Shown one piece after another: positions 1-64,000 of a stretch of 64,000 bases of DNA. The first letter of the stretch is position 1. The number at the start of each line of letters is the position of its first letter. Source of the DNA: Bradymonas sediminis (lineage in GTDB: Bacteria; Myxococcota_A; Bradymonadia; Bradymonadales; Bradymonadaceae); assembly GCF_003258315.1 (NCBI RefSeq), contig NZ_CP030032.1, forward strand, positions 1,030,001-1,094,000, in the 5' to 3' direction. The notes below the pieces were generated by a model. The model searched no databases. It was not told the DNA's origin and saw nothing but the letters and a program-made list of their open reading frames with translations. Both the position numbers and the translations under genes were made by a program.

Positions 1-1791
1 GGTCTGCAGCTCGACCTTAAGCGGCTTCGAGTTGATGATCTTGAGCGCCGTGTCGATGACCGTGAGGGTCTTAAGCCCCAAAAAGTCGAATTTGACCAGC
101 CCGGCTTCCTCGACCTCTTCTTTGGCGAATTGGGTCACCTTCTCGCCGTCGGAGCCGCGCGAAATCGGCACATATTCCCACAGCGGGCGCTCCGAGATGA
201 CCACGCCCGCGGCGTGAATGCCCGCCTGGCGGTTCAGGTTCTCCAGCGCCAGCGCGATGTCAAAGAGCGCGTCGACCAGCGGGTCCTCGGCGCGCATATC
301 CCGAAGCCTCGACTCCTGCTCGAGCGCCTCGGACAGCGAGATGCCGATCTGGTCGGGGATAAGCTTCGACATCTTGTCGGCTTCGCCGTAATTAAAGTTC
401 AGCGCGCGCGCCACGTCGCGCACCACGGCCTTGGCCTTGAGCTGGCCGTAGGTGATGATCTGGCCGACGTTATCCGCCCCATATTTATGGTGCACATACT
501 CGATGACCTCGCCGCGCCGATTCATGCAGAAGTCGATGTCGAAGTCCGGCATCGACACGCGCTCCGGGTTCAAAAAACGCTCGAAGAGCAGGTCGTAGGG
601 CATCGGGTCGATGTCGGTGATCTCGAGTGAATACGCGACCAGACTACCGGCACCGGAACCACGCCCCGGGCCGACCGGGATGCTCTGCTCCTTGGCCCAG
701 CGGATAAAGTCCCACACGATGAGGAAATACCCCGGGAAGTCCATCTGCCGGATGATGCCGATCTCCTCGGCCAGCCGGTCGAGATAGACCTGGCGGTCGT
801 ACTCCAGGCCGAGGCGGTCGAAGTCGGCAAAACGCGCGTTCAGGCCCTCCCGCGAGACATGCTCGAAATACTCGTGAATCCCGTCCTTATAGTCGGTGAT
901 ATTATTGGCCTGAATAAACTCCTCAGGCACCCCATATTGGGGCAAAAATATCTCGCCGAGCGGGATCTCAAGGTCGCACATGTCCGCGATTTTTAAGGTG
1001 TTATCGCAGGCCTCGGGCACGTGGGCGAAGACCTCGCGCATCTCGTCGGCGCTGCGGATATAGTGCTGGTCGACCCCGTGCTCCATCAGCCGCTCAAGGT
1101 CGACCTTTTTGCCCAATTGGATGGCCATCAGCACGCCGTGGGCGCGCGCGTCCTCGCGCTCCATATAGTGGCAGTCGTTGGTCGCCACCAGCGGGATGCC
1201 CAACTCCCGGCTAAACTCGATGAGCTGGTCGTTGCACTTTTGCTGCTCGGGGAAGGCGTTGTCGATAAGCTCCAGATAATAATGTTCGGGGCCGAATATC
1301 TCCAAATATTCCTGGGCGATCTTGCGTGCATCTGCGACGTCGCCGCGCAAGATCGACTGGTTCACCTCGCCGCCCAGATCCCCCGACAGACAGATCAACC
1401 CCTCCGAATACTCGGCCAGAAGCTTGCGGTCGATCCGCGGCACCCCCGAGCGCTCATGAAACCCCTTCATCCACCCCATCGAGTTCAAATACATCAGGTT
1501 TTTATACCCCTGATGATTCTTGGCCAGGATGGTCACGTGGTAGCTCTTGGCGTCCATGGAGGTCTCGTAATCCTCCTTGGTCAGGTAGAGCTCACACCCG
1601 ATGATCGACTTAAGCCCCGCCTTTTTGGCCGCCTTCTGAAAATCCACCGCCCCATACATATTGCCGTGGTCGGTCATCGCCACCGCGTCCATGCCGAGCT
1701 CTTTGACCCGCGCCATCAGGTCGGGGATCTTAATCGCCCCGTCCAAAAGGCTATATTGAGTGTGCACGTGTAGATGTACGAAGTCGGCCAT
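1..1791 (-). CDS. dnaE: DNA polymerase III subunit alpha, N-terminal part (runs off left edge)
   Basis: Replicative DNA polymerase catalytic subunit. About 597 codons are visible, reading leftwards from ATG at 1789-1791; the C-terminus lies outside the window. The N-terminus has the PHP domain signature HLHVHTQYSLLDGA directly after the start. The C-family polymerase motif GPGRGSGAGSLVAY is followed by PDFDIDFC at about residue 412, which carries two of the catalytic aspartates, as in proteobacterial DnaE. GIHAAGVVI follows near the visible end. No 3'-5' exonuclease insertion is seen in the PHP domain, so this is DnaE type rather than PolC. Assignment is secure; the thumb, OB-fold and beta-clamp motif cannot be seen. 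Confidence 0.96.
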   Translation of the reverse strand, partial: MADFVHLHVHTQYSLLDGAIKIPDLMARVKELGMDAVAMTDHGNMYGAVDFQKAAKKAGLKSIIGCELYLTKEDYETSMDAKSYHVTILAKNHQGYKNLMYLNSMGWMKGFHERSGVPRIDRKLLAEYSEGLICLSGDLGGEVNQSILRGDVADARKIAQEYLEIFGPEHYYLELIDNAFPEQQKCNDQLIEFSRELGIPLVATNDCHYMEREDARAHGVLMAIQLGKKVDLERLMEHGVDQHYIRSADEMREVFAHVPEACDNTLKIADMCDLEIPLGEIFLPQYGVPEEFIQANNITDYKDGIHEYFEHVSREGLNARFADFDRLGLEYDRQVYLDRLAEEIGIIRQMDFPGYFLIVWDFIRWAKEQSIPVGPGRGSGAGSLVAYSLEITDIDPMPYDLLFERFLNPERVSMPDFDIDFCMNRRGEVIEYVHHKYGADNVGQIITYGQLKAKAVVRDVARALNFNYGEADKMSKLIPDQIGISLSEALEQESRLRDMRAEDPLVDALFDIALALENLNRQAGIHAAGVVISERPLWEYVPISRGSDGEKVTQFAKEEVEEAGLVKFDFLGLKTLTVIDTALKIINSKPLKVELQT

Positions 1792-2433
1792 GATGTGGTG
1801 TGTGGTGCGAGGGTCGTGGGTGGGCAAATACGTTGCGGGCGCACCGTAGTTTATCCGGCTAAAAAGGTCCATTGGGACCTTGGGGTTGGGCGTCGCGATC
1901 CGCCGCGATTCGCGGGTGCGTTACTCGCGCCGCGGGCTCCCTACGCCACGCTTCGGTCACCGCGCGGCTACAAGGCCTGCGCAACCCACGGACGTAGCGA
2001 AGCGGAGTCCGGATTGGTAGCCGTGGGTGAGTCCCTGTAATTCCCAATGATTACGGATGGTTGGAGGTTGTTGAGATGCCTGCGGTCGTCGCGCGGCAAG
2101 GAGCCCTCGGGAGGTCATCGCGCGGCCTCGCCTACCTCAGGCGCCTCGAGCGTCTGGGCGGCGTTTCGCCGATCGCCGATCCGGAGCTTGAGGGCGCGCC
2201 GATCTAAGGCAGCAGTTTTGAGCCGCTATAAACGGTCGTCGACCGTTCGCGCGTGGCTCCGTCAGCCAAAATACACCCACCACGACCGTCTGCGCAGGCT
2301 CGCCGAGCCTCCCCAGGCGGTCGTGGTGGGTTTGGGGAGGGTCGGCGAGCCGGATCTGGGGGGCGTCGACCGTTTGTAGAGGGTCGCCGAGCCAGATCGG
2401 ACGCTCCCCGACCGTCCGCGTAGCCTCGCGACC
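1792..2433. other. Non-coding interval with a mosaic repeat
   Basis: No credible gene is seen. The left half (to about 2130) is GC-rich without clear structure. The right half contains pieces that also occur at 10.4-10.7 kb: a 17-nt match to the end of the marC gene, a copy of the last codons of the 9643-10464 gene, and the palindromic repeat that follows that gene. Details are under the repeat entry. Confidence 0.7.
2134..2395. repeat. Mosaic repeat copy 1 (second copy at 10422-10727)
   Basis: 2167-2395 closely matches 10424-10652. It includes a stretch reading IADPELEGAPI-stop, like the tail IAEPELEGAPI-stop of the gene ending at 10464. It then carries a structured element with a 13-bp stem (2276-2288 with 2318-2330) and an inner hairpin GGCTCGCCGAGCC. 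In addition acctcaggcgcctcgag at 2134-2150 equals 10711-10727, the reverse-strand end of marC. The marC piece precedes the tail piece here but follows it in the other copy, so the order is rearranged. No intact gene lies within. Confidence 0.8.
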
Positions 2434-3216
2434 CTAAAACTCCCTCACTCCCCGAAATTTATCCGTCTCCCATCGCTCCAACACCTCCTTCGCCGCCTCC
2501 CAATCCGGCATCAGCTCACCCAAAACCTGCCAGAACGCCGGGTCGTGGTGGCGGTGGCGCAGGTGGGCGACCTCGTGGGCGCAGACGTATTCCAGCGCGA
2601 CTCGGGGGGCCTGGATGAGGCGCCAGTGGATGCGCAGGACGCCGTCTTTGCCGCAGGTGCCCCACATATCCTGGTAGTCGGCGAGCGCGACCGGGGTGTC
2701 GGCGAGTTCGGGGGCGAGGCGCGCGGCGTAGCGGGCGCAGAAATGGCGGGCGTCTTTGAGCGCCCGGGCGCGCAGCCAGGCGTTAAACGCGTGGCGCAGC
2801 GCGGCGCGCCGGCGCGCGGGGCTTAAGCCGCGGGGCACCTCGACGTGGAAGCGGCTGGGGCAGCGGATCGTGACCTTGTCGACGTCGGCCTCGGTGATCT
2901 CGAGCATCAGGTTTCGGCCGCGGTACATCAGCTTGGCGCCGCGCTCCCAGCTTTGCGGGAGGGCGTCGCGGCGCGCCTCGCCGCGCTGCAGCTCCCGAAA
3001 CGCCTGGTAGATGGCGCGGCGTTTTTTGAGCAGAAACGCCTCGACGCTGCCCGGGCCGTCGGGCGGCGTGTTTTGGGGGGCGATGACGAGGACCTCGGCG
3101 GGGGTGAGCTCCACGCGCTTTTGGGTGGCGCGCGGGCTTCGGCGCACCCTATACGGGATCACCGTGTCGCCGACCTTTAACGCGCCGGTTTCTGGCATTT
3201 GAGGGGGTGGGCTCAT
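2434..3216 (-). CDS. YgjP-like (DUF45) M48-type metallopeptidase, RM-associated
   Basis: A 260-residue protein of the YgjP/WLM-like zinc peptidase family. The zinc site HEVAHLRHRHH lies near residue 214 (HExxH plus a downstream His), preceded by the family motif WGTCGKDGVLRIHWRLI. The start ATG overlaps the hsdR stop in ATGA (3213-3216), so the two genes are translationally coupled and form the end of the hsd operon. Genes of this family often follow hsdR in type I restriction loci. Their role there is unknown: processing of a restriction subunit is a guess, and E. coli YgjP has also been described as a nucleotide pyrophosphatase. Family is confident, function is not. Confidence 0.88.
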   Translation of the reverse strand: MSPPPQMPETGALKVGDTVIPYRVRRSPRATQKRVELTPAEVLVIAPQNTPPDGPGSVEAFLLKKRRAIYQAFRELQRGEARRDALPQSWERGAKLMYRGRNLMLEITEADVDKVTIRCPSRFHVEVPRGLSPARRRAALRHAFNAWLRARALKDARHFCARYAARLAPELADTPVALADYQDMWGTCGKDGVLRIHWRLIQAPRVALEYVCAHEVAHLRHRHHDPAFWQVLGELMPDWEAAKEVLERWETDKFRGVREF

Positions 3217-6200
3217 GATTTGGGGTAATGCTTGAGGGCGAAGGTCTCGATCTTTTCGGGCAGCCCCTGCCAGGGCGCGACCTTGCGGCGCACCAGCATA
3301 TGGCGCACCTGCTGGCGCAGGTTCTGGCGCACGGAGTCCTTGTCTTGCCAGCGGACCGGGGCGTGGTCGTCGGATTGGTAGAGGGCGGCGATATCCTCGG
3401 CCAGCGCCTCGAGCGCGCTCAAACTCTCGGCGCGGTCGCTGCCCTCGGCGAACGCCTGCTTATATGGGTCGGACGGGGCGTCGTCGGGGGCGTCGCCTTC
3501 GTCCTCCTTGTTGGGCACGTTGGCCTTGAGGATCGACCAGATCCCGTAGGCGCGCGGGCCCAGCCGCGAGCCCTGGTGGGCGGCGTCCTCGGCCTGCAGG
3601 TCGCGGGCGACCTCCTCTAAGGCGTCGAGCTTGTCGGCGGCGTCGAAGAGGCCGAGCTGGAACGAGGCGATAAGCTCCTTAAGCCGTTCGCTAAACGTCG
3701 CGTAGCGCTCGGCGTTCTCGCCCATTTTTTCGCCGATGATCTTTTTGAGCTCGGCGGTCTTTCGCACCGCGGCGGTCTCCAGATCCCGGGCGTCGGCTTC
3801 GTCGCTCTCGTCGAAATCCTTATAAAAATCAGGGTCGCTCAACGGGCGCATGCGACACAGCTCGCGGATCCCGGTGACCTCGAGGTGCTCGGTGAGCATC
3901 TGGCGGATCTTGGCGCTATAATGGGCCATGCTCAGGTCGGGCTCCTCTTGCTCCCACTGCAATTTACCCACCGGGATCATGGCCGTGACCAGCTTGAGGT
4001 CGGGGGCAAAGGGGATGACCGCCGGGTCGGGCATCAGCGCGCTATAGAGGGCGATAAAGGGCTTGGCCTCGGCGCAGAAATCGTAATAGCGGTCGACGCC
4101 GCCCAGGGCGAGCACCGCCTCGCGGGCGTCGTGGCGCACCGAGGGGTCGACGAACGCCATGACCTTGCGGTGGGCGTCGCGCAGGTCGTCGAGCAGCGCC
4201 GACTCGGGGCGCATCGCGTTTTGGACGTCGTCGGCGCGGTAGGCCGAGAGGGCCTCTTGCAGGTTCTGGGAGACGCCAAAATAGTCGACGATCAGCCCGT
4301 AGGGTTTGTCGCGAAAGCGGCGGTTGGTGCGGGTGATGGCCTGAAGCAGGTTATGGTCCCGCAGCGATTTATCGAGGTACATCGCCTGCTCCACCGGGGC
4401 GTCGAAGCCGGTCAAAAGTTTGTCGCAGACGATGAGGAAGTAGAGCTCGCTCTCGGGGTCGCGAAAGCGCTGGATGGCGTCTTTTTGCTCGGCCTCGCTC
4501 AACTGAAAGCGCAGCACCCCGCGCACGCTCTCATCCTCCAGCACCTCGCCGGCATCATTGGCGTTGGCCGAGTAGATGGCGGCGCTGTGGGTCGTGGCGC
4601 GCTGGCGAGCGTCGGATTCGGAGAGGCCTTTTTGCTCGACGTACCAGCGGGCGATGACCGCATCGAGGGCCTTTTTATGCTCGGCGACAGCGCGGCGGTC
4701 GACGGTGACGATCTGGGCTTTGTAGCCGTCGGGGTGGATGTGGGCGCGGAAGTGCTGCCAGATATCGGCGGCGATCTGCGCAATGCGGGAGGGGAGGCGC
4801 GCCAGATCGCTGCGGGTGACGCCGCGTTCTTTGAGTTTGCGGCGCGTCTCGTCGTCTTCGGCGGCGAAGTAGCGCTCAAAAGCCGCGTCGATTTCGGCGT
4901 CTTCCAGATGCCAGTCGGTGAGGCGCGCGGTGTAGAGCACCTTGACCGTGGCCCCGTCGCGCACGGCCTCGTCGATGCCATACTTATCTAAATAGCCTTC
5001 GCCGGGGGCGCCAAAGTTGGCGTAGGTGTCTTTGTCGTTCTTTTTGACGGGCGTGCCGGTGAAGCCGAAGAAAAAGGCGTCGGGGAAGGTCGCGCGAAGG
5101 TAAGCGCCCAAGAGCTCTTCCTGGGTGCGGTGGCATTCGTCGACCAGCAAGATCCAGTTTGCGCTCTGGGGTGCGGCGAGCTCGGCCATGGCGGCCTGGC
5201 GCTCGCGCATGCTGCCGGATTCGAAGCGGGGGTCCTCGCCATCGAACTTAAAGATCGTGGAGGTGATCACGCGCCCCGGACTCTCTTGCTCAATCAGCGC
5301 CCGTAGCTCGCCAGTGGAGCGCGCGTGTTTGGGGTTGGGCAGCCCGCAGGCCCGAAAGGTGCCGGTGATCTGGGCGTCGAGGTCTTTGCGGTCGGTCACC
5401 ACCAGGATATTGGGGTTTTTGAGGCGCGCATGCTCAATGCCCCGGTGGAACTTGAGCTTGAGGGCGGCGAATACCATCGTGAGCGACTTGCCCGAGCCCT
5501 GGGTATGCCAGATCAGCCCCTTGCGGTGTTCGCCGTCGATGACGCGCTCGACCATCTTGTTGACGGCGCGGAGCTGCTGGTAGCGGCAGATCTTTTTGAC
5601 GACCTTCTGGCCCGAGGCGTCGCGCTCAAAGACGATGAAATGGGCGATGAGATCGAGCAGGCGCGCGGGCGTCAGAAGCTCGGTGAAGCCGCGTTCCATG
5701 GCCTGGGTTTTGGCGAATGCGTTGCCGGGAAAGGTGGATTCCGGCCAGTCGAACCAGTATTGGAGCGGCGAGTGGGTGGCGGCGTAGCGCATGAGCGCGC
5801 CGGTGGTCACGATATTGAAGGCGTTGGGCGCAAAGAGGGCGTCGACGTGGGTCTCGTAGCGGCGGATCTGCGCGATGCCTTTCTCCAGGCCGCCGGTGAG
5901 GTCTTTGGCCTCGATCACCACCAGCGGGATGCCGTTGACGAAGACCACGAGGTCGGCCTCAATCACCTTGCCGCCCCCCTTCACATAAAACTGCCGGGTG
6001 ACCCCCCAGGTGTTGTTCTCCAACGCGTCGAAATCCAGGAGCTTGATCGTCGTCGAGGTCGACTCGCCAGACACCTTTTTGGACGCCTGCCCCCGCAGGC
6101 GCTTAAACCACGCCTCGTTATCGCTCAACCCCGCGAGCTCATTATAAACGCTTAGCGCCGTCTCCCGCGGGACGTGGTTGATGCGCATCAGCGCGTCGAC

Positions 6201-6332
6201 GAGCGTGTCTTTCAACAAGACCCGCTCAAGGCTCTCCCGTTGCGCGTTCACTTCGGCGGCGCTCAGCTCGGTGTAGCCCAGCGTTTCGAGGAATCGCAGG
6301 CCCGGGATTTCGACGGCGCTTTCTTCGCTCAT
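3213..6332 (-). CDS. hsdR: Type I restriction enzyme, R (motor/endonuclease) subunit
   Basis: A 1039-residue HsdR that translocates DNA with ATP and cleaves unmodified DNA as part of the HsdR2M2S complex. The N-terminal PD-(D/E)xK nuclease is visible: D127 in EADLVVF and E141-A-K143 in VVIEAKD. Superfamily 2 helicase motifs follow in order: Walker A TQGSGKS (277-283), DECH (398-401), FTGTPV (about 423-428), and a motif VI-like TRTNRRF. A long helical C-terminus presumably binds the methyltransferase. Length and all key residues are intact, so it should be active. It lies 7 nt after hsdS and overlaps the peptidase gene by 4 nt. Confidence 0.96.
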   Translation of the reverse strand: MSEESAVEIPGLRFLETLGYTELSAAEVNAQRESLERVLLKDTLVDALMRINHVPRETALSVYNELAGLSDNEAWFKRLRGQASKKVSGESTSTTIKLLDFDALENNTWGVTRQFYVKGGGKVIEADLVVFVNGIPLVVIEAKDLTGGLEKGIAQIRRYETHVDALFAPNAFNIVTTGALMRYAATHSPLQYWFDWPESTFPGNAFAKTQAMERGFTELLTPARLLDLIAHFIVFERDASGQKVVKKICRYQQLRAVNKMVERVIDGEHRKGLIWHTQGSGKSLTMVFAALKLKFHRGIEHARLKNPNILVVTDRKDLDAQITGTFRACGLPNPKHARSTGELRALIEQESPGRVITSTIFKFDGEDPRFESGSMRERQAAMAELAAPQSANWILLVDECHRTQEELLGAYLRATFPDAFFFGFTGTPVKKNDKDTYANFGAPGEGYLDKYGIDEAVRDGATVKVLYTARLTDWHLEDAEIDAAFERYFAAEDDETRRKLKERGVTRSDLARLPSRIAQIAADIWQHFRAHIHPDGYKAQIVTVDRRAVAEHKKALDAVIARWYVEQKGLSESDARQRATTHSAAIYSANANDAGEVLEDESVRGVLRFQLSEAEQKDAIQRFRDPESELYFLIVCDKLLTGFDAPVEQAMYLDKSLRDHNLLQAITRTNRRFRDKPYGLIVDYFGVSQNLQEALSAYRADDVQNAMRPESALLDDLRDAHRKVMAFVDPSVRHDAREAVLALGGVDRYYDFCAEAKPFIALYSALMPDPAVIPFAPDLKLVTAMIPVGKLQWEQEEPDLSMAHYSAKIRQMLTEHLEVTGIRELCRMRPLSDPDFYKDFDESDEADARDLETAAVRKTAELKKIIGEKMGENAERYATFSERLKELIASFQLGLFDAADKLDALEEVARDLQAEDAAHQGSRLGPRAYGIWSILKANVPNKEDEGDAPDDAPSDPYKQAFAEGSDRAESLSALEALAEDIAALYQSDDHAPVRWQDKDSVRQNLRQQVRHMLVRRKVAPWQGLPEKIETFALKHYPKS

Positions 6333-6339
6333 AGCTGGA

Positions 6340-7617
6340 TCACTCGGCCTGGGCCTCGGCGGGAGCCTCGGCGTTTAAGAGGGCTGGGAGGTCGAGGGTG
6401 TTGACGCGGACCTTTCCGGTGAGGAGGTCTTGGAGGAGACCCTTTTTAAGTTGATAATATTGTGTAAGGGAATTGTTGTTTTGTCTGATACTGTTTTTGA
6501 TGGAGGAAATTTGATCTGCAATTTTTATTTGTTCGTTTTTTGGTGGTATTGGCACAAGGCAATTCTCAATCTCCGACTTGCTAATATGTGGGAGGTCCAT
6601 TCCTTTCTGTGTTTTTTGTAAATACCCTTGGACGAACTTTGATTCGGCTAAAAGCCCAACAAAGTCGAGTAGGATTTCATTTGAAATAGGTAGGAAACGG
6701 CCTACACGTTGTAATAATAATGCAGGTAAGTCATTTTTTTGAATCTGAGCAGTTTTAAATCCATCGTTTATAAATGGTCGATCCATGCCGATTACGACAT
6801 CACCGTCTTTTAGCAGATATTGTCTAAATTCATCCCGCCGTGTAGTTGGAAAAAAACATGTGTTGCCCTCAGACCAGTTTATTGTCCCTACACCCACGTT
6901 GGACCCACGGAGCAACCTATCACCTTGTTGAGAAAACTCGTTGCTTTTAAAAGGATAACCTGTTTGGAACGGAGCAACTTCGCCTAACTTATATACTTTC
7001 CACGACCTCGGAATCTCCCCGATCGCCGTCTTCTTGAACTCGGTGTGGCCGATGCCCCGGGTCAGCAGTTCCTGGAGGAGCCCCCTCTTGACCGTGCGGG
7101 TCTGCTCGATGACCGCCTCGGTGGCCTCGATGGCCTCGTCGACGCTGGAGAGGATGGCGGCGATTTTCTTTTGTTCGGGGAGGGGGGGAACATTTACATG
7201 GTGAAACTTTAACTCTGAACGACGAATATGACGCATCGTCGAACCGTGTGATGCATCAGCAAGAGCGTCGATTGAATTTTCAAGCACAAATTTCAAGAAA
7301 TGATGATCTACGCTTGGCTTTGGGACCACTTTGAAAAGGTGCTGATTTAATATTGCAGGGCCGCCATTCCAAAACGTAACCATCAATGTCGCCGACCATG
7401 AAAATATCAAGTCGCCGTTTTGAAGTAAGTTCTTTTCGTTTACATCGTCGCCAGAATAGAAGTCATAATCAGGCGAAGTCCCAGTGAGTTGTCCAATTCT
7501 CACAACTGGCAGGCCTTTCGTCTCTAAGTCAGCGGGTTTAAAAGCTCTGCCATTATGATAATAAGCTAAGTTGACGAGGGGTAAGTTTTTCCAACCTTCC
7601 GGTACCTTATTCACCAT
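6340..7617 (-). CDS. hsdS: Type I restriction enzyme, S (specificity) subunit
   Basis: A 425-residue HsdS with two target-recognition domains, each binding one half of a bipartite DNA site. Domain 1 covers about residues 1-150 and domain 2 about 195-365. They are joined by conserved helices: LPEQKKIAAILSSVDEAIEA at about 142 and a similar NEQIKIADQISSIKN at the end. DNA of both recognition domains is clearly AT-richer than the hsdM, hsdR and inter-domain DNA, the usual sign that they were exchanged by recombination. The start overlaps the end of hsdM by 11 nt, implying coupled translation. Confidence 0.95.
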   Translation of the reverse strand: MVNKVPEGWKNLPLVNLAYYHNGRAFKPADLETKGLPVVRIGQLTGTSPDYDFYSGDDVNEKNLLQNGDLIFSWSATLMVTFWNGGPAILNQHLFKVVPKPSVDHHFLKFVLENSIDALADASHGSTMRHIRRSELKFHHVNVPPLPEQKKIAAILSSVDEAIEATEAVIEQTRTVKRGLLQELLTRGIGHTEFKKTAIGEIPRSWKVYKLGEVAPFQTGYPFKSNEFSQQGDRLLRGSNVGVGTINWSEGNTCFFPTTRRDEFRQYLLKDGDVVIGMDRPFINDGFKTAQIQKNDLPALLLQRVGRFLPISNEILLDFVGLLAESKFVQGYLQKTQKGMDLPHISKSEIENCLVPIPPKNEQIKIADQISSIKNSIRQNNNSLTQYYQLKKGLLQDLLTGKVRVNTLDLPALLNAEAPAEAQAE

Positions 7618-9097
7618 AACCCAACTCCTCCAGATACGCGTTCATCTGAGCTTCGGCCGCATCTCGCTTTGCCGTCAATTCCCGCAGCTTCTTCACTTCG
7701 GCGTCGACGTCGATGGGGGGCGGGGGCGGGTCGGTTTGGACGTAGCGGGAGAGGTTGAGGTTGTAGTCGTTGTCGGCGATTTCGCTCATCTCGACGACCC
7801 TGGCGAGGAGTTCTTGGTCCTCGTACTCGTGGACGGCGGAGGAGAGGCGAGCGACGTGGTCGTCGGTGAGGTAGTTCTGGGTTTTGTCTTCGGCGATGTG
7901 TTTCTCGCCATTGACGATGAGCACCTTCTCGCGGCGCTCGGGGGCTTTGTTCTTGTTGATGACGACGATCGCGGCGGGGATGCCGGTGCCATAGAACAAG
8001 TTATTGCCGAGGCCGATGACGGCCTCGATGAGGTCGGCCTGGAGGAGTTTGGTGCGGATTTTACCCTCGCGACCGCCGCGGAAGAGCACGCCGTGGGGGA
8101 CGACGACGGCCATGCGTCCGGTGGGTTTGAGGCTGGCGACCATATGCTGGATGAAGGCGAAATCGCCGTAGCTTTTGGGCGGCACGCCGTAGACGTCGCG
8201 GCCGAAGGGGTCGCCGTTTTTCCAGACCTTATTGCCCCAGTTTTTCAGCGAGAAGGGCGGGTTGGCGAGCACCATATCGAATTGCTGGAGGGTGCCGTCG
8301 GGGTTGAGGAGTTTGGGGTCGAGCAGGGTGTCGCCGCGCATAATTTTGGCGTCGTCGATATCGTGCAGCAGCAGCGACATCTTGCCGATGGCCCAGGTGT
8401 TGAGGTTCTTTTCCTGGCCGTAGAGCGAGAGGGATTTGGGGTTCTGGCCCTGCTCGAGCAGGTATTTCCAGCAGACGAGCAGCATGCCGCCGGCGCCACA
8501 CGCGGGGTCGTAAATGGTCATGCCCGGCTCAGGCCGCAGAATCTCCACCATCAAACGCACGACCTGCTTCGGCGTATAAAACTCGCCGCCCTTCTTGCCG
8601 GCGTCGTCGGCGAATTGCGCGATCAGGTACTCGTAGGCGTCGCCGAGCATATTGGCGTCGACGCGCTTGTTGGTCAGGGGGCCGAGCTCTTCGAAATGCA
8701 CCATCAGCGCTTCGATCAGCGCGTCGGGAAAGCGCTCTTTATTGGCAAAGTCGACGTCGGCGAACACGCCCTTGACCCGCGGGCTCGCGTCCTCAATGGC
8801 CCGAAACGCCACGTTGAGGCGCTCGCCGATATCCACCGAGCTCTCGCGAATGTCTTTCCAGTGGCTGCCCGGCGGCACATGAAAGCGGTGCTCCTCGGGC
8901 ATGCTGGCGAGTGTTTTGTCGCCGAATTCGGCGATGCGCTGGTCGTACTCCTCCTGCCAGACGTCGCAGAGCCGCTTATAGAAGAGCAGCCCGAAGATGT
9001 AGTGCTTGTAGTCGGCCGCATCGATGGAGCCGCGCAGGATGTCGGCGGATTTCCACAGGTGGCGCTCCAACTCGGGGAGGGTGAGGGTGTCGCTCAT
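7607..9097 (-). CDS. hsdM: Type I restriction-modification, DNA methyltransferase M subunit
   Basis: A 496-residue adenine-N6 methyltransferase subunit. SAM-binding motif I is DPACGAGGM at residues 197-205 and catalytic motif IV is NPPF at 279-282. The N-terminal helical HsdM domain precedes them. ATG at 9097 is chosen because AAGGA lies 7 nt upstream; an in-frame TTG directly before it is ignored. It heads the operon hsdM-hsdS-hsdR-peptidase on the minus strand, with overlapping or nearly touching genes throughout. Confidence 0.96.
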   Translation of the reverse strand: MSDTLTLPELERHLWKSADILRGSIDAADYKHYIFGLLFYKRLCDVWQEEYDQRIAEFGDKTLASMPEEHRFHVPPGSHWKDIRESSVDIGERLNVAFRAIEDASPRVKGVFADVDFANKERFPDALIEALMVHFEELGPLTNKRVDANMLGDAYEYLIAQFADDAGKKGGEFYTPKQVVRLMVEILRPEPGMTIYDPACGAGGMLLVCWKYLLEQGQNPKSLSLYGQEKNLNTWAIGKMSLLLHDIDDAKIMRGDTLLDPKLLNPDGTLQQFDMVLANPPFSLKNWGNKVWKNGDPFGRDVYGVPPKSYGDFAFIQHMVASLKPTGRMAVVVPHGVLFRGGREGKIRTKLLQADLIEAVIGLGNNLFYGTGIPAAIVVINKNKAPERREKVLIVNGEKHIAEDKTQNYLTDDHVARLSSAVHEYEDQELLARVVEMSEIADNDYNLNLSRYVQTDPPPPPIDVDAEVKKLRELTAKRDAAEAQMNAYLEELGYGE

Positions 9098-9642
9098 CAA
9101 TAAATCCTTAGAAAATAGCGTTTTGGCGTGGTGCGCTTGGGGTGATCGAATTTACACTTGGTTTTGTAGCATAGGGGGCGGGTTGGTTGTAAGGCGTTAT
9201 TTGATCGGATGTGGGGGATTGGGTGCGCGTTTCAATACGTGACGCGTTGCCATCACGAGGCCCCCCCACTGTCGCTTCGCGACATCTCCCCCGAGGGGGA
9301 GAGATGCCCTGGGTTTCGCTGAGGCGTTTCTGGTTCGCGGTGGACTGTGTTTGGGGACGCTTCGGGTTGGCGGAGGCTTTCGACGCGCGACGCGTCGGAC
9401 AGCGAGGCGCGTTGAGAGAGCTTTGCGAGACAGAAGGGGGGGCGCCGATTTGGCAAGAGATTACGTTATCGCGCTCATAATGCCCATTTCCCCACAAACC
9501 CACCCAAACACCCTTCACGCATCCGCCATTGATTGCTATCGTGCAAACTCTCTCAAAAAGAGCAATAAGTCGGAGCGTTGGGGCCCGGTGAAGTAGCAGG
9601 GCTTGTCATTTTTCTATGGACGAAGAATCAAGGAGCATGGCT
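9098..9642. other. Non-coding interval between divergent hsd operon and 9643 gene
   Basis: No credible gene. It holds a small hairpin GTCGC-ttc-GCGAC at 9271-9283, followed by a GC-only inverted repeat CTCCCCC-ga-GGGGGAG at 9286-9301, and then low-conservation GC-rich DNA. Promoters for the divergent hsdM and 9643 genes must lie here, but no convincing -35/-10 pair was found. Confidence 0.5.
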
Positions 9643-10464
9643 ATGCAGACTGGACTATTTCACCTGTTGAATATGCGTCAGATGCCCACGGGGCGTCGGG
9701 TTTTTGTGATGCGAAAGATTCGCGCGGCGGCCGAGTCGCTGGGGGCGACCGAGATCGTCGACCGCTGCGACGAGGCGTTGGCCTGGGACGCTCAAACGAT
9801 GGATATGGAGTTGGCGTATCTGTCCGACAAGGGTCAGGAGAGCCGCGCGCGCGGGGAGGCGCAGCGCTTCGACCAGCAGATCGACGCGCGGCTGGCGGCG
9901 ATGGCGGCGATCGCCCAGGCGAGCACGGTGGGGGAGGCGGGCGACCCGGTGGTGGAGGCGGCGCATCGGTTTATGGCGGAGGTCTTCCCGCTCGGCGTCG
10001 CGGCGCTCACCCAGCTCAGCTTCGAGGAGCAGCTCGCCGCGGTGGACCGGCTCCTGGGCCGCTTCGTGGCGCCCGGCGACCTGGCCGCGGCGGTCGACCA
10101 ATTGGGGCTTCGCCGCTATGTGACCCACCTGGGGCCGCTGGTCGCGCGCTTTCGCCAGGAGTTAGAGGCCGAGAGCGTCGCGCGGGTGACCTTCGACAAG
10201 CTCGAGAGCGCGCGCGCCCGAGGCCGCGACTTGCTCGCCGGGGTCGTCTTTTTGGCGGCGGCCACCTATTATAGGCGCACCCCGGACGACACCGCCGCGC
10301 GCAACGCGCTGCTCCACGAACTCTACCGCCAGGACGCGCTTCTGGGCGAGGCGTTTCGGCGCGGGCGAAAGGTCGTTGATATCGACCCGGAGACCGGCCT
10401 TGTGCAGCCGGTGGGCGACGCCCCGCCGATCGCCGAGCCGGAGTTGGAGGGCGCGCCGATCTAA
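9643..10464 (+). CDS. Family-less protein; distant paralogue of 61460-62254 gene
   Basis: A 273-residue soluble, Ala/Arg/Glu-rich, mostly helical protein without signal peptide or recognised domain. The start ATG 9643 has AGGAG 7 nt upstream; an ATG at 9637 is only 1 nt from that site and one at 9616 has none. Its N-terminus (LLNMRQMPTGRR..V..K..A..ESLG) lines up with MLDLRVMDTGSK..VL.K..AGVAALG of the protein at 61460-62254. Both end with an RR..-x(4-8)-D.ETG.. motif and a Pro/Glu-rich tail. This suggests a small lineage-specific family. Function unknown. The last codons recur at 2.2 kb. Confidence 0.8.
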   Translation: MQTGLFHLLNMRQMPTGRRVFVMRKIRAAAESLGATEIVDRCDEALAWDAQTMDMELAYLSDKGQESRARGEAQRFDQQIDARLAAMAAIAQASTVGEAGDPVVEAAHRFMAEVFPLGVAALTQLSFEEQLAAVDRLLGRFVAPGDLAAAVDQLGLRRYVTHLGPLVARFRQELEAESVARVTFDKLESARARGRDLLAGVVFLAAATYYRRTPDDTAARNALLHELYRQDALLGEAFRRGRKVVDIDPETGLVQPVGDAPPIAEPELEGAPI

Positions 10465-10680
10465 GGCCGCAGTTTTGAGCCAGCGCAAACGGTCGTCGAC
10501 CGTTTGCGCGTGGCTCCGTCAGCCAAAACACACCCACCACGACCGTCTGCAGAGGCTCGCTGAGCCTCCCCAGGCGGTCGTGGTGCGTTTGGGGAGGCTC
10601 GGCGAGATGGATCTGGGGGGCGTCGACGGTTTGTGGAGGTTCGGCGAACTGGAAGAGGCGGTCGGTGACCGATTCGTGAC
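10422..10680. repeat. Mosaic repeat copy 2, palindromic element after the 9643 gene
   Basis: Counterpart of the repeat at 2134-2395. The structured part starts after the stop codon at 10464. It carries a dyad around AACGGTC-gtc-GACCGTT, then an 11-bp stem CACCACGACCG (10535-10545) with CGGTCGTGGTG (10575-10585) enclosing GGCTCGCTGAGCC. Position between two convergent genes would fit a transcription-end or REP-like element. No poly-T tract follows the stem. Confidence 0.75.
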
Positions 10681-10685
10681 GCGCT

Positions 10686-11354
10686 CTATTCCACATCCAC
10701 ACCCTCGCCCACCTCAGGCGCCTCGAGGGCCTGCGCCTGGGCCTCAGCGGCCGTGGCGCCCTCGGTCTGCATGCGGATATAGCTGACCGCGCCGTCCAAG
10801 AACATCTGCACCGACAGCGCCACCAGGAGCATGCCCATCAGGCGGGCCAGGGCGGTGAGCATGCTGGGGCTGAGGCGGTGGGACAGGCGCACCGCGCCCA
10901 TCAGGATGACCGCGCCGGCGCTCCACGCCAGCACCAGCGCCACGCTCCAGTCGACCTGGCGCCCCGGGTGGCTATTGGCCAGCAGCATCACTGTCGCGAT
11001 GGTCGAGGGCCCGGCGATCAGCGGGATCGCCAGCGGCACGATAAACGGCTCGCCGCCGGCGTCGTCGCCGAACATGCCCTGATCGCTGGGGAAGATCATG
11101 CGAATCCCGATGATAAATAGGATGATCCCGCCGGCCATGCTCACCGTCTCGGTCTTGATATGCAGCAGATCCAGAATGAAATGCCCGCCGAATAAAAAGA
11201 CCACCAGCACCGCCAGCGCGATCAACTGCTCGCGCATCAAAATCACCGGCCAACGCTCGCGCTCGACGTCCTTTAAGAGGCTCAACGAGATCGGCACATT
11301 GCCGATGGGGTCCATGACCAAAAAGAGTAGAAGCGCTGCGGATAATGTGCTCAT
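10686..11354 (-). CDS. MarC family integral membrane protein
   Basis: A 222-residue multi-pass membrane protein of the MarC/UPF0056 family. The family opening is seen as LLLFLVMDPIGNVP, followed by further hydrophobic segments including GGIILFIIGIRMIF and the conserved IVPLAIPLIAGPSTIATVMLL. The start is placed at ATG 11354, which begins the family's normal N-terminus; an in-frame ATG further upstream would add an unlikely Arg-rich extension. The C-terminal 25 residues are Ala/Glu-rich and extra. MarC was once linked to multiple antibiotic resistance, but that link was withdrawn. Substrate is unknown. Confidence 0.93.
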   Translation of the reverse strand: MSTLSAALLLFLVMDPIGNVPISLSLLKDVERERWPVILMREQLIALAVLVVFLFGGHFILDLLHIKTETVSMAGGIILFIIGIRMIFPSDQGMFGDDAGGEPFIVPLAIPLIAGPSTIATVMLLANSHPGRQVDWSVALVLAWSAGAVILMGAVRLSHRLSPSMLTALARLMGMLLVALSVQMFLDGAVSYIRMQTEGATAAEAQAQALEAPEVGEGVDVE

Positions 11355-11613
11355 GCGGGGCTCTCGGAGGGGAAGAGGCGGGCCGAAGTCAGGCCCAGAA
11401 GTGACGCGTTTATCGGGGGAATAGTATCGCCGCCAACGGCCGGGGGGACCCCGGCGGCGGCCGCTCTTATGATGCTTTTGGCGAGGCGTCAAATGGAAGG
11501 TTTAGGCGTCGTTTTTTGGGCGCGCCGCGCGGCGAGGATCGCAGGAGATACGACGCCTCGCCCACGGAAGTAGAGGAGTGGGGGAGAGGGTTTATGCGGC
11601 CGAATAATCCGGG

Positions 11614-13791
11614 TTAGACGCGGACCGCCGAGTGGGCGGATAGCTGGCTTTGTCGCGCGGCGCTGGCCAGCGGGTCGGGCGCCGGTTGGGGCTGATCCGT
11701 CGCCTGCTCCTTTTGATATGCCGTGCGCAATTGGGCGCCGATTGTGCCCCCTTCGTATTCGGGCGGGGCGTAAATGGTCGTTCGGGTGGTGGTACCGTCT
11801 GAGAAGTGAAATCCCAGAGCGTTCACAGAAAATTGGTCGACCGTCTCCAGCACCACCTCTGGGCCGCCCGATTCAATGAGGCCCTCGATATTTGAGTAGT
11901 TTTTCTGCAGGTCTTGGGCGCTCAACTCTCCCGAGGACAGCTTTTTTGACAGGTCATCCACACTCATACCAATGGCCTTGGCGAGCTTGCCGACGTCGGG
12001 GATGACCAGTGAATTGCTGGCTTTGAGCGTGGAGCGGCCAACCTGCAGGTCCATCTGAACCGCGATTTCGGCGCGTATGGGGCTGAGTTGGCCTTCGGGG
12101 GCAAAGAGCGACGCCGAGATCGACGGCTCCGCGAGCAGCGTCAGCTTCGCGGTGGGGCCGTAGACTTTCTTCAAATCGGTGACCAGCGTGTTGGGGACGA
12201 CATCCAGGAGCGCGTCGATGGCCGGGGCGCCGGTCGACGGGTCGTTTAGATACGCCTCGCTGAGCTCATCGCCCAGCTGGATGCCGCCGGAATCGATGCC
12301 GATCTTTGCTTTGATGGTCGCGGTCACGCCGTGGTGCATTTGACCGTCGATGGACATATATCTAGCCTCGATATCCGCCCCGGCGTTGAATTTGCCGCTG
12401 AAAGCATCCAGATCAACCGCCGCGCCCCGTCCGAGGGCGCCGCTGACCAATGTAACCCCTGTTAGATCTTTGAGTCTCAGTAGATCTGCGATAGTTCCGT
12501 TGGAAGCGGCCACCAATAATGCGGCGTTATAGGCGGCATTGGGGCCGCTAACCTCTAGGGTCGTCTTCCCCTGCAGGCTGGCGACAAAGTTGCCCGAGAA
12601 CCCGAGTGCCTGCAATTTCTCACCCACCCCGATGCCTCCGCTGCGCGAAAGGTCGAATGAAACCTGGTAGGTCTCGGGGCCCGTGCGCGCGACGCTGGTC
12701 TGAAATGCCTGGCCGACTTCGCCACCAACCCCGGAGTGAAACTCCAGGTTTAGCCCGGTGCTGGTATCCGCCGTCTCATTGACCGACAGGCGCTCAAGTC
12801 GGGCCGAGATATCCTGCGCGGTGGGCGTGCGCGTGAGCGCCTGGCGCTGGGCGGGGTTATTCGCCAATTGCTCGGCGACGCGCGTGCTCGATTTGACGCC
12901 AGCGGCCACCTGCAGCCAGGCCGCGCGGCAGGCCTTGGCCTGAAGGCCGCCCGCCATCGGGGGCATTATTGATAAATACGCGTCGGCGATCTCACTGGTG
13001 AGCGCACTCGTGACCAGGTCCGCCGCGTCGTCGATCACTTCCCGGTGCGCGGTCACAAACTCCACGGCGACTTTTGTGACTTGATCTCGCAGCTCATCGC
13101 TCTCCGCTGTGTCGCGATCGACGGCCTCTATTACGGCATCGAGCGCGTAGTCGGCGACGCCCGATGCGACGTCACCGGCCAGGTCGACGGCGCCATCAAG
13201 GACCTCCAACGCGAAGTCAGCTAGGACCTCCTCGGGATATTGCTCGATGACCTTATCGAGGCTCTCGGCGAACTCGACCTTTATTTCTTCGGCGGCGAGA
13301 AAGACCTCCTTGGCCGCGCCGAGGATGTCGGCGGGGACCTCGGCGATTTTATGCAGGTCCTCGACCGCCTGGTTTACCTCGTCGCGCACCTCTTTGACCG
13401 CGGCTTTGGTGGTCTTGTCCACCGCTTCATGGATGCCCCGTTGCACCGAGTCGACCGTCGTTGAAATCTCTTCGGCGGCGCCGTGCACGACCTGCTCGAC
13501 CGACTTCGCCGCGTCGTTGACCACCTCGTTGACCGCGCCGCCGACGATCTTTGCGGCGTCACCGGCCGCTCGACCCGCCGCGCCGGTCATCTCATTCCAG
13601 AAAGTGCCCGCCACGTCGCCCAATTGGTCCAGCGCGTCGCCATCCTGCGCAGTGTCCGGCCCGGGCTTTTGGGGCGTTTGGGGGGCGGTGTTCGCGCATG
13701 CATCTGGTTCTTCGCCGATGCCGAAAAATCCGGAGATTGCGTCCGCCGCCTGATCAAAGGAACTCTGCCCGCCATCGACCTTATTGCTCAT
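11614..13791 (-). CDS. Large family-less protein with amphipathic helical N-terminal half
   Basis: A 725-residue protein with no recognised domain. ATG 13791 has AGGAAG upstream at good spacing. Residues about 55-260 are a long run of 11-to-14-residue amphipathic patterns rich in Ala, Val, Asp, Glu and Lys (such as DAAKIVGGAVNEVVNDAAKS), reminiscent of apolipoprotein/LEA-type helices. A more globular region follows (about 330-690) with FSGNFVASLQGKTTLEV and repeated Gly/Ser/Thr beta-like stretches. The C-terminus is Pro/Gln-rich. There is no signal peptide or membrane span. It is monocistronic. The composition would suit membrane-surface or secreted-effector binding, but this is a guess. Confidence 0.85.
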   Translation of the reverse strand: MSNKVDGGQSSFDQAADAISGFFGIGEEPDACANTAPQTPQKPGPDTAQDGDALDQLGDVAGTFWNEMTGAAGRAAGDAAKIVGGAVNEVVNDAAKSVEQVVHGAAEEISTTVDSVQRGIHEAVDKTTKAAVKEVRDEVNQAVEDLHKIAEVPADILGAAKEVFLAAEEIKVEFAESLDKVIEQYPEEVLADFALEVLDGAVDLAGDVASGVADYALDAVIEAVDRDTAESDELRDQVTKVAVEFVTAHREVIDDAADLVTSALTSEIADAYLSIMPPMAGGLQAKACRAAWLQVAAGVKSSTRVAEQLANNPAQRQALTRTPTAQDISARLERLSVNETADTSTGLNLEFHSGVGGEVGQAFQTSVARTGPETYQVSFDLSRSGGIGVGEKLQALGFSGNFVASLQGKTTLEVSGPNAAYNAALLVAASNGTIADLLRLKDLTGVTLVSGALGRGAAVDLDAFSGKFNAGADIEARYMSIDGQMHHGVTATIKAKIGIDSGGIQLGDELSEAYLNDPSTGAPAIDALLDVVPNTLVTDLKKVYGPTAKLTLLAEPSISASLFAPEGQLSPIRAEIAVQMDLQVGRSTLKASNSLVIPDVGKLAKAIGMSVDDLSKKLSSGELSAQDLQKNYSNIEGLIESGGPEVVLETVDQFSVNALGFHFSDGTTTRTTIYAPPEYEGGTIGAQLRTAYQKEQATDQPQPAPDPLASAARQSQLSAHSAVRV

Positions 13792-14142
13792 CGTTCTTCC
13801 TTTTTTATATTGGTGAAGTGCTCCCCTCGCCGAACGACACACGGAGGACTGATATAAAGGTTTTCGACAGAACCGATGATTTTGTTGCGAGATGTGGACG
13901 AATTGTTTTTTTAAGGAGCTAGAAAATCGTGGCTAACTGGTTGAATTTTATTAGCAATTATGCAGGTTGATCGTTCGCCGGTTTTTCAGGGTTTATCGCC
14001 CAGCCCTGTTCTGGCCGGCCAGGTGGGGCCGCCCGGGGGGGAGGACGTGTCTGGAGTTGGAGCCAAACACTAATCGCGACTTGAAAAGCAATCCCTACTG
14101 GTCCACTATGATATGGTCGAATCCACATCCACCCAGGACCCC
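13792..14142. other. AT-richer divergent intergenic region
   Basis: About 350 nt between the divergent 11614-13791 gene and the rhodanese gene. The part at 13850-13970 is AT-rich and probably holds the promoter of the leftward gene. No RNA or repeat was recognised. Confidence 0.4.
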
Positions 14143-15117
14143 ATGAATACCCGCGCGAACCCGCTGAAAAGTCTGAGATTAATCGCCCCATTGGCGGCCA
14201 TCGTTGTGCTCTGCGCCACCTGGTGTGCCTGGGCCGGGGCGCCGGCGCAGTCGGCGAGTGACGTGCCGCTGGTCGAGGCGGTGGCGCTGAGCTCGAACGA
14301 TTGGATCGTCGAGGCGCCGCGGGCGCGGGCGTTGATCGCCCAGGGGTCGGTGACGGTCTTGGATTCGCGGGGGAAGGTCCAGTGGCTCAAGGGCCATGTG
14401 CCGGGGGCGCAGCGCGTGAGCTGGGACGACTTTACACGGGCCGACAAGCGCGAGACGCGCGGCATCTTGAAGAGCGCGGGGGAGCTGACTCAGGCGCTGC
14501 AGGCGTTGGGCGTATCGGCGTCGCGACCGGTGTTGGTGGTCGGCAATCCGCCCGATAATTGGGGCGAGGACGGGCGAATCGTGTGGATGCTCCGGACGCT
14601 GGGGCACCCGAAGGTCGCGATGGTCGACGGGGGGCAGAAGGCGCTGGAGAAGGCGGGGCTTAAGGCGGTGCATTCGCCGGGCGCCGAGGACGCGAAGAAG
14701 GGGGATTTTGTGGCGAAAAAGCCGAATCACCTCAATATCGACCGCCAGGCGCTTAAGGCGCGGCTGGGGCAGGCGGATTTCGTGGCGCTCGACACGCGCG
14801 AGGCGCGGGAATTCGCCGGGAAGACGCCGTATGGGGAGTCGCGCGGCGGGCATGTCGCCGGGGCGAAGCATCTGCATTATGAGGAACTCTTTGCCGCCGA
14901 CGGCCGCCTGCTGCCCCCCGCCACCATCAAAGCCAAGCTCGCCAAATTGGGCATTGAGCCCACCACCGAGGTCGCGGCCTATTGCACCGGCGGGGTGCGC
15001 TCGGCCTGGATGGTCGTGATCTTGCAGCACCTTGGGTACGCCAACGCGCGCAACTACGCCGGGTCGATGTGGGAGTGGTCGGCCCAGGACGCCGCCGAAT
15101 ATCCGCTGCACAAATAA
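14143..15117 (+). CDS. Exported thiosulfate/3-mercaptopyruvate sulfurtransferase (two-domain rhodanese)
   Basis: A 324-residue protein with a signal peptide (KSLRLIAPLAAIVVLCATWCAWA, cleavage near AGA) and two rhodanese domains. The second domain has DTREAREFAG and the catalytic cysteine loop AYCTGGVRSA near the C-terminus; the first is the inactive structural copy, as in SseA/rhodanese. It would transfer sulfane sulfur from thiosulfate or mercaptopyruvate to an acceptor, in the periplasm. ATG 14143 has AGGA 4 nt upstream and gives a clean signal peptide; an earlier ATG at 14113 adds an implausible leader. Confidence 0.93.
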   Translation: MNTRANPLKSLRLIAPLAAIVVLCATWCAWAGAPAQSASDVPLVEAVALSSNDWIVEAPRARALIAQGSVTVLDSRGKVQWLKGHVPGAQRVSWDDFTRADKRETRGILKSAGELTQALQALGVSASRPVLVVGNPPDNWGEDGRIVWMLRTLGHPKVAMVDGGQKALEKAGLKAVHSPGAEDAKKGDFVAKKPNHLNIDRQALKARLGQADFVALDTREAREFAGKTPYGESRGGHVAGAKHLHYEELFAADGRLLPPATIKAKLAKLGIEPTTEVAAYCTGGVRSAWMVVILQHLGYANARNYAGSMWEWSAQDAAEYPLHK

Positions 15118-15167
15118 TATTCGCGGGCTGCCGGGATTTGGGCCCGGCGGCGCGCGCACACAAAAAT

Positions 15168-15197
15168 GCCGGGCGCGTGTATTTTATCGCGCCCGGC
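15168..15197. terminator. GC-rich stem-loop after the rhodanese gene
   Basis: A perfect 10-bp stem GCCGGGCGCG / CGCGCCCGGC with a 10-nt loop, 50 nt after the stop codon. On the plus strand it is followed only by GCTTCTCT; on the minus strand it is followed by ATTTTTG. It may terminate in one or both directions. Confidence 0.5.
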
Positions 15198-15414
15198 GCT
15201 TCTCTGGGCGCGGTTTTGGGGCGCAAGTCGACCTCAGAAGGGGTTCGGAAATCCGTCAAGCCTCAAAACCATGCTTGCATCAAATCGCCTCTCAGTTCTA
15301 AGTTATCCCGGCATCAATAAGTAGGATGCTCGCGTGGCGGTTTGAGGTTGAGCCGCCGCGGCGGGGAGTGAATATACAGATGTGTTCTTGATGGATTTTG
15401 CCGGGAGGTTGGGC

Positions 15415-15819
15415 GTGGTATCAAAGGGATCGAAAGTTTCAAATATAGATCGAATGGGGACTCAAACCTCGTCCGATGATTCTGTAGATGCCCGCGCATC
15501 GCGTACGACGCGAGGCGTAGAACGCGCCCCAGTCCCACGGTCTCATAACGTGCGAATTGGCGGTCAACGCCTTTCGATTCGCACCACCCATGAGGCCGCG
15601 TTTGTCGAGAGTCTTGCAGATCATATCGATCAAAAAGTCTCCGAATTGCAGAAGATGGCACCGTCTGCGCCGCTCTCCAAATTATTAATGCTGGCAAGTA
15701 TGACCGTGGCGGAGGAGTTATTCGACGCCCGGCAAGAAATAGATCGTTTAAGAGACGAAATTACCGAGTGTACCGGCACCATGTTCAGTCTGTTGGACCA
15801 GGCTTCGAGCCAGGAATAA
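15415..15819 (+). CDS. zapA: Cell division protein ZapA
   Basis: A ZapA-family protein (134 residues with this start) that bundles FtsZ filaments at the division ring. The ZapA core runs from VRIGGQRLSIRT through FVESLADHIDQKVSELQ to a C-terminal coiled coil (EELFDARQEIDRLRDEI). The start is uncertain. GTG 15415 has GGGAGG 6 nt upstream, while GTG 15382, ATG 15391 and ATG 15454 are also in frame. The roughly 35 residues before the core are Ser/Arg-rich and not normal for ZapA. It precedes fthC and rny, as in related genomes. Confidence 0.85.
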   Translation: MVSKGSKVSNIDRMGTQTSSDDSVDARASRTTRGVERAPVPRSHNVRIGGQRLSIRTTHEAAFVESLADHIDQKVSELQKMAPSAPLSKLLMLASMTVAEELFDARQEIDRLRDEITECTGTMFSLLDQASSQE

Positions 15820-15904
15820 GGCTCGTGCAGGGTTAAAACAGGCCCGGCGCTCTTCCTTTTTATAAAAGAAAACGGTTTTATCGAAAGCGATTTTTACGCA
15901 TAAA

Positions 15905-16068
15905 TGAGGCTTAACGAGTGGGTTGTCCGTCGCGTCGTTTCGGCGTGAAAGGGCGACTCCTCTGCCTGCGTATCTCTCAAAACAATCTTTTCGCACTGCC
16001 TGCCAGCGCCGATTCGTCGCCAATTGTCGGGTGATGTGGGAGCAATACCCGCAGCGCCCGTGTGTCGT
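15905..16068 (+). ncRNA. Candidate structured RNA between zapA and fthC (possible 6S RNA)
   Basis: The zapA–fthC interval is the usual site of 6S RNA (ssrS) in many proteobacteria. A long imperfect hairpin can be drawn: GGGCG (15951-15955) with CGCCC (16055-16059), then after a 10-nt one-sided bubble CTGCGTATCTCTC (15966-15978) with 16038-16054, and an inner stem CCGA/TCGG. The one-sided bubble in a rod resembles the 6S open-promoter mimic. The boundaries are guessed. No sequence motif proves the identity, and the stretch could instead be an fthC leader. Confidence 0.3.
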
Positions 16069-16084
16069 ATATATGGGCAGACTC

Positions 16085-16720
16085 ATGGCCGGACAGCTTG
16101 CGTCCACCACGGAAAAAAAAGCGCTACGCGCCGCGTACTTGACGCGCCGCGACGCGCAAAACGCCGACGAGTGCCGTCAGCGATCTGCAAAGATCTGTCA
16201 GCGCTTGGGCGAAGTGGAGCCGATTCAGGCAGCTCATAGCATCGCGGGTTACGCCGCGATGCGAAACGAGGCCGACCTGTCGGCCTATTTGCGCGCGCGC
16301 CTGGCGAGCGATATTTGGCTGTATTTTCCGCGCGTTGCCGACGGCAATACGCTTGATTTTGTGCGCGTGAAGCGCCTCGACACCTTGGTGCCCGGGGCGT
16401 TTGACATTTTAGAGCCCGTCGGGCCGCCCACACCGAAATCTGAGATCGACGTTTTCTTAATCCCTGGGGTCGCGTTTGACCGGCAGGGAGGTCGGCTTGG
16501 TTTTGGGGGCGGCTTTTATGATCGTGCGCTCGAATCGATAAAAAAATTACCTGATTCAACCCGAGCCTCGGCTCCGCTATTGGTGGGCATTTGCTACCAA
16601 TGGCAACTTGTCGACGGGAAGATCCCCGTCGAATCCTATGACATCACAATGGACATGATCGTGACCGAGGAGCAGCTCATTATGTGCTCCGACGCGCGCT
16701 TCATACCGCCCGGTTCTTGA
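16085..16720 (+). CDS. fthC: 5-formyltetrahydrofolate cyclo-ligase
   Basis: A 211-residue enzyme that converts 5-formyl-THF to 5,10-methenyl-THF with ATP. Family signatures are visible: basic KKALRAAYLTRRDA at the start, RNEAD (residues about 56-60), and the nucleotide/substrate loop GVAFDRQGGRLGFGGGFYDRAL. ATG 16085 gives the normal family N-terminus; ATG 16073 is possible. The gene lies between zapA and rny. Confidence 0.93.
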   Translation: MAGQLASTTEKKALRAAYLTRRDAQNADECRQRSAKICQRLGEVEPIQAAHSIAGYAAMRNEADLSAYLRARLASDIWLYFPRVADGNTLDFVRVKRLDTLVPGAFDILEPVGPPTPKSEIDVFLIPGVAFDRQGGRLGFGGGFYDRALESIKKLPDSTRASAPLLVGICYQWQLVDGKIPVESYDITMDMIVTEEQLIMCSDARFIPPGS

Positions 16721-16780
16721 GGATGGCAGCATTCAAATCCGAAAAGACGCCGGGCTTTATAACTTGAGGAGAAACAACGC

Positions 16781-18475
16781 ATGTATATAGCTGCTGTACT
16801 GGTGGGAGTGGTCCTAGGCGTCATCGCCGGCTTCTTCTTCGCCAGTCGAAAAGCGGATGCAGCGCTGGAGTCGCAACTTACGACGAAGCTTGAGCAATTG
16901 CGCGCGACGACGGTCGAGAAGACCAAAAAACGCGTCGAAGCCGAGCTTCGCGAAGAGCTGACCGGCGAGGTTCGTGGAGAATTAAAAGAAAAATACGACG
17001 AGGAGATCCGACAGACCGCAGAAGAGAAGGCTGCACATAAAATTGAGGAAGCAGAGAGCCGCGCCGCGGCGCTGCACAAGAGCGCAGAACTTGAAGCCGA
17101 GTCGATTAAATTAGAGGCCCAGAAGGCCGGCGATACCGAGCTGAAGGCGCGTCGCGCCGAGCTCCAAAAGCTCGAGCAACGCTTGAGCAGTCGCGAGGCG
17201 AGCCTGGACCAGCGCGCCGATAAATTCGACGAGCGCGACCAGCAAGCCGCCGGGCGCGAAGAGCGCCTGAACGCGCGCGAGAAGGAGATTAACGAGCGCG
17301 AAGATACCGTCGCGCGTGAGCTTGAGCGGGTGAGCGCCGAGCTTGAAAAGGTCGCCGGATGCACCGCCGAGGAGGCCAAGGCCGAGCTGGTCGAGACCAT
17401 CCTGGTGGAGGCGCGCGCCGAGGCCACCCAGAAGGTGCGCGAGCTCGAAGAAGCCGCGCTCGACGAGGCCGACAAGCGCGCCCGCAAGGTGCTCGCCACG
17501 GCCGTCCAGCGCTACGCCGGTGAGTTTGTGACCGAGCGTACCGTCAAGGTCGTCCAGCTCCCCTCCGACGACATGAAGGGGCGGATTATCGGCCGCGAAG
17601 GGCGAAATATTCGCGCCCTCGAGGCCGCCACGGGCGTGGACGTGATCGTCGATGATACCCCGGAGGTGGTCGTCATCAGTGGCTTTGACCCGGTGCGCCG
17701 CGAGATCGCGCGGCTGTCGCTCGAGAAGCTCATCGCCGACGGGCGTATTCACCCGGCGCGCATCGAGGAGGTCGTCGAGAAGACCGAGCAAGAGATCGCC
17801 CAGGTCATCAAAGACGCCGGTGAGCAGGCCGCGTTTGAGCTCGGCGTGCACGGGTTGCACCCCGAGATCATCAAGCTGCTCGGCCAGCTTAAATACCGCA
17901 CCAGCTACGGCCAGAATATGTGGTCGCACTCCATCGAGGTCGGCTTCCTATGCGGGCTGATGGCCGATGAGCTCGGCGTGGACGTGAAGTTGGCCCGCCG
18001 CGCCGGCCTGCTCCACGATATGGGCAAGGCGCTCACCCACGAGCGCGAGGGCAGCCACGCCCTGGTGGGCGCCGAGATCGCCGCAAAACACGGCGAAGTC
18101 GAGATCGTGCGCAACGCGATCGCCGCTCACCACGATGATGAGCCGCAAAATTCGGTCATCGCGCACCTCGTCATCGCCGCAGACGCCCTCTCCGGGGCAC
18201 GCCCGGGCGCGCGTCGCGAGATTTTGGGCACCTATGTCAAACGCCTGGAAGCTCTGGAGAAGATCTCTCTGGACTTTAATGGCGTTGAGAAGACATACGC
18301 TATTCAGGCTGGCCGCGAGATTCGAGTCATGGTCTCGAGCTCCAAGGTCAGTGATAACGAAGCCTACGCGTTGAGCAAAAATATCGCGCGCAAGATCGAA
18401 GACGAGCTGACCTATCCGGGTCAGGTGAAGGTCTGCGTGATTCGCGAAACGCGAGCCGTCGATTACGCGAAATAA
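16781..18475 (+). CDS. rny: Ribonuclease Y
   Basis: A 564-residue membrane-anchored endoribonuclease that starts mRNA decay. Order of parts: N-terminal membrane helix (YIAAVLVGVVLGVIAGFFFA), a long charged coiled coil to about residue 250, a KH domain with MKGRIIGREGRNIRALE, and an HD domain with HSIEVG and LLHDMGK metal-binding motifs. The C-terminus EDELTYPGQVKVCVIRETRA is conserved. The coiled coil is somewhat longer than in Bacillus RNase Y (about 520 residues in total). A GAGGAG ribosome-binding site precedes ATG 16781. Confidence 0.96.
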   Translation: MYIAAVLVGVVLGVIAGFFFASRKADAALESQLTTKLEQLRATTVEKTKKRVEAELREELTGEVRGELKEKYDEEIRQTAEEKAAHKIEEAESRAAALHKSAELEAESIKLEAQKAGDTELKARRAELQKLEQRLSSREASLDQRADKFDERDQQAAGREERLNAREKEINEREDTVARELERVSAELEKVAGCTAEEAKAELVETILVEARAEATQKVRELEEAALDEADKRARKVLATAVQRYAGEFVTERTVKVVQLPSDDMKGRIIGREGRNIRALEAATGVDVIVDDTPEVVVISGFDPVRREIARLSLEKLIADGRIHPARIEEVVEKTEQEIAQVIKDAGEQAAFELGVHGLHPEIIKLLGQLKYRTSYGQNMWSHSIEVGFLCGLMADELGVDVKLARRAGLLHDMGKALTHEREGSHALVGAEIAAKHGEVEIVRNAIAAHHDDEPQNSVIAHLVIAADALSGARPGARREILGTYVKRLEALEKISLDFNGVEKTYAIQAGREIRVMVSSSKVSDNEAYALSKNIARKIEDELTYPGQVKVCVIRETRAVDYAK

Positions 18476-18530
18476 TTCGCGCGTGTCGGAGGCGACGAAC
18501 CGTCTATTTTTTTAGAAGAAAGAAGGATTT

Positions 18531-19868
18531 ATGAGCGATTTTAAGAGCAGCATCCTGCAGGAATTGCAGTGGCGTGGATTTATTCAGCAGATGACCCATG
18601 ACGGCCTCGATGAGGCGCTGGAAGCGGGGCCTCTGGCGCTCTATTGCGGCTTCGATCCCTCCGGTCCCTCGCTGCACGTCGGGCATCTTCTGCCGGTTTT
18701 GGGGCTCGCGTTCTTCAAGCGCCATGGGCACGCGCCGATGGCGCTGGTGGGCGGGGCGACCGGCATGATCGGTGACCCGAGCGGCAAATCTGAGGAACGA
18801 AATCTGCTCAGCGAAGAGGCCATCGGCGAGAACGTCAAGGGCATCCAGGCACAGCTTCAGGCCATCCTGGACCGCGCCGCCCAGATGCACCCCGAGACCC
18901 TCGGGGAGGGCGTCGCCGAGGCCGGCGCCGAGGTGCCGATCGTCAATAACGCCGATTGGCTCAAGCCCTGGAGCTTCATCGACTTTTTGCGCGAGGTCGG
19001 AAAGCATTTCCGGGTCAACGCGATGTTGGCCAAGGACTCGGTGCGCTCGCGCATCGAGGAGCGCGAGCAGGGCATCAGCTTCACCGAGTTCAGCTACCAG
19101 TTGATCCAGGCCTTCGACTTCTTCCAGCTCTATGAGCAGCGCAAGTGCCGCCTGCAGATTGGCGGGAGCGACCAGTGGGGAAATATCACCGCGGGCACCG
19201 ACTTTATCCGGCGCAAGCTGAGCAAGGCGGCCTTCGGGATGACGTTCCCGCTGGTCACCGACTCCTCGGGCAATAAGCTCGGCAAGACCGCCGGTGGCGG
19301 CGCGGTGTGGCTCAACCCCGAGCGCACCAGCCCCTACGAATTCTACCAATATTGGGTGGCCCGCGAGGACGCCGACGTCCCCGGTCTGCTGCGCCTATTT
19401 ACCTTTTTGCCCAGGGAGGAGATCGACGCGCTCATCGCCGAGATCGACGCCGGCGAGAACCGCGGTCAGGTCCAGAAGAAGCTCGCCTGGGAGGTCACCG
19501 CGCTGGTCCACGGCGCCGAGGAAGCCGACGGCGCCGTGCGGGCCTCGAAGATGCTCTTCGGCGAGAAGATCGAAGGGCTCACGGACCGCCAATTGGCGTC
19601 GATCTTTGGCGACATTCCGTCGACCGAGATTGCGCGCGCCGAGTTCGAGGGCGAAGGCATTGGCATCCTCGACCTGATGACGCGCACGGGCTTGCAGAAG
19701 TCCAACGGCGCGGCCCGTCGCCTCATCAAGCAGGGCGGGGCATATATCAATAACGAGAAGGTCGACGCCCCCGAGAAGCAGGTCACCCTCGCCGACCTCG
19801 CCAGCGAGTCGATGATGGTGCTGCGCAGCGGCAAAAAATCCTACCACGTCATTCGCGTGACGGATTGA
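18531..19868 (+). CDS. tyrS: Tyrosyl-tRNA synthetase
   Basis: A 445-residue class I synthetase charging tRNA-Tyr. The HIGH signature is HVGH at about residues 45-48 (SLHVGHLLPVLG), the KMSKS-type loop is KLGKT at about 250, and the tyrosine-binding YQLIQAFDFF and GGSDQWGNI are present. The C-terminal S4 domain (MTRTGLQKSNGAARRLIKQGG) binds the tRNA. A good site, GAAGGA, precedes ATG 18531. The gene ends before a strong terminator. Confidence 0.97.
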   Translation: MSDFKSSILQELQWRGFIQQMTHDGLDEALEAGPLALYCGFDPSGPSLHVGHLLPVLGLAFFKRHGHAPMALVGGATGMIGDPSGKSEERNLLSEEAIGENVKGIQAQLQAILDRAAQMHPETLGEGVAEAGAEVPIVNNADWLKPWSFIDFLREVGKHFRVNAMLAKDSVRSRIEEREQGISFTEFSYQLIQAFDFFQLYEQRKCRLQIGGSDQWGNITAGTDFIRRKLSKAAFGMTFPLVTDSSGNKLGKTAGGGAVWLNPERTSPYEFYQYWVAREDADVPGLLRLFTFLPREEIDALIAEIDAGENRGQVQKKLAWEVTALVHGAEEADGAVRASKMLFGEKIEGLTDRQLASIFGDIPSTEIARAEFEGEGIGILDLMTRTGLQKSNGAARRLIKQGGAYINNEKVDAPEKQVTLADLASESMMVLRSGKKSYHVIRVTD

Positions 19869-19890
19869 TGCCTGGCGGTTTCTGAGTCGT

Positions 19891-19941
19891 AAAAAAGGCC
19901 CGAGCGCGCGATATCTTTATCGGCGCGCTCGGGCCTTTTTT
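19891..19941 (+). terminator. Rho-independent terminator of tyrS
   Basis: A 13-bp stem GGCCCGAGCGCGC / GCGCGCTCGGGCC (19897-19909 with 19923-19935), followed by six T and preceded by six A. It should work in both directions. Confidence 0.92.
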
Positions 19942-19995
19942 GGGGTAATTACCCGGTCTGCCGGCGAGCCAGGAATCTTGTCGAAGTCCGGGCAC

Positions 19996-20034
19996 GAAAA
20001 AGCCCCTCCAAATCGAGATTTGGAGGGGCTTTAA
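19996..20034 (-). terminator. Rho-independent terminator of the tRNA operon
   Basis: Stem AGCCCCTCCAAATC with GATTTGGAGGGGCT (20001-20030), followed on the minus strand by TTTTTCG. It lies just after the last tRNA of the minus-strand array. Confidence 0.9.
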
Positions 20035-20037
20035 AAA

Positions 20038-20110
20038 TGAGCCGTGTAGGAATCGAACCTACGACCCGCAGATTAAAAGTCTGCTGCTCTACCAACTGAG
20101 CTAACGGCCC
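20038..20110 (-). tRNA. tRNA-Lys (anticodon UUU)
   Basis: 73 nt; acceptor GGGCCGT/ACGGCTC, anticodon loop CTTTTAA, T-arm GGTTCGATTCC. No CCA is encoded. Last gene of the array. Confidence 0.97.
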
Positions 20111-20214
20111 AAACATTGCTTTGATATTAAACGAAGGGTCACAGGGCTTCGTTTAAAAAAATGGGCCTTCGCAGCGCCTTAAATTTGGGCTGCGAAGGCC
20201 CGATACTCAAAGAG
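20111..20214 (-). other. Structured spacer between tRNA genes (copy A)
   Basis: Contains hairpin AAACGAAG-N10-CTTCGTTT with the loop reading ggtcacaggg on the plus strand, and a second hairpin GGGCCTTCGCAGC / GCTGCGAAGGCCC. Both recur with compensatory changes in the spacer at 20411-20515. Confidence 0.75.
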
Positions 20215-20289
<75 letters not shown>

Positions 20290-20337
20290 GCAAAGCGAAT
20301 CAAAAGTTTACAAAGACCTTCTTTGAGCGCTTACCAA

Positions 20338-20410
20338 TGAGCCGTGTAGGGATCGAACCTACGACCCGCAGATTAAGAATCTGCTGCTCTACCAACTGAG
20401 CTAACGGCCC
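20338..20410 (-). tRNA. tRNA-Lys (anticodon CUU)
   Basis: 73 nt; nearly identical to the two Lys(UUU) genes beside it, differing mainly in the anticodon loop TTCTTAA (anticodon CTT) and one T-loop base. It looks like an anticodon-diverged duplicate. Confidence 0.96.
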
Positions 20411-20515
20411 AACTGAGGTGCTCGTGCTTTTAAGCGCAGGGTCACAGGGCTGCGCTTAAAAATTTGGGCCATCGCAGCGCCTCAAGGGCGCTGCGAAGAC
20501 CCGATACTCAAAGAG
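20411..20515 (-). other. Structured spacer between tRNA genes (copy B)
   Basis: Contains AAGCGCAG-N10-CTGCGCTT with the same loop (ggtcacaggg) as copy A and a second hairpin around TCGCAGCGCC / GGGCGCTGCGA. Stems differ from copy A but keep pairing. Confidence 0.75.
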
Positions 20516-20590
<75 letters not shown>

Positions 20591-20591
20591 G

Positions 20592-20664
20592 TGAGCCGTG
20601 TAGGAATCGAACCTACGACCCGCAGATTAAAAGTCTGCTGCTCTACCAACTGAGCTAACGGCCC
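20592..20664 (-). tRNA. tRNA-Lys (anticodon UUU), first of the array
   Basis: 73 nt, same as 20038-20110. It is the promoter-proximal gene of the minus-strand array Lys(UUU)-Glu-Lys(CUU)-Glu-Lys(UUU). Confidence 0.97.
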
Positions 20665-20736
20665 GAAGTAACTTTAAAGTCAAAAAGACTCGCTGTTAGC
20701 TTCGTTCCTGCAGGCAGTGTTGCCAGCAGGACGGCG

Positions 20737-20765
20737 TTTATAAGTACGAAGGCGGTTGCTGTCAA
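20737..20765 (-). promoter_or_regulatory. Sigma-70 type promoter of the tRNA array, GC-rich discriminator
   Basis: On the minus strand TTGACA (20760-20765), a 17-nt spacer, then TATAAA (20737-20742). The bases after the -10 box (CGCCGTCC) are GC-rich, as in promoters under stringent (ppGpp) control. The rest of 20666-21015 holds no gene I can support. Confidence 0.85.
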
Positions 20766-21015
20766 CAAGTATTTTATCTTTTTCCCGATAGATTTTGATT
20801 CATCGTTCGTGGACCCGCGCGCCGGTGGGGAGGGGTGGGTCGGAAAACTCAGTGCTTTCAATAATTTATGGGGCTTCTGATTTGGCCGAGGGTGTCTATT
20901 TTGTAGAAAGAGCTCTGATTTGATAGATTGATTGACGACGATCTTTTGGGCTGACTTTGGTCAGGCGCCGGGGCGTCGAGGTAATAAAATCAACCTGTGA
21001 TGGTGGTAGGAGATC

Positions 21016-21561
21016 ATGGCACGCTCATCGAAGGGAAGACGCTGGAGGGACACGCGCGATTCTTTGCCCGCAAGGCGCAGGCGGCGGCGGGCGAGGCGGC
21101 GCGATCAGCGGTGCTCAAGCGACTACTCTCCGATGATCGTGGACTCCGAGGTCGCGCTGCGCGGTGTGCGTATGCGCCTGCTCGGGGCGGTGTCGGCGGT
21201 GCTGCTCACCATGGTCTGCGCGGCCTACGTTTTCTTCACGGCGATGAACTCCTTCGGGGCCACCTTCGCGGTGGCGGTGGGGCTGTGCTCCCTCGGCGCG
21301 GCGGTGGGGTTGCTGTTGAGCGCGCGACAGGAAGAGTATGTCCACGCCTACGCCGCGCGCATGGAGCGCGGGGGCACGGGCGAAGAAGAAGGCGCCGCGG
21401 CGCTGGCGTTGCCCGAAGGAGAGCTGCTTCACCCCTTGCTCGCGCGCGAAGATCGGCTCAACCGCGCGCGGGTCTACCGCGCCGGCCAAGAACGGCCGCA
21501 CGCGCCGAGCCTCGAAGGGCGACGACGCGCGTCCTCCGAGCATACCGACGGGGCGATTTAA
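21016..21561 (+). CDS. Small membrane protein, family-less
   Basis: A 181-residue protein with two adjacent membrane helices (about residues 53-75, LLGAVSAVLLTMVCAAYVFF, and 80-102, FAVAVGLCSLGAAVGLLL). The N-terminus is very Arg-rich and the C-terminus acidic then basic. ATG 21016 has GGAG 3 nt upstream, which is short spacing. ATG 21133 (MIVDSEVALRG) would give a 142-residue form without the Arg-rich leader and is also plausible. Function unknown. Confidence 0.55.
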   Translation: MARSSKGRRWRDTRDSLPARRRRRRARRRDQRCSSDYSPMIVDSEVALRGVRMRLLGAVSAVLLTMVCAAYVFFTAMNSFGATFAVAVGLCSLGAAVGLLLSARQEEYVHAYAARMERGGTGEEEGAAALALPEGELLHPLLAREDRLNRARVYRAGQERPHAPSLEGRRRASSEHTDGAI

Positions 21562-21663
21562 CGCGAATGATAGTGGGGGCGCGGCGGAGTCAGGCGGGGC
21601 GCAACCCCGGCCGACCCCGAGGCAATGGGGCGGCCAGGCGTTGCGGGTGCGGGCAGGCGAAGA

Positions 21664-22026
21664 TCACTCCCCGCGATAGGTGCACGACGACGTGCAGGTC
21701 TCGTGGACCGTGACCGCGCTCAAATACTCCAGCGTCGGCGCCAGGCGCTTCCAGATCCAACCCGCCAATACTTCCGAGGTCGGATTCTCCAGGCCTTCAA
21801 TCTCATTGAGATAATAGTGGTCGAGCTCGGCGTGCAGCGGCTGCCACGCCTCTTTGATATCCGTGAAGTCGATCAGCCAGCCGCTCTCTTCGCCGACCTC
21901 CCCTTTGACCTCGATCTCGATGGTATACGAGTGCCCGTGCAGGCGGCGACATTTATGCCCGGGAGGAGTATTCGGCAGGCAATGGGCGGCTTCGAAGGTG
22001 AACTTCTTCTTTAATTCGACAATCAT
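21664..22026 (-). CDS. queD: 6-carboxy-tetrahydropterin synthase QueD / PTPS family
   Basis: A 120-residue enzyme of the 6-pyruvoyl-tetrahydropterin synthase family, in the queuosine/7-deazaguanine pathway. Zinc-binding histidines are seen in FEAAHCLP and LHGHSY. The active-site cysteine precedes them in PPGHKCRRLHGH, and the catalytic His/Glu lie in ELDHYYLNE and VHETCTSSCTY. Length is typical of QueD. Other PTPS paralogues (QueD2, PtpS-III) are possible. Confidence 0.9.
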   Translation of the reverse strand: MIVELKKKFTFEAAHCLPNTPPGHKCRRLHGHSYTIEIEVKGEVGEESGWLIDFTDIKEAWQPLHAELDHYYLNEIEGLENPTSEVLAGWIWKRLAPTLEYLSAVTVHETCTSSCTYRGE

Positions 22027-22356
22027 TTGCTAGTTCCTCTGTGGGCTATATCGCGGGGCGCGCCGGTGAGGCGAATCGCTGGGCTCGATATATTGCAAGG
22101 TGTGTTAGGAATGAACGGATTTTGGGGCGTGTTGGGTGGGCGCCCGTATGTGTAATAAGCGCGAAAAGTCCAAAGCGCGCCTGTGCTCCTATAGCAGCCC
22201 GTATGGGATGCAACAACCCGCCGAAAGGATTGCAATCGAGGCGGCCCTTCCGATAAGAGAGGGCGCGCGCCTGTCCCGCCTGAGTTTCGGGCGGGGGTGT
22301 TGCGAAGACGTGCTTTATAAGTAGATGCGGCAAATTTTCCGGTGCAAAGGCCTCCG
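22027..22356. other. Divergent intergenic region with possible structured leader
   Basis: The interval upstream of the methionine-pathway gene contains several foldable segments. CCGCC/GGCGG (22218-22222 with 22240-22244) encloses the palindrome GATTGCAATC. CCCGCC-tgagtttc-GGGCGGG lies at 22275-22295. I could not match it to a SAM, SAH, cobalamin or THF riboswitch. Confidence 0.4.
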
Positions 22357-24288
22357 ATGAGCAGTGCGAAGAAGAATAAACAGGCGTTTATGGAGGTCGT
22401 GAACGCGCGGCCCGTGGTATTCGACGGGGCGATCGGCACGCAGCTCTATGAGCGCGGGATTTATATCAACCGCTCCTTCGATGACGCCAACCTGACGCGC
22501 CAGGATATGGTGCGCAGCGTGCACCGGGCGTATCTGGCGGCCGGGGCGGATGTCTTGACGACCAATACCTTCGCGTCCAACCGCATCAAACTAAGCCGCC
22601 ACGGGCTCGAAGATAAGGTCGAGGCCATCAACCGCGCCGGGGTCGAGTTGGCGCGCGAGGTCGCGGGCGACACCGCGTTTGTGGCCGGCTCGGTCGGGCC
22701 GACCGGCTTGACCCCGACGATGCTCACCGACGTGGAGCTCGACGAGATCCGCGCGGCTTTTAGCGAGCAGATCGACGCGCTGGCCAGGGCCGGCGCGGAT
22801 CTGATCGTGCTGGAGACCTTCCGCCAGCTCAGCGAGATGCGCATCGCCATCGAGGCGGCGCGCGCGGTGTGTGATTTGCCGATCGTGGCCACCATGGCGT
22901 TTGACTCCGAGATGAAGACCGGCGACGGCGCCGAGCCCGACCGCGTGGCGATGCTCCTGGAGCAATGGGGCGCCGACGTCATCGGGGCGAATTGCATGGA
23001 GGGGCCGAAGGTGCTCTTCGACGTGGTCGAGCAGATGGTCGGCCACGGCGTGCCGGTCGCCGCTCAGGCCAACGCGGGGTATCCGCGTAAGGTCGAAGAG
23101 CGTCTCGTTTATATGGCGACCCCGGAGTATTTCGGGGTGTACGCGCGCCGCTTTTTCAAGCTCGGCGTGCGCATCGTCGGTGGGTGCTGCGGCACCGGGG
23201 CGGAGCATATCCGCCAGGTCGCCGCCGCCGCGCGGATGATGGGCTCGGGGCGCGTTCAGGTCGAGATGGCGCGCGTCGAGCGCGTGGACTCCCCCGCTGA
23301 GCCCGAGATGGAGCCGGTCGCCCCCGCCGAGCGAAGCGATCTGGCGGCCAAAATCCTGCGCGCCCAGCGCGAGCGCGTCCTCGCGGCGCCGGGTGAGCGA
23401 CCGCCCTTGAGTCGGGATAATTTCGTGGTCAGCGTCGAGGTCAATCCGCCCGCGGGGCTGCGCATTCAGGATACGATCGAGTCGGTGAAGATGCTGATGG
23501 CCGGCGGCGTCGATGTCATCAACACCGCCGATGGCCCGCGCGCCTCGGTGCGTATGAATAACGGCGTCTTCGCCGCGCTCGCCCGCAAACACGCCGGCTG
23601 TGAGGTGATCGTTCATTATTGCGCCCGCGACCGCAATCTTCTGGGCCTGCAATCCGACCTGCTCGGCCTGCATGTGCTCGGGCTGCACAACCTGTGCGTG
23701 GTCACCGGCGACCCGCCCAAGGTGGGCGATTATCCGCACGCCACCGCGGTCTTCGACCTCGACAGCGTCGGGATGCTGCGCATGATCTCGAACTTCAACC
23801 GCGGCCTGGATCCGGCGGGTAAATCGGTCGGTGAGACCACGCATTTTTGGTGCGCCTGCGGCGCCGAGCCCGCAGCTCAGGACTATGAGCGCGAGATCCG
23901 GCGCCTGGAGCATAAGAAGGCGGCCGGCGCCGACTTCATCATGACCCAGCCGGTCTATGACCACCGCGTGCTCGAGAAGTTTCTGGAGGATATCGCCCAC
24001 CTCGAGCTGCCGGTGCTCGTCGGGCTTTTGCCCCTGGCGAGCCATCGAAACGCGGAGTTTTTGCATAACGAGGTCCCCGGCATGGCGGTTCCCGACGGGA
24101 TTCGCCAGCGCATGAAAGAGGCCGGCAGCGGCCCGAAGGCGCGCGCCGAGGGCGTAAAGATCGCCCAGGAAATTTTAGAGCAAGTCAAAGATCGCGTCGT
24201 CGGCGCCTATATCATGCCGCCCTTTGGTCGCTATGAGAGCGCCCTCGAAATCCTGCAATCGATTCCCGGTTACCCCGAGGTAAAGTGA
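22357..24288 (+). CDS. Bifunctional homocysteine S-methyltransferase / methylenetetrahydrofolate reductase
   Basis: A 643-residue fusion. The N-terminal half (about 1-310) is a homocysteine S-methyltransferase: [13 protein letters not shown], the catalytic zinc cysteines GANCMEGP and [11 protein letters not shown]. The C-terminal half (about 345-640) is a MetF-type reductase: [10 protein letters not shown] at its start, [13 protein letters not shown] and FIMTQPVYD. The architecture equals YitJ-type enzymes, coupling reduction of methylene-THF to methionine formation. GTG 22342 is an alternative start. The gene overlaps cysK by one base. Confidence 0.94.
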
Positions 24289-25214
24289 TGCCTATTTATA
24301 ATGATATTGTTGAGTTGGTGGGGCGCACGCCCCTGATTCGATTGAACCGCGTCGTGGGTGATTGCCCCGCGGAAATCCTGGTCAAGGCCGAGTTTTTTAA
24401 CCCGGCCGGCAGCGTCAAGGACCGCATCGGCAAGAATATGATCGAGCGCGCCGAGGCCGAGGGGAAGATCGGCCCGAATACGACCATCGTCGAGCCGACC
24501 AGCGGCAACACCGGCATCGCGCTGGCGTTTGTGTGCGCGGCGCGCGGCTATAAGCTGATTCTGACCATGCCCGACACGATGAGTTTGGAGCGCCGATCGC
24601 TGCTAAAAGCGCTGGGTGCGGGCCTTGAGCTAACGCCCGGAGCGTCCGGGATGCCCGGGGCGATCGCGCGGGCGCACGAGCTCGTCGAAGAGCTCGGCGA
24701 CGCGTTCACGCTGCAGCAATTCGAGAACCAGGCAAACCCGGACGCCCACGTGAAATCGACGGCCGAGGAAATCTGGGCTGATTGCGATGGCAATGTCGAC
24801 GCGATCGTCACCGGTGTTGGTACCGGCGGGAGCATCACCGGGATTGCGCGGGCGCTCAAGGCCAAGAATCCGAACTTTCGCGCCATCGCGATTGAGCCAA
24901 CCGGCAGCCCGGTGTTGTCGGGCGGAAAGCCCGGGCCCCATAAGATTCAGGGCCTCGGCGCGGGCTTCGTCCCGGGCATCCTCGACACCGACCTTCTTGA
25001 CGACGTCATCCAGATCGACAATGACGAGGCCGCCGAAATGGCTCGGCGAATCGCGGTCGAAGAGGGCATGCTCGTCGGCATAAGCTCCGGGGCCAATGTG
25101 CTCGGCGCGATTCGCATGGGGCATCGCCCCGACTTTCACGGAAAGCGCATCGTGACGATCCTATGCGACTCCGGCGAGCGCTACCTTTCAACACCTTTAT
25201 TTCGCGGCCTATAA
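24288..25214 (+). CDS. cysK: Cysteine synthase (O-acetylserine sulfhydrylase)
   Basis: A 308-residue PLP enzyme making cysteine from O-acetylserine and sulfide. The PLP lysine is K44 in [11 protein letters not shown], the substrate loop is [10 protein letters not shown], the phosphate loop is [10 protein letters not shown] and the C-terminal GISSGAN is present. ATG 24288 overlaps the upstream stop codon (TGATG), so translation is coupled. cysE follows, giving a complete serine-to-cysteine module. Confidence 0.96.
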
Positions 25215-25267
25215 GCCACGAGCGCGTTGGCCCTTCAGGGCCTTGCGCTCACAATTCTGGACACCGA

Positions 25268-26137
25268 ATGAGCACGAGCGTGACTGATAAAAGAGCGAAA
25301 GCAATCATCCAGGCCAAGGCCAAAGCCGCCGCACGCAAGGCGCAGACCCCGAAGGTCACGCCGCCGAGCATCCAGCCGGTCGGCGCGCGCGGATTATTGC
25401 GCGAGGCGCTCGAGGATATTCGCGCGGTGCGCCGCGCCGACCCCGCCGCCCGCAGCCAATTGGAGGTAGTGCTGGCGTATCCGGGGCTGCACGCCGTCTG
25501 GCTGCACCGCATCGCCCACCAGATGTGGAATGACGGGCAGTGGCTGCGCGCGCGCCTGCTGTCACACGTGGGCCGCCATTATACCGGCATCGAGATTCAC
25601 CCCGGCGCCCAGATCGGCCGGCGCGTCTTCATCGACCACGGCATGGGGATCGTCATCGGCGAGACCGCCGTGGTCGGCGATGACTGCCTGATCTATGCGG
25701 GGGTGGTGCTCGGCGGGACCTCACTCGCGCGCACCAAGCGCCACCCGACGCTCGGAAAGGGCGTCACCGTCGGGAGTAACGCGTGCATCCTCGGGGATCT
25801 TCGGATCGGCGATGGCGCGCGCGTCGGCAGTGGTTCGGTGGTCATCAAGGACGTGGCCGAGGGCGCCACGGTGGTGGGTATTCCGGGGCGGGTGGTCTCT
25901 CAGCAAAAACGCTGCGGTACGCTCGGAGTGCCGGACCTGGACCACGCCGCGCTGCCCGACCCGATTCAGCGCATCGTCAAAGACCTGCTCGGCCAAATTG
26001 AGCGCCTGTGCGGACGCGTCGAGAGCCTTGAGAAGCTCCTCGACTTGAGCCCCGAGGAGCTCGACGAGATGCTAAAACGCCACGAGCTCCAGGACGATGT
26101 CGACCCGAAGCTCGTGGCGGCGAAAAAGGACAGCTAA
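25268..26137 (+). CDS. cysE: Serine O-acetyltransferase
   Basis: A 289-residue enzyme that acetylates serine, the first step to cysteine. The core (about 65-215) has AYPGLHAVWLHRIAH, IEIHPGAQIGRRVFIDHGMG with the catalytic His/Asp, and hexapeptide repeats to VVGIPGRVV. The N-terminal 40 residues are Ala/Lys-rich and the C-terminus has a helical extension of about 60 residues (LLGQIERLCGRVESLEKLL), both beyond the usual core. ATG 25268 follows cysK by 53 nt. Confidence 0.95.
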   Translation: MSTSVTDKRAKAIIQAKAKAAARKAQTPKVTPPSIQPVGARGLLREALEDIRAVRRADPAARSQLEVVLAYPGLHAVWLHRIAHQMWNDGQWLRARLLSHVGRHYTGIEIHPGAQIGRRVFIDHGMGIVIGETAVVGDDCLIYAGVVLGGTSLARTKRHPTLGKGVTVGSNACILGDLRIGDGARVGSGSVVIKDVAEGATVVGIPGRVVSQQKRCGTLGVPDLDHAALPDPIQRIVKDLLGQIERLCGRVESLEKLLDLSPEELDEMLKRHELQDDVDPKLVAAKKDS

Positions 26138-26157
26138 TTCCCTGAATTTGCAGGGGT

Positions 26158-26415
26158 TTAGATGTCGCTGAAGGCGATGCGGTCGTCGATCAAAAGGTTC
26201 GGGACGCCGTCCCTGACCGGGTAGATGAACCGCTCGTCTTCGCTGAGCAGACCACCGTCGATGATCTGCTGAACCGTGTTGCCCGCATGGTTTTTAAGCG
26301 CACCCGCGCGCACCGCCTCGTTGACCTTGCGCAGGTTCTCATCATCGAGCTCGCTGAGCGTCTGGTGGGTTTCCGGGCAGCGGTAAATGCGCGTCATCGG
26401 CTTAAAATTCACCAT
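26158..26415 (-). CDS. Trm112-like (UPF0434/YcaR type) small protein
   Basis: An 85-residue protein ending in VRDGVPNLLIDDRIAF, the typical end of Trm112/YcaR family proteins, which are zinc-ribbon-like partners of methyltransferases. Only one cysteine is visible (RCPETHQTL), so a zinc site is unlikely here. The start is one base after the stop of the upstream gene, so the two form an operon. Function in bacteria is not established. Confidence 0.8.
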   Translation of the reverse strand: MVNFKPMTRIYRCPETHQTLSELDDENLRKVNEAVRAGALKNHAGNTVQQIIDGGLLSEDERFIYPVRDGVPNLLIDDRIAFSDI

Positions 26416-26416
26416 C

Positions 26417-27031
26417 TCAATTCTCCTCGCCCGTAGCGCTGTCCGCGGCGACCTCGTCTTTGACGATGATGTCGGCGGTGGTTTTGTCGGCGACGCCGAA
26501 ATACGCCGCGAACGCGTCGAGCAGCTCGCGCTCCTCGTCGTTGATCGGGTCGCGCAGGCTGAAGAAGGAGCCGGAGGTCTCGGCGATCTCGCGGCAAAGC
26601 GCGATAATCGACTCCGACTTCCAATGATTCGGGTCTTCGTTGATCATGCGCGCGACCACCTGAGTGACCCGTCCAAAGAACAGGTCGGAGGGGCGCTCAT
26701 TGATCAGAAGCTCCAGGAATTGGCCGGCCGGCGAGTCCTGGTGGATGCCGAAACCTTCGGCGAGCGAGTTAAGGCGCTCGCGCTCCTTTCGCGAGACATT
26801 GCCGTCGATCCAGGCCATCTGAATCAGGGGAACCAGCGGCAGGACGCGCGCCGTCTCGCCGTCAAACCCGAGCGAGAGCGCCTCCGCGGCCACATCTTCG
26901 TTGGTGTTAAGCACCACCTGGACGTTGGTTTGCTCCTGCTGACGGATGGACGCAATCTGGGCCTCGCGGCGGGCCGCAGCGATCTTCTCTAGGTCTTGCT
27001 TTTTGAAATAATCGTCTTCTTCGTTCGACAT
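26417..27031 (-). CDS. TerB-like helical protein
   Basis: A 204-residue acidic soluble protein. The middle (about 60-175) resembles TerB/tellurite-resistance type helical bundles: LIQMAWIDGNVSRKERERLNSLAEGFGI, a pattern of hydrophobic helix plus acidic turn. ATG 27031 has GGAG 7 nt upstream. It is immediately followed by the Trm112-like gene. Role unknown; a tellurite function should not be assumed. Confidence 0.75.
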   Translation of the reverse strand: MSNEEDDYFKKQDLEKIAAARREAQIASIRQQEQTNVQVVLNTNEDVAAEALSLGFDGETARVLPLVPLIQMAWIDGNVSRKERERLNSLAEGFGIHQDSPAGQFLELLINERPSDLFFGRVTQVVARMINEDPNHWKSESIIALCREIAETSGSFFSLRDPINDEERELLDAFAAYFGVADKTTADIIVKDEVAADSATGEEN

Positions 27032-27457
27032 GGTCGTGCTCCGCAAAAAAGTGGGTTCTTAGCCACATAATATTTGGTTGATTCGGGGGCCAACGCCCCA
27101 TCCATTGGCAACGGATTTCTTTTAGCATGAGAGGGCGTGGGATTAAAATGTCCCGGCTTGATTTATTGCCGAGAATTACATGGTGCTCGCCGGGCTGGCG
27201 GCATAAGTTGCGTTCTCTGGCTTGGCGGTGTCGCGCAAGTGCGCAGCGATTTTTTCTCGCCGGCGTTGCTTGATGCCATTTCAAGGCGCGTGGTATGTAA
27301 CGGCGCGCAATATGACAGCTGTTCGCGTCATTTTCGCCTCAGAAGGCCACGCCGCGCGGATATCGCGCGGTGGCCGTTCAACTGGCGGGCGTCAGATCTC
27401 CGACTCGCCTGGGCTGGGTCGCAGGACCTCCAAATCGTTTGCTCTTAAGGATTATCG
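27032..27457. other. Divergent intergenic region with a long hairpin
   Basis: No gene supported. At 27345-27375 a 12-bp stem with one bulged base (GGCCACgCCGCGCG / CGCGCGGTGGCC) lies about 80 nt before the next start codon, possibly in its leader. It has no T-tract. Confidence 0.45.
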
Positions 27458-30139
27458 ATGACTTTCAGCACCGACTCCGCTGTGGGACCTGGTCCCATCA
27501 CCGCCAAAGAATTCGCGCAAACTGCGCGCACCTCGATTCAGGTTACGAGCCGCCAGGGCGATGTCTTTCGGGCCGAAGTCTTTCGCTGCATCAACGTCGC
27601 CACGGATCCTGAATTAGAGGAGGCGCTGCGCTCCGGTGAGTTATTCAAGGTTGAAGGGCCCGGCGAAGACGAGCCCTATGAGTTGGCGCTGCCGATCCGC
27701 TATCATGATGAAAAGAATAAGGTTTTCGCGCTTATTTTGCCCGAGTCCTTGCGCCACCAGGAGTTCCAGCTTCGGGCCGAAGTGCTACAGGACCTCGGCC
27801 GGGTCACCGATATCGTGCCGGATTATATCCGCGATATGCGCACCATTTACGGCGTCGAGCAGCTCGCCGGGCTCAAGAATCGCGACCTGGCGAAGTCCGC
27901 CGAGGCGCCCGAGCAGCTCCTCGCCGATGGCGGGGCGCCGGTCGCCGCGCCCGCCCAGCCGCGCGTCGAATTGGAAGAGGCCTGGAGCAAAGTTGAGCAG
28001 GAGCGCGAGCAACTCGCCCGCGAGCGCCAGCAGCTCGACGAAGTGCGCGAGCGGATCGACCGCGAGCGCGCCCGCATGGACGAGATTGACCAGGAGTTGA
28101 GCGCCGAGCGCGCCGAACTCGGCGAGCTGCGCTCCGAGCTGCAGGTCGCCAGCCTGAATCTCGAACAAAAACAGATGCAATTGGAGCAATCCGCGCCGCG
28201 CTCCGGGCCCGTCGAGGCGACCCAGGTCGTCACCGACGACCAATTCCTAGAGATCTACGAGAGCGTGGAGACCGAGGGCGTGGTGGAGCTCAGCGAGGGT
28301 TTTTATAGTGAGCCTTCCGAGAAGACCAATATCTTGGACACCCGCTACGCGCTGGGCGATATGCCGGCGGAGTTGAACGAGGACGCGGTCCTCAAGCCCT
28401 GCATCACGCGGGTCGACGCCGTTGGCGTGGCCAAGAAATACGAGGGCAAATCCGCCGCCGAAATCGAGGTCTTTAACCGGCGAGTCGTGGCCAAAGCGCA
28501 GGTCCCCAACGCAACCCTCGACGCGCTTGAGTCCGATGAACTTTCATTCTTTGTGCAGGGAACCTTCGTGACTCCGCCGGCAAAACCGGGCGCTGAGTCC
28601 GAGCCGCTGCCGTATCCCTTTGTTGGTCTGCTGCTCACCGCGCTCGACGACGAAGACCAGGCCACCGCCAGCGTGGGCTGGTCGCTCGATGTGGTTTCGC
28701 CAGACGATTCGGAGATCGTCGCGCAGCTCGAAGAAAAGGTTGAGCTTCATGTCGCGCTGTATAACGAGGCCGGCGACCTCCACGGGGTCTACGAGATCAT
28801 CGCGCCGTTGCATCAGAACCTCGCCTGGATTCGGCGCCAAATCGAGGGGCGCTTCGAAGAGATGACCTCCGATGATCCGGCGCTTGAGTCGGGCGCCTAC
28901 GCGCGCTCGGTCGAGATGTGGAACGCCGAGGGCTTTGAGCGCCTCGGCTTGCTGCGCCACAACTTCGCCGCCGATAGCTTCGCCGACGCCAGCACGCCGG
29001 CCGAGCTAAGCCTGGCCGCGGGCATCGTGGGCTTCTGGTCGGAGCCGGAGCGCTACGACTATTTGCTCGCTCACCGCTCCTTTCCGCTGGGACAATTCGA
29101 GGCGATTCAAAAGCGCGTCGTGCGCCGGGCGGTCCAGCAGGGTATCTGCATCGGCGAGGCGCTTCGTGCGCTCGCGCTTGAGATGTCACTGGCCAAAGAC
29201 GAGGTCGAGTTGGCCCAGCGTCTGGTCGCCGAGTTCGTTGAGATCAGCGTCGGCCTTCGCCACAGCGACCTCAATCCGCTGCAAGAGTGGGAGAATTGGG
29301 ACGGCTTGCTGGGGCTGGCTGAGGCTGTCGGCCACACGCTCGACCCTGACGTCTTGGAGCTCGCCGAGGCGAGCCTGAAGCGCGCGCAGGATTATCACGA
29401 CGCGGAGGCCGACGGCGTGCCCCAGGTCGACTATGCCTCCGATGAGGACTTCGAACTCGAGGAGATCAATCACGGCGAGGTCGACCACGACCCGTCGCTC
29501 GGGCTCAGCTCCCCGCTGGTCGCCCGGCGCTCGGAGACCACCGGCGTGACTTATTTCCTCCCCGATGATGCGCTTCTCGACACCTTCGATGACCTCTCGG
29601 AGATGTCCTTTGACGACCTTAACTTGTTGCTCGAAGACTCCAGCGGTCGTCTCGAAGCCGCACAGATGTTGGTCGAGCGATTCGACGTAAAAGGGGCCGA
29701 GGCCGCGCTGGCCGGCGCCGAGCAGATGACCGCGACCGAGGTCGCCGCGCTCGCCCGCTTTGTCGAGGGCAAGGCCGAGAAATTAGAGGGCGGGTTGCAC
29801 GAGCTCTTGAAGACGGGCGGGCCCAGCGCGACGTATATCGGCGCGCGCGCGCTCGCAGGCATCGCCAGTGAGCCGGCGATCCCCACGCTCGTCGCGGCAT
29901 TCCGAGACCCGGCGCGCTGCGGGAATGTCCGCAACCTGGCTCGGGTTATTGCCAAATACGGGGAGGCGCTGCTGCCGGAGCTGAAGCGCTCCATTAAGGC
30001 CGACGGCCACGACGACTCGACCTCGGTTCTTTTAGTCGAGATGGAGCGACTCTACCCCGGCCTGCTCGCCAGACTTGCCATGGATCGCGCCAAAGAGGTA
30101 CGACGCGCGGCCACCGCGGCGCGCGAGAGTAAACCCTGA
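27458..30139 (+). CDS. Large family-less protein with coiled coil and C-terminal HEAT-like repeats
   Basis: An 893-residue soluble acidic protein. Residues 1-150 form a globular domain (TSIQVTSRQGDVFRAEVFRC) that resembles nothing I can name. About 170-250 is a charged coiled coil (EQEREQLARERQQLDEVRER). About 250-460 is a second globular region. The C-terminal 150 residues have HEAT-like helical pairs (YIGARALAGIASEPAIPTLV). There is no signal peptide. AAGG lies 8 nt before ATG 27458. Likely a scaffold or adaptor, but this is inference from architecture only. Confidence 0.82.
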   Translation: MTFSTDSAVGPGPITAKEFAQTARTSIQVTSRQGDVFRAEVFRCINVATDPELEEALRSGELFKVEGPGEDEPYELALPIRYHDEKNKVFALILPESLRHQEFQLRAEVLQDLGRVTDIVPDYIRDMRTIYGVEQLAGLKNRDLAKSAEAPEQLLADGGAPVAAPAQPRVELEEAWSKVEQEREQLARERQQLDEVRERIDRERARMDEIDQELSAERAELGELRSELQVASLNLEQKQMQLEQSAPRSGPVEATQVVTDDQFLEIYESVETEGVVELSEGFYSEPSEKTNILDTRYALGDMPAELNEDAVLKPCITRVDAVGVAKKYEGKSAAEIEVFNRRVVAKAQVPNATLDALESDELSFFVQGTFVTPPAKPGAESEPLPYPFVGLLLTALDDEDQATASVGWSLDVVSPDDSEIVAQLEEKVELHVALYNEAGDLHGVYEIIAPLHQNLAWIRRQIEGRFEEMTSDDPALESGAYARSVEMWNAEGFERLGLLRHNFAADSFADASTPAELSLAAGIVGFWSEPERYDYLLAHRSFPLGQFEAIQKRVVRRAVQQGICIGEALRALALEMSLAKDEVELAQRLVAEFVEISVGLRHSDLNPLQEWENWDGLLGLAEAVGHTLDPDVLELAEASLKRAQDYHDAEADGVPQVDYASDEDFELEEINHGEVDHDPSLGLSSPLVARRSETTGVTYFLPDDALLDTFDDLSEMSFDDLNLLLEDSSGRLEAAQMLVERFDVKGAEAALAGAEQMTATEVAALARFVEGKAEKLEGGLHELLKTGGPSATYIGARALAGIASEPAIPTLVAAFRDPARCGNVRNLARVIAKYGEALLPELKRSIKADGHDDSTSVLLVEMERLYPGLLARLAMDRAKEVRRAATAARESKP

Positions 30140-30328
30140 GTCACTGGCGCCGAATTGACCGCGGCGCTGGGTTGACACGATTTGGCCGGCGTTTCGATTC
30201 ATTAAATAGATTTTCCACCACAAGATGGTGTTGATTATGCGAGGGCGGCCCGGCCGATGACGCCGATTTGTCATTGGCCTGCTGGGCTCCTCGCCTCCTT
30301 CGACGCCGAATCCACGCAGCGAACCACC

Positions 30329-31069
30329 ATGATTATCGGAATTTTTAGTGACGTGCATAGCAATCTCGAGGCATTGACCACCGTGGTCAAGGCCTATGAG
30401 GAAGACGAGCGCGAAGTCGATATGTACGTCTGCCTGGGCGACGTGGTGGGGTATTGCGCCAACCCCAACGAGTGCGCAGAGATCGTGCGCGATCTTACCG
30501 AGTACACCATTCTGGGGAATCACGACGCCGCCGTCTGCGGGCGCATGGACTATTCGTTCTATTACGAGGCCGCGCGAAAGGCGCTCGACTGGCACGCCAA
30601 CGAGCTGCGCGAGCCCCTGCACGAGTGGCTGCGCACCTTGCCCTATTCGCAGGTCTGGGAGGACGTCGAGTTCTGCCACGGCTCCCCAATTAACCGCGAA
30701 GACTTCGATTATGTCTTCAATTTACACCAGGCAAATCAGCTCATTCCGCATTTCGACGAGCTCCAGCACGTCACCTTTATCGGCCACTCCCACCTGACGA
30801 AATCCTTTAGCCTGCACCCCGAAAAGGGCGCCGTCGAGACGACCGCGCCGTTTCTGGAGTTCGACCCCGAGCTCAAATATATCGTGACGGTCGGCAGCGT
30901 CGGCCAGCCGCGTGACAACGATAATCGCGCCTGCTTCGGCTATTATGACACCGAGGCGAAGACCTTTAGCTACGAGCGCCGCGAATACGATATTCGCAGC
31001 GCCGCGCGAAAGATCTTCGAGTCGGACCTCTCCAGTGATTTCGCAAAGCGTCTTTTCTTCGGAATCTGA
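30329..31069 (+). CDS. Calcineurin-like metallophosphoesterase
   Basis: A 246-residue phosphoesterase of the YfcE/MJ0936-related type. All metal-site motifs are present: SDVHSNLEAL (residues 7-16), GDVVGYCANPNECAEI, LGNHDAAVCG, CHGSP and GHSHLTKSF. These are typical of binuclear phosphodiesterases; the substrate is unknown. ATG 30329 starts exactly at the family N-terminus MIIGIFSDVHSN; an in-frame ATG at 30257 is rejected. A palindrome follows the stop. Confidence 0.93.
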   Translation: MIIGIFSDVHSNLEALTTVVKAYEEDEREVDMYVCLGDVVGYCANPNECAEIVRDLTEYTILGNHDAAVCGRMDYSFYYEAARKALDWHANELREPLHEWLRTLPYSQVWEDVEFCHGSPINREDFDYVFNLHQANQLIPHFDELQHVTFIGHSHLTKSFSLHPEKGAVETTAPFLEFDPELKYIVTVGSVGQPRDNDNRACFGYYDTEAKTFSYERREYDIRSAARKIFESDLSSDFAKRLFFGI

Positions 31070-31070
31070 A

Positions 31071-31092
31071 CCGACTTCGGGCCCGAAGTCGG
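31071..31092. terminator. 22-bp perfect palindrome between convergent genes
   Basis: CCGACTTCGGGCCCGAAGTC plus GG, fully self-complementary, fills the gap between the convergent 31069 and 31093 stop codons. It is followed on the plus strand by CTATTTTA. A bidirectional terminator is likely. Confidence 0.7.
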
Positions 31093-33525
31093 CTATTTTA
31101 CCCGCGCGATAAAGTGGTTGAACTGCAGGGCGTTGAGCATATCAACGCTCTCGGAGTTCGCCCCGCGGGTCCCCAGAATCATCTCCAGGCGACCGCGCGC
31201 CAGCGCGTATTCGGGCGCGACGACCGCCGGGTCCAGGGTATGCAGCAGACGGCCACTTTCGAGGTCGCGCAACTCGACATGCTCGCCGACGGCAAGGATC
31301 GTGTCTTCGATGCGCGCCAGCGCCATATTCCCCTGCAATAACCAGGTGTCTTGCTCGGGGCTCGCGCGCCACTGCAGCTCGCCGCTGGAGACGTCGAAGC
31401 ACGAGATCTCTGCGCGGTCCGTCTTGACCAATCCCAACGCGCCCCCGCTCTTGCCGCGAAAAGTGCCCGCTTCGATGCCGAGCACCGGTGTCGGGGCGTC
31501 CATTCCCGCGCTTGAGAGGTCGAGGGTCCACTCAACCCGTGGGTCGCTGCGCTCGATATCGATGCCGCGCAGGCTCAGTTGTCCGTGGTGCTCGACCGCC
31601 AGGATCATCCAATCCCCGACGAAACTCGCCGGGCGAGTCAGGACCCCGTCGAGCCTCAATTGCCAGGCACTTCGCCCGGTGAATGGGTAGATCGAGTGGA
31701 CCGTGATTTTATGGTGAAGCGCGTCCTGCGAGAGTGCATAGAGGCGGCCCTGATGTGCCTGGGGCGCCGCGTCTGCGAGGCCGCCCAGCCGGATCTTCCA
31801 CAGTAATTTGCCGTCGATGGGGTTGACGCAGAAGAGGAACCCCTCGCCGGTCACCGCGGTCACCAGGGGCCCCCAGAAGTCGACGCCCACGAAGCGCCCG
31901 TGCCCCGAACTAAAGCTCCACTGCAGCTCGCCGGTGTCGCTGGCCAGGCCCATCACACGCCCCTGGGCGTCGCAGGCGACCAGGCGGTTCTCGGCGGCGT
32001 AGGAGGCCGCGCCGAGCAGGCGCCGCCAGTTCTTCAACCCATCTGCGGTATTCTCAAAGATCGACTCGCCGCTTTTGAGGTCGACCGACTCGACGCCGCG
32101 CCCGTCTTCGACCAATAGCACGCGATCATCCAGGACGCGGTGGCTTAAGCGCCCCATATCCAGGTCTTCGCGCTTCCATTGTGGCTGACCGTCCGCCATG
32201 CCCAGCGCGAAGAGTCCGTCGGAGGTCGGCACGACCAGCGTGTCACGGGAGGCGCTGATCTGGCAAAATTCGATGCGAGGCGCCCCAAATTGCCAGGCCG
32301 GCTGAGGAAAAAGCGCGTGAACCTGCCGGATCGCCCAGGGGAACGCAGGCGGCGGCTCTGCCGGCGCGGTGCGCGGCAGGAGATGGCCGAGCGTCTCGAT
32401 AAAACGCTCCGGTTCGTCGTGGTAGGAGTTGCTCCCGGAGAGCTCCTCGAACCACGCGCGCAGCTCACGCGCCTCCTGGTCGAGGTCGCTCCAGCGATGA
32501 TTGAGCTCCATCAGCGGATTGATGGCGAGCGTGTCGGCCAGGATGAGCTCGGTGACCGCGAGCATCATATCGAGCGCTTCGCGCGGTGTGCTCCGGACCG
32601 TGATTTCGGGATGGTCCGGGCTCTCGACGCCCATCTCCAGGGTCCAGTCACTGCCGTCGGCGAAGATCGCGAGGTTCAGATGCCCGATGGGTTCCGCACA
32701 CTCAAACGCGTCTTCTTGGGAGGCCTCAAGGCGGTTGAGCACCTCGCGGCATCGCTTGAGCAGCGAGTGCGCGCTGAGCAGTGGATACCCCGGGTTTCCG
32801 GGCGTTAGCGAGACGACTTCTCCGTTGATTTCGGCGACGATCTCGCCGGGAGACAGCAGGGCGTGCAGGTCAAAATCGTGCTCGCCGCAATAGCCTCGCA
32901 GTCCCCGATAGTCCGCGTCAAAGCGGTAGCTAAACGTCCATCCGCTCGGGTTCGACGTGCCCCCTTGATGCATGCCCATCGCCGCGTCGCTATTGGCCGG
33001 GGAATGCTGGAAGTTGCGTCTTTTATAATTTTGGATGCGCCCAAGTCGCGCGCTGAACGCGCGCACGAAGGTGTCGGTCGAGAAGCTCTCGGAGATGCGA
33101 TACAGGTCGCTTAGCAGCGTCTCCGCCGCCTTGGAGAGGGCCGCGACGAAGGTGTCGATGCCGATCGCGATATCGTGAGCCAGCACCCGGTGGTGGCGGT
33201 TGATGCCGTAGAGGGAGACCAGCAATTGGTGACCCCGCGGCTGCAAGACCATCTCCCAGGGTTCGCAATGAAATTCGATGATGGCCTTGCTGGATCTGCC
33301 CTCAAGGAGTTGCGCCACCGCGTCGAGCAGGCCGTTGAGCACCCCGAAGATGCTCTCCTCGGCGACATGACTGGTGATATTGATGCCGTCGAGCACGATA
33401 TCGATGATGTCGCGAATCTCGGTGAGATCGAGCTCCGAGTGGAACCGGTGGTGGCGGCGCAGGTTTTTTAGGAATTGAACGTCATTTTTCCAATGCCGGC
33501 CAACGATGATCTCAGCAGACGCCAT
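31093..33525 (-). CDS. PQQ-like beta-propeller repeat protein with a unique N-terminal domain
   Basis: An 810-residue protein. The C-terminal half (about 400-800) has PQQ/WD-like blade repeats, such as FALGMADGQPQWKRED, ASDTGELQWSFSSG, VNPIDGKLLWKIRLGG and DVSSGELQWRASPEQ, a propeller normally used for binding. The N-terminal 370 residues show no recognised domain and no signal peptide or lipobox, so the propeller is probably cytoplasmic, which is unusual. It lies 2 nt downstream of the 33528-34034 gene and is co-transcribed with it. It faces away from the putative secretion-like genes at 34-38 kb. Confidence 0.85.
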   Translation of the reverse strand: MASAEIIVGRHWKNDVQFLKNLRRHHRFHSELDLTEIRDIIDIVLDGINITSHVAEESIFGVLNGLLDAVAQLLEGRSSKAIIEFHCEPWEMVLQPRGHQLLVSLYGINRHHRVLAHDIAIGIDTFVAALSKAAETLLSDLYRISESFSTDTFVRAFSARLGRIQNYKRRNFQHSPANSDAAMGMHQGGTSNPSGWTFSYRFDADYRGLRGYCGEHDFDLHALLSPGEIVAEINGEVVSLTPGNPGYPLLSAHSLLKRCREVLNRLEASQEDAFECAEPIGHLNLAIFADGSDWTLEMGVESPDHPEITVRSTPREALDMMLAVTELILADTLAINPLMELNHRWSDLDQEARELRAWFEELSGSNSYHDEPERFIETLGHLLPRTAPAEPPPAFPWAIRQVHALFPQPAWQFGAPRIEFCQISASRDTLVVPTSDGLFALGMADGQPQWKREDLDMGRLSHRVLDDRVLLVEDGRGVESVDLKSGESIFENTADGLKNWRRLLGAASYAAENRLVACDAQGRVMGLASDTGELQWSFSSGHGRFVGVDFWGPLVTAVTGEGFLFCVNPIDGKLLWKIRLGGLADAAPQAHQGRLYALSQDALHHKITVHSIYPFTGRSAWQLRLDGVLTRPASFVGDWMILAVEHHGQLSLRGIDIERSDPRVEWTLDLSSAGMDAPTPVLGIEAGTFRGKSGGALGLVKTDRAEISCFDVSSGELQWRASPEQDTWLLQGNMALARIEDTILAVGEHVELRDLESGRLLHTLDPAVVAPEYALARGRLEMILGTRGANSESVDMLNALQFNHFIARVK

Positions 33526-33527
33526 AG

Positions 33528-34034
33528 TTACTCACCTTTGAACATTGCCGCTTTTCCAGCCGGCGTGATTTGGCGCCACAGGGTGGAGCCTAGATCCAAG
33601 CTCGAGCGCACGCGCGACTCGATCTTGGCATCAACATAGACCTTCGCGATTGGCTCGATGACCAGTGATTTACCCAAAAAACTATTCTCAAACCGGTTGT
33701 CGTCGATCAGGTAGACTTTGCGGTGGGTCTCTTCGCAAAGCACCATATTAAAGAAGTTGTCCGAGACCGCGGCTGGGGCTGGGGCTGGGGCGGGCGCCGG
33801 GATGGCCCCTATCTCCACGAGATCTTCCTGGCGCAATTGCAGGGTCTTGTCCTCGGGGCCGCGCTCGGCGTGGATCGTATTATAGAACAACTCCGTGAGT
33901 TGAGTGCGCAATAAGCGATAGGCCCGTTTAACCTCGGTGGCGCTGCCATTGAGCTCAATATCCAAGTCAGCGCAGCGGATTGAAAGTTTGTTATCCGTGC
34001 GCGTCGGTGCCTGCATTCGCTTTGTATTTGCCAT
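33528..34034 (-). CDS. Family-less protein with a Pro-Ala hinge
   Basis: A 168-residue protein in two parts, joined by the hinge IPAPAPAPAPAA at about residue 86. The first part is a basic region followed by a helical segment (VKRAYRLLRTQLTELFYNTI). The second is NFFNMVLCEETHRKVYLIDD up to the C-terminus. ATG 34034 has GGAG 9 nt upstream; an in-frame ATG 24 nt further up is possible. It forms an operon with the beta-propeller gene. Function unknown. Confidence 0.75.
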   Translation of the reverse strand: MANTKRMQAPTRTDNKLSIRCADLDIELNGSATEVKRAYRLLRTQLTELFYNTIHAERGPEDKTLQLRQEDLVEIGAIPAPAPAPAPAAVSDNFFNMVLCEETHRKVYLIDDNRFENSFLGKSLVIEPIAKVYVDAKIESRVRSSLDLGSTLWRQITPAGKAAMFKGE

Positions 34035-34464
34035 CGATTTAGCTCCAGATGTGCTCATAGCCCGGCGGCTTGTGAGCCGGGTCTCGGGGGGCGGTGGACT
34101 AACTTTTGGGGTGCCTGATTCATTCCGGCCAATTGACCCCCCGGTGGGGCGGGGTGCCGGAAAAAAATAGGGCCAGATTTCGCTCTCCAATCATAGGAAT
34201 GAGGGGCCCATTGACGCAAGGCCGCCCGGGGAAAGGTCGGGTCTGGGAACAGAAATTGCGCAGTTGACGCAAATATTGTGGATTATTTGGGTGTGGGGAA
34301 AGTGCTTTGAATTCAATGGGTTGGCGCTGTTTGTTGGGCGAGGTGCTGCTCTGGGGAGGATTTTAGGCGCAACAAAATCGCAATATTGTCGAAAACAATA
34401 TTGTGGGTCTTTTGATGTTTCGGGCTCGCACGCCTTAATTTTCTTCGATATCCATGAGGGTAAG
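34035..34464. other. Divergent promoter region of the 31-38 kb block
   Basis: About 430 nt, AT-richer than its surroundings from 34260 on. It holds a perfect 9-bp inverted repeat CAATATTGT-cgaaa-ACAATATTG at 34381-34403, 62 nt before the next start. A related AAATATTGTGG lies at 34269-34279. It may be an operator or RNA hairpin. Confidence 0.55.
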
Positions 34465-34893
34465 ATGAGCAATATGAACGGTATTAATCCGAATCGCATG
34501 AACTCCGGGGCGATCCATCACGCGCAGGCCAAGCAGTCCGAAGGCTCAGGTGGCGGCTCGGGATTCGGTAAATTGATGGGGACGATCGCCGATGGAGCGC
34601 TCGCCGGCCTGGCCGCGGTCGCGCCGGTGCTGCCGGGCGGGGAGCTTATCAAGATCGCGGCCAATGGGCTGCGCGGGGTGAGCTCAGACGCCCCGGCCGG
34701 GCTGGGCGGTGGGCGCGGCGAGCAGCTCGATGAGATGTGGGCGATGCAGGAGGATAATCAGGTCTTTAATCTGCAATATATGCATCTGCAGCAGTCGATG
34801 CAGTCGGAGAATCGTCACTTCTCGACGATGTCCAATCTGCTTAAAGCGCGCCACGATACCGCCAAGGCGGCGATCAATAATATGCGTGTCTAA
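34465..34893 (+). CDS. Small protein resembling type III secretion inner-rod (YscI/SctI) proteins
   Basis: A 142-residue protein: a Gly/Ser-rich, Met/Asn-rich N-terminus, a short hydrophobic Ala/Gly middle (GALAGLAAVAPVLPGG), then a C-terminal amphipathic helix MWAMQEDNQVFNLQYMHLQQ continuing through SNLLKARHDTAKAAINNMRV. The disordered N-terminus with a Gln/Asn-rich C-terminal helix and small size recall YscI/EscI rod proteins, but the likeness is weak. It is followed by an LcrH-like TPR protein. GAGGG precedes ATG 34465. Confidence 0.6.
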   Translation: MSNMNGINPNRMNSGAIHHAQAKQSEGSGGGSGFGKLMGTIADGALAGLAAVAPVLPGGELIKIAANGLRGVSSDAPAGLGGGRGEQLDEMWAMQEDNQVFNLQYMHLQQSMQSENRHFSTMSNLLKARHDTAKAAINNMRV

Positions 34894-34978
34894 TTCCGGG
34901 TTGTGTTTAGAGATTACGATAGGTTTTTTCGGGGCGTTGGGAGAAATGGGCTTATAACTGGAAACCACGGAGATGATG

Positions 34979-35416
34979 ATGGATGCAGCTCAAGATACGT
35001 TAGAAATGCAGGCTTCGGCACAGGACTCTTTAAAGCAGGCCTATCTCTTTCTTAGTTTTGGCCGCTATCAGGAGGCCATCGACGCGTGCGATACGGCCGC
35101 CCGGCTCGCCCCCAAGCATCCGCTCGCGCCCACGCTCAAGGGGAGCTTCGAGATGTCGGTGGGGCGGGTGGGCGACGCGTTGGGCACGTTGCGCGCGGTC
35201 ACCCGTCGGCACCCAAAATATCCGCTGGCCTGGCTTTATTTCGCCGAAGCCTGCTTTTTGGACGGGCGCTCCGCGGCCGCGCAGCGCGCGCTCAGCGAGC
35301 TCGATAAGCTGCCGCTGACCGATGCGCTGCTCGAGTTTCGCGATGAATTGGTGCAGGTCTGGAGCTCGGTTGCCCAGGATGTGATTCCGCCCCCGCTGGT
35401 CGCTGATATCTCCTAG
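34979..35416 (+). CDS. TPR protein, LcrH/SycD/CesD-like
   Basis: A 145-residue protein of three TPR-like helical pairs: AYLFLSFGRYQEAIDACDTA, GSFEMSVGRVGDALGTLRAV and LYFAEACFLDGRSAAAQRAL. Size and repeat number match class II type III secretion chaperones, which bind translocator proteins. Of three consecutive ATGs (34973, 34976, 34979) the third sits best behind GGAG. A generic TPR adaptor is the alternative. Confidence 0.75.
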   Translation: MDAAQDTLEMQASAQDSLKQAYLFLSFGRYQEAIDACDTAARLAPKHPLAPTLKGSFEMSVGRVGDALGTLRAVTRRHPKYPLAWLYFAEACFLDGRSAAAQRALSELDKLPLTDALLEFRDELVQVWSSVAQDVIPPPLVADIS

Positions 35417-35543
35417 GCTGTGCGGGGGCTGCGGAGGCGATGCCGGTATGTGTCGTGAGATCTTGGGAATTCACTTTTAACTTGAAGCATTTGTAGAGAA
35501 GACGCTGTTGGAGACAACGCAGCCCGTGACACAAGGTTCACTA

Positions 35544-35978
35544 ATGAATATCGGTGATAGCAAGGCGGCGGGGGGGCTTTTTGAGCGTATAGAGAGCGCG
35601 TATCAGGAGGCGCTTGTCAGTGAAGCTCCCGCAGGCGTGGATGAGGTCGCCGGGGCAGGGGGAGCGGCCAAAAGCGCCGCCGTCGACGCGCCTTCGCCGA
35701 CCTCGTCGAACGCAGAGCCCTGGGCGCATCTGGAAAGTCCGGTCCAGCGTGGGTTGCTTAAGCTGTGCGCCGACGCGATAAACGGAGACTTCGGCAGCGA
35801 AGAACAATTATGCATCGCGGTCGTGCAGACCATCGTTGAGCATCGTTTCAGCGGTCCGGTGCCTGCCGGCCAGGCCGACCAGATTTTGAAGACGCTAAAC
35901 GCGAGCCTCGTGAGCGACCCTAATTTTCGAGAGAGCATCGAGCATTTGCTCGTGCTTGCGGCGCGTGAGTTGGCTTGA
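35544..35978 (+). CDS. Small family-less acidic protein
   Basis: A 144-residue protein. After an Ala/Ser/Pro-rich segment (about 25-65) comes a helical domain SPVQRGLLKLCADAINGDFG running through IVEHRFSGPVPAGQADQILKTL to EHLLVLAARELA. No family recognised. AAGG lies 7 nt before ATG 35544. Co-directional with its neighbours, about 130 nt after the TPR gene. Confidence 0.7.
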   Translation: MNIGDSKAAGGLFERIESAYQEALVSEAPAGVDEVAGAGGAAKSAAVDAPSPTSSNAEPWAHLESPVQRGLLKLCADAINGDFGSEEQLCIAVVQTIVEHRFSGPVPAGQADQILKTLNASLVSDPNFRESIEHLLVLAARELA

Positions 35979-36058
35979 GGCAAGCGGACCCGGCGGGCGC
36001 CTGGTCGCGCTCGGACAAACTTGTATTCGACTTCGCTGCGGGCTATCGTAGACAAGAA

Positions 36059-36415
36059 ATGAGTCCGCAACTAGACAGCGGGATAAAACCCTCGCTTCCC
36101 AGATTGGAATCTATGTCCCCAGAATTCATGCAGAACCCCGTAGACCCGGCCGAGCCGGCGTTTCTCTTGCTCTATTGCGATGCGTGTGAGCGCGAGGTGC
36201 TCAGCGCCTGCGAGCTCGACCAAGACTCCGAGATTATTGATGTCTGCCTCCATTGTGAGGCGACTCTCGACCGCGAGGATGGGTCGGCCTGCTGGGTGGA
36301 CGCCTACGAACTCGATGACCACGGCTATTTTGTGGAGGGCAGCGAAAAGCGCGATACGCGACACGGTGGTGGCGGGTGTCGTGGGAAGTCTTGCGGTATT
36401 AAGCAACCAGAATAA
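36059..36415 (+). CDS. Small CxxC-pair (zinc-ribbon-like) protein
   Basis: A 118-residue protein with two Cys pairs, CDACE and CLHCE, 31 residues apart, suggesting a zinc ribbon in an acidic protein. A third motif GGGCRGKSCG ends the chain. The start is uncertain (ATG 36059 or 36113). It overlaps nothing and precedes the GAF gene by 40 nt. Function unknown. Confidence 0.6.
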   Translation: MSPQLDSGIKPSLPRLESMSPEFMQNPVDPAEPAFLLLYCDACEREVLSACELDQDSEIIDVCLHCEATLDREDGSACWVDAYELDDHGYFVEGSEKRDTRHGGGGCRGKSCGIKQPE

Positions 36416-36455
36416 GTTCCTAATATAAATTAACGATACGCCGCAGGAGGCGTGA

Positions 36456-37823
36456 ATGTTGTACGAAGTCTTTATACCATCAGTCGAAGCCGATGGGTTT
36501 GACGAGTCGATTACGGTCGACGCCGAGAACTGGATGGCCGCCTTAAAGTCGGGCTTAGAGCGCACCGGCGAAGGCAGCGATATCATGCGCAATCTGATGT
36601 GCGATATTAAGGATGATAATAGCATCCACGTCACCGATGCGGTCAGCCGCCGTGTTTTCGTGCTGCGTGAATTGGAGGACGACGCCGAGAGCGCTGCTGA
36701 TGGCGGGGAGGAAGTTGAGACCGTCATGACGCCCGCGGTGAATGCCGATGCAGCGGAAGCCAAAGCGGCCGAAGAGGCGAAGCGCGCGGCGGAGGCCAAA
36801 GCGGCCGAAGATGCGAAGCGTGCGGCGGAGGCCAAAGCGGCCGAAGATGCGAAGCGTGCCGCGGAGGCGAAAGCCGCCGAAGAGGCGAAGCGCGCGTCTG
36901 AGCAGAAGGCAGCCGAGGAGGCCAGGCTTGCTGCGGAGGCAAAAGCCGCTGAGGTAGCTAAACGCGTCGCGGAGGCGAAAGCTGCCGAAGAGGCAAAGCG
37001 CGCTGCAGAGGCGAAAGCTGCCGAAGAGGCAAAGCGCGCTGCGGAGGCGAAAGCTGCCGAAGAGGCAAAGCTTGCTGCGGAGGCAAAAGCCGCCAAAGAA
37101 GCAAAGCTTGCAGCAGAACAGAAAGCCGCCGAAGAGCAGGCCGATAAGCATATCTATGAGGCCGAAGACAAGCGGATTCGCATCGGGTCAGCCACGCATA
37201 GCGCGCTGAAGAAATCCGACCAGCCGGCCGCGCGCATTGTCAGCGAATCGCGCACCAAGAGCGATGTGAATCGTACGGTCGACTTCGGCCGCGCCGACGA
37301 GAAGGTCAGTGAGTCGTTGATCGAGGATATCTTCCTGGAGATCCAAGATATTCACGAAGGCGATAAGTCGATGCAAGAGGTCATCGACTTCGTCATGGAC
37401 ATGGCCATGGAGAAGATCGGCGCCGAGAGTGGCAGCGTTCTATTTGCCGATGTGAATGGCCAAGAGTTGTATTTCGCCGCCGCGCGCGGTCCGAAGGCCG
37501 CCGATATTATGGACTTCCGCGTGCCGATGGGCATGGGGATCGTCGGCTTTTGCACCCGCGAAGGCGTCAGCCTGGCCATCAGCGACGCCGAGAATGATCC
37601 TCGATTCTACAAGGAGATCTCGGAGTCGCTTGGCTACGATACCCACGGCTTGCTCTGCGCGCCGATCCAACACGAGGGGAGGGTTTACGGCGCGATCGAG
37701 GTCATGAATAAAAAGGCGTCAGGCGGGTTTTCGGCCGATGAAACCAACGCCCTTGCCTATATTGGTCGCCAACTCGCCCAATACGTTCACGGCGAGATTA
37801 TGCGCAACGAGAAGATCAGTTGA
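36456..37823 (+). CDS. GAF-domain protein with a long Ala/Glu/Lys helical repeat
   Basis: A 455-residue protein. Residues 1-80 form a small N-terminal domain (FDESITVDAENWMAALKSGL). About 95-230 is a TolA-like repeat of the type AAEEAKRAAEAKA, roughly 13 residues per unit, expected to be a long single helix. About 285-455 is a GAF domain: MAMEKIGAESGSVLF, FCTREGVSLAISDAENDPRF, LCAPIQHEGRVYGAIEVMNK. It could sense a small ligand at the end of a rigid stalk. The stop codon overlaps the convergent membrane-protein gene by 8 nt. Confidence 0.9.
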   Translation: MLYEVFIPSVEADGFDESITVDAENWMAALKSGLERTGEGSDIMRNLMCDIKDDNSIHVTDAVSRRVFVLRELEDDAESAADGGEEVETVMTPAVNADAAEAKAAEEAKRAAEAKAAEDAKRAAEAKAAEDAKRAAEAKAAEEAKRASEQKAAEEARLAAEAKAAEVAKRVAEAKAAEEAKRAAEAKAAEEAKRAAEAKAAEEAKLAAEAKAAKEAKLAAEQKAAEEQADKHIYEAEDKRIRIGSATHSALKKSDQPAARIVSESRTKSDVNRTVDFGRADEKVSESLIEDIFLEIQDIHEGDKSMQEVIDFVMDMAMEKIGAESGSVLFADVNGQELYFAAARGPKAADIMDFRVPMGMGIVGFCTREGVSLAISDAENDPRFYKEISESLGYDTHGLLCAPIQHEGRVYGAIEVMNKKASGGFSADETNALAYIGRQLAQYVHGEIMRNEKIS

Positions 37824-38178
37824 GGCCGTAGGTCATCAGGTCTGAGAAGAGCACGCTGACCCCGAATAGCTTGAGCAGCAGCCATAGCCCTAGCTTTAGA
37901 ATCACTTGAACGACGGCCACCGCGACGCTCTTCGTGAAACTGAGGCTATAGCTGCTCATCATCACCGCGATCCACAGGATTGGGTAGATAAACCAGCTAA
38001 TCCAGCCGATGATCGGGATCATGCCGAGAACAAAACCGGCCAAACTCAGACCCAAAACCACGAAGAGGGCTTTGGTGTAGCGATTCTTCGACTTGGGCAC
38101 TCCCATCGTGCCCACGGCGAGTTTTAGGATCAGCACATGCAGTAAAAAGGTCATTATGCCTAACATCGTTGCGCTCAT
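37816..38178 (-). CDS. Small four-helix membrane protein
   Basis: A 120-residue hydrophobic protein with about four membrane segments (LGIMTFLLHVLILKLAVG, ALFVVLGLSLAGFVLGMIPI, WFIYPILWIAVMM, VILKLGLWLLLKLFGV). No family recognised. Its 3' end overlaps that of the convergent GAF gene by 8 nt. Confidence 0.75.
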   Translation of the reverse strand: MSATMLGIMTFLLHVLILKLAVGTMGVPKSKNRYTKALFVVLGLSLAGFVLGMIPIIGWISWFIYPILWIAVMMSSYSLSFTKSVAVAVVQVILKLGLWLLLKLFGVSVLFSDLMTYGLN

Positions 38179-38448
38179 GGTGTGCCCTCAAATTTGTGAA
38201 GTGTGAATTGCTGCAGCATATCGCTCTATCATTGCCTAAATTAGCTCGCAAACTCCTGCGATAGTGCAACTCCAACGGTACGCCCGCGATTAAATAAACG
38301 CGCGCGTGCCTTTATGGATCTATAAATAAGCACCAACGGGTCGTATTTCTATTCCATGCTACTTTTCTCGCGGGCATTCAATATATAGGACCCATGCGCT
38401 AGGATGCTCGAATACTCGAATTCCATGACCCGATGACGTGTTATTATT

Positions 38449-40503
38449 ATGCTTCGAGGTAAAAAACAGATCGCGTTGGGCCTCGCTATTCAACAAGAAG
38501 ACGCGTCCAAAAATTTGCCCGCCGCGGAAGCGGAGTGGGTGGCGTCCTGGGGCGAAGATGATTTTATGGGGCGCACCCAATGGCCACGCCTCGACGAGGT
38601 GCTGCGCGCCACGGCGCTGCGCGATGATGGAGCGGGCGTCTATATTGTCGACCCGCGGGGCGGCCAGGAGTTCCGAAGCTATAAGCAGATCATGGCGTAC
38701 GCGGCGCGCATCGGCGCGGGCTTGCAGGCCAAGGGTGTCGCTCCGGGCGACCGCGTGATGCTCTTGCAGTCGACCGGCTTTGATTTCCTCGGGTCGTTTT
38801 TTGGCGCCCAGGCCATCGGCGCCACGCCGATCCCCTTTGCTCCGCCGCGCACCCTAAAACCCAAGCGCGCGCGCATCCCGAAGTTGCCGCGAAACGGGGC
38901 GCGAAAACCCAGCTTCGCCGGCTACGCCGAGCGCCTCGGTGCGCGCGTGATCCTCGCCGAGCGCGGCGTTGACTTAGGCCAAGCCCCAACCCGCACAGAT
39001 GCCGGCGCCTTGTATTTTTGCGGCGGGGTCAGCGCGCTGCTCGACGGCGTCCCAGGCGCCGCGACGGCCGACTCCCCAGCCTCCCCGACCAACCCCGCCT
39101 ATATTCAGCTGACCGCCGGCGCGACCGGGCGCATGCGCGGCGTAGAGTTGTCCCAGGCCAATATTCTGTCCAACGTGCTCGCCATCGGTCGCGCGCTGCG
39201 CGTGCAGCCCGACGACGTCGGCGTCTCCTGGGTGCCCCCTTATAACTCGATGGGCCTGGTCGGCATTATTTGCTTCGGCCTATATTGGGGCCTCAATATG
39301 GTCATGATCCATCCCGAGCGCTTTTTGCAGCAGCCCGAGGACTGGTTGCGCGCGATTTCTCGCCACGGCGGCACGCTCTCGGTGGCGCCCAATTTTGGGT
39401 ATCACTACACGCTTCGGCGCTGTCAGCAATCCAACCTCAGCGGGCTCGACCTGTCGAGTTGGCGCGTGGCGATGAGCGGCGCCGAACCGGTGCGCGCCCA
39501 GCATATGGACGCGTTTGAGAGACGTTTCAGCCAATACGGGCTCAAACACGACCTCTTCTTGCCGGTCTACGGCTTGGCCGAGGCGACGCTCGCCGTGACC
39601 TTTGGCGGGCTCGGTGAGCCCTTCGGGCTCGATGGTATTAACCGGCGTGTTTTGGAGAACCAGGGCATCGTTGAGCCGCTGCCGGCCGAGGGCGCGAACT
39701 CTCCGGCCGAGCGTCTTCATCTGGTCTCGGTCGGCCGACCGGTCGAGGGGGTTGACGTCAAGATCGTCGGCGACGATGGAGGGGAGTTGGGCGAGCGCGA
39801 ATGCGGCGAAATCTGGGTGCGTGGGCCGAATTGCATGAGCACCTATGTCGCTGAAGACGCCGCGCCGCGCCCGGCGTGCAGCGACGGCGCTGCGATCGAG
39901 GCGACCCGAATGGTGGGGGACTGGTTGGCGACAAGCGACTTAGGCTATGTCGCCGACGGGCAATTATACATACTTGGGCGAGCCTGTGATGCGGTTCGGA
40001 CCGCGCGTGGCCGCACTCTTTATCCCGACGAAGTCGAGCTCTTCGTTAACTCCGTCGACGGGATCCGGGTTGGCAGCGCGGTTGCATTTTCGGTGCCGGC
40101 GGCAGAAGGCAATATTAATGGTGCTCCAGCGCAGGCCGGCAGCAAAGAGGCGGTGGCCGACGCACAAACGGGAGTCAGTCTCCTTGTGATCGGCTATGAA
40201 CTACAGGCAGGCACCGAGGCCAGACACGTGGAGAGGGCGGTGCGCACCCTGCTGAAAAAGCATCTGAGCGTGGACCCGCACACCATCGTTCCGCTGTCAC
40301 CGGATTCGGTGCCTAAAACCCATAGCGGTAAGGTGCGCCGTTCCCTGGTGCGCGAGCTCTTCCTGGCCGACCGCCTGGACCGGCGCACGCGCGCGGAGCA
40401 GCGCGATCCCCTGAAGAGGGTAATCTCGCGCGCTCAGAGCAGCGTGACTCGTCTGCGCGACGGCGTCCAACAACATCTCAGTGGATGGTTCTCCGATACC
40501 TGA
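38449..40503 (+). CDS. Fatty-acyl-AMP ligase (FAAL)-like AMP-binding protein
   Basis: A 684-residue adenylating enzyme. FAAL features: VSWVPPYNSMGLVG (usually VSWLPPYHDMGL), LSSWRVAMSGAEPVRAQHMDAF, FLPVYGLAEATLAVTFGG and the C-terminal PKTHSGKVRRSLVRELF with the final lysine. The nucleotide loop is degenerate, TAGATGRMRGVELS in place of TSGSTGxPKGV, so activity may be altered. The chain is about 100 residues longer than usual, with an insertion near 140-200. No polyketide synthase or carrier protein is nearby, so it is an orphan. It would activate fatty acids as acyl-adenylates. Confidence 0.88.
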   Translation: MLRGKKQIALGLAIQQEDASKNLPAAEAEWVASWGEDDFMGRTQWPRLDEVLRATALRDDGAGVYIVDPRGGQEFRSYKQIMAYAARIGAGLQAKGVAPGDRVMLLQSTGFDFLGSFFGAQAIGATPIPFAPPRTLKPKRARIPKLPRNGARKPSFAGYAERLGARVILAERGVDLGQAPTRTDAGALYFCGGVSALLDGVPGAATADSPASPTNPAYIQLTAGATGRMRGVELSQANILSNVLAIGRALRVQPDDVGVSWVPPYNSMGLVGIICFGLYWGLNMVMIHPERFLQQPEDWLRAISRHGGTLSVAPNFGYHYTLRRCQQSNLSGLDLSSWRVAMSGAEPVRAQHMDAFERRFSQYGLKHDLFLPVYGLAEATLAVTFGGLGEPFGLDGINRRVLENQGIVEPLPAEGANSPAERLHLVSVGRPVEGVDVKIVGDDGGELGERECGEIWVRGPNCMSTYVAEDAAPRPACSDGAAIEATRMVGDWLATSDLGYVADGQLYILGRACDAVRTARGRTLYPDEVELFVNSVDGIRVGSAVAFSVPAAEGNINGAPAQAGSKEAVADAQTGVSLLVIGYELQAGTEARHVERAVRTLLKKHLSVDPHTIVPLSPDSVPKTHSGKVRRSLVRELFLADRLDRRTRAEQRDPLKRVISRAQSSVTRLRDGVQQHLSGWFSDT

Positions 40504-40652
40504 GCGCGCTCACAATCAGCGCATCTCAGGGGTTGGAGTAGTCGTGCTCCGGCGCTGACATCGATGTCTCATTCACTGGTTGATCCAAGCCGTGGCGCGT
40601 GTTGGGCTCGGCAGGCGATCGGAGCTGGAAAAATAGTTTTAAGGTTATTGTC

Positions 40653-41099
40653 ATGAGATCGATGCTCCAAACAGACCATGCGGATCGAGGGTCTCCTCAA
40701 ATTTTGGCGGCGCTCTCAAGATTCACCCGTAGCCTTGGTGTCGTCGCGCTCTTTATGATGAGCGGCTGCGCCGACGTCGGTGACGCCTGCCTTTTTGACT
40801 CCGATTGCAGCGGCGGTAGTTTGTGCGTTCGCGATATGTGCCGGGCTGCGTGCAGCCTGGAGGAGGATTGCGCTGCGCCCGAAAACCGCTGCCTACTGGT
40901 CACCAAAGAGCGATCTGCAGAGAAGGAGACCGTCAAGGTATGCGTGGATGATAGCTTCGACTCCGAATTGAATGGCGCCCAGGACAACTGTGAAGCCACC
41001 GGGGATTGCTGCAGCGCTCATGAAGAGTGCGTCGAGCTATTCGACGACCCGCGCGCGAGGTGTGCCCCCGACGCCCGCTGTCTGATTCCGCTTTCTTGA
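40653..41099 (+). CDS. Cys-rich lipoprotein
   Basis: A 148-residue protein with a long signal sequence and lipobox MSGC at about residue 32. The mature part is Cys-rich with disulfide-knot spacing (CLFDSDCSGGSLCVRDMC, CEATGDCCSAHEEC), like the small Cys-rich modules common in myxobacterial surface lipoproteins. ATG 40653 has AAGG 8 nt upstream. Probably outer-membrane attached; function unknown. Confidence 0.75.
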   Translation: MRSMLQTDHADRGSPQILAALSRFTRSLGVVALFMMSGCADVGDACLFDSDCSGGSLCVRDMCRAACSLEEDCAAPENRCLLVTKERSAEKETVKVCVDDSFDSELNGAQDNCEATGDCCSAHEECVELFDDPRARCAPDARCLIPLS

Positions 41100-41470
41100 T
41101 TCTTTGGGCGATTCTCCCTATTAGAAGGCGTGGGCGCGCCGAGCGCGTCCTGGCGGGTTTCGATGGATCTGGACGGAATGGCTGAGTCAATGCTAAGACC
41201 ATGGCAAGAACCCGCTGCCGATTTCTTTGTGAGGGTCGCCGAAAAGATTTACTCTTAGCTGGTGAGTCTGGCAGAGGAATTGCATCGTGTTGGGAGTCGA
41301 GTGCGATCGACGCGAGCCGAAGGGTTCTCGTTGGCGCGAACGACACCGCCCCGACATGGAATTGCTTGAGCAGCCATGGAGTCAATGGGACACAGGACGC
41401 CAAGTCGATTGGGTCCCGGTCCAAACGTAAGTTTGTTAATCTGGTTCATTTAACTAAATAGGGAAGACAA
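41100..41470. other. Intergenic region, no feature recognised
   Basis: About 370 nt. The 3' part is AT-rich (from about 41425) and probably contains the promoter of the following lipoprotein gene. I see no gene or structure that I can support. Confidence 0.4.
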
Positions 41471-42403
41471 ATGAAAAAGTTTCAAAAATGGATGGGTATT
41501 CTTCTGGTAGGTTTCGCAGCATCGAGCCTCTTCGTGGCTTGCGGTGACGAGGAAGAGGCCACCTGCCTCGTCGACTCGGACTGCTACGACGAAGAGCTTT
41601 GCAACCAGGACACCGGCTTCTGCGCCCTCGACTGCACCGACGACGCTGGCGTTTGCGCCGGCGACGAAGTCTGCGCGCCGCGCGGCACCGAAGCTGGAAG
41701 CATCTGCGTGTTCGAAGGCGGAACCACCCCCGAGTGCACCATCGACGCCGACTGCACCGGCGAAGGCGAGACCTGCAGCGATGCTGGCGTTTGCGTCGGC
41801 GGAACCACCCCCGAGTGCACCACGGCGGAAGACTGCCCGATCGAGGGCGACGTGTGCGTCAACGAAGTCTGTGAGTCGCCGGCCGCTCCGTACTTCTTCG
41901 CCGAACTTCTCGACACGACCACCGACGAAGGTGCGTGTGCCAGCACCAACCCGGGTTCGGATATCTTCGGCATTATGCTGACCAAAGCTGCCGACAACTC
42001 GGTCGCTTATGGTCGTGCCGTCAACGGCGAATCCAAGGATCGCAGCGGTGGCGAGATCAACGAGCGTGGCGACTTCGATTTCGTCCTCGACGGTACGGCT
42101 CCGAGCCTCAACGATGTCTGCCCCGAGTCGTTCGACGCGACCTTCTCCATGGGCTGCGGCGGTGTCGTTCTGGTCGAGTTCCTCGACGAAAACGGTGGCC
42201 TGGTCGAAATTGAGACCGGCGACCTGATCACCCCGATGGAGTGGGGCGGAACCTGCCCGACCGGCGACGACCTGGATACCTGGAAGGTCAGCGTCTGCGA
42301 CAACACGGTCAGCCGCAACACCCTTGAGGGCGACTACACCGCATGTCAGGGGATTTCGCAGGGCGAAGGCTTGGGCATCTCCGATGTCACGGTCAGTCTC
42401 TAA
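41471..42403 (+). CDS. Cys-rich lipoprotein with two copies of a CxxDxDC module
   Basis: A 310-residue lipoprotein: MKKFQKWMGILLVGFAASS followed by the lipobox FVAC (Cys about 24). The mature N-terminus has repeated Cys modules (CLVDSDCYDEELC; TPECTIDADCTGEGETC; TPECTTAEDCPIEGDVC). The segment GGTTPECT occurs twice. The C-terminal 180 residues form a globular domain with few cysteines. GGGAAG precedes ATG 41471. It has its own terminator, so it is monocistronic. Function unknown; surface location inferred. Confidence 0.9.
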   Translation: MKKFQKWMGILLVGFAASSLFVACGDEEEATCLVDSDCYDEELCNQDTGFCALDCTDDAGVCAGDEVCAPRGTEAGSICVFEGGTTPECTIDADCTGEGETCSDAGVCVGGTTPECTTAEDCPIEGDVCVNEVCESPAAPYFFAELLDTTTDEGACASTNPGSDIFGIMLTKAADNSVAYGRAVNGESKDRSGGEINERGDFDFVLDGTAPSLNDVCPESFDATFSMGCGGVVLVEFLDENGGLVEIETGDLITPMEWGGTCPTGDDLDTWKVSVCDNTVSRNTLEGDYTACQGISQGEGLGISDVTVSL

Positions 42404-42716
42404 GTCCCACGGATGATATGGCGGCGGTATCCGCTGCCATAGCATCACAACTCCCAATCGTTTAGGCGGTTGAGAGCGCCACCCAGCCCGCATCCCTCAG
42501 GATGCGGGCTGGGTCTTTTGTTGGCCGGTGCGCTCACTCGATCGCGTGCTCGCGCGCCCCTTGCTCGCTGGCCGACGCGCGGTTAACTCGTCGAGATGCT
42601 CGGCGGGTTTACTCATTTTAAAGAAGCGGCTAAAGAGTGTAGCCAGCGGCTTGCTGCGCCCGGGTCGATGTCGGGCTTGCGGCCCGCGACTTCATTGATG
42701 ATGCCATAGGAATATG
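42404..42716. other. Intergenic region between lipoprotein and bamD genes
   Basis: Contains the strong terminator at 42481-42519. The rest holds no recognised gene or RNA. Confidence 0.45.
42481..42519 (+). terminator. Rho-independent terminator
   Basis: A perfect 15-bp stem ACCCAGCCCGCATCC / GGATGCGGGCTGGGT with loop CTCA, then CTTTTG. It terminates the lipoprotein gene. Confidence 0.9.
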
Positions 42717-43580
42717 ATGCCAAGGATGCCCGAAGATCGTAGAAGACGCGCGCCGAAGGGAGCGCGCGGTGCCACGATGGTCCGTATACTGCTCGGCTGC
42801 CTGCTCCTCGGGGGCGTGGCGGTGGGGAGCGGATGCGCCAGCGACTCCGGCGCGTCGGCCCAGCCGCGCACCTTTGCCGACGCCGCTGAGCGCCTCTACC
42901 AGGCCGCCCAGACGGACCTCAAAAAGGGGAATACCCTCGAGGCGATCAGCCAGTTTAACGCGCTGCGAAATACCTTCCCCTATAGCAAATACGCGCCGCT
43001 GGCCGAGTTAGGCATCGGCGACGCCTATTTCGCCCAGGAGAGCTACGCCACCGCGGTGCAGCAGTACCGCAGCTTTGTCCAATTGCATCCGTCCCACGCG
43101 AAGGTTGCCTACGCCCAGTGGCGGGTCGCCGACGCATTCTATCAGTTGATGCCCGAGGACTGGTGGTTGTTGCCGCCGGCCTACGAGCGTAATCTGCGCA
43201 AGACTGAGGATGCGGTGCGCGAGCTCGATCGCTTCGCGAAAGCCTATCCGCAATCCGAATACGCCGCCGAGGCCAATAAGCGCCTGGGGATCGCCCGGCG
43301 GCGCCTGGCCGATCACGAGTTATATGTCGCGAAATTCTATTTCGAGCGCGACAACCCCAAGGCCGCAGGCATGCGCTTGCGCTACCTGCTCAAGAATTAT
43401 TCCGGTCTTGGCCTCGATCCGCAGGCCCTTTTCTTGCTGGCGCGCTCCTATATTGAATTGGGGGAGCTGCCGCGGGCCCAGACCGCGCTGAATGACCTGA
43501 TTAAATATCACCCCAACTCCGATCTCGCGGGCAAGGCGCGCGACTATCTGAGACGCTATAACCTGGATAAGAAGGGTTAA
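42717..43580 (+). CDS. bamD: Outer membrane assembly lipoprotein BamD
   Basis: A 287-residue lipoprotein of the BAM complex, which inserts beta-barrel proteins. The signal peptide LLGCLLLGGVAVGSGC gives a lipobox cysteine near residue 40. TPR units follow: LYQAAQTDLKKGNTLEAISQFNAL, AELGIGDAYFAQESYATAVQQ and the BamD-typical FIQLHPSH.KVAYAQWR-like stretch (SFVQLHPSHAKVAYAQWRVA). ATG 42717 sits 5 nt after AGGA; ATG 42714 is too close. Confidence 0.9.
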   Translation: MPRMPEDRRRRAPKGARGATMVRILLGCLLLGGVAVGSGCASDSGASAQPRTFADAAERLYQAAQTDLKKGNTLEAISQFNALRNTFPYSKYAPLAELGIGDAYFAQESYATAVQQYRSFVQLHPSHAKVAYAQWRVADAFYQLMPEDWWLLPPAYERNLRKTEDAVRELDRFAKAYPQSEYAAEANKRLGIARRRLADHELYVAKFYFERDNPKAAGMRLRYLLKNYSGLGLDPQALFLLARSYIELGELPRAQTALNDLIKYHPNSDLAGKARDYLRRYNLDKKG

Positions 43581-43614
43581 ACCCGCTGTCGCACGCCGCT
43601 TTTATCACTGCCAG

Positions 43615-43643
43615 TTGACATGCGGAGGCGGGCCGGATATACG
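43615..43643 (+). promoter_or_regulatory. Promoter of rplM-rpsI
   Basis: TTGACA (43615-43620), a 17-nt spacer, TATACG (43638-43643). This leaves a leader of about 170 nt before rplM, which may hold an autoregulatory site for L13, though I recognised no defined structure. Confidence 0.75.
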
Positions 43644-43822
43644 GTTTGCCCCTCGGTCCGGGCGCGTGGGTTTGTGCTTTTGAGCACGGGTCGTTCGTAC
43701 CGGGTACTAGAGTGTGTTGAGAGAATTTAGTTCTTAAGAATTTTGCTTCTTTAATCGTATTTAAATCTATTCACCAGACACGGCGCGCGCCCTGGGCTCC
43801 CGCCATACATACGAGATTCACG

Positions 43823-44254
43823 ATGAAGACGTTTAGCGCCAAAGAGAAGGATGTCGTGCGCCAGTGGCACGTCATCGACCTTGAAGGCAAGACGGTCGGT
43901 CGAGCGGCCACCGAAATTGCCAATCTACTGCGCGGCAAGAATAAGCCGATTTACACCCCCCATGTCGATTGCGGCGATTTCGTCGTGTGCATCAACGCCG
44001 AGAAGATCAACTTCACCGGCAACAAGCTTGATGACAAAATGTATCGACGCCACTCCAACTACCCCGGCGGTCTCAAAGAGATCACCGCTGGAAGTCTTCT
44101 GGAGAAGGCCCCCGAGCAGATCATCCGCTTCGCGGTTCAGGGCATGATCCCCAAGAATACCTTGGGCCGTCAGATCCTGAAAAAACTGAAAGTTTATGCT
44201 GGCCCGAATCATCCGCATGAGGCTCAGCAGCCCCAAAACTACCCGATTGTCTGA
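43823..44254 (+). CDS. rplM: 50S ribosomal protein L13
   Basis: A 143-residue L13 with typical motifs: [51 protein letters not shown] and [21 protein letters not shown]. Followed by rpsI after 11 nt, the universal pair. Confidence 0.97.
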
Positions 44255-44265
44255 GGAGATAGAGC

Positions 44266-44661
44266 ATGGCGAAGTTAGAACAATTTCACGCAATCGGTCG
44301 GCGCAAAAGCGCTAGCGCTCGGGTCTTTTTGCGCCCCGGCAACGGCACGATCACCATTAATAAGCAGGACGCGGATGAGTATTTCGCCCGCGACACCCTG
44401 ATGATGATTCTGCGTCAGCCGCTTGAGTTGGCTGAACTGTCGAGCAATTTCGATGTCTACGCTACCGTCAGCGGTGGTGGCAAAAGCGGTCAGGCCGACG
44501 CTGTGAAGCTTGGAATCGCCCGGGCTCTCGAGATCTACAACCCCGAGCTTCGTTCGACCCTTAAGTCGGGCGGCTTCTTGACCAGCGACGCGCGCGTCAA
44601 AGAGCGTAAGAAATACGGTCAGAAAGGTGCTCGTGCTCGCTTCCAGTTCTCGAAGCGTTGA
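44266..44661 (+). CDS. rpsI: 30S ribosomal protein S9
   Basis: A 131-residue S9: IGRRKSASARVFLRPGNG, VSGGGKSGQADAVKLGIARA and the C-terminal SKR that reaches the P-site tRNA. GAGGAG precedes ATG 44266. Confidence 0.98.
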   Translation: MAKLEQFHAIGRRKSASARVFLRPGNGTITINKQDADEYFARDTLMMILRQPLELAELSSNFDVYATVSGGGKSGQADAVKLGIARALEIYNPELRSTLKSGGFLTSDARVKERKKYGQKGARARFQFSKR

Positions 44662-44796
44662 TCACCTCAGATTCCCCGGGCACGCCATCTTCGGATGGCG
44701 AGTCCGGAGAGTCGGAATCTTTCGAGCCAGGTGCGTCGCGGGGCTTCTTCTTTCAGAAGATACTATCCCAGACCACCGGGCCTCGAGGCAGCATCC

Positions 44797-44836
44797 AAAA
44801 GCCCCGCTCCTTCCTCTTCGGAAGGGCGGGGCTTTT
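44797..44836. terminator. Rho-independent terminator of rplM-rpsI
   Basis: Near-perfect stem AAAAGCCCCGCtCCTTCC / GGAAGGgCGGGGCTTTT with loop TCTTC. A/T flanks make it bidirectional. Confidence 0.88.
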
Positions 44837-44873
44837 GCTATTTACTCGGCGCTATTGCGCGCCGCCGCCCACG

Positions 44874-44912
44874 AAAAAGCCCCGCGAAGCGCGAGGGCTT
44901 GGCGGGGCTTTT
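44874..44912. terminator. Second terminator between convergent genes
   Basis: Stem AAAAGCCCCGC (44875-44885) with GCGGGGCTTTT (44902-44912); T-tract on one strand, A-tract on the other. It likely serves the convergent minus-strand ffh/YIP1 operon. Confidence 0.8.
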
Positions 44913-44932
44913 GTTGAACTTTTTGTGCGGCT

Positions 44933-45673
44933 TTAGAATGCCAGGGGCAGGATAATCAGCAGCGTCCCCATGACGACCGCCAGGGTCTTCCAGGTGCCCA
45001 GCCGGTAGTGCATGGTCAGGGCGCCCATCTGGAGGTTGAAGACCCACATAATGGCCATGAAGTGGCCGAGCATAAACTCTCCAATGGGCGGCAAAACCAT
45101 CAGGATATAGCCGGCTGAGGCATAACCCACGATGCGCGCGGTGGCCGAGAGTTTTGGCCGTGCTCCGGCGATTCTAAGCGCCATATGCAGGGCGCCCAGA
45201 TGCAGCAGGAACGCGAGTCCGACCTGCAGGGGCACCGCCAGAAACATCGACGCGCGCACCATCTCCATGCTCGCCGCCATTTCTTTAGCGAGTTCGGCCA
45301 GCGCCTCGCCGAAGGCGTCGATGAAGAGCAGCTTCCAGGTATTGCTAAACAGCATGCCCACGGTCATCGAGATCAACCCGAAGCTTACCGCGGGCGCCGC
45401 GGGCCCCGTCGGGCGCACCTTCGTGAAGAAGGTGCGCGGCGACTTCAAGGCATCCCACAAGGTGCTGCCGAAGGTCGCCGGGGAGAAGTCCGTCTGCGGA
45501 TCCTCCCAGGCGGTCTGGGGCGGGGCGAATTTCTCACGGCACCCCGCGCAGATACAATACCCGCGCAGATCGGTGCCGTGACAGGCCGCGCAGATATCGC
45601 CATCGCATTCGGTGCAGATGGCGATCGCTGGCGCGGCCTGGTGGTGGATACACGTGTGACTCAGGTTGGACAT
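44933..45673 (-). CDS. YIP1-family membrane protein with N-terminal zinc-finger-like domain
   Basis: A 246-residue protein. Residues 1-50 have a B-box-like Cys/His set (CIHHQAAPAIAICTECDGDICAACH ends in CAGC when read in pieces: CIHH, CTEC, CAAC, CAGC). The rest is a Yip1-type membrane domain with about five hydrophobic segments (FGLISMTVGMLF, MFLAVPLQVGLAFLLHLGAL, YILMVLPPIGEF, LAVVMGTLLIILPL). It follows ffh by 18 nt, so it is probably its operon partner. Function unknown. Confidence 0.85.
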   Translation of the reverse strand: MSNLSHTCIHHQAAPAIAICTECDGDICAACHGTDLRGYCICAGCREKFAPPQTAWEDPQTDFSPATFGSTLWDALKSPRTFFTKVRPTGPAAPAVSFGLISMTVGMLFSNTWKLLFIDAFGEALAELAKEMAASMEMVRASMFLAVPLQVGLAFLLHLGALHMALRIAGARPKLSATARIVGYASAGYILMVLPPIGEFMLGHFMAIMWVFNLQMGALTMHYRLGTWKTLAVVMGTLLIILPLAF

Positions 45674-45691
45674 GCTTGGTCTACTTCTATG

Positions 45692-47308
45692 TTACTTCTT
45701 GCGTTTTCCAGTGCGCTTGCGTTTACGCTTGCGTTTGGAACGCGCCAATGATTTGGAGTTCGGCCCGCCCATCGCCTGGCGATGGTGGCCAGGCGGGGTG
45801 TAGCCCGGGGGCAAATTCATGCCGCCCATGCCCGGAAGACCGCCGCCGCCCATGTCGGGGCCGCCGCCGCCCATCAATTCACCCATCAGCGCGCCCATAT
45901 CCATATCCTTCATCTGGCGGAGCTGGTTGAGCTGCTTGAGGCCCGGGATCTTATTGAGGAAGCCGCCTCCCATATTGGAGAACTGCTGCATCATCCCCTG
46001 CATCATATTGAACTGCTGGATGACCTGCTCGACCTTCTCCAGCGGGCTGCCCGAACCTTTGGCGATCCGGCGCACGCGGTTGGGCTGCTGGGTGAGCAAC
46101 TCCGGGTGGCTCTTCTCCTGCTCGGTCATCGACTGGATGATCGCGCGGATTTTGGCCAGGTCATCGTCGTCGACCTGGGCGCCTTCGGGCATGCTCGCGC
46201 CGAAGGGCATCATCTCCATCAGCTCACTCATGGAGCCGAGTTTGGAGATCTGGGCGAGCTGGTTATAGAAGTCGTTGAAGTCGAATTTGCCCGAGAGCAT
46301 GCGCATCGCGTCTTTTTCGGCGCGCGCGGCGTCTTCTTCGCTCAGGGTTCGCTCGAAGCGGTCCATCAGGCCCATGACGTCGCCAAATCCGAGGATCCGG
46401 TTGGCGAGTCCTTCGGGGCGGAACTCCTCGAGCGCGTCGAGGTCCTCGCCGAGGCCGATAAATTTGATGGGTTTGCCGGTGACCTCTTTGATCGAGAGCG
46501 CCGCGCCGCCGCGGGCGTCGCCGTCGAGCTTGGTCATGATGAAGCCGTCGACCTCGAGGCGCGCGTTGAACTCCTTGGCGGTGTTCACGGCGTCCTGACC
46601 GATCATGGCGTCAGCGACCAGGAAGATATTCTCGGGCTTGGTCTGCTGGACGATCATCTCAAGCTCGTCCATCAGGACGTCATCGACCGCCAGGCGTCCG
46701 GCGGTGTCAAAGAGGATGACGTCGCAGCCTTTCTCTTCGGCGATCTTGAGCGACTCGCGGCAGACTTCGACCGGGTCTCCGCCTTCACGGGCGTGAACCG
46801 GGACGTCGATGCGCTTGGCGAGCACGCGAAGCTGCTCGATGGCGGCCGGGCGGTAGACGTCGGCGCCGACCAATAGCGGCTTTTTGCCTTCGCGCTCTTT
46901 GAGGTATTTGGCCAGCTTGCCGGTGGTGGTCGTTTTACCGGAGCCCTGCAGGCCGACCATCATGATCTTGGTCGGTCCCAGGCGCGGGTTGCTATACATG
47001 ATCGAGGTGTCGACCGGGCCGAGCAATTTCTCGAGCTCGTCGTGGCAGATCCGGATAAAGTGGTCACCCGGGGTGACTTCGACCTTTTCGCCGGCCTTTG
47101 CCTTGACCCGAACAATCTCACCAAGCGCGGTCTCTTTGACCCGCTCAATAAATCCCTTCGCGATGCGGAAGTTGACGTCCGCTTCAAGCATCGCCATTCG
47201 TATATCTTTTAGCGCACCGTCGATATTCTCTTCGGTGATCTCGCGTTTTCCTTCGAAGCGATTTCGCACGTCGCGAAAACCTTTCGCAACTACGTCGAAC
47301 ATAGCCAT
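45692..47308 (-). CDS. ffh: Signal recognition particle protein Ffh (SRP54)
   Basis: A 538-residue GTPase that delivers inner-membrane proteins to the translocon with 4.5S RNA and FtsY. N domain first, then the G domain: GLQGSGKTTTTGKLA, DTAGRL, TKLDGDARGG. The M domain is Met-rich (FNMMQGMMQQFSNMGGGF). The C-terminus is extended by a Gly/Met/Pro-rich stretch and ends in a basic tail KSLARSKRKRKRKRTGKRKK, which makes it longer than usual (about 450). AGGG precedes ATG 47308. Confidence 0.96.
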   Translation of the reverse strand: MAMFDVVAKGFRDVRNRFEGKREITEENIDGALKDIRMAMLEADVNFRIAKGFIERVKETALGEIVRVKAKAGEKVEVTPGDHFIRICHDELEKLLGPVDTSIMYSNPRLGPTKIMMVGLQGSGKTTTTGKLAKYLKEREGKKPLLVGADVYRPAAIEQLRVLAKRIDVPVHAREGGDPVEVCRESLKIAEEKGCDVILFDTAGRLAVDDVLMDELEMIVQQTKPENIFLVADAMIGQDAVNTAKEFNARLEVDGFIMTKLDGDARGGAALSIKEVTGKPIKFIGLGEDLDALEEFRPEGLANRILGFGDVMGLMDRFERTLSEEDAARAEKDAMRMLSGKFDFNDFYNQLAQISKLGSMSELMEMMPFGASMPEGAQVDDDDLAKIRAIIQSMTEQEKSHPELLTQQPNRVRRIAKGSGSPLEKVEQVIQQFNMMQGMMQQFSNMGGGFLNKIPGLKQLNQLRQMKDMDMGALMGELMGGGGPDMGGGGLPGMGGMNLPPGYTPPGHHRQAMGGPNSKSLARSKRKRKRKRTGKRKK

Positions 47309-47797
47309 GGTAGATCCCTTTCTCTAAAATCTGATTTGCACACGAAAACGCGCGACCCTCGCGCGACAAAACCAATCGCTGTGACTCTTTGTTCCCACCA
47401 ACATATTGGTTGGGCGTGCGGCCATCATGCGACAAAAATTGCGTATTTTCGAGCATAGCGGTAGGAGCGGATGGCCAATGCCCCGCGCCGCGCAACGCTC
47501 TAGAGGTAGAGTAATTGAAGCGCGGAAAAGAGCGATTATGCCGGTTCCGTCAGGCTGGGCGCAACCTAGTCACTGCCTCTAAGGCTGTCAACTCATTCAC
47601 TGGTCCTTCGGCGCGGAATCCTCGCGACCAGAGGTGGCAATGGGGCGCAGATATGCTAAGAATCGGGTATCTGAATGGTGGCCGGTTTGATTGTCGTGAA
47701 GGAGCCACCCCGGTTTTGGTTTTTTAGTCCTTAAATTATACCGATCTGATTCACGCGCCTGCGCAACAAGACGCGGAATAAAGACATGGAGAATATG
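47309..47797. other. Divergent intergenic region upstream of ffh
   Basis: About 490 nt. I looked for the 4.5S RNA near ffh and did not find it. A GGTGGC/GCCACC pair near 47680-47710 is the only notable inverted repeat. No gene supported. Confidence 0.4.
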
Positions 47798-48985
47798 ATG
47801 ACCTTCCACGTGAATAATTCCTGGCGCCGCCTGCTCAACGCCGCGTTGGTTTCTGGACTGCTGGTCGCGGGCGCGGTCGGCATCAGCGGGTGCGAGAAGA
47901 GCCCTGAGGAGCAATTGCTCGCCGCGAAGATGGCGGTGATTAACTCTAAGCCCGATGTTGCCGAGAAGCATCTCGAGCCGGTGCTTAAGGGGGACCCCGA
48001 CAGCTTCGAAGGCCTGCGCTTGATGGCGTCGGTGAAGCAACTTCGCGGTGAGTTTGCCGCAGCCGAGGAGAGCTTCCTCGCCCTGCAAAAAGCCCAGGGC
48101 TTCGATGTCCAGGGGGAGGCCGCGCAGAAGCTGAGCACCAAACAGAAGAGTCAGAAGGAGTTGCTCGAGCGCGACCTGATTAAATTATATACCGACTGGG
48201 CCAACGCCGTTGACCCCGCCGAGGACATGGCGACCTTCGAGCAGGTCGCGCGCAAGGGGCTCGCGATTTCGCCCAAGCAGCCGCGCCTCAATACGATGCT
48301 CGTGGAGGCTTACGAGAATCACGCCAAGAAGTTGGTGGAGCAGGGCAAGAAGGTCGAGGGGGCGCAGTATTACGAGAAGATTCCGGCGCTCTATACCAAC
48401 TCCATGGTGCGCAAGCGCGTCCAGGAGCGCGCGTCGAACCTGCGCTTTGAGGCCGGTCGCGCCGAGATGCTCGAGTATTTTAATAAGACCGCCAAGCCCA
48501 AGCTCGTCGCCGAGGACCGCTACGACGCGGAGAACAAGCTGATTATCTTTGATATCAAGCAGGACGTCGCCGAGGTCGAGAAATACTACGCCGAGAAGCA
48601 AAATGAGCGCGTGCGCCTGAATATTAAGGATGAGAAGCAACGCGGTATTATCCAGCAATTCGCGATTCGAGAGAAGCTCAAGCCGGCGTTGATCTCGGTG
48701 GTGGTCGAGGCCACCGGCATCTCGCCGGAGGCCGACTTCTCAAAGCTCGCCTCGCCCAAGGGCTTTGAAATCGTGAAGGTCGAGCCGGGTCGCCGAGACC
48801 TGAGCATCACCGCTCAGGTGCCGCTGGACGCGGTGCTCAAGGTCGGCTCTGATGTGCGTGAGAAGATGCGCCAGGACGCCGCGGCCGCCAAGCAGAAGGC
48901 CGCCCCGGGCGACAAACCCGCCGAAGGCCAGGGCGCCGACGAGGCGAAGCAGGCCGAGGCGGAGAAAGCGGCGCCGACCGAATAA
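47798..48985 (+). CDS. Helical-repeat lipoprotein, family-less
   Basis: A 395-residue protein with a lipoprotein signal (LNAALVSGLLVAGAVGISGC, Cys about 29). The mature region begins with TPR-like helices (MAVINSKPDVAEKHLEPVLK, GDPDSFEGLRLMASVKQLRG) and ends with a low-complexity Ala/Glu/Lys/Gln tail after residue 350. ATG 47798 is 6 nt after GGAG; ATG 47786 and 47795 are in frame. A function in envelope assembly is possible but unproven. Confidence 0.8.
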   Translation: MTFHVNNSWRRLLNAALVSGLLVAGAVGISGCEKSPEEQLLAAKMAVINSKPDVAEKHLEPVLKGDPDSFEGLRLMASVKQLRGEFAAAEESFLALQKAQGFDVQGEAAQKLSTKQKSQKELLERDLIKLYTDWANAVDPAEDMATFEQVARKGLAISPKQPRLNTMLVEAYENHAKKLVEQGKKVEGAQYYEKIPALYTNSMVRKRVQERASNLRFEAGRAEMLEYFNKTAKPKLVAEDRYDAENKLIIFDIKQDVAEVEKYYAEKQNERVRLNIKDEKQRGIIQQFAIREKLKPALISVVVEATGISPEADFSKLASPKGFEIVKVEPGRRDLSITAQVPLDAVLKVGSDVREKMRQDAAAAKQKAAPGDKPAEGQGADEAKQAEAEKAAPTE

Positions 48986-48992
48986 TCGCCCA

Positions 48993-49052
48993 CGCGCTCA
49001 AGGTGTCACGATATGCGACCCGCTTTGGGCGCTTGACACTACCTTGAGCGCG
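48993..49052. terminator. Long inverted repeat after the lipoprotein gene
   Basis: CGCGCTCAAGGTGTCA (48993-49008) pairs with 49034-49052 apart from a 2-nt insertion, enclosing a 25-nt loop. It lies just after the stop codon. No T-tract, so termination is only suggested. Confidence 0.5.
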
Positions 49053-49177
49053 GTTCATAAAATGCGCGCAGATGCTCCATTTAATACACGCCCCTTCGGG
49101 GCGCGGTGGATGGGGCATCGCTGTTGAATCTGTATTTGACTTAGACTTTTAAATTAGCTTCCACCAGATAGGCAGAT

Positions 49178-49663
49178 ATGAGCGACGAAGAGGAATTCGA
49201 AGACGACGAAATTGAATTGTCCGACGAAGATGTGGAGCTTGAGGACGTCGAGCCCGAAAGTTACGACGACGATGATGATGATGATTCGGGCTTTAAGCCC
49301 AGCACCATCGACGACGGGCTCCTCGAAGCAGCTCCCGAAAATGCGCTCAAGGCCAACCCGAAACGGATGACCGCGGCGCAGCGCAAGCAGAATAAGAGTC
49401 TGGTCGAGGGCATCATCGACAAGACCTATTTTGAGTCTCCCGAGTCGGCCGTTAAGGCGTTCGAGAAGTTGCGTGAAGAGACGGATATCAACGCGGCCAA
49501 GCCCTATTCGATCGACGTCGAGTTGACCGAAAATGATACCGTGAATCACCCCAAATTCGGACTTGGCTTTGTGCTCGAATTGGTCTCGCCCACCAAGGTG
49601 GAGATCCTATTCGAAGAAGGCAATATCCTTAAGCTGGTCTGCAACCAGGCGTCTCGTAAATAA
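49178..49663 (+). CDS. Acidic protein with a C-terminal small beta domain
   Basis: A 161-residue protein. The first 60 residues are extremely acidic, including seven consecutive aspartates near residue 32. The C-terminal 40 residues (VNHPKFGLGFVLELVSPTKV, then EILFEEGNILKLVCN) resemble the SH3/Tudor-like domain found at the end of UvrD/PcrA helicases (HPKFGxGxV...F..G...L). It precedes smpB. This domain may bind RNA polymerase or nucleic acid; function inferred only by likeness. Confidence 0.8.
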   Translation: MSDEEEFEDDEIELSDEDVELEDVEPESYDDDDDDDSGFKPSTIDDGLLEAAPENALKANPKRMTAAQRKQNKSLVEGIIDKTYFESPESAVKAFEKLREETDINAAKPYSIDVELTENDTVNHPKFGLGFVLELVSPTKVEILFEEGNILKLVCNQASRK

Positions 49664-49760
49664 GATCGCTGGGGTGAGGACCTCGCGGCGCCCGCGCTCC
49701 GGCGCGGGCGCCGCGGCTTAAGGCTCAACGTGACAAGCATCTAAGCTTACGGTGAATGCG

Positions 49761-50228
49761 ATGGCTGACGAAAAAATAAAGATCATCACGCGCAATCGGA
49801 AGGCCCGGCATAATTATTATGTCGACCAAGAGTTCGAGGCCGGGGTGAAATTGCTGGGCAGCGAGGTCAAGAGCCTGCGCGACGGCAAGGTTCAGCTCAA
49901 GGACGCCTACGCACGGTTTGAAAACCACGAGCTTTTCCTGCATAAGGTCCATATCGCCCCGTACCCCCAGGCGACCCACGAGAACCACGAGGCTGAGCGC
50001 GACCGGAAGCTCTTGATGCACCGGCGCGAGCTGAACCGCCTCGAGCACCAGCTCAACGTCTCGGGCACCACCCTCATCCCGCTGGCCTTGTATTTCAAAG
50101 GCGGCAACGTCAAGGTTGAGCTGGGGTTGTGTCGGGGTAAGAAACTCTTTGATAAGCGCCACGACCTCAAGAAGAGCCAGGCCAAGCGCGAGATGGCTCG
50201 GGCGGCTGCGCGCCACAATGAGGGCTGA
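49761..50228 (+). CDS. smpB: SsrA-binding protein SmpB
   Basis: A 155-residue partner of tmRNA in ribosome rescue. Motifs: NRKARHNYYVDQEFEAGVKL, LGSEVKSLRDGKVQLKDAYA, LALYFKGGNVKVELGLCRGKK and the C-terminal tail KKSQAKREMARAAARHNEG. ATG 49761 is chosen; a GTG 9 nt upstream is in frame. The tmRNA gene lies 272 nt downstream. Confidence 0.97.
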   Translation: MADEKIKIITRNRKARHNYYVDQEFEAGVKLLGSEVKSLRDGKVQLKDAYARFENHELFLHKVHIAPYPQATHENHEAERDRKLLMHRRELNRLEHQLNVSGTTLIPLALYFKGGNVKVELGLCRGKKLFDKRHDLKKSQAKREMARAAARHNEG

Positions 50229-50500
50229 GTAATTGTCGCCGCGTTGATGCATTTCCCTCGAAATAGCAGCAACCGGGATGAAAAATAATCCGCGCGAAGT
50301 TTGACTTCTCCGCGGCCCGTGCCTAAGTTCTCTCCAGCGCCGGATGTTTTGAAACCTTTTTGAAGGCTCGCTCATCCTAAGCGTGAAGGCAAAAAAGCTT
50401 CGGTTCTTTGAAAAGCCCCATAAGAGTATGTAGAACGCATGTCACACCGGTTTGACCCTGGTTGGCGTCGGATTTCGTAAATTTGACCTCAAACCATTAA

Positions 50501-50893
50501 GGGGGCGCCCTGGTTTCGACGTGGAAATTGAAGCGAACGTTGCGTGTCGTGGGTTTCTTGGTGACCACGTAAATCCTGTCGAGAATTTTATAACTGGCAA
50601 TCAAAACAACCAGTATGCAATGGCTGCGTAAGCATCCCTTGCTAACGATGTGAGGTAACCCCTCACCCGTCCACATAAGTCCTCGCCTGCGGGTCTTATG
50701 GGACGTCAACCAGTAGGCTTGGTCTCAGGGGCTTCGTCCTTCGCCCTGCGACGACATTTCGAAGAGCCCTCTTGCGGCATGGCCTGTCCGTGGACAGTGT
50801 TTAGCTGGAGGTAAAACTACCAATCACGGAATACACACGTAGTAGCGTTCAGTGGATATTCTGCGGACGCGGGTTCGATTCCCGCCGCCTCCA
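50501..50893 (+). ncRNA. ssrA: tmRNA (one-piece), tag peptide GNQNNQYAMAA
   Basis: 393 nt. 5' end GGGGGCG pairs with CGCCTCC at the 3' end. The tRNA-like part shows GGTTTCGACG near the 5' end and GGGTTCGATTCCC at the T-arm. The tag frame starts at GGC 50596 and stops at TAA 50629-50631, coding GNQNNQYAMAA. The usual ending is ALAA, so YAMAA is a variation. CCA is not encoded, in line with the tRNAs here. Several pseudoknot-like segments follow the tag. It is one uninterrupted gene. Confidence 0.96.
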
Positions 50894-50902
50894 TATTTAC
50901 AG

Positions 50903-50944
50903 AGCCCCGCTCTATCGACGCGATCGATAGGGCGGGGCTTTTTT
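50903..50944 (+). terminator. Rho-independent terminator of ssrA
   Basis: Stem AGCCCCGCTCTATCGA with TCGATAGGGCGGGGCT, followed by six T. Confidence 0.92.
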
Positions 50945-51124
50945 GTTGATTGAGCGGTGATCTTTGTGGGGTCACTTGATGGACGAAATATGTGTCAGAG
51001 GTGGTGCCTCTTTGTTTTTGGGGCGGAAATTTGAAGGTTATGCTGCGCGTTGTCTCACCGCGTGACCGATTGCCTGGCTCGGTAACAAACCCGCGGCGCG
51101 CACCAACTTTAAAGGCGAAATACC

Positions 51125-51355
51125 ATGATTGCTTGGATTCGAAATCTCTCCTGGACCTATGTGATACTCGCCTGCCTCACCCTCGGGTTGGCGCCGTTTA
51201 TCCCCCCGCATATCTTTGAGAAGCTCGGCATGCTCTTCGACGGCCAACTCGCCCGGCCGATCGATATCTTCGACCTGTTTTTCCACGGCGCGCCCTGGCT
51301 TTTGTTGCTCTGGAAGGCGGGTGACACGCTCGTCGCCCGCGCGAAGAAATCCTGA
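51125..51355 (+). CDS. Small hydrophobic protein (annotated elsewhere as RND-transporter-like)
   Basis: A 76-residue protein with one N-terminal membrane helix (TYVILACLTLGLAPF) and a second hydrophobic stretch (FHGAPWLLLLWKAGD). The pattern LGLAPF.P..H..EKL.ML..G.L.RP.DIFDL..HGAP.LLLL is shared by a widespread small-protein family often named RND transporter in databases, though it is too small to be one. Role unknown. Confidence 0.75.
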   Translation: MIAWIRNLSWTYVILACLTLGLAPFIPPHIFEKLGMLFDGQLARPIDIFDLFFHGAPWLLLLWKAGDTLVARAKKS

Positions 51356-51616
51356 GCGCTTGAGGAATTCATTTATCTAGAAAGGGTTGGGGGAACCCCC
51401 GGCCAGCGGCATCGCGTGAGCCCCCGCGCTTGGCGTCCCTATAGCGCCGCAGGCGCTGACAAAGATAAACACAGCCATCGCTAACACGGCCTACGAAGAG
51501 CGCGCGGCATAGCTCTATCCCCGGAGTCCTGTCTCCATTTGTGAATCTGTGGAGGCGCCGATTTAGGAGGGGTATTGAGAGGGAAAAATTGAATTTCGCT
51601 CCAGTTAATCTGCGAC

Positions 51617-51645
51617 TTGCGAGGCCAGTATACAGTCTGTATACT
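51617..51645 (+). promoter_or_regulatory. Promoter with embedded TetR-type operator
   Basis: TTGCGA (51617-51622), a 17-nt spacer, TATACT (51640-51645). The inverted repeat GTATACA-gtc-TGTATAC (51628-51644) overlaps the -10 box, an arrangement typical of repression. Transcription would start near 51652, next to the ATG at 51653, so the mRNA may be leaderless. A second 7-N3-7 site lies at 59305-59321. Confidence 0.7.
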
Positions 51646-51652
51646 TGGTCGC

Positions 51653-53170
51653 ATGAAACGATATTTACTATGCCTGGTCCTGTATCTCTCTGCCTGCGCA
51701 AGCGGCTCGTTTTCGTCGTCGACGCTCGATGCGTCCGACGCCGAGGGTGCCTCCGACGCGGGCCAAATCGAGGCGTCGAGCGATGTTCTTGATGCCGAGA
51801 CACCAACGGATATATCGGACGCCGCGAGCCCGCCGCTGCCCGATGTCGAGGTCGACGCGCCGGGAGGTGGCGAGGGTGGCCCGGGCGACACAAACACCGA
51901 GCCCGCCAGCGTCTTCGAGGTGAGCGCGGTGAGCACCGTGGGTGAGCGTTTTATCTGCAAGATGATCAACGCGGAGCGCGTCGACAGCCCGACGGCCAAT
52001 CAAACCCACACCCGATTCAACCTGCGCGCGACCGATCTTGGCGCACCTGCGATTGTCGACGGGCGGCTGCACCTCTTCTTCGGTGACACGCATGGTTACC
52101 GCGATATCTGGCGAATCGGCGAGGACCCGGACTCGGTGGGACATGTTTCATTCGAGGCGGCGAAGGCCGATCTTTCGGTGCTGTGTCGGGACCTCGCCTT
52201 TTATGTGACCCCCGATGATCCGTCGGTCGCCCATCGCAGCGACCCCGCCATCCAGCGTGATTTTGAGGGTGGTTTTCTGGCGCCGCCGCCCGGCGAGCCG
52301 CTGTCGAATTATGTCACGCGGCGTTTGCTTGAGTCGGAGCATGGCGCGTTTGCAGGCTCCTTCGAGGTGCCGAGCGGGGCGATCACGACCGATTCAGGGA
52401 CCTATATCTTCTGGTCGGGGCGGGTGCGCGAAGAGGTCGAGTGGGAGATGTCGCGCGGGTTTGTTGCGCGCTGGAATTCTGCCGGGGCGTCGCCGCTGTT
52501 CTACCAAATTCTATACGCCGTTGATGACCTCATCGACGGCCGCGCGCTGGGCGGCCACTTTGTGCAAAACGCGCCGGTGGAGCACGACGGGCAGCTCTAC
52601 CTTTTTGGCACCGGGCGCTACCGCAAAGACGGCGTGCACCTGGCGCGCAAGCCGGTCACCGCGATCGAGCAGCCGGGCGGCTTTGAGATCTATAACCCGC
52701 AATCCAACACCTGGGTGGACCCGACCGCGCTCAGCGAGCCCGAGCGCGCGGCGCTCCCGGCGATCATCGACGAGTCGCACCGCGGCATCGGCGAGTTGGG
52801 CGTGCAATACGTCCCCGAGGCCGACCTCTTTGTGATGATGTTTCAGCAGATAAAAGGTTCCAATGCCATTCATCTGCTGGTGAGCCGCGAGCCCACCGGT
52901 CCCTGGCAGCGCACCCGCGTCATCGATATGTCGGACCCGCTCTTTCTCTCAAAGCACTGTTGCTCCGACTCCGGCGCCTGCCACGGCGACGCGATTTGGC
53001 GCTGCGCCGAAGCCGGACTCTACGCGCCATATCCGCTCCCGCTTATCCGCGCCGAGCAGCGCGGCGAGGACACCTGGCGTCTGTCGGTGCCCTACGTCGT
53101 CTCCACCTGGACTCCGTATAACGTGGTTCTTTTCGAGCACACCGTTGACGTCTCAATGACCCTTCAATGA
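51653..53170 (+). CDS. Lipoprotein with DUF4185-like beta-propeller fold
   Basis: A 505-residue lipoprotein: MKRYLLCLVLYLSAC gives the lipobox LSAC. Residues about 20-90 are an Asp/Ala/Ser/Pro-rich linker. The remainder resembles DUF4185/glycoside-hydrolase-like five-bladed propellers: LGAPAIVDGRLHLFFGDTHG, TTDSGTYIFWSG and HDGQLYLFGTGRYRKDGVHL, with a Cys cluster CCSDSGACHG. Substrate unknown. It heads a co-directional run of four genes to 57141 and sits behind the operator described above. Confidence 0.8.
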   Translation: MKRYLLCLVLYLSACASGSFSSSTLDASDAEGASDAGQIEASSDVLDAETPTDISDAASPPLPDVEVDAPGGGEGGPGDTNTEPASVFEVSAVSTVGERFICKMINAERVDSPTANQTHTRFNLRATDLGAPAIVDGRLHLFFGDTHGYRDIWRIGEDPDSVGHVSFEAAKADLSVLCRDLAFYVTPDDPSVAHRSDPAIQRDFEGGFLAPPPGEPLSNYVTRRLLESEHGAFAGSFEVPSGAITTDSGTYIFWSGRVREEVEWEMSRGFVARWNSAGASPLFYQILYAVDDLIDGRALGGHFVQNAPVEHDGQLYLFGTGRYRKDGVHLARKPVTAIEQPGGFEIYNPQSNTWVDPTALSEPERAALPAIIDESHRGIGELGVQYVPEADLFVMMFQQIKGSNAIHLLVSREPTGPWQRTRVIDMSDPLFLSKHCCSDSGACHGDAIWRCAEAGLYAPYPLPLIRAEQRGEDTWRLSVPYVVSTWTPYNVVLFEHTVDVSMTLQ

Positions 53171-53183
53171 CGAGAGGATTGTG

Positions 53184-54404
53184 ATGCTGAGTTATATTCG
53201 AGGACTATCGTTGCTCGCGCTGGCGATCGCCACGTTATTTGTCGGCTGCGGGGACGCGACCATGGTTTCGTCGCAGACCTCGGACGCGGCGGTGTCGGAC
53301 ACCGACGCTGATGCGTTCGGGTCGGACGCGGGGGATTTCCTCGACGCTGAGAACGCGCGGGATGCGGAGTTTGGGGAAGATGATGTCTACGTGCCAGACG
53401 ACGGCCACGATGACGGAGACGCCTTCGCCGCCGATGACGCCGGGGCGGGGGATGCGCCGGATGCGGCGAAGTGGCCGGACGTCACGGACGAGCCCGACTC
53501 CAGCCCGGACGTCGGTCTCCCGCCCCCGCCCACGCGCTTTGATTGCCCGGACGGCAGCACCGTCACGCCGGGGTGGAACACCGTTCAGGTTGGCGTGGAC
53601 CAGCGCCGCTATCATATCGATATGCCCGCGGATACCTCGCGACCCCCGGCGATTGTCTTTGGATTTCATGGGTTTACAGCGGTGATTCCGCCCGTGATTG
53701 ACCTGCTCAGTTTTCGCGCCGAGATGCTCGGCCTGGGACTTCATCCCAACGCGCGCGCCGGGTTTCCGTTCATCCTGGTCCTGATGCAGGATGTGAATCG
53801 CCTGCCACCCGGGGGACTCGATTGGGATCTGCGCACCGATAATCCGAACGTCGATCTTCCGTTCTTTGAGGCGGTCGTGGGTTGTCTGACCCAACACGCA
53901 AAGGCCGACGAAGACCGTGTTTTTGCGTTCGGGTTCAGCGCCGGTGCGACGATCGCGAACCTCATTCACTCCAAATACCCGGACGTGCTGCGCGCGTTTG
54001 TCACCGGGTCAGGGCTGTGGGCCAACGAGGCGAATAACCTGCGCATCGCCCATCAGGTCACGCTGGGTATTCCGATCGTGAATTGGCAGTGGCCGGCCCT
54101 GGAGCCCATTCACGCGGGGACGGCGGCGGTGATGCTGACCCGCGGCGGCCCCCACGATCTCATCCCAGGCTCGCCGGTGCCGGCGAGCCTGGATGAGGCG
54201 GGCGGCTTCGCCCGAGACGCGCTGTTGGCCAACGGGCGGGTCGTGGTCGATTGCTGGCATAACGGCGGGCACACGCTGCACCCGGAGGTGCGCGGTTCGT
54301 TGATGCTCAACTTCTTCGCTGCGCACGCCCACATCGGCCTTTCGCCGCTGCTCTACGAAGGCCTCCCAGGGCTGCCCGGGAGCTGCGCGATACTGAGACC
54401 CTGA
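53184..54404 (+). CDS. Secreted alpha/beta-hydrolase lipoprotein (LpqC/PHB-depolymerase-like), copy 1
   Basis: A 406-residue lipoprotein: LSLLALAIATLFVGC is the signal with lipobox FVGC, then a very acidic Asp/Ala-rich linker to about residue 120. The catalytic domain has the nucleophile elbow GFSAG (FGFSAGATIANLIHSKYPD), an oxyanion-type FGFHGF motif, and the C-terminal His in GGHTLHPEV. This is the layout of secreted esterases/depolymerases. A paralogue follows. ATG 53184 has AGAGG 5 nt upstream; the adjacent in-frame GTG 53181 is less likely. Confidence 0.88.
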   Translation: MLSYIRGLSLLALAIATLFVGCGDATMVSSQTSDAAVSDTDADAFGSDAGDFLDAENARDAEFGEDDVYVPDDGHDDGDAFAADDAGAGDAPDAAKWPDVTDEPDSSPDVGLPPPPTRFDCPDGSTVTPGWNTVQVGVDQRRYHIDMPADTSRPPAIVFGFHGFTAVIPPVIDLLSFRAEMLGLGLHPNARAGFPFILVLMQDVNRLPPGGLDWDLRTDNPNVDLPFFEAVVGCLTQHAKADEDRVFAFGFSAGATIANLIHSKYPDVLRAFVTGSGLWANEANNLRIAHQVTLGIPIVNWQWPALEPIHAGTAAVMLTRGGPHDLIPGSPVPASLDEAGGFARDALLANGRVVVDCWHNGGHTLHPEVRGSLMLNFFAAHAHIGLSPLLYEGLPGLPGSCAILRP

Positions 54405-54493
54405 GACGAGGTAATACCCATAAATTGTTTCTGAATGCTGGCTTCGCGCGCACGATGGTGCGTCACCATGACCTTGATATTGAGGAGAGAATC

Positions 54494-55663
54494 GTGAAAC
54501 GAGATATTATTCGAGGACTTTCGCTGCTCGCCCTGGCAAGCTCTACGCTGTTTTTCGGTTGCGCAGAGGACTTTTCTGAGTTCTCCGAAACCTCCGACGT
54601 GGCGGTCTCGGACACGGACGCGACGGACGCCGGTCGGGACACTGCGTCGCCGGATTCCGGTGATTTGCCCGACGCGCAGCAGGCGCCGGATAGTGGAGTT
54701 GATGCGGCCACGTCGCCCGACGCTGCCACGTCGCCCGATGCTGCCTCGGATCCGGATTCCGGGACCGGTGACCCGGGGACTCCCTCGACGCCCTACTTCG
54801 AGTGCCCAGACGGCACGACGGTAGGGCAGGGCTGGAACACGGTCGATGTCGCGGGCACCGAGCGCACCTATCATCTCGACTTGCCCGCAGACGCATCGGT
54901 CCCGCCGGCGATTGTCTTTGGTTTTCATGGCTTTAGCGGGCCAGGCTCGCCGAGGGATGACACCCATGGCTTCCGCCAGCATATGCTCAATATGGGGATT
55001 GAGCCGGACGCGCGCGCCGATCTTCCGTTCATCCTGGTGCTCATGGAAGACACAAATCTACAGCCGGTCGCTGGCCTGGACTGGGATATTCGCACCGATG
55101 ACCCCAACGTCGATCTTCCGTTTTTCGAGGCGGTCGTCGGCTGCCTCGTCGAGCATCAAGCGGCCGATGAGGGGCAAGTTTTTGCCTTTGGATTCAGCGC
55201 GGGCGCCACCATCGCAAATCTCATTCACTCCAAATATCCGGACCTTCTGCGAGCGTTTGTCAGTGAGTCCGGCTTGTGGGCGAATGAGGAGGAGAATCTG
55301 CGCATCGCGCTGCAGGCGACGCTCGGGTTTCCGGTGGTCGACTGGCAATGGCCCGAGATGGCGCCGATAGATGCGGGCTCTGCCGCGATTCTATTGTCGC
55401 GCGGGGGGCCGAATGATCTGGTCCCTGGAGCGCCAGGGCGCGCGAGCCTCGATGAGGCCGGCGAGTTTGCGCGGGACGCGCTGGTCGCCAACGGGCGGGT
55501 GGTGATTGATTGCTGGCATGACGGCGGGCACACGCTGCACCCGGAAGTCACCGGAGCGCTGATGCTCGACTTCTTCGCCGCGCACGCCGCCGCTGGCCCC
55601 TCGCCCTTGCTCACTGAGACGATTCCATCACTGCCTCAAAGCTGTACGATAGAGAGACCATGA
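54494..55663 (+). CDS. Secreted alpha/beta-hydrolase lipoprotein, copy 2
   Basis: A 389-residue paralogue of the preceding gene. It shares the signal (RGLSLLALASSTLFFGC), an acidic Asp/Ala/Ser/Pro linker, FGFHGF, GFSAGATIANLIHSKYPD and GGHTLHPEV. GTG 54494 is preferred because GGAG lies just upstream and it gives a signal like that of copy 1; an in-frame ATG at 54425 lies in copy-1 spacer. The linker differs most, the catalytic domain least. The gene overlaps the SDR gene by 4 nt (ATGA), so translation is coupled. Confidence 0.88.
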   Translation: MKRDIIRGLSLLALASSTLFFGCAEDFSEFSETSDVAVSDTDATDAGRDTASPDSGDLPDAQQAPDSGVDAATSPDAATSPDAASDPDSGTGDPGTPSTPYFECPDGTTVGQGWNTVDVAGTERTYHLDLPADASVPPAIVFGFHGFSGPGSPRDDTHGFRQHMLNMGIEPDARADLPFILVLMEDTNLQPVAGLDWDIRTDDPNVDLPFFEAVVGCLVEHQAADEGQVFAFGFSAGATIANLIHSKYPDLLRAFVSESGLWANEEENLRIALQATLGFPVVDWQWPEMAPIDAGSAAILLSRGGPNDLVPGAPGRASLDEAGEFARDALVANGRVVIDCWHDGGHTLHPEVTGALMLDFFAAHAAAGPSPLLTETIPSLPQSCTIERP

Positions 55664-57141
55664 AAAAGAGCCTGAAGAATCGACGTATTCTAATCACCGG
55701 GGCGGCGCGCGGCATCGGCGCCGCGCTCGCCGAGCGCCTCGCAAAGCAGGGCGCTCGGCTGGCGTTGATCGGCCTGGAACCCGAATTATTACAGGAGGTT
55801 GGGCGGCGTTGCGGCGCCGAATATATCGGAGAGTGCGATGTCGGCCAGCGCGCCTCGGTGGAGCGCGCCGTCGCCGCGGCCGTCGACGCGCTCGGCGGCC
55901 TCGACGTGGTCGTGGCAAACGCGGGCATCGCTGCCCAACTTCCGCTGATCGGCGGCGACCCCCAGGTCTTTGACACCGTGATGCGCGTCAACCTGCAGGG
56001 CACCTATGACACGCTCCGGGTGGCCGGGCCGCACGTGGCGCATCGCGACGGTTATATGCTGCTGGTGGCCTCTTTGGGCGCCGCGGTGCACGTGCCGCTG
56101 ATGGGCGCCTACTCAGCATCCAAAGCAGGAACCGAGGCGCTCGGAAACGCGCTGCGCGGCGAACTTGCGCCCACCGGCGCGCGAGTGGGGATCGCGTATT
56201 TCGCCGAGCTCGACACCGACATGACCCGCCGCGGCTTCGACACCCGCGCGGCGCGCGTCTTCGCCGGCACACCCCACGGCACGCTCACTGGTCTGGCCCC
56301 GCTGCAGCCCGCCATCGACGCGCTCGAGCAGGGGATCCGGCAGCGCTCACGCACCATAGCTTCGCCCTGGTGGGTCGGCCCGGCGCTGCCCGCGCGCGCG
56401 ATAGTCCAACGCGTCGTGGACCAGGTGGTGCGCAAAAAGATCGCCAAGGTCGTCGCGACCGCGCGCGGCGAGCGCTCAACCCTGACGACCTTGCAACCCG
56501 ACGGGGGGCAGTCCATCGACACGCTTGAGAGCGCGCGCGCGCCTGACGCTTCAGCAGCGCCGCCAACTTCTGATCTTGACGATTCGCAGGCCCAAGAGTC
56601 GACCCCGAGGCCACGCATCCACCCGGGCACGCCGCGCCAGCTCGGACCTATTAATGAGCTCATTTGCCGCGCCTTGGGCGTGGCGACCGGTACCGGCCGC
56701 CCGAATCTTTTCGCGACCCTGGGGCGCCACCGCAGATTATTTGGTCCGTGGCTTGTCTTTGCCGGCGCCTTGATGCCCTTCGGGAGGTTGCCGCGCAGCG
56801 AGACAGAAATGGTCATCCTGCGGGTTGCCCACCGCATGGACTGCGCCTACGAGTGGCAGCATCATGTCCGGATCGGGCAACGCTATGGGCTGACTCGGGA
56901 TGATATCGATGCCCTGCGCGAAGACACCTTGAGCGCGCGGCGATGGTCGCCCAGGCGCTACGCTATCCTGCGCGCGGTCGATGAGATTCACGACGCGCGC
57001 GCCCTGGGGTCTGCCACCTGGCGGGGGCTGCAAAAGGTCCTGACCGATGATGAAATCATCGAGCTCTGCATGCTTGTCGGACACTACCAAATGCTCGCCC
57101 AGACCATATCGACCCTTGCGATTGAACCCGACGAGCACTAG
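55660..57141 (+). CDS. Fusion of short-chain dehydrogenase (SDR) and carboxymuconolactone decarboxylase-like (CMD) domain
   Basis: A 493-residue protein. N-terminal SDR (1-about 290): cofactor loop TGAARGIG (13-20), NAG (87-89), catalytic S138, Y151 and K155 in YSASK. A Pro/Asp/Ser linker follows (about 295-330). The C-terminal CMD/AhpD-like domain (about 340-490) has LVFAGALMPFGRLPRSETEMVI and AHRMDCAYEWQHH, the CMD type without a CxxC pair. Both enzymes occur in ring and ester catabolism. The fusion is unusual in my reading. The start ATG overlaps the upstream stop. Confidence 0.9.
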   Translation: MKKSLKNRRILITGAARGIGAALAERLAKQGARLALIGLEPELLQEVGRRCGAEYIGECDVGQRASVERAVAAAVDALGGLDVVVANAGIAAQLPLIGGDPQVFDTVMRVNLQGTYDTLRVAGPHVAHRDGYMLLVASLGAAVHVPLMGAYSASKAGTEALGNALRGELAPTGARVGIAYFAELDTDMTRRGFDTRAARVFAGTPHGTLTGLAPLQPAIDALEQGIRQRSRTIASPWWVGPALPARAIVQRVVDQVVRKKIAKVVATARGERSTLTTLQPDGGQSIDTLESARAPDASAAPPTSDLDDSQAQESTPRPRIHPGTPRQLGPINELICRALGVATGTGRPNLFATLGRHRRLFGPWLVFAGALMPFGRLPRSETEMVILRVAHRMDCAYEWQHHVRIGQRYGLTRDDIDALREDTLSARRWSPRRYAILRAVDEIHDARALGSATWRGLQKVLTDDEIIELCMLVGHYQMLAQTISTLAIEPDEH

Positions 57142-57186
57142 AACCAAGGGCCTGCATATCCCACTTCCTGCGGCCCCAAATACTTC

Positions 57187-57810
57187 ATGAGTCGAACTTC
57201 CAGCGATAACTCGGAGCCTACCCGGGCTAAAATCCTCGCCGGTGCGATGAGCGTCTTCGCCGACCAGGGCACTCGTGTGCCGGTCCAACAGATCTTGGAG
57301 GGCGCGGACGTCTCGCGGCGCACGTTTTATCGGTTCTTTTCGAACCGCGAAGCCGTCATGCTCGCGCTCTACGAGTTCGGCACCGAGATGCTTCTGAAGA
57401 ACTGCCGCGCGTCGATCCAGCGCGCCGAGACCCCGGCCGAAGTCGTCGCCGGCTGCATCGACGCCCACCTCGCCGGGGTCAGCACCCTCGGTCGACTTGT
57501 TTATTTGCTCGGCGGCGAAGCTCAGAGCCCCGACTCTCCGCTCTACGCGCCGCGAATGCGCACCCACAAGGCGCTGGCCGAACTCGTCCGAGAAGCCCTG
57601 GCCGACGACCTGCCCGACACCTGCGACCCGCTGCTGGTGAGCAGCCTGCTCATCGCGCTTGAGTCCATCGCGCGCACGGTGCTGCAGGACGAGGGCCGCC
57701 GCGTCGAGGCCGAAATGGTCGAGCGCGCGCGCGCCGTGATGATGCGCCTGGCGACCGCCACGCTGCTCGCCCCGGCGGGCGGTGGCGTGACGCGGTTACC
57801 TGAGGAGTAA
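57187..57810 (+). CDS. TetR/AcrR family transcriptional regulator
   Basis: A 207-residue regulator. N-terminal HTH (about 13-58): RAKILAGAMSVFADQGTRVP and EGADVSRRTFYRFFSNREAV. The C-terminal ligand domain is helical and not classifiable. It lies between the hydrolase/SDR genes and the convergent monooxygenase, and is the best candidate to bind the 7-N3-7 inverted repeats before 51653 and 59277. The ligand is unknown. No copy of the repeat is seen before its own start. Confidence 0.93.
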   Translation: MSRTSSDNSEPTRAKILAGAMSVFADQGTRVPVQQILEGADVSRRTFYRFFSNREAVMLALYEFGTEMLLKNCRASIQRAETPAEVVAGCIDAHLAGVSTLGRLVYLLGGEAQSPDSPLYAPRMRTHKALAELVREALADDLPDTCDPLLVSSLLIALESIARTVLQDEGRRVEAEMVERARAVMMRLATATLLAPAGGGVTRLPEE

Positions 57811-57825
57811 GGGCGCCGCGGGCCG

Positions 57826-59277
57826 TCACTCAAATACCAACGCGCCATCACTCACCCGCGCGTAGCGAAATAGCGCGCGGTCGAGAAAGTAATTCTGATA
57901 GAGGCGCCACGGCAGCCGTTTACCCTGGGTGGGGAGTTTGCCCATGGCGCGTTGGATATAGCCCGATTTCAGGTCAATGAGGGGCTGTGGGATGTCTTCG
58001 TTCGGCGGCAATCGTGGGGTGCAGACCCGATGGTGATGCTCCTCCATATGCTTGAGCAGCCGACAGGTCCACTGGCTGATCAGCTCGCATTTTAGGGTCC
58101 ACGAGGCGTTGGTATAACCCAGCGAGATGACGGCGTTCGGCACACCGCTGAGCATCGCGCCCTTGTACATGGTGCGCTGGCCAGGGTCGACGGTTTGGCC
58201 GTCGACCTCGATGCGCGCGCCGCCGGCGACCTGGACCTCAAGCCCCGTGGCGCTGATGACAATATCGGCGTCGAGGTGCTCGCCGGAGCGAAGGGCGATG
58301 CCGGTCGGGGTGAATCGCTCGATATGGTCGGTGACCACCGAGGCATCGCCCCGGCGCAGCGCCTCGAAGAAGTCGCCGTCGGGCACGAAACACACCCGCT
58401 GGTCCCAGGGGTCATAGGCCGGGTTAAAGTGGGTGTCGACGTCGAGGATGTCTCCCACCGCTTTGCGCACCGGCTCGAGGATGAAGCGTCGGGCGCTCTT
58501 CGGCAGACGCTTGGCGTATTGGTAGAAGAGCATCATGCGCAGGATATTCTTCCATCGGGTCATATCGGCGCCGCGCGCGTCGCCCAAAAGGCGCGTCGCC
58601 CATTGGGAGAACACGTCGCGGTTGGGCACCGACATCACATAGCTCGGCGAGCGCTGGAGCATGGTGATATGGGCGGCGCGCTCGGCCATCGCGGGGAGCA
58701 AGGTGACCGCGGTCGCGCCGCTTCCGATGACGACGACGCGCTTGCCGTCGAAGTCGATATCTTCGGGCCAGCGCTGCGGGTGAATCAGCTCGCCGTCGAA
58801 TTGCTCAACCCCTTTAAAGTCGGGCATATAGCCGCGCTCGTAGCGATAATAACCCGTACAAAACCACACGAAATTACATGTGCGCGCCGACTCCTCGCCG
58901 GTGTCGGCGCAGCGCGAAATCACCGTCCAGCGCGCGTCTTCGGAGGACCAACGCACCGTCTCGACGCGCCGGTTATAGTGGATCTTTGAGGTCAATCCGC
59001 ACGCCTCAACCGTGTCATTTAAATACCGTAGGATTGACGGCCCGTCGGCGAGCGCCTGGGGGTTGGGCCAGGGGCGAAACGAGAAGCCGAGCGTGTGCAT
59101 ATCGGAGTCGGAGCGAATCCCCGGGTAGCGAAATAAATCCCAGGTGCCCCCGAGCGCAGCGCGACCCTCAAGGATTGCGAAGGACATGTCTGGGCATTCG
59201 GTCTGTACGTAGTGCCCGGCGCAGATCCCCGAGAGCCCGGCGCCGATGATAAGGATGTCCACGTGCGGTGTTGTCAT
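57826..59277 (-). CDS. Baeyer-Villiger-type FAD monooxygenase
   Basis: A 483-residue flavoprotein monooxygenase. FAD motif IIGAGLSGICAG (residues 10-17 region), BVMO fingerprint FDGELIHPQRWP (exact FxGxxxHxxxWP), NADPH motif GSGATAVTLLPA. It converts ketones to esters or lactones with O2 and NADPH. That fits the hydrolases and the SDR in the same island: an alcohol would be oxidised to a ketone by the SDR, turned into an ester by this enzyme, and hydrolysed by the secreted or another esterase. This chain is inference. Convergent with the TetR gene. Confidence 0.93.
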   Translation of the reverse strand: MTTPHVDILIIGAGLSGICAGHYVQTECPDMSFAILEGRAALGGTWDLFRYPGIRSDSDMHTLGFSFRPWPNPQALADGPSILRYLNDTVEACGLTSKIHYNRRVETVRWSSEDARWTVISRCADTGEESARTCNFVWFCTGYYRYERGYMPDFKGVEQFDGELIHPQRWPEDIDFDGKRVVVIGSGATAVTLLPAMAERAAHITMLQRSPSYVMSVPNRDVFSQWATRLLGDARGADMTRWKNILRMMLFYQYAKRLPKSARRFILEPVRKAVGDILDVDTHFNPAYDPWDQRVCFVPDGDFFEALRRGDASVVTDHIERFTPTGIALRSGEHLDADIVISATGLEVQVAGGARIEVDGQTVDPGQRTMYKGAMLSGVPNAVISLGYTNASWTLKCELISQWTCRLLKHMEEHHHRVCTPRLPPNEDIPQPLIDLKSGYIQRAMGKLPTQGKRLPWRLYQNYFLDRALFRYARVSDGALVFE

Positions 59278-59304
59278 GAGGAAAGCCTATTCTTTTTTAT
59301 GAGC

Positions 59305-59321
59305 TGATACAAGGTGTATAC
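59305..59321 (-). promoter_or_regulatory. Putative operator (7-N3-7 inverted repeat) before the monooxygenase gene
   Basis: TGATACA-agg-TGTATAC, the same 7-N3-7 layout and nearly the same arms as GTATACA-gtc-TGTATAC at 51628-51644. It lies 28 nt before the monooxygenase start codon. Arms differ in one position on the left arm. Confidence 0.7.
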
Positions 59322-59345
59322 ATGGCGCCTCGTGTGCCCCTAACA

Positions 59346-59522
59346 TCACCCCGCCGCAGAGCTCTCGCGAATAAGTGCGCGCGTCCGGCTCAGAAGATCT
59401 TCGACATTAGCGACCAGCGCGGTCTCTGACTTTCGACCGCCGCGAAGCTCCTCGATTTGCTGGTCGATCTTCTGGATTTCGGCGAGCACCGTTTGGGTGA
59501 CGAAGGTGCCGGTTTCAACAAC
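59346..59522 (-). pseudogene. Duplicated 3' end of the GTPase gene at 62674
   Basis: Minus-strand translation ends TQTVLAEIQKIDQQIEELRG then GRKSETALVANVEDLLSRTR, ending SAAG-stop, closely matching the C-terminus of the gene at 62674-64000. The likeness starts at TGTFVTQTV and nothing before it matches, so it is a fragment without a start and not expected to be expressed. Both copies are in direct orientation. Confidence 0.88.
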
Positions 59523-59788
59523 ATTTCGCCGAGAGACCGAGGAGGTCAATACGCCGTCAAACACACGCCATCGGGAGAAGTCCACAAGGGCAGCAAGGGA
59601 GGAAAGACCGGCTGTGGGATGGATACCAGAAAGCATCCATCGCATTGGGTCAATTCGCATACGAAGATTGCTTTTTTGTTTTGCTTCGGTTGCGCCTAAG
59701 TCGCCGTGCTTGTAATTTACTCTTACGCGCTTCCGAGCCGCAAATTCGGGGAAGTAATCACTTCAGGTCGCCCTCGAGCAGTCACCTC
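59523..59788. other. Junction between GTPase-tail fragment and inserted segment
   Basis: Non-coding as far as I can tell. It is the left border of the segment enclosed by the duplicated GTPase tails. It is slightly AT-richer than surroundings from 59660. Confidence 0.45.
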
Positions 59789-61018
59789 ATGTCTCAAACG
59801 TCCCACAAATCAAATTTCGCCTTCCTCGCCGAGCACGACGAGCGACTCGCTAAGATCGGCTACGAGGCCGAGCAACTCGCCAGCATCAGCCCGACCGCGT
59901 GCATGATGCAGATTCGCATGCTCGCCGAATTGCTCGCCAAAGAGACCGCGGCGTATGTGGGGATTTATCTGGACGAAGGTGTTTCGTTTTACCAGATGCT
60001 CGTGCGATTGGAGCGGGAATCGGCGTTCCAAGACGATATCAAGGACCTGTTCCACGAGGTTCGCATGAACGCCAACGACGTGGTCCACGGCGAGGTGTTT
60101 TTGGATAACGCGAAGGGCGTGGCGACCAATTATTTGCGGCTGACCCGCAAGATCGCCATCTGGTTTCATCGCTCGTTTGGGCGCGACGGCAAATTTACTG
60201 CGGGTCCGTTCGTCGAGCCGCCGGACCTGAGCGCGCAGCGCCAGCAGGTCTTGAGTGAGAATCGCAACCTGCAGGCGGCCATCGATGACGCCCAAAAGGC
60301 TGTCATCGACGCCAACGAGCGCGCGCTGCGTGAAAAACACCGCCGCGCCGAGGCCGAAGATCTGCTCGACCAACTCCGCGAGGAGCGAAATGTCTTCCAG
60401 GCGCTCGCCGAGGAGTACGAGGCGCGTCTGGTCGGGCTGCAGTCGCAGACCGAAGCGGCCAGCGGCGAGCAGCGGGTCGAGCGCGAATCGCGCATGCGCC
60501 AGGCGAGTGAGAATTTCGAGCTCGATGAGCAGGAGACCCGCGCGATCATCGACGCCCAGCTTCGCCAACGCGGCTGGCGCGCCGACACAGACGAGCTTCG
60601 CTGGGCCAGCGGCGCGCGCCCCGAAGAGGGCAAACAACTCGCCATCGCCGAGGTGCCCACGGCCGCTGGCCCCGCCGATTATGTGCTCTTCGACGGACTG
60701 ACGCCGGTCGCCATCGTCGAGGCCAAGCGCTGGGATCAGCCCATCCAGGGCGGCATCGAGCAGGCGAAGCGCTGCAGCCGCGCCTGGGACCTCGCTGACT
60801 ACGCGCCGCCGTCGCCAAGCCCCTGGGCCATCGACGGTCTTGAGTACGAGATTCCGTTCGTCTTCGCGTCGAACGGTCGCGAGTACCTTCACCAGTTCAA
60901 GGCGCATCGAGGTATCTGGTTTCAGGATCTTCGCCGCGATACGAACCGTGCGCGTCCGCTGGCCCGCTGGATCACGCCGGACGGGCTGCGTCTGAGGCTA
61001 GATGGAGATGTCGATTAA
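59789..61018 (+). CDS. Helicase-less HsdR-like protein (DUF4145 + PD-(D/E)xK domain)
   Basis: A 409-residue protein. DUF4145-like N-terminus (about 30-125: MQIRMLAELLAKETAAYVGI, RMNANDVVHG). A charged coiled coil follows (about 150-240, NERALREKHRRAEAEDLLDQ). Then an HsdR N-terminal nuclease domain (about 245-400): LDEQETRAIIDAQLRQRGW, ADYVLFDG, and the catalytic E-A-K in VEAKRW, with FASNGREYLHQF. The chain stops after ITPDGLRLRLDGDVD, just where full-length type I/III-like enzymes continue into the helicase. So it is either a truncated gene or a stand-alone nuclease. ATG 59789 is chosen. Confidence 0.82.
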   Translation: MSQTSHKSNFAFLAEHDERLAKIGYEAEQLASISPTACMMQIRMLAELLAKETAAYVGIYLDEGVSFYQMLVRLERESAFQDDIKDLFHEVRMNANDVVHGEVFLDNAKGVATNYLRLTRKIAIWFHRSFGRDGKFTAGPFVEPPDLSAQRQQVLSENRNLQAAIDDAQKAVIDANERALREKHRRAEAEDLLDQLREERNVFQALAEEYEARLVGLQSQTEAASGEQRVERESRMRQASENFELDEQETRAIIDAQLRQRGWRADTDELRWASGARPEEGKQLAIAEVPTAAGPADYVLFDGLTPVAIVEAKRWDQPIQGGIEQAKRCSRAWDLADYAPPSPSPWAIDGLEYEIPFVFASNGREYLHQFKAHRGIWFQDLRRDTNRARPLARWITPDGLRLRLDGDVD

Positions 61019-61027
61019 GCCCTTTCT

Positions 61028-61459
61028 ATGTTTGATGAGGAGGCCTCGGCCTCGCCGCTGACTCCCTTCGGTCGGTTCGCGGCTGCGAGTCGCCGCGGCG
61101 TCGCATCCTGGGAGCCCCAAGCCCCCAATATTTGGAAGCGAACGCCCAGAATTGAGCCCTTCGCCCTCAAATCAGGGCCATCAGTGGCGTCTTTTGGGGC
61201 CTGTGCCCTCCCAATTTGGAGCGTCAGTGACGTTTTTTGAGCCCCAAGCCCTCAAATCTGGGGCGGCAGTGGCGCTTGTGGAGGGGCAAGCCCTCAAATT
61301 TAAGCCATCGGTGGCATTTTTTGAGCCCTTCGCCCTCAAATCTGGGGCAGCAGTGGCATTTTTGAGGGGTGAGGCCTCAAAATCGGGCTGTGCAAAAAGG
61401 GCGACGCCGGCTCGCGCATCGAAGCGCGGGCCGGCGTCGGTTGGGGGAGGGCGGTGGAG
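61028..61459. repeat. Minisatellite of about six 42-bp units
   Basis: From about 61154 to 61390 a degenerate 42-bp unit repeats about six times: starts at 61154, 61196, 61239, 61281, 61323 and about 61364. The core is gccctcaaatc plus a cagtggc segment and a T-run. 42 is a multiple of 3, and in one frame it reads FEPFALKSGAAVAF-like 14-residue repeats, but frames shift between units 1 and 2. Whether it is translated is open. An in-frame ATG at 61028 gives only 70 residues. Confidence 0.8.
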
Positions 61460-62254
61460 TTAGACGGGTTCGGCCGGCGCGACGACCTCATCGAGGGGCT
61501 CGGGCGGCTCCATCGGCTCGCCGGTTTCGGGGTCGACGGTGGGCGAGGCGTTGTGGCGGCGCAGGTACGTGGCGAGCCGTTTTTGTTGGACGCGCAGGGG
61601 CTCGAGGTGCTCGCTCAGCGCGTCGGGTTGGTCGGCCATGTGGCCGATCAGGGCGAGCAGGAAGGTGTGGAAGGCGGTGTCGGATTGGCGGCGCGCCTGG
61701 GTGACCTTCTCGAAGCTGATGCGAAGCACGTCCTTGTTGAGCGCCCGGCCGTATTCGGTGTTCAGGGCTTCGAGGTCGTCTACCATATCGCTCAGGTTGA
61801 CGGCGGCGATCGCGGCGGCGTGATCGCTGCGCAATTTGGCGATAAGCGTGCGGACCTGGTCGTGCTCTTGGTTGAAGCTCAGGGTGGTGTAGGGGGCGAC
61901 GCCGCGTACGAAGAGTGCGTCGATGACGCTGCGGGCGTGGGCGGCCGCCGGGCCACCGGTGGGCAGCTCGGCGAAGGTTTTTAAGATGGTGTGCAGGCTC
62001 CCGAGCTGGCGGTCCAGGTCGTGGTCGATGGCGCGGGCGTCGCTGCGGGCGGTGTCATTGATCTCCTTTTGGTTGAGCCATTGCAGGTTGACTTCGCTGG
62101 CGACCGCGGTCTGGGCCAGCGCGTCGGCGTGCAGGCGGGAGAGCCGCGCGTCGCCCAGCGCGGCCACACCCGCGGCCATCTTGTCGAGCACGTGGCGCTT
62201 GCTGCCGGTATCCATCACGCGCAAATCGAGCATCTTGGTGATATCGCTAAACAT
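61460..62254 (-). CDS. DUF6261-like helical protein
   Basis: A 264-residue soluble, all-helical, Ala-rich protein. ATG 62254 starts the chain MFSDITKMLDLRVMDTG. I think it belongs to the DUF6261 type, though I cannot verify this. The N-terminus resembles the protein at 9643-10464 (LR.M.TG...V..K...G..ALG). The C-terminus ends in an acidic/Pro tail after LRRHNASPTVDPETGEPMEP. It is placed back-to-back with the minisatellite. Function unknown. Confidence 0.8.
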   Translation of the reverse strand: MFSDITKMLDLRVMDTGSKRHVLDKMAAGVAALGDARLSRLHADALAQTAVASEVNLQWLNQKEINDTARSDARAIDHDLDRQLGSLHTILKTFAELPTGGPAAAHARSVIDALFVRGVAPYTTLSFNQEHDQVRTLIAKLRSDHAAAIAAVNLSDMVDDLEALNTEYGRALNKDVLRISFEKVTQARRQSDTAFHTFLLALIGHMADQPDALSEHLEPLRVQQKRLATYLRRHNASPTVDPETGEPMEPPEPLDEVVAPAEPV

Positions 62255-62467
62255 ACGAGTTGCCTTCCTCGTCCGGGTCGGCCCGGACTTGAATTGTTGA
62301 CTCCGGCATTCAAGGGCCGGAATTTAGCGCAGCTCGACGTGCATATGATGCGTCGAGTGCGCGGCTTCGCAGGCGTAGATACGGCTAACACCCCTTCTGG
62401 TTTTTCAGTGCTGGGGGGAGTGTAGCATTTGGGTGGGTGGGGGGCGAGGGGGCGGTTTGCGGTCTTG

Positions 62468-62672
62468 TTTCGCTTGGCCGTCAGTCTGATTCACCAGCCG
62501 GGCGAGCCGGCTGGGGTCTGCGTGCAAGGCGCGGCTTTGCTTGGCCGTCAGTCTGATTCACCAGCCGGGCGAGCCGGCTGGGGTCTGTGGCGGGGCGCGG
62601 TTTTGCTTGGCGGTCAGTCTGATTCACCAGCCGGGCGAGCCGGCTGGGGTCTACTGTGGGGTGCGGTTTTGC
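62468..62672. repeat. Three tandem 67-bp repeats at the end of the GTPase gene
   Basis: Units start at about 62471, 62538 and 62605. Each contains gtcagtctgattcaccag plus the hairpin CAGCCGG-gcga-CCGGCTG. They are almost identical over about 48 nt. The array ends within a few bases of the GTPase stop codon at 62674. The remainder of 62255-62467 has no recognised feature. Confidence 0.88.
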
Positions 62673-62673
62673 C

Positions 62674-64000
62674 TCAACCCGCCGCAGAAATCTCCCGAAT
62701 AAGCCCGCGGGTGCGGCTCAGAAGATCTTCAACGTTGGCGACCAGCGCATTCTCTGACTTTCGACCGCCGCGAAGCTCCTCGATTTGCTGGTCGATCTTC
62801 TGGATTTCGGCGAGCACTGTTTGGGTGACGAAGGTGCCGGTTTGGGCGTCGAAGTGCATCTCGAGTTCATCGGCGGCGTCGTTAAATCCGCTGCGCACAC
62901 CCTGGCGAAGTTGCTTGAGTTCGGTCTCTTGTTTGGCGGCCTGGAAGTCGGCGAAGGCCTGCGCGCCCATGCTCACCAGCGGGCCCGCGACCGTCAGGAC
63001 CTTGCCGGCGGTGCCGAGGCGTTTGCTCCACTGCACCAGCTCCATGGGCTTAAATTTATAGCCGAGCTTCTCGCCGACAAACTTCACGGTGTCCTGGAGC
63101 TGGTTGCCCGAGGCGTCGCCCGGTTTGAGAGGTTTGGGCGCGCCCTTGGCGTTGGCCGGTGTTTGTGCGACCAGCCAGTTGCCGAAGGAGCCGAGCTGGT
63201 CGCCCGCGTTTGTGATGCGATTGAGCAGGGCGGGGTCGATGGTGTCGAGGCCGACGTTCTGGTCGAGCTCGCTCACCGCGCGCGCGATGACCGCCTTGCT
63301 GAAGTTGCTATTGGCCAGTTGAGCCAGGTCGCCTTCGAGTGACTCGAGCGCTTCGCCGAGCGTCTGCTGCAGGTCGGCGGCCAGCTTATCGCTGCGTGTT
63401 TCGACCGATGCCTCCGCGCTCGACAGCTTCTCTTTGACCTCCTTTGCGTCGCCGCTCATGGTCAATTGGCTGGCCATTTGGGTGCCGGTCTGGCGGATGT
63501 CGGAGGCCGCCTCGCGCACCTGCGCGCGCGCCTGCTGTTCGATTCGCAGCTTGCCGTCGACCAGGCGTTTTCGCCGCTGCAAGAGCATCTCTTCGAGGCC
63601 CGAGACGGTCGGGTCGTCGGTGCTCAAGGCGGCGCGTGTCTTCAGCAGGGCGTGCTGAAGTTGGTGCAAGGCCGAGGTATATTGACCGGCCAATTTTCGT
63701 TGGCTGATAAACGCGTCAAGCTGGGCGTGAAAGCCCTCGAAATTGCTGTCTTCCCAGTCGAAGCTGGCGAGCTCCTCGTCGGCCTCGGCCTGGGCCGATA
63801 TGGCGAGTTCGGCGGCGACAAAGGCGACCGGAATATCGTCCGTCGAGTAGGGCGCGAGCACCTCGTTGAGCTCGCCCAGGACAACCTCGCGCGCCTCGGG
63901 GACGTTGCCAAGCGCGTGGCGGTCCATTTTATTGACCACCAACATCATCTTATGGGCCTTTTCTTGCTCGATGGCGAGCTTGCGGAAATTCTGGGCGATA
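62674..64000 (-). CDS. Dynamin-like/large GTPase, C-terminal part (runs off right edge)
   Basis: At least 442 codons are visible; the 5' end lies beyond the window. Reading leftwards from the edge: IAQNFRKLAIEQEKAHKMML, then VVNKMD, the G4 GTPase motif (NKxD), and a long helical region with coiled coils and no clear transmembrane segment. It ends NALVANVEDLLSRTRGLIRE-ISAAG. The N-terminal G1-G3 motifs are missing from view. Dynamin-superfamily membership is inferred from the GTPase motif followed by long helices. The 3' end is duplicated at 59346-59522. Confidence 0.8.
   Translation of the reverse strand, partial: IAQNFRKLAIEQEKAHKMMLVVNKMDRHALGNVPEAREVVLGELNEVLAPYSTDDIPVAFVAAELAISAQAEADEELASFDWEDSNFEGFHAQLDAFISQRKLAGQYTSALHQLQHALLKTRAALSTDDPTVSGLEEMLLQRRKRLVDGKLRIEQQARAQVREAASDIRQTGTQMASQLTMSGDAKEVKEKLSSAEASVETRSDKLAADLQQTLGEALESLEGDLAQLANSNFSKAVIARAVSELDQNVGLDTIDPALLNRITNAGDQLGSFGNWLVAQTPANAKGAPKPLKPGDASGNQLQDTVKFVGEKLGYKFKPMELVQWSKRLGTAGKVLTVAGPLVSMGAQAFADFQAAKQETELKQLRQGVRSGFNDAADELEMHFDAQTGTFVTQTVLAEIQKIDQQIEELRGGRKSENALVANVEDLLSRTRGLIREISAAG

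What the first reader, a model, noticed from the sequence alone, without database searches (positions are those of the whole stretch)
51617..59321. One predicted TetR regulon: matching 7-N3-7 operators flank an island with esterases, SDR-CMD fusion and a BVMO
GTATACA-gtc-TGTATAC at 51628-51644 and TGATACA-agg-TGTATAC at 59305-59321 are the only such 17-bp repeats I noticed. They sit just before the first and last genes of an island whose middle holds a TetR gene. The gene content (BVMO, SDR, CMD, two secreted hydrolases, a surface propeller) fits uptake and oxidation of a ketone or ester substrate. One repeat overlaps a -10 box, which fits repression.
Basis: partly seen in the sequence, partly recalled or inferred. 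Interest (0 to 1): 0.75.

Follow-up and report, generated by a model that had tools for sequence, protein, structure and literature searches.

The report
Repressor switch for wall-digesting enzymes
Two matching DNA sites and one TetR-type repressor appear to control a small gene set led by an enzyme predicted to cut the arabinan of mycobacteria-type cell walls, and the same switch sits in front of similar wall- and fat-digesting genes in other Myxococcota.

Summary
GTATACAgtcTGTATAC (51628) is the only exact copy in the 5.05-Mb genome. Only three sites have two or fewer mismatches, and two of them front the island's two transcription units. Across whole genomes the motif is enriched only where this TetR clade occurs (65 sites vs 11 control; genomes without it 45 vs 52). 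O1 fills the spacer and -10 box of a promoter (TTGCGA-17-TATACT).
The proposed biology needs revising. The first gene is a DUF4185/GH183 endo-D-arabinanase with all three essential carboxylates, and its model's best PDB matches are D-arabinanases. In the TetR's closest clade, matching operators front DUF4185, LGFP-repeat/C39-peptidase, lipase and PAE-esterase-SDR-CMD genes. Best reading: a derepressible regulon for digesting arabinan- and lipid-rich (mycolata-type) envelopes and oxidising the released lipids. Repressor-operator part about 0.85; substrate about 0.45. No experiment was run.

The parts
51628..51644 (+). Operator O1, GTATACA-gtc-TGTATAC, a perfect 7-N3-7 palindrome
   Evidence: only exact copy in the 5.05-Mb genome
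51617..51645 (+). Promoter of the plus-strand operon: -35 TTGCGA, 17-bp spacer, -10 TATACT; O1 covers 12 bp of the spacer and 5 of 6 bases of the -10 box; ATG 7 nt after the -10 box (near-leaderless transcript predicted)
   Evidence: only sigma70-like match in 51400-59500; shuffles give 1.4 on average, so the match alone is not significant; same layout at homologous promoters
51653..53170 (+). Lipoprotein with DUF4185/GH183 domain, predicted endo-D-arabinanase (D128, D145, E381 = EndoMA1 D33, D51, E243); only DUF4185 gene in this genome
   Evidence: PMC10115798, PMC10509167
53184..54404 (+). Lipoprotein alpha/beta-hydrolase 1, PHB-depolymerase/esterase-like (GFSAG nucleophile elbow; alternative start 53181)
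   Evidence: weak, below curated cut-offs
54494..55663 (+). Lipoprotein alpha/beta-hydrolase 2, paralogue of hydrolase 1 (61% identity)
55660..57141 (+). SDR-CMD fusion; in genome G372 the two halves are adjacent separate genes (60% and 49% identity)
57187..57810 (+). TetR-family repressor (207 aa), last gene of the operon, so autoregulated if O1 is its operator
57826..59277 (-). Flavin monooxygenase with type I BVMO fingerprint (FDGELIHPQRWP), convergent with the operon
59305..59321 (-). Operator O2, TGATACA-agg-TGTATAC (2 mismatches to O1), 27 bp 5' of the BVMO start codon

Best explanation
The TetR protein (57187-57810) is most likely a self-regulating repressor that binds GTATACA-N3-TGTATAC. 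At O1 it lies over the -35/-10 spacer and the -10 box and blocks RNA polymerase. That silences the operon DUF4185-hydrolase-hydrolase-SDR/CMD-tetR, and O2 silences the BVMO gene. An inducer, most likely an acyl-CoA or other lipid breakdown product, releases TetR. The genes then supply a secreted endo-D-arabinanase, two lipoprotein esterases and cytoplasmic oxidative enzymes (SDR-CMD, BVMO-like). The probable job is to open and digest envelopes that carry D-arabinan and ester-linked lipids (mycolata-type prey or debris) and to oxidise the lipids. Shown by computation: the sites, promoter overlap at O1, TetR-operator association across genomes, GH183 active site, conserved target genes. Inferred: repression, inducer, substrate and predation role.
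For: (1) Rarity and placement. (2) TetR-operator link: 16 of 37 homologues with profile score 150 or more have a site with 2 or fewer mismatches within 500 bp, 19 sites against 0.025 expected; more distant homologues 1 of 60. All 8 members of the window's own TetR clade (SH-aLRT 99) have operator-like sites at or near the TetR locus (in one of them, G114, only a 3-mismatch site). (3) Motif (2 or fewer mismatches) in 20 TetR-bearing genomes 65 vs 11 for the reversed pattern; in 20 genomes, mostly same family, without this TetR 45 vs 52 (Fisher p 9e-8). (4) Regulon content: DUF4185 with operators in G370 and L034 near TetR and in G372 on another contig; SDR plus CMD behind operators twice in G372; BVMO behind an exact operator in G336 on a different contig from TetR and behind a 2-mismatch operator in G025. 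(5) Promoter layout: -35 TTG at -9 to -12 of the operator in 13 of 27 promoters, 2.06 expected, 3' half-site = -10 box. (6) DUF4185: model's best PDB hits are EndoMA1 and M. tuberculosis AraH2; catalytic Asp columns align, the D51N entry showing the second one. (7) TetR model closest to EthR2, BkaR, FadR, FasR, KstR2, several of which sense acyl-CoA or lipid ligands.
Against: No binding, expression or enzyme data. O2 has 2 mismatches and no clear -10 box was found at the BVMO promoter. BVMO relatives are common (113 of 361 genomes), and none of the 29 other BVMO loci examined carries an operator, so BVMO membership rests on three genomes. The LGFP repeats that make the mycolata link strong elsewhere are absent from this genome, as is GH172 exo-D-arabinofuranosidase. 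Reported Bradymonas prey preference is Bacteroidetes and others, not mycolata (PMC7460792). Hydrolase annotations are weak. D-arabinan also occurs in some LPS and in Pseudomonas PA7 pili (PMC10115798).
Confidence: 0.7

Rival explanations
1. Same TetR-operator regulon, but the physiological substrate is ordinary lipid, polyester or ketone: esterases feed SDR and BVMO, and the DUF4185 protein acts on some non-mycolata glycan.
For: Sister TetRs with the same operator front acyl-CoA dehydrogenase, thiolase/FabG-type and nitronate-monooxygenase genes, so lipid catabolism is the common theme; no LGFP or GH172 in this genome; hydrolases resemble PHB depolymerases and Bradymonas stores PHA during predation (PMC7460792).
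Against: The lead gene is a catalytically complete GH183 enzyme, and the nearest TetR clade repeatedly pairs it or LGFP-C39 wall modules with the operator.
Confidence: 0.35
2. The palindromes are real operators but bound by another regulator, not the TetR inside the island.
For: The genome has other TetR-type candidates (19 first-look candidates); no binding data.
Against: The motif tracks homologues of exactly this TetR over many genera, adjacent to the tetR gene itself, and is not enriched in related genomes lacking it.
Confidence: 0.08
3. Chance: TATAC-rich palindromes that mimic -10 boxes, with no shared regulator.
For: At 3 mismatches the genome count does not exceed background; the third best site (C1:5042823) looks like background.
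Confidence: 0.03
4. Detoxification or resistance module like EthR-EthA: TetR with a BVMO that oxidises xenobiotics.
For: TetR next to a BVMO, and EthR2 is the top structural neighbour of the TetR.
Against: Most conserved targets are secreted hydrolases, not the BVMO; structural neighbours of TetRs are weak evidence (about 20% identity).
Confidence: 0.06

Closest known systems
TetR/FadR-type acyl-CoA-responsive repressors (B. subtilis FadR, M. tuberculosis FasR, KstR2, BkaR, EthR2)
   Same: TetR fold, short palindromic operators at promoters, lipid-metabolism targets; model matches these folds
   Different: Only about 16-23% identity; operator GTATACAN3TGTATAC is not one I know for any of them (from memory), and a text search for TetR papers with this half-site and a palindrome gave only two unrelated papers; targets include a glycan-cleaving enzyme
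D-arabinan utilisation loci with GH183 (Microbacterium arabinogalactanolyticum, Dysgonomonas gadei; PMC10509167, PMC10115798)
   Same: DUF4185/GH183 endo-D-arabinanase as the key secreted enzyme
   Different: No GH172/GH116 or transporter in the island; combined with esterases and oxidoreductases; TetR-controlled; Myxococcota
Mycobacteriophage endolysins with LGFP and C39-like modules (PMC3314691)
   Same: Operator-controlled LGFP + Peptidase_C39_2 proteins in sister genomes use the same modules
   Different: Bacterial lipoproteins in a regulon; LGFP modules are absent from the window's own genome
EthR-EthA (TetR-BVMO) of M. tuberculosis
   Same: TetR controlling a BVMO
   Different: Different gene order; here the BVMO is a peripheral member

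Membership tests
TetR family repressor with local regulon | TetR_N DNA-binding domain and all-helical TetR fold | tested here: met
   Pfam PF00440 E 2e-9; model pLDDT 87.5, PDB TetR hits
TetR family repressor with local regulon | Palindromic operator at own and target promoters, conserved with the regulator | tested here: met
TetR family repressor with local regulon | Binding and ligand-released repression | not testable with these tools
   needs gel shift and expression assays
GH183 (DUF4185) endo-D-arabinanase | DUF4185 domain | tested here: met
   PF13810 E 1.8e-28, 100 bits vs cut-off 39.5
GH183 (DUF4185) endo-D-arabinanase | Catalytic Asp pair and third carboxylate (EndoMA1 D33, D51, E243) | tested here: met
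   D128, D145, E381 invariant in 7 homologues and aligned to EndoMA1; essential residues from PMC10509167
GH183 (DUF4185) endo-D-arabinanase | Fold like EndoMA1/AraH2 (5-bladed propeller) | tested here: met
   Foldseek ranks 1, 2 and 4, E 1e-16 to 2e-9; model only moderate (mean pLDDT 70)
GH183 (DUF4185) endo-D-arabinanase | Activity on arabinogalactan or lipoarabinomannan | not testable with these tools
   shown by others for an M. xanthus member (PMC10115798)
Type I BVMO | FxGxxxHxxxWP fingerprint and two GxGxxG/A motifs | tested here: met
   FDGELIHPQRWP, GAGLSGI, GSGATAV read in the translation; best PDB matches OTEMO and steroid monooxygenase over the first ~220 residues only
Type I BVMO | Baeyer-Villiger activity | not testable with these tools
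   shorter (483 aa) than classical BVMOs of about 540 aa
D-arabinan utilisation locus (GH183 + GH172 + GH116) | GH172 exo-D-arabinofuranosidase in the genome | tested here: not met
   PF11175 absent from G000, present in G372

The most novel reading that the evidence does not exclude
A dispersed, TetR-controlled regulon of predatory Myxococcota dedicated to dismantling mycolata (mycolic-acid/arabinogalactan) envelopes: GH183 endo-D-arabinanase, LGFP-targeted peptidases and esterases, lipases, then SDR/CMD/BVMO oxidation of released mycolates, read out through a single 17-bp operator that predicts further wall-active enzymes.
Probability: 0.4. Interest if true: 0.75.

Novelty: new member of a known kind. 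Interest (0 to 1): 0.58.

Why it matters
It gives a regulator, an operator sequence and a defined gene set for how some Myxococcota may digest arabinan- and lipid-rich cell walls. The operator works as a search tool: it already picks out GH183, LGFP-C39 and esterase genes on other contigs. The genes are concrete candidates for enzymes active on mycobacterial arabinogalactan and mycolate esters. It also gives the two orphan fusion/oxidase genes (SDR-CMD, BVMO-like) a testable context.

Tried and rejected
Text searches for a known TetR with this half-site gave nothing relevant. AlmR/almA as the known relative (Alcanivorax homologues appeared): the Pseudomonas/Alcanivorax homologues mostly lack the operator (1 of 60 more distant homologues), and the AlmR/almA papers found were not opened, so the idea was dropped. 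BVMO as the defining target: rejected, because the family is widespread without the operator. DUF4185 against phages gave no match; against plasmids only a weak Nocardia match. PDB phmmer with the single DUF4185 sequence found nothing; the alignment profile and the fold search did. Third genomic site (5042823, between hemW and a PPR-repeat gene): treated as probable background, since the reversed-pattern control also gives 1 site. The -35 offset test was set after looking at the sequences, so its p-value is only indicative.

Full report
OBSERVATION. Both palindromes are present as described. The window lies in a complete 5.05-Mb genome (G000:C1:1030001-1094000). A genome scan found one exact GTATACAN3TGTATAC (51628), three sites with two or fewer mismatches, and 19 with three or fewer, against 34 for the reversed pattern. 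So the motif is rare and meaningful at 0-2 mismatches and is noise at 3. Two of the three best sites are the pair in question; the third (5042823) is probably background. The chance that either of the other two best sites falls within 8 kb of the exact one is about 0.6%, before counting that both sit at promoters.

ANATOMY. Plus-strand operon: DUF4185 lipoprotein (51653), two paralogous lipoprotein alpha/beta-hydrolases (53184, 54494; 61% identity), SDR-CMD fusion (55660), TetR (57187). Gaps are at most about 90 bp, and no convincing terminator stands out (6 terminator-like sites against 5.7 in shuffles). The BVMO-like gene (59277-57826, minus strand) converges on tetR. O1 lies inside TTGCGA-17-TATACT and its 3' half supplies the -10 box; the ATG is 7 nt further. 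O2 is 27 bp 5' of the BVMO start, and no clear -10 box was identified there.

IS THE TETR THE PARTNER? I took TetR homologues without looking at operators and scanned 500 bp on each side. Of 37 homologues with profile score 150 or more, 16 carry a site with two or fewer mismatches (19 sites; 0.025 expected from dinucleotide shuffles). Of 60 more distant ones, nearly all Pseudomonas/Alcanivorax, 1 does. In 20 whole genomes with this TetR clade the motif occurs 65 times against 11 for the control pattern; in 20 genomes, mostly of the window's family, without it, 45 against 52. The window TetR falls in a supported clade of eight (SH-aLRT 99): the window, G114, G372, G334, G370 and three named MAGs (L034, L036, L037). 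Operator-like sites occur at or near the TetR locus in all eight; in G114 the only site is a 3-mismatch one, and in G334 it lies about 2.5 kb from tetR, at an LGFP-C39 gene.

WHAT ELSE DO THE OPERATORS CONTROL? In that clade the operator sits directly 5' of: DUF4185 (L034, G370, and G372 on another contig, the last 50% identical to the window protein); LGFP-repeat proteins, several joined to a Peptidase_C39_2 domain (L034, L036, L037, G334, G370); class-2 lipase-like hydrolases (L034, L036); and, in G372, two operons of PAE-type esterase (one with LGFP), SDR (60-61% identity) and CMD (40-49%). There the window's SDR-CMD fusion appears as two adjacent genes, which explains the fusion. BVMO relatives carry an operator in G336 (exact, on a different contig from tetR) and G025, but the BVMO family is common and usually lacks it. 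More distant TetRs with the same motif front acyl-CoA dehydrogenase, SDR, nitronate-monooxygenase and GDSL-lipase genes. Lipid use is thus the general theme of the clade; wall attack is the theme of the window's own branch.

PROMOTER LOGIC. Across 27 operator-gene pairs the 3' half-site usually supplies TATACn at the -10 position, and a TTG occurs 9-12 bp 5' of the operator in 13, against 2.06 expected (offset chosen after inspection). Many start codons lie about 7-12 nt after the operator, which suggests direct occlusion of polymerase and very short leaders. This is inference from sequence.

THE LEAD ENZYME. DUF4185 is GH183, a family of retaining endo-D-arabinanases acting on mycobacterial arabinogalactan and lipoarabinomannan, including a tested Myxococcus xanthus member (PMC10115798). 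The window protein keeps all three essential carboxylates: D128, D145 and E381 correspond to EndoMA1 D33, D51 and E243, and the D51N crystal entry shows the N at the D145 column. Its predicted model, though only moderate in confidence, matches EndoMA1 and M. tuberculosis AraH2 best among named enzymes in the PDB. It is the only DUF4185 gene in the genome. LGFP repeats are proposed wall anchors of Corynebacterium and occur in mycobacteriophage endolysins, which also use C39-like peptidase modules (PMC3314691). LGFP is rare in the phylum (16 of 379 genomes) yet present in three of the five sampled genomes of this TetR clade, in each on the same contig as tetR (Fisher p 6e-4).

MECHANISM, WITH STATUS. 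Operator pair and promoter overlap at O1: shown. TetR as the binder: strongly supported by comparison, not shown. Repression and autoregulation: inferred. Inducer an acyl-CoA or lipid: inferred from fold neighbours (FadR, FasR, KstR2, BkaR, EthR2) and target genes. Function as digestion of D-arabinan- and lipid-bearing envelopes: inferred, about 0.45. Against it: no LGFP and no GH172 in this genome, and the known prey preference of Bradymonas is Bacteroidetes and others (PMC7460792). That the window is from Bradymonas or a close relative is my own guess from genome size and Myxococcota kinship; it was not established here.

VERDICT. As a system it is a new member of the TetR repressor-operator kind. 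Its interest lies in the conserved, unexpected target set.

Noticed in passing
G000:C1 about 5042930-5044339 (L003:1604-3017, L030): A bacterial gene with many plant-like pentatricopeptide (PPR) repeats ('PNVITYNSLIKAFGDAGQPERAWQ'), divergent from hemW; rare in bacteria. The third-best operator-like site lies in its 5' region.
   Followed up: no
window 59346-59660 (-) and 62674-63948 (-): The short ORF repeats the C-terminal ~55 residues of the 424-aa protein (TGTFVTQTVLAEIQKIDQQIEELRGGRKSE...), so it looks like a duplicated gene remnant beside O2.
   Followed up: no
window 59789-61018 (+): Protein with DUF4145 and HSDR_N (type I restriction R-subunit N-terminal) matches, standing alone.
   Followed up: no
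L022, L025, L028, L153, L154, L155, L163: Sister TetRs with the same operator front or neighbour acyl-CoA dehydrogenase, FabG-like SDR, thiolase and nitronate monooxygenase genes: a probable beta-oxidation regulon sharing the operator.
   Followed up: partly
L212 (G372:C66): Second TetR (44% identity) next to an alpha/beta-hydrolase and a second DUF4185 gene, without a good operator match: possible duplicated and diverged copy of the module.
   Followed up: partly
L147/L167 (G161:C591): Two strong operators (0 and 1 mismatch) in the intergenic region between a TetR gene and a dihydroxy-acid-dehydratase-like gene.
   Followed up: no
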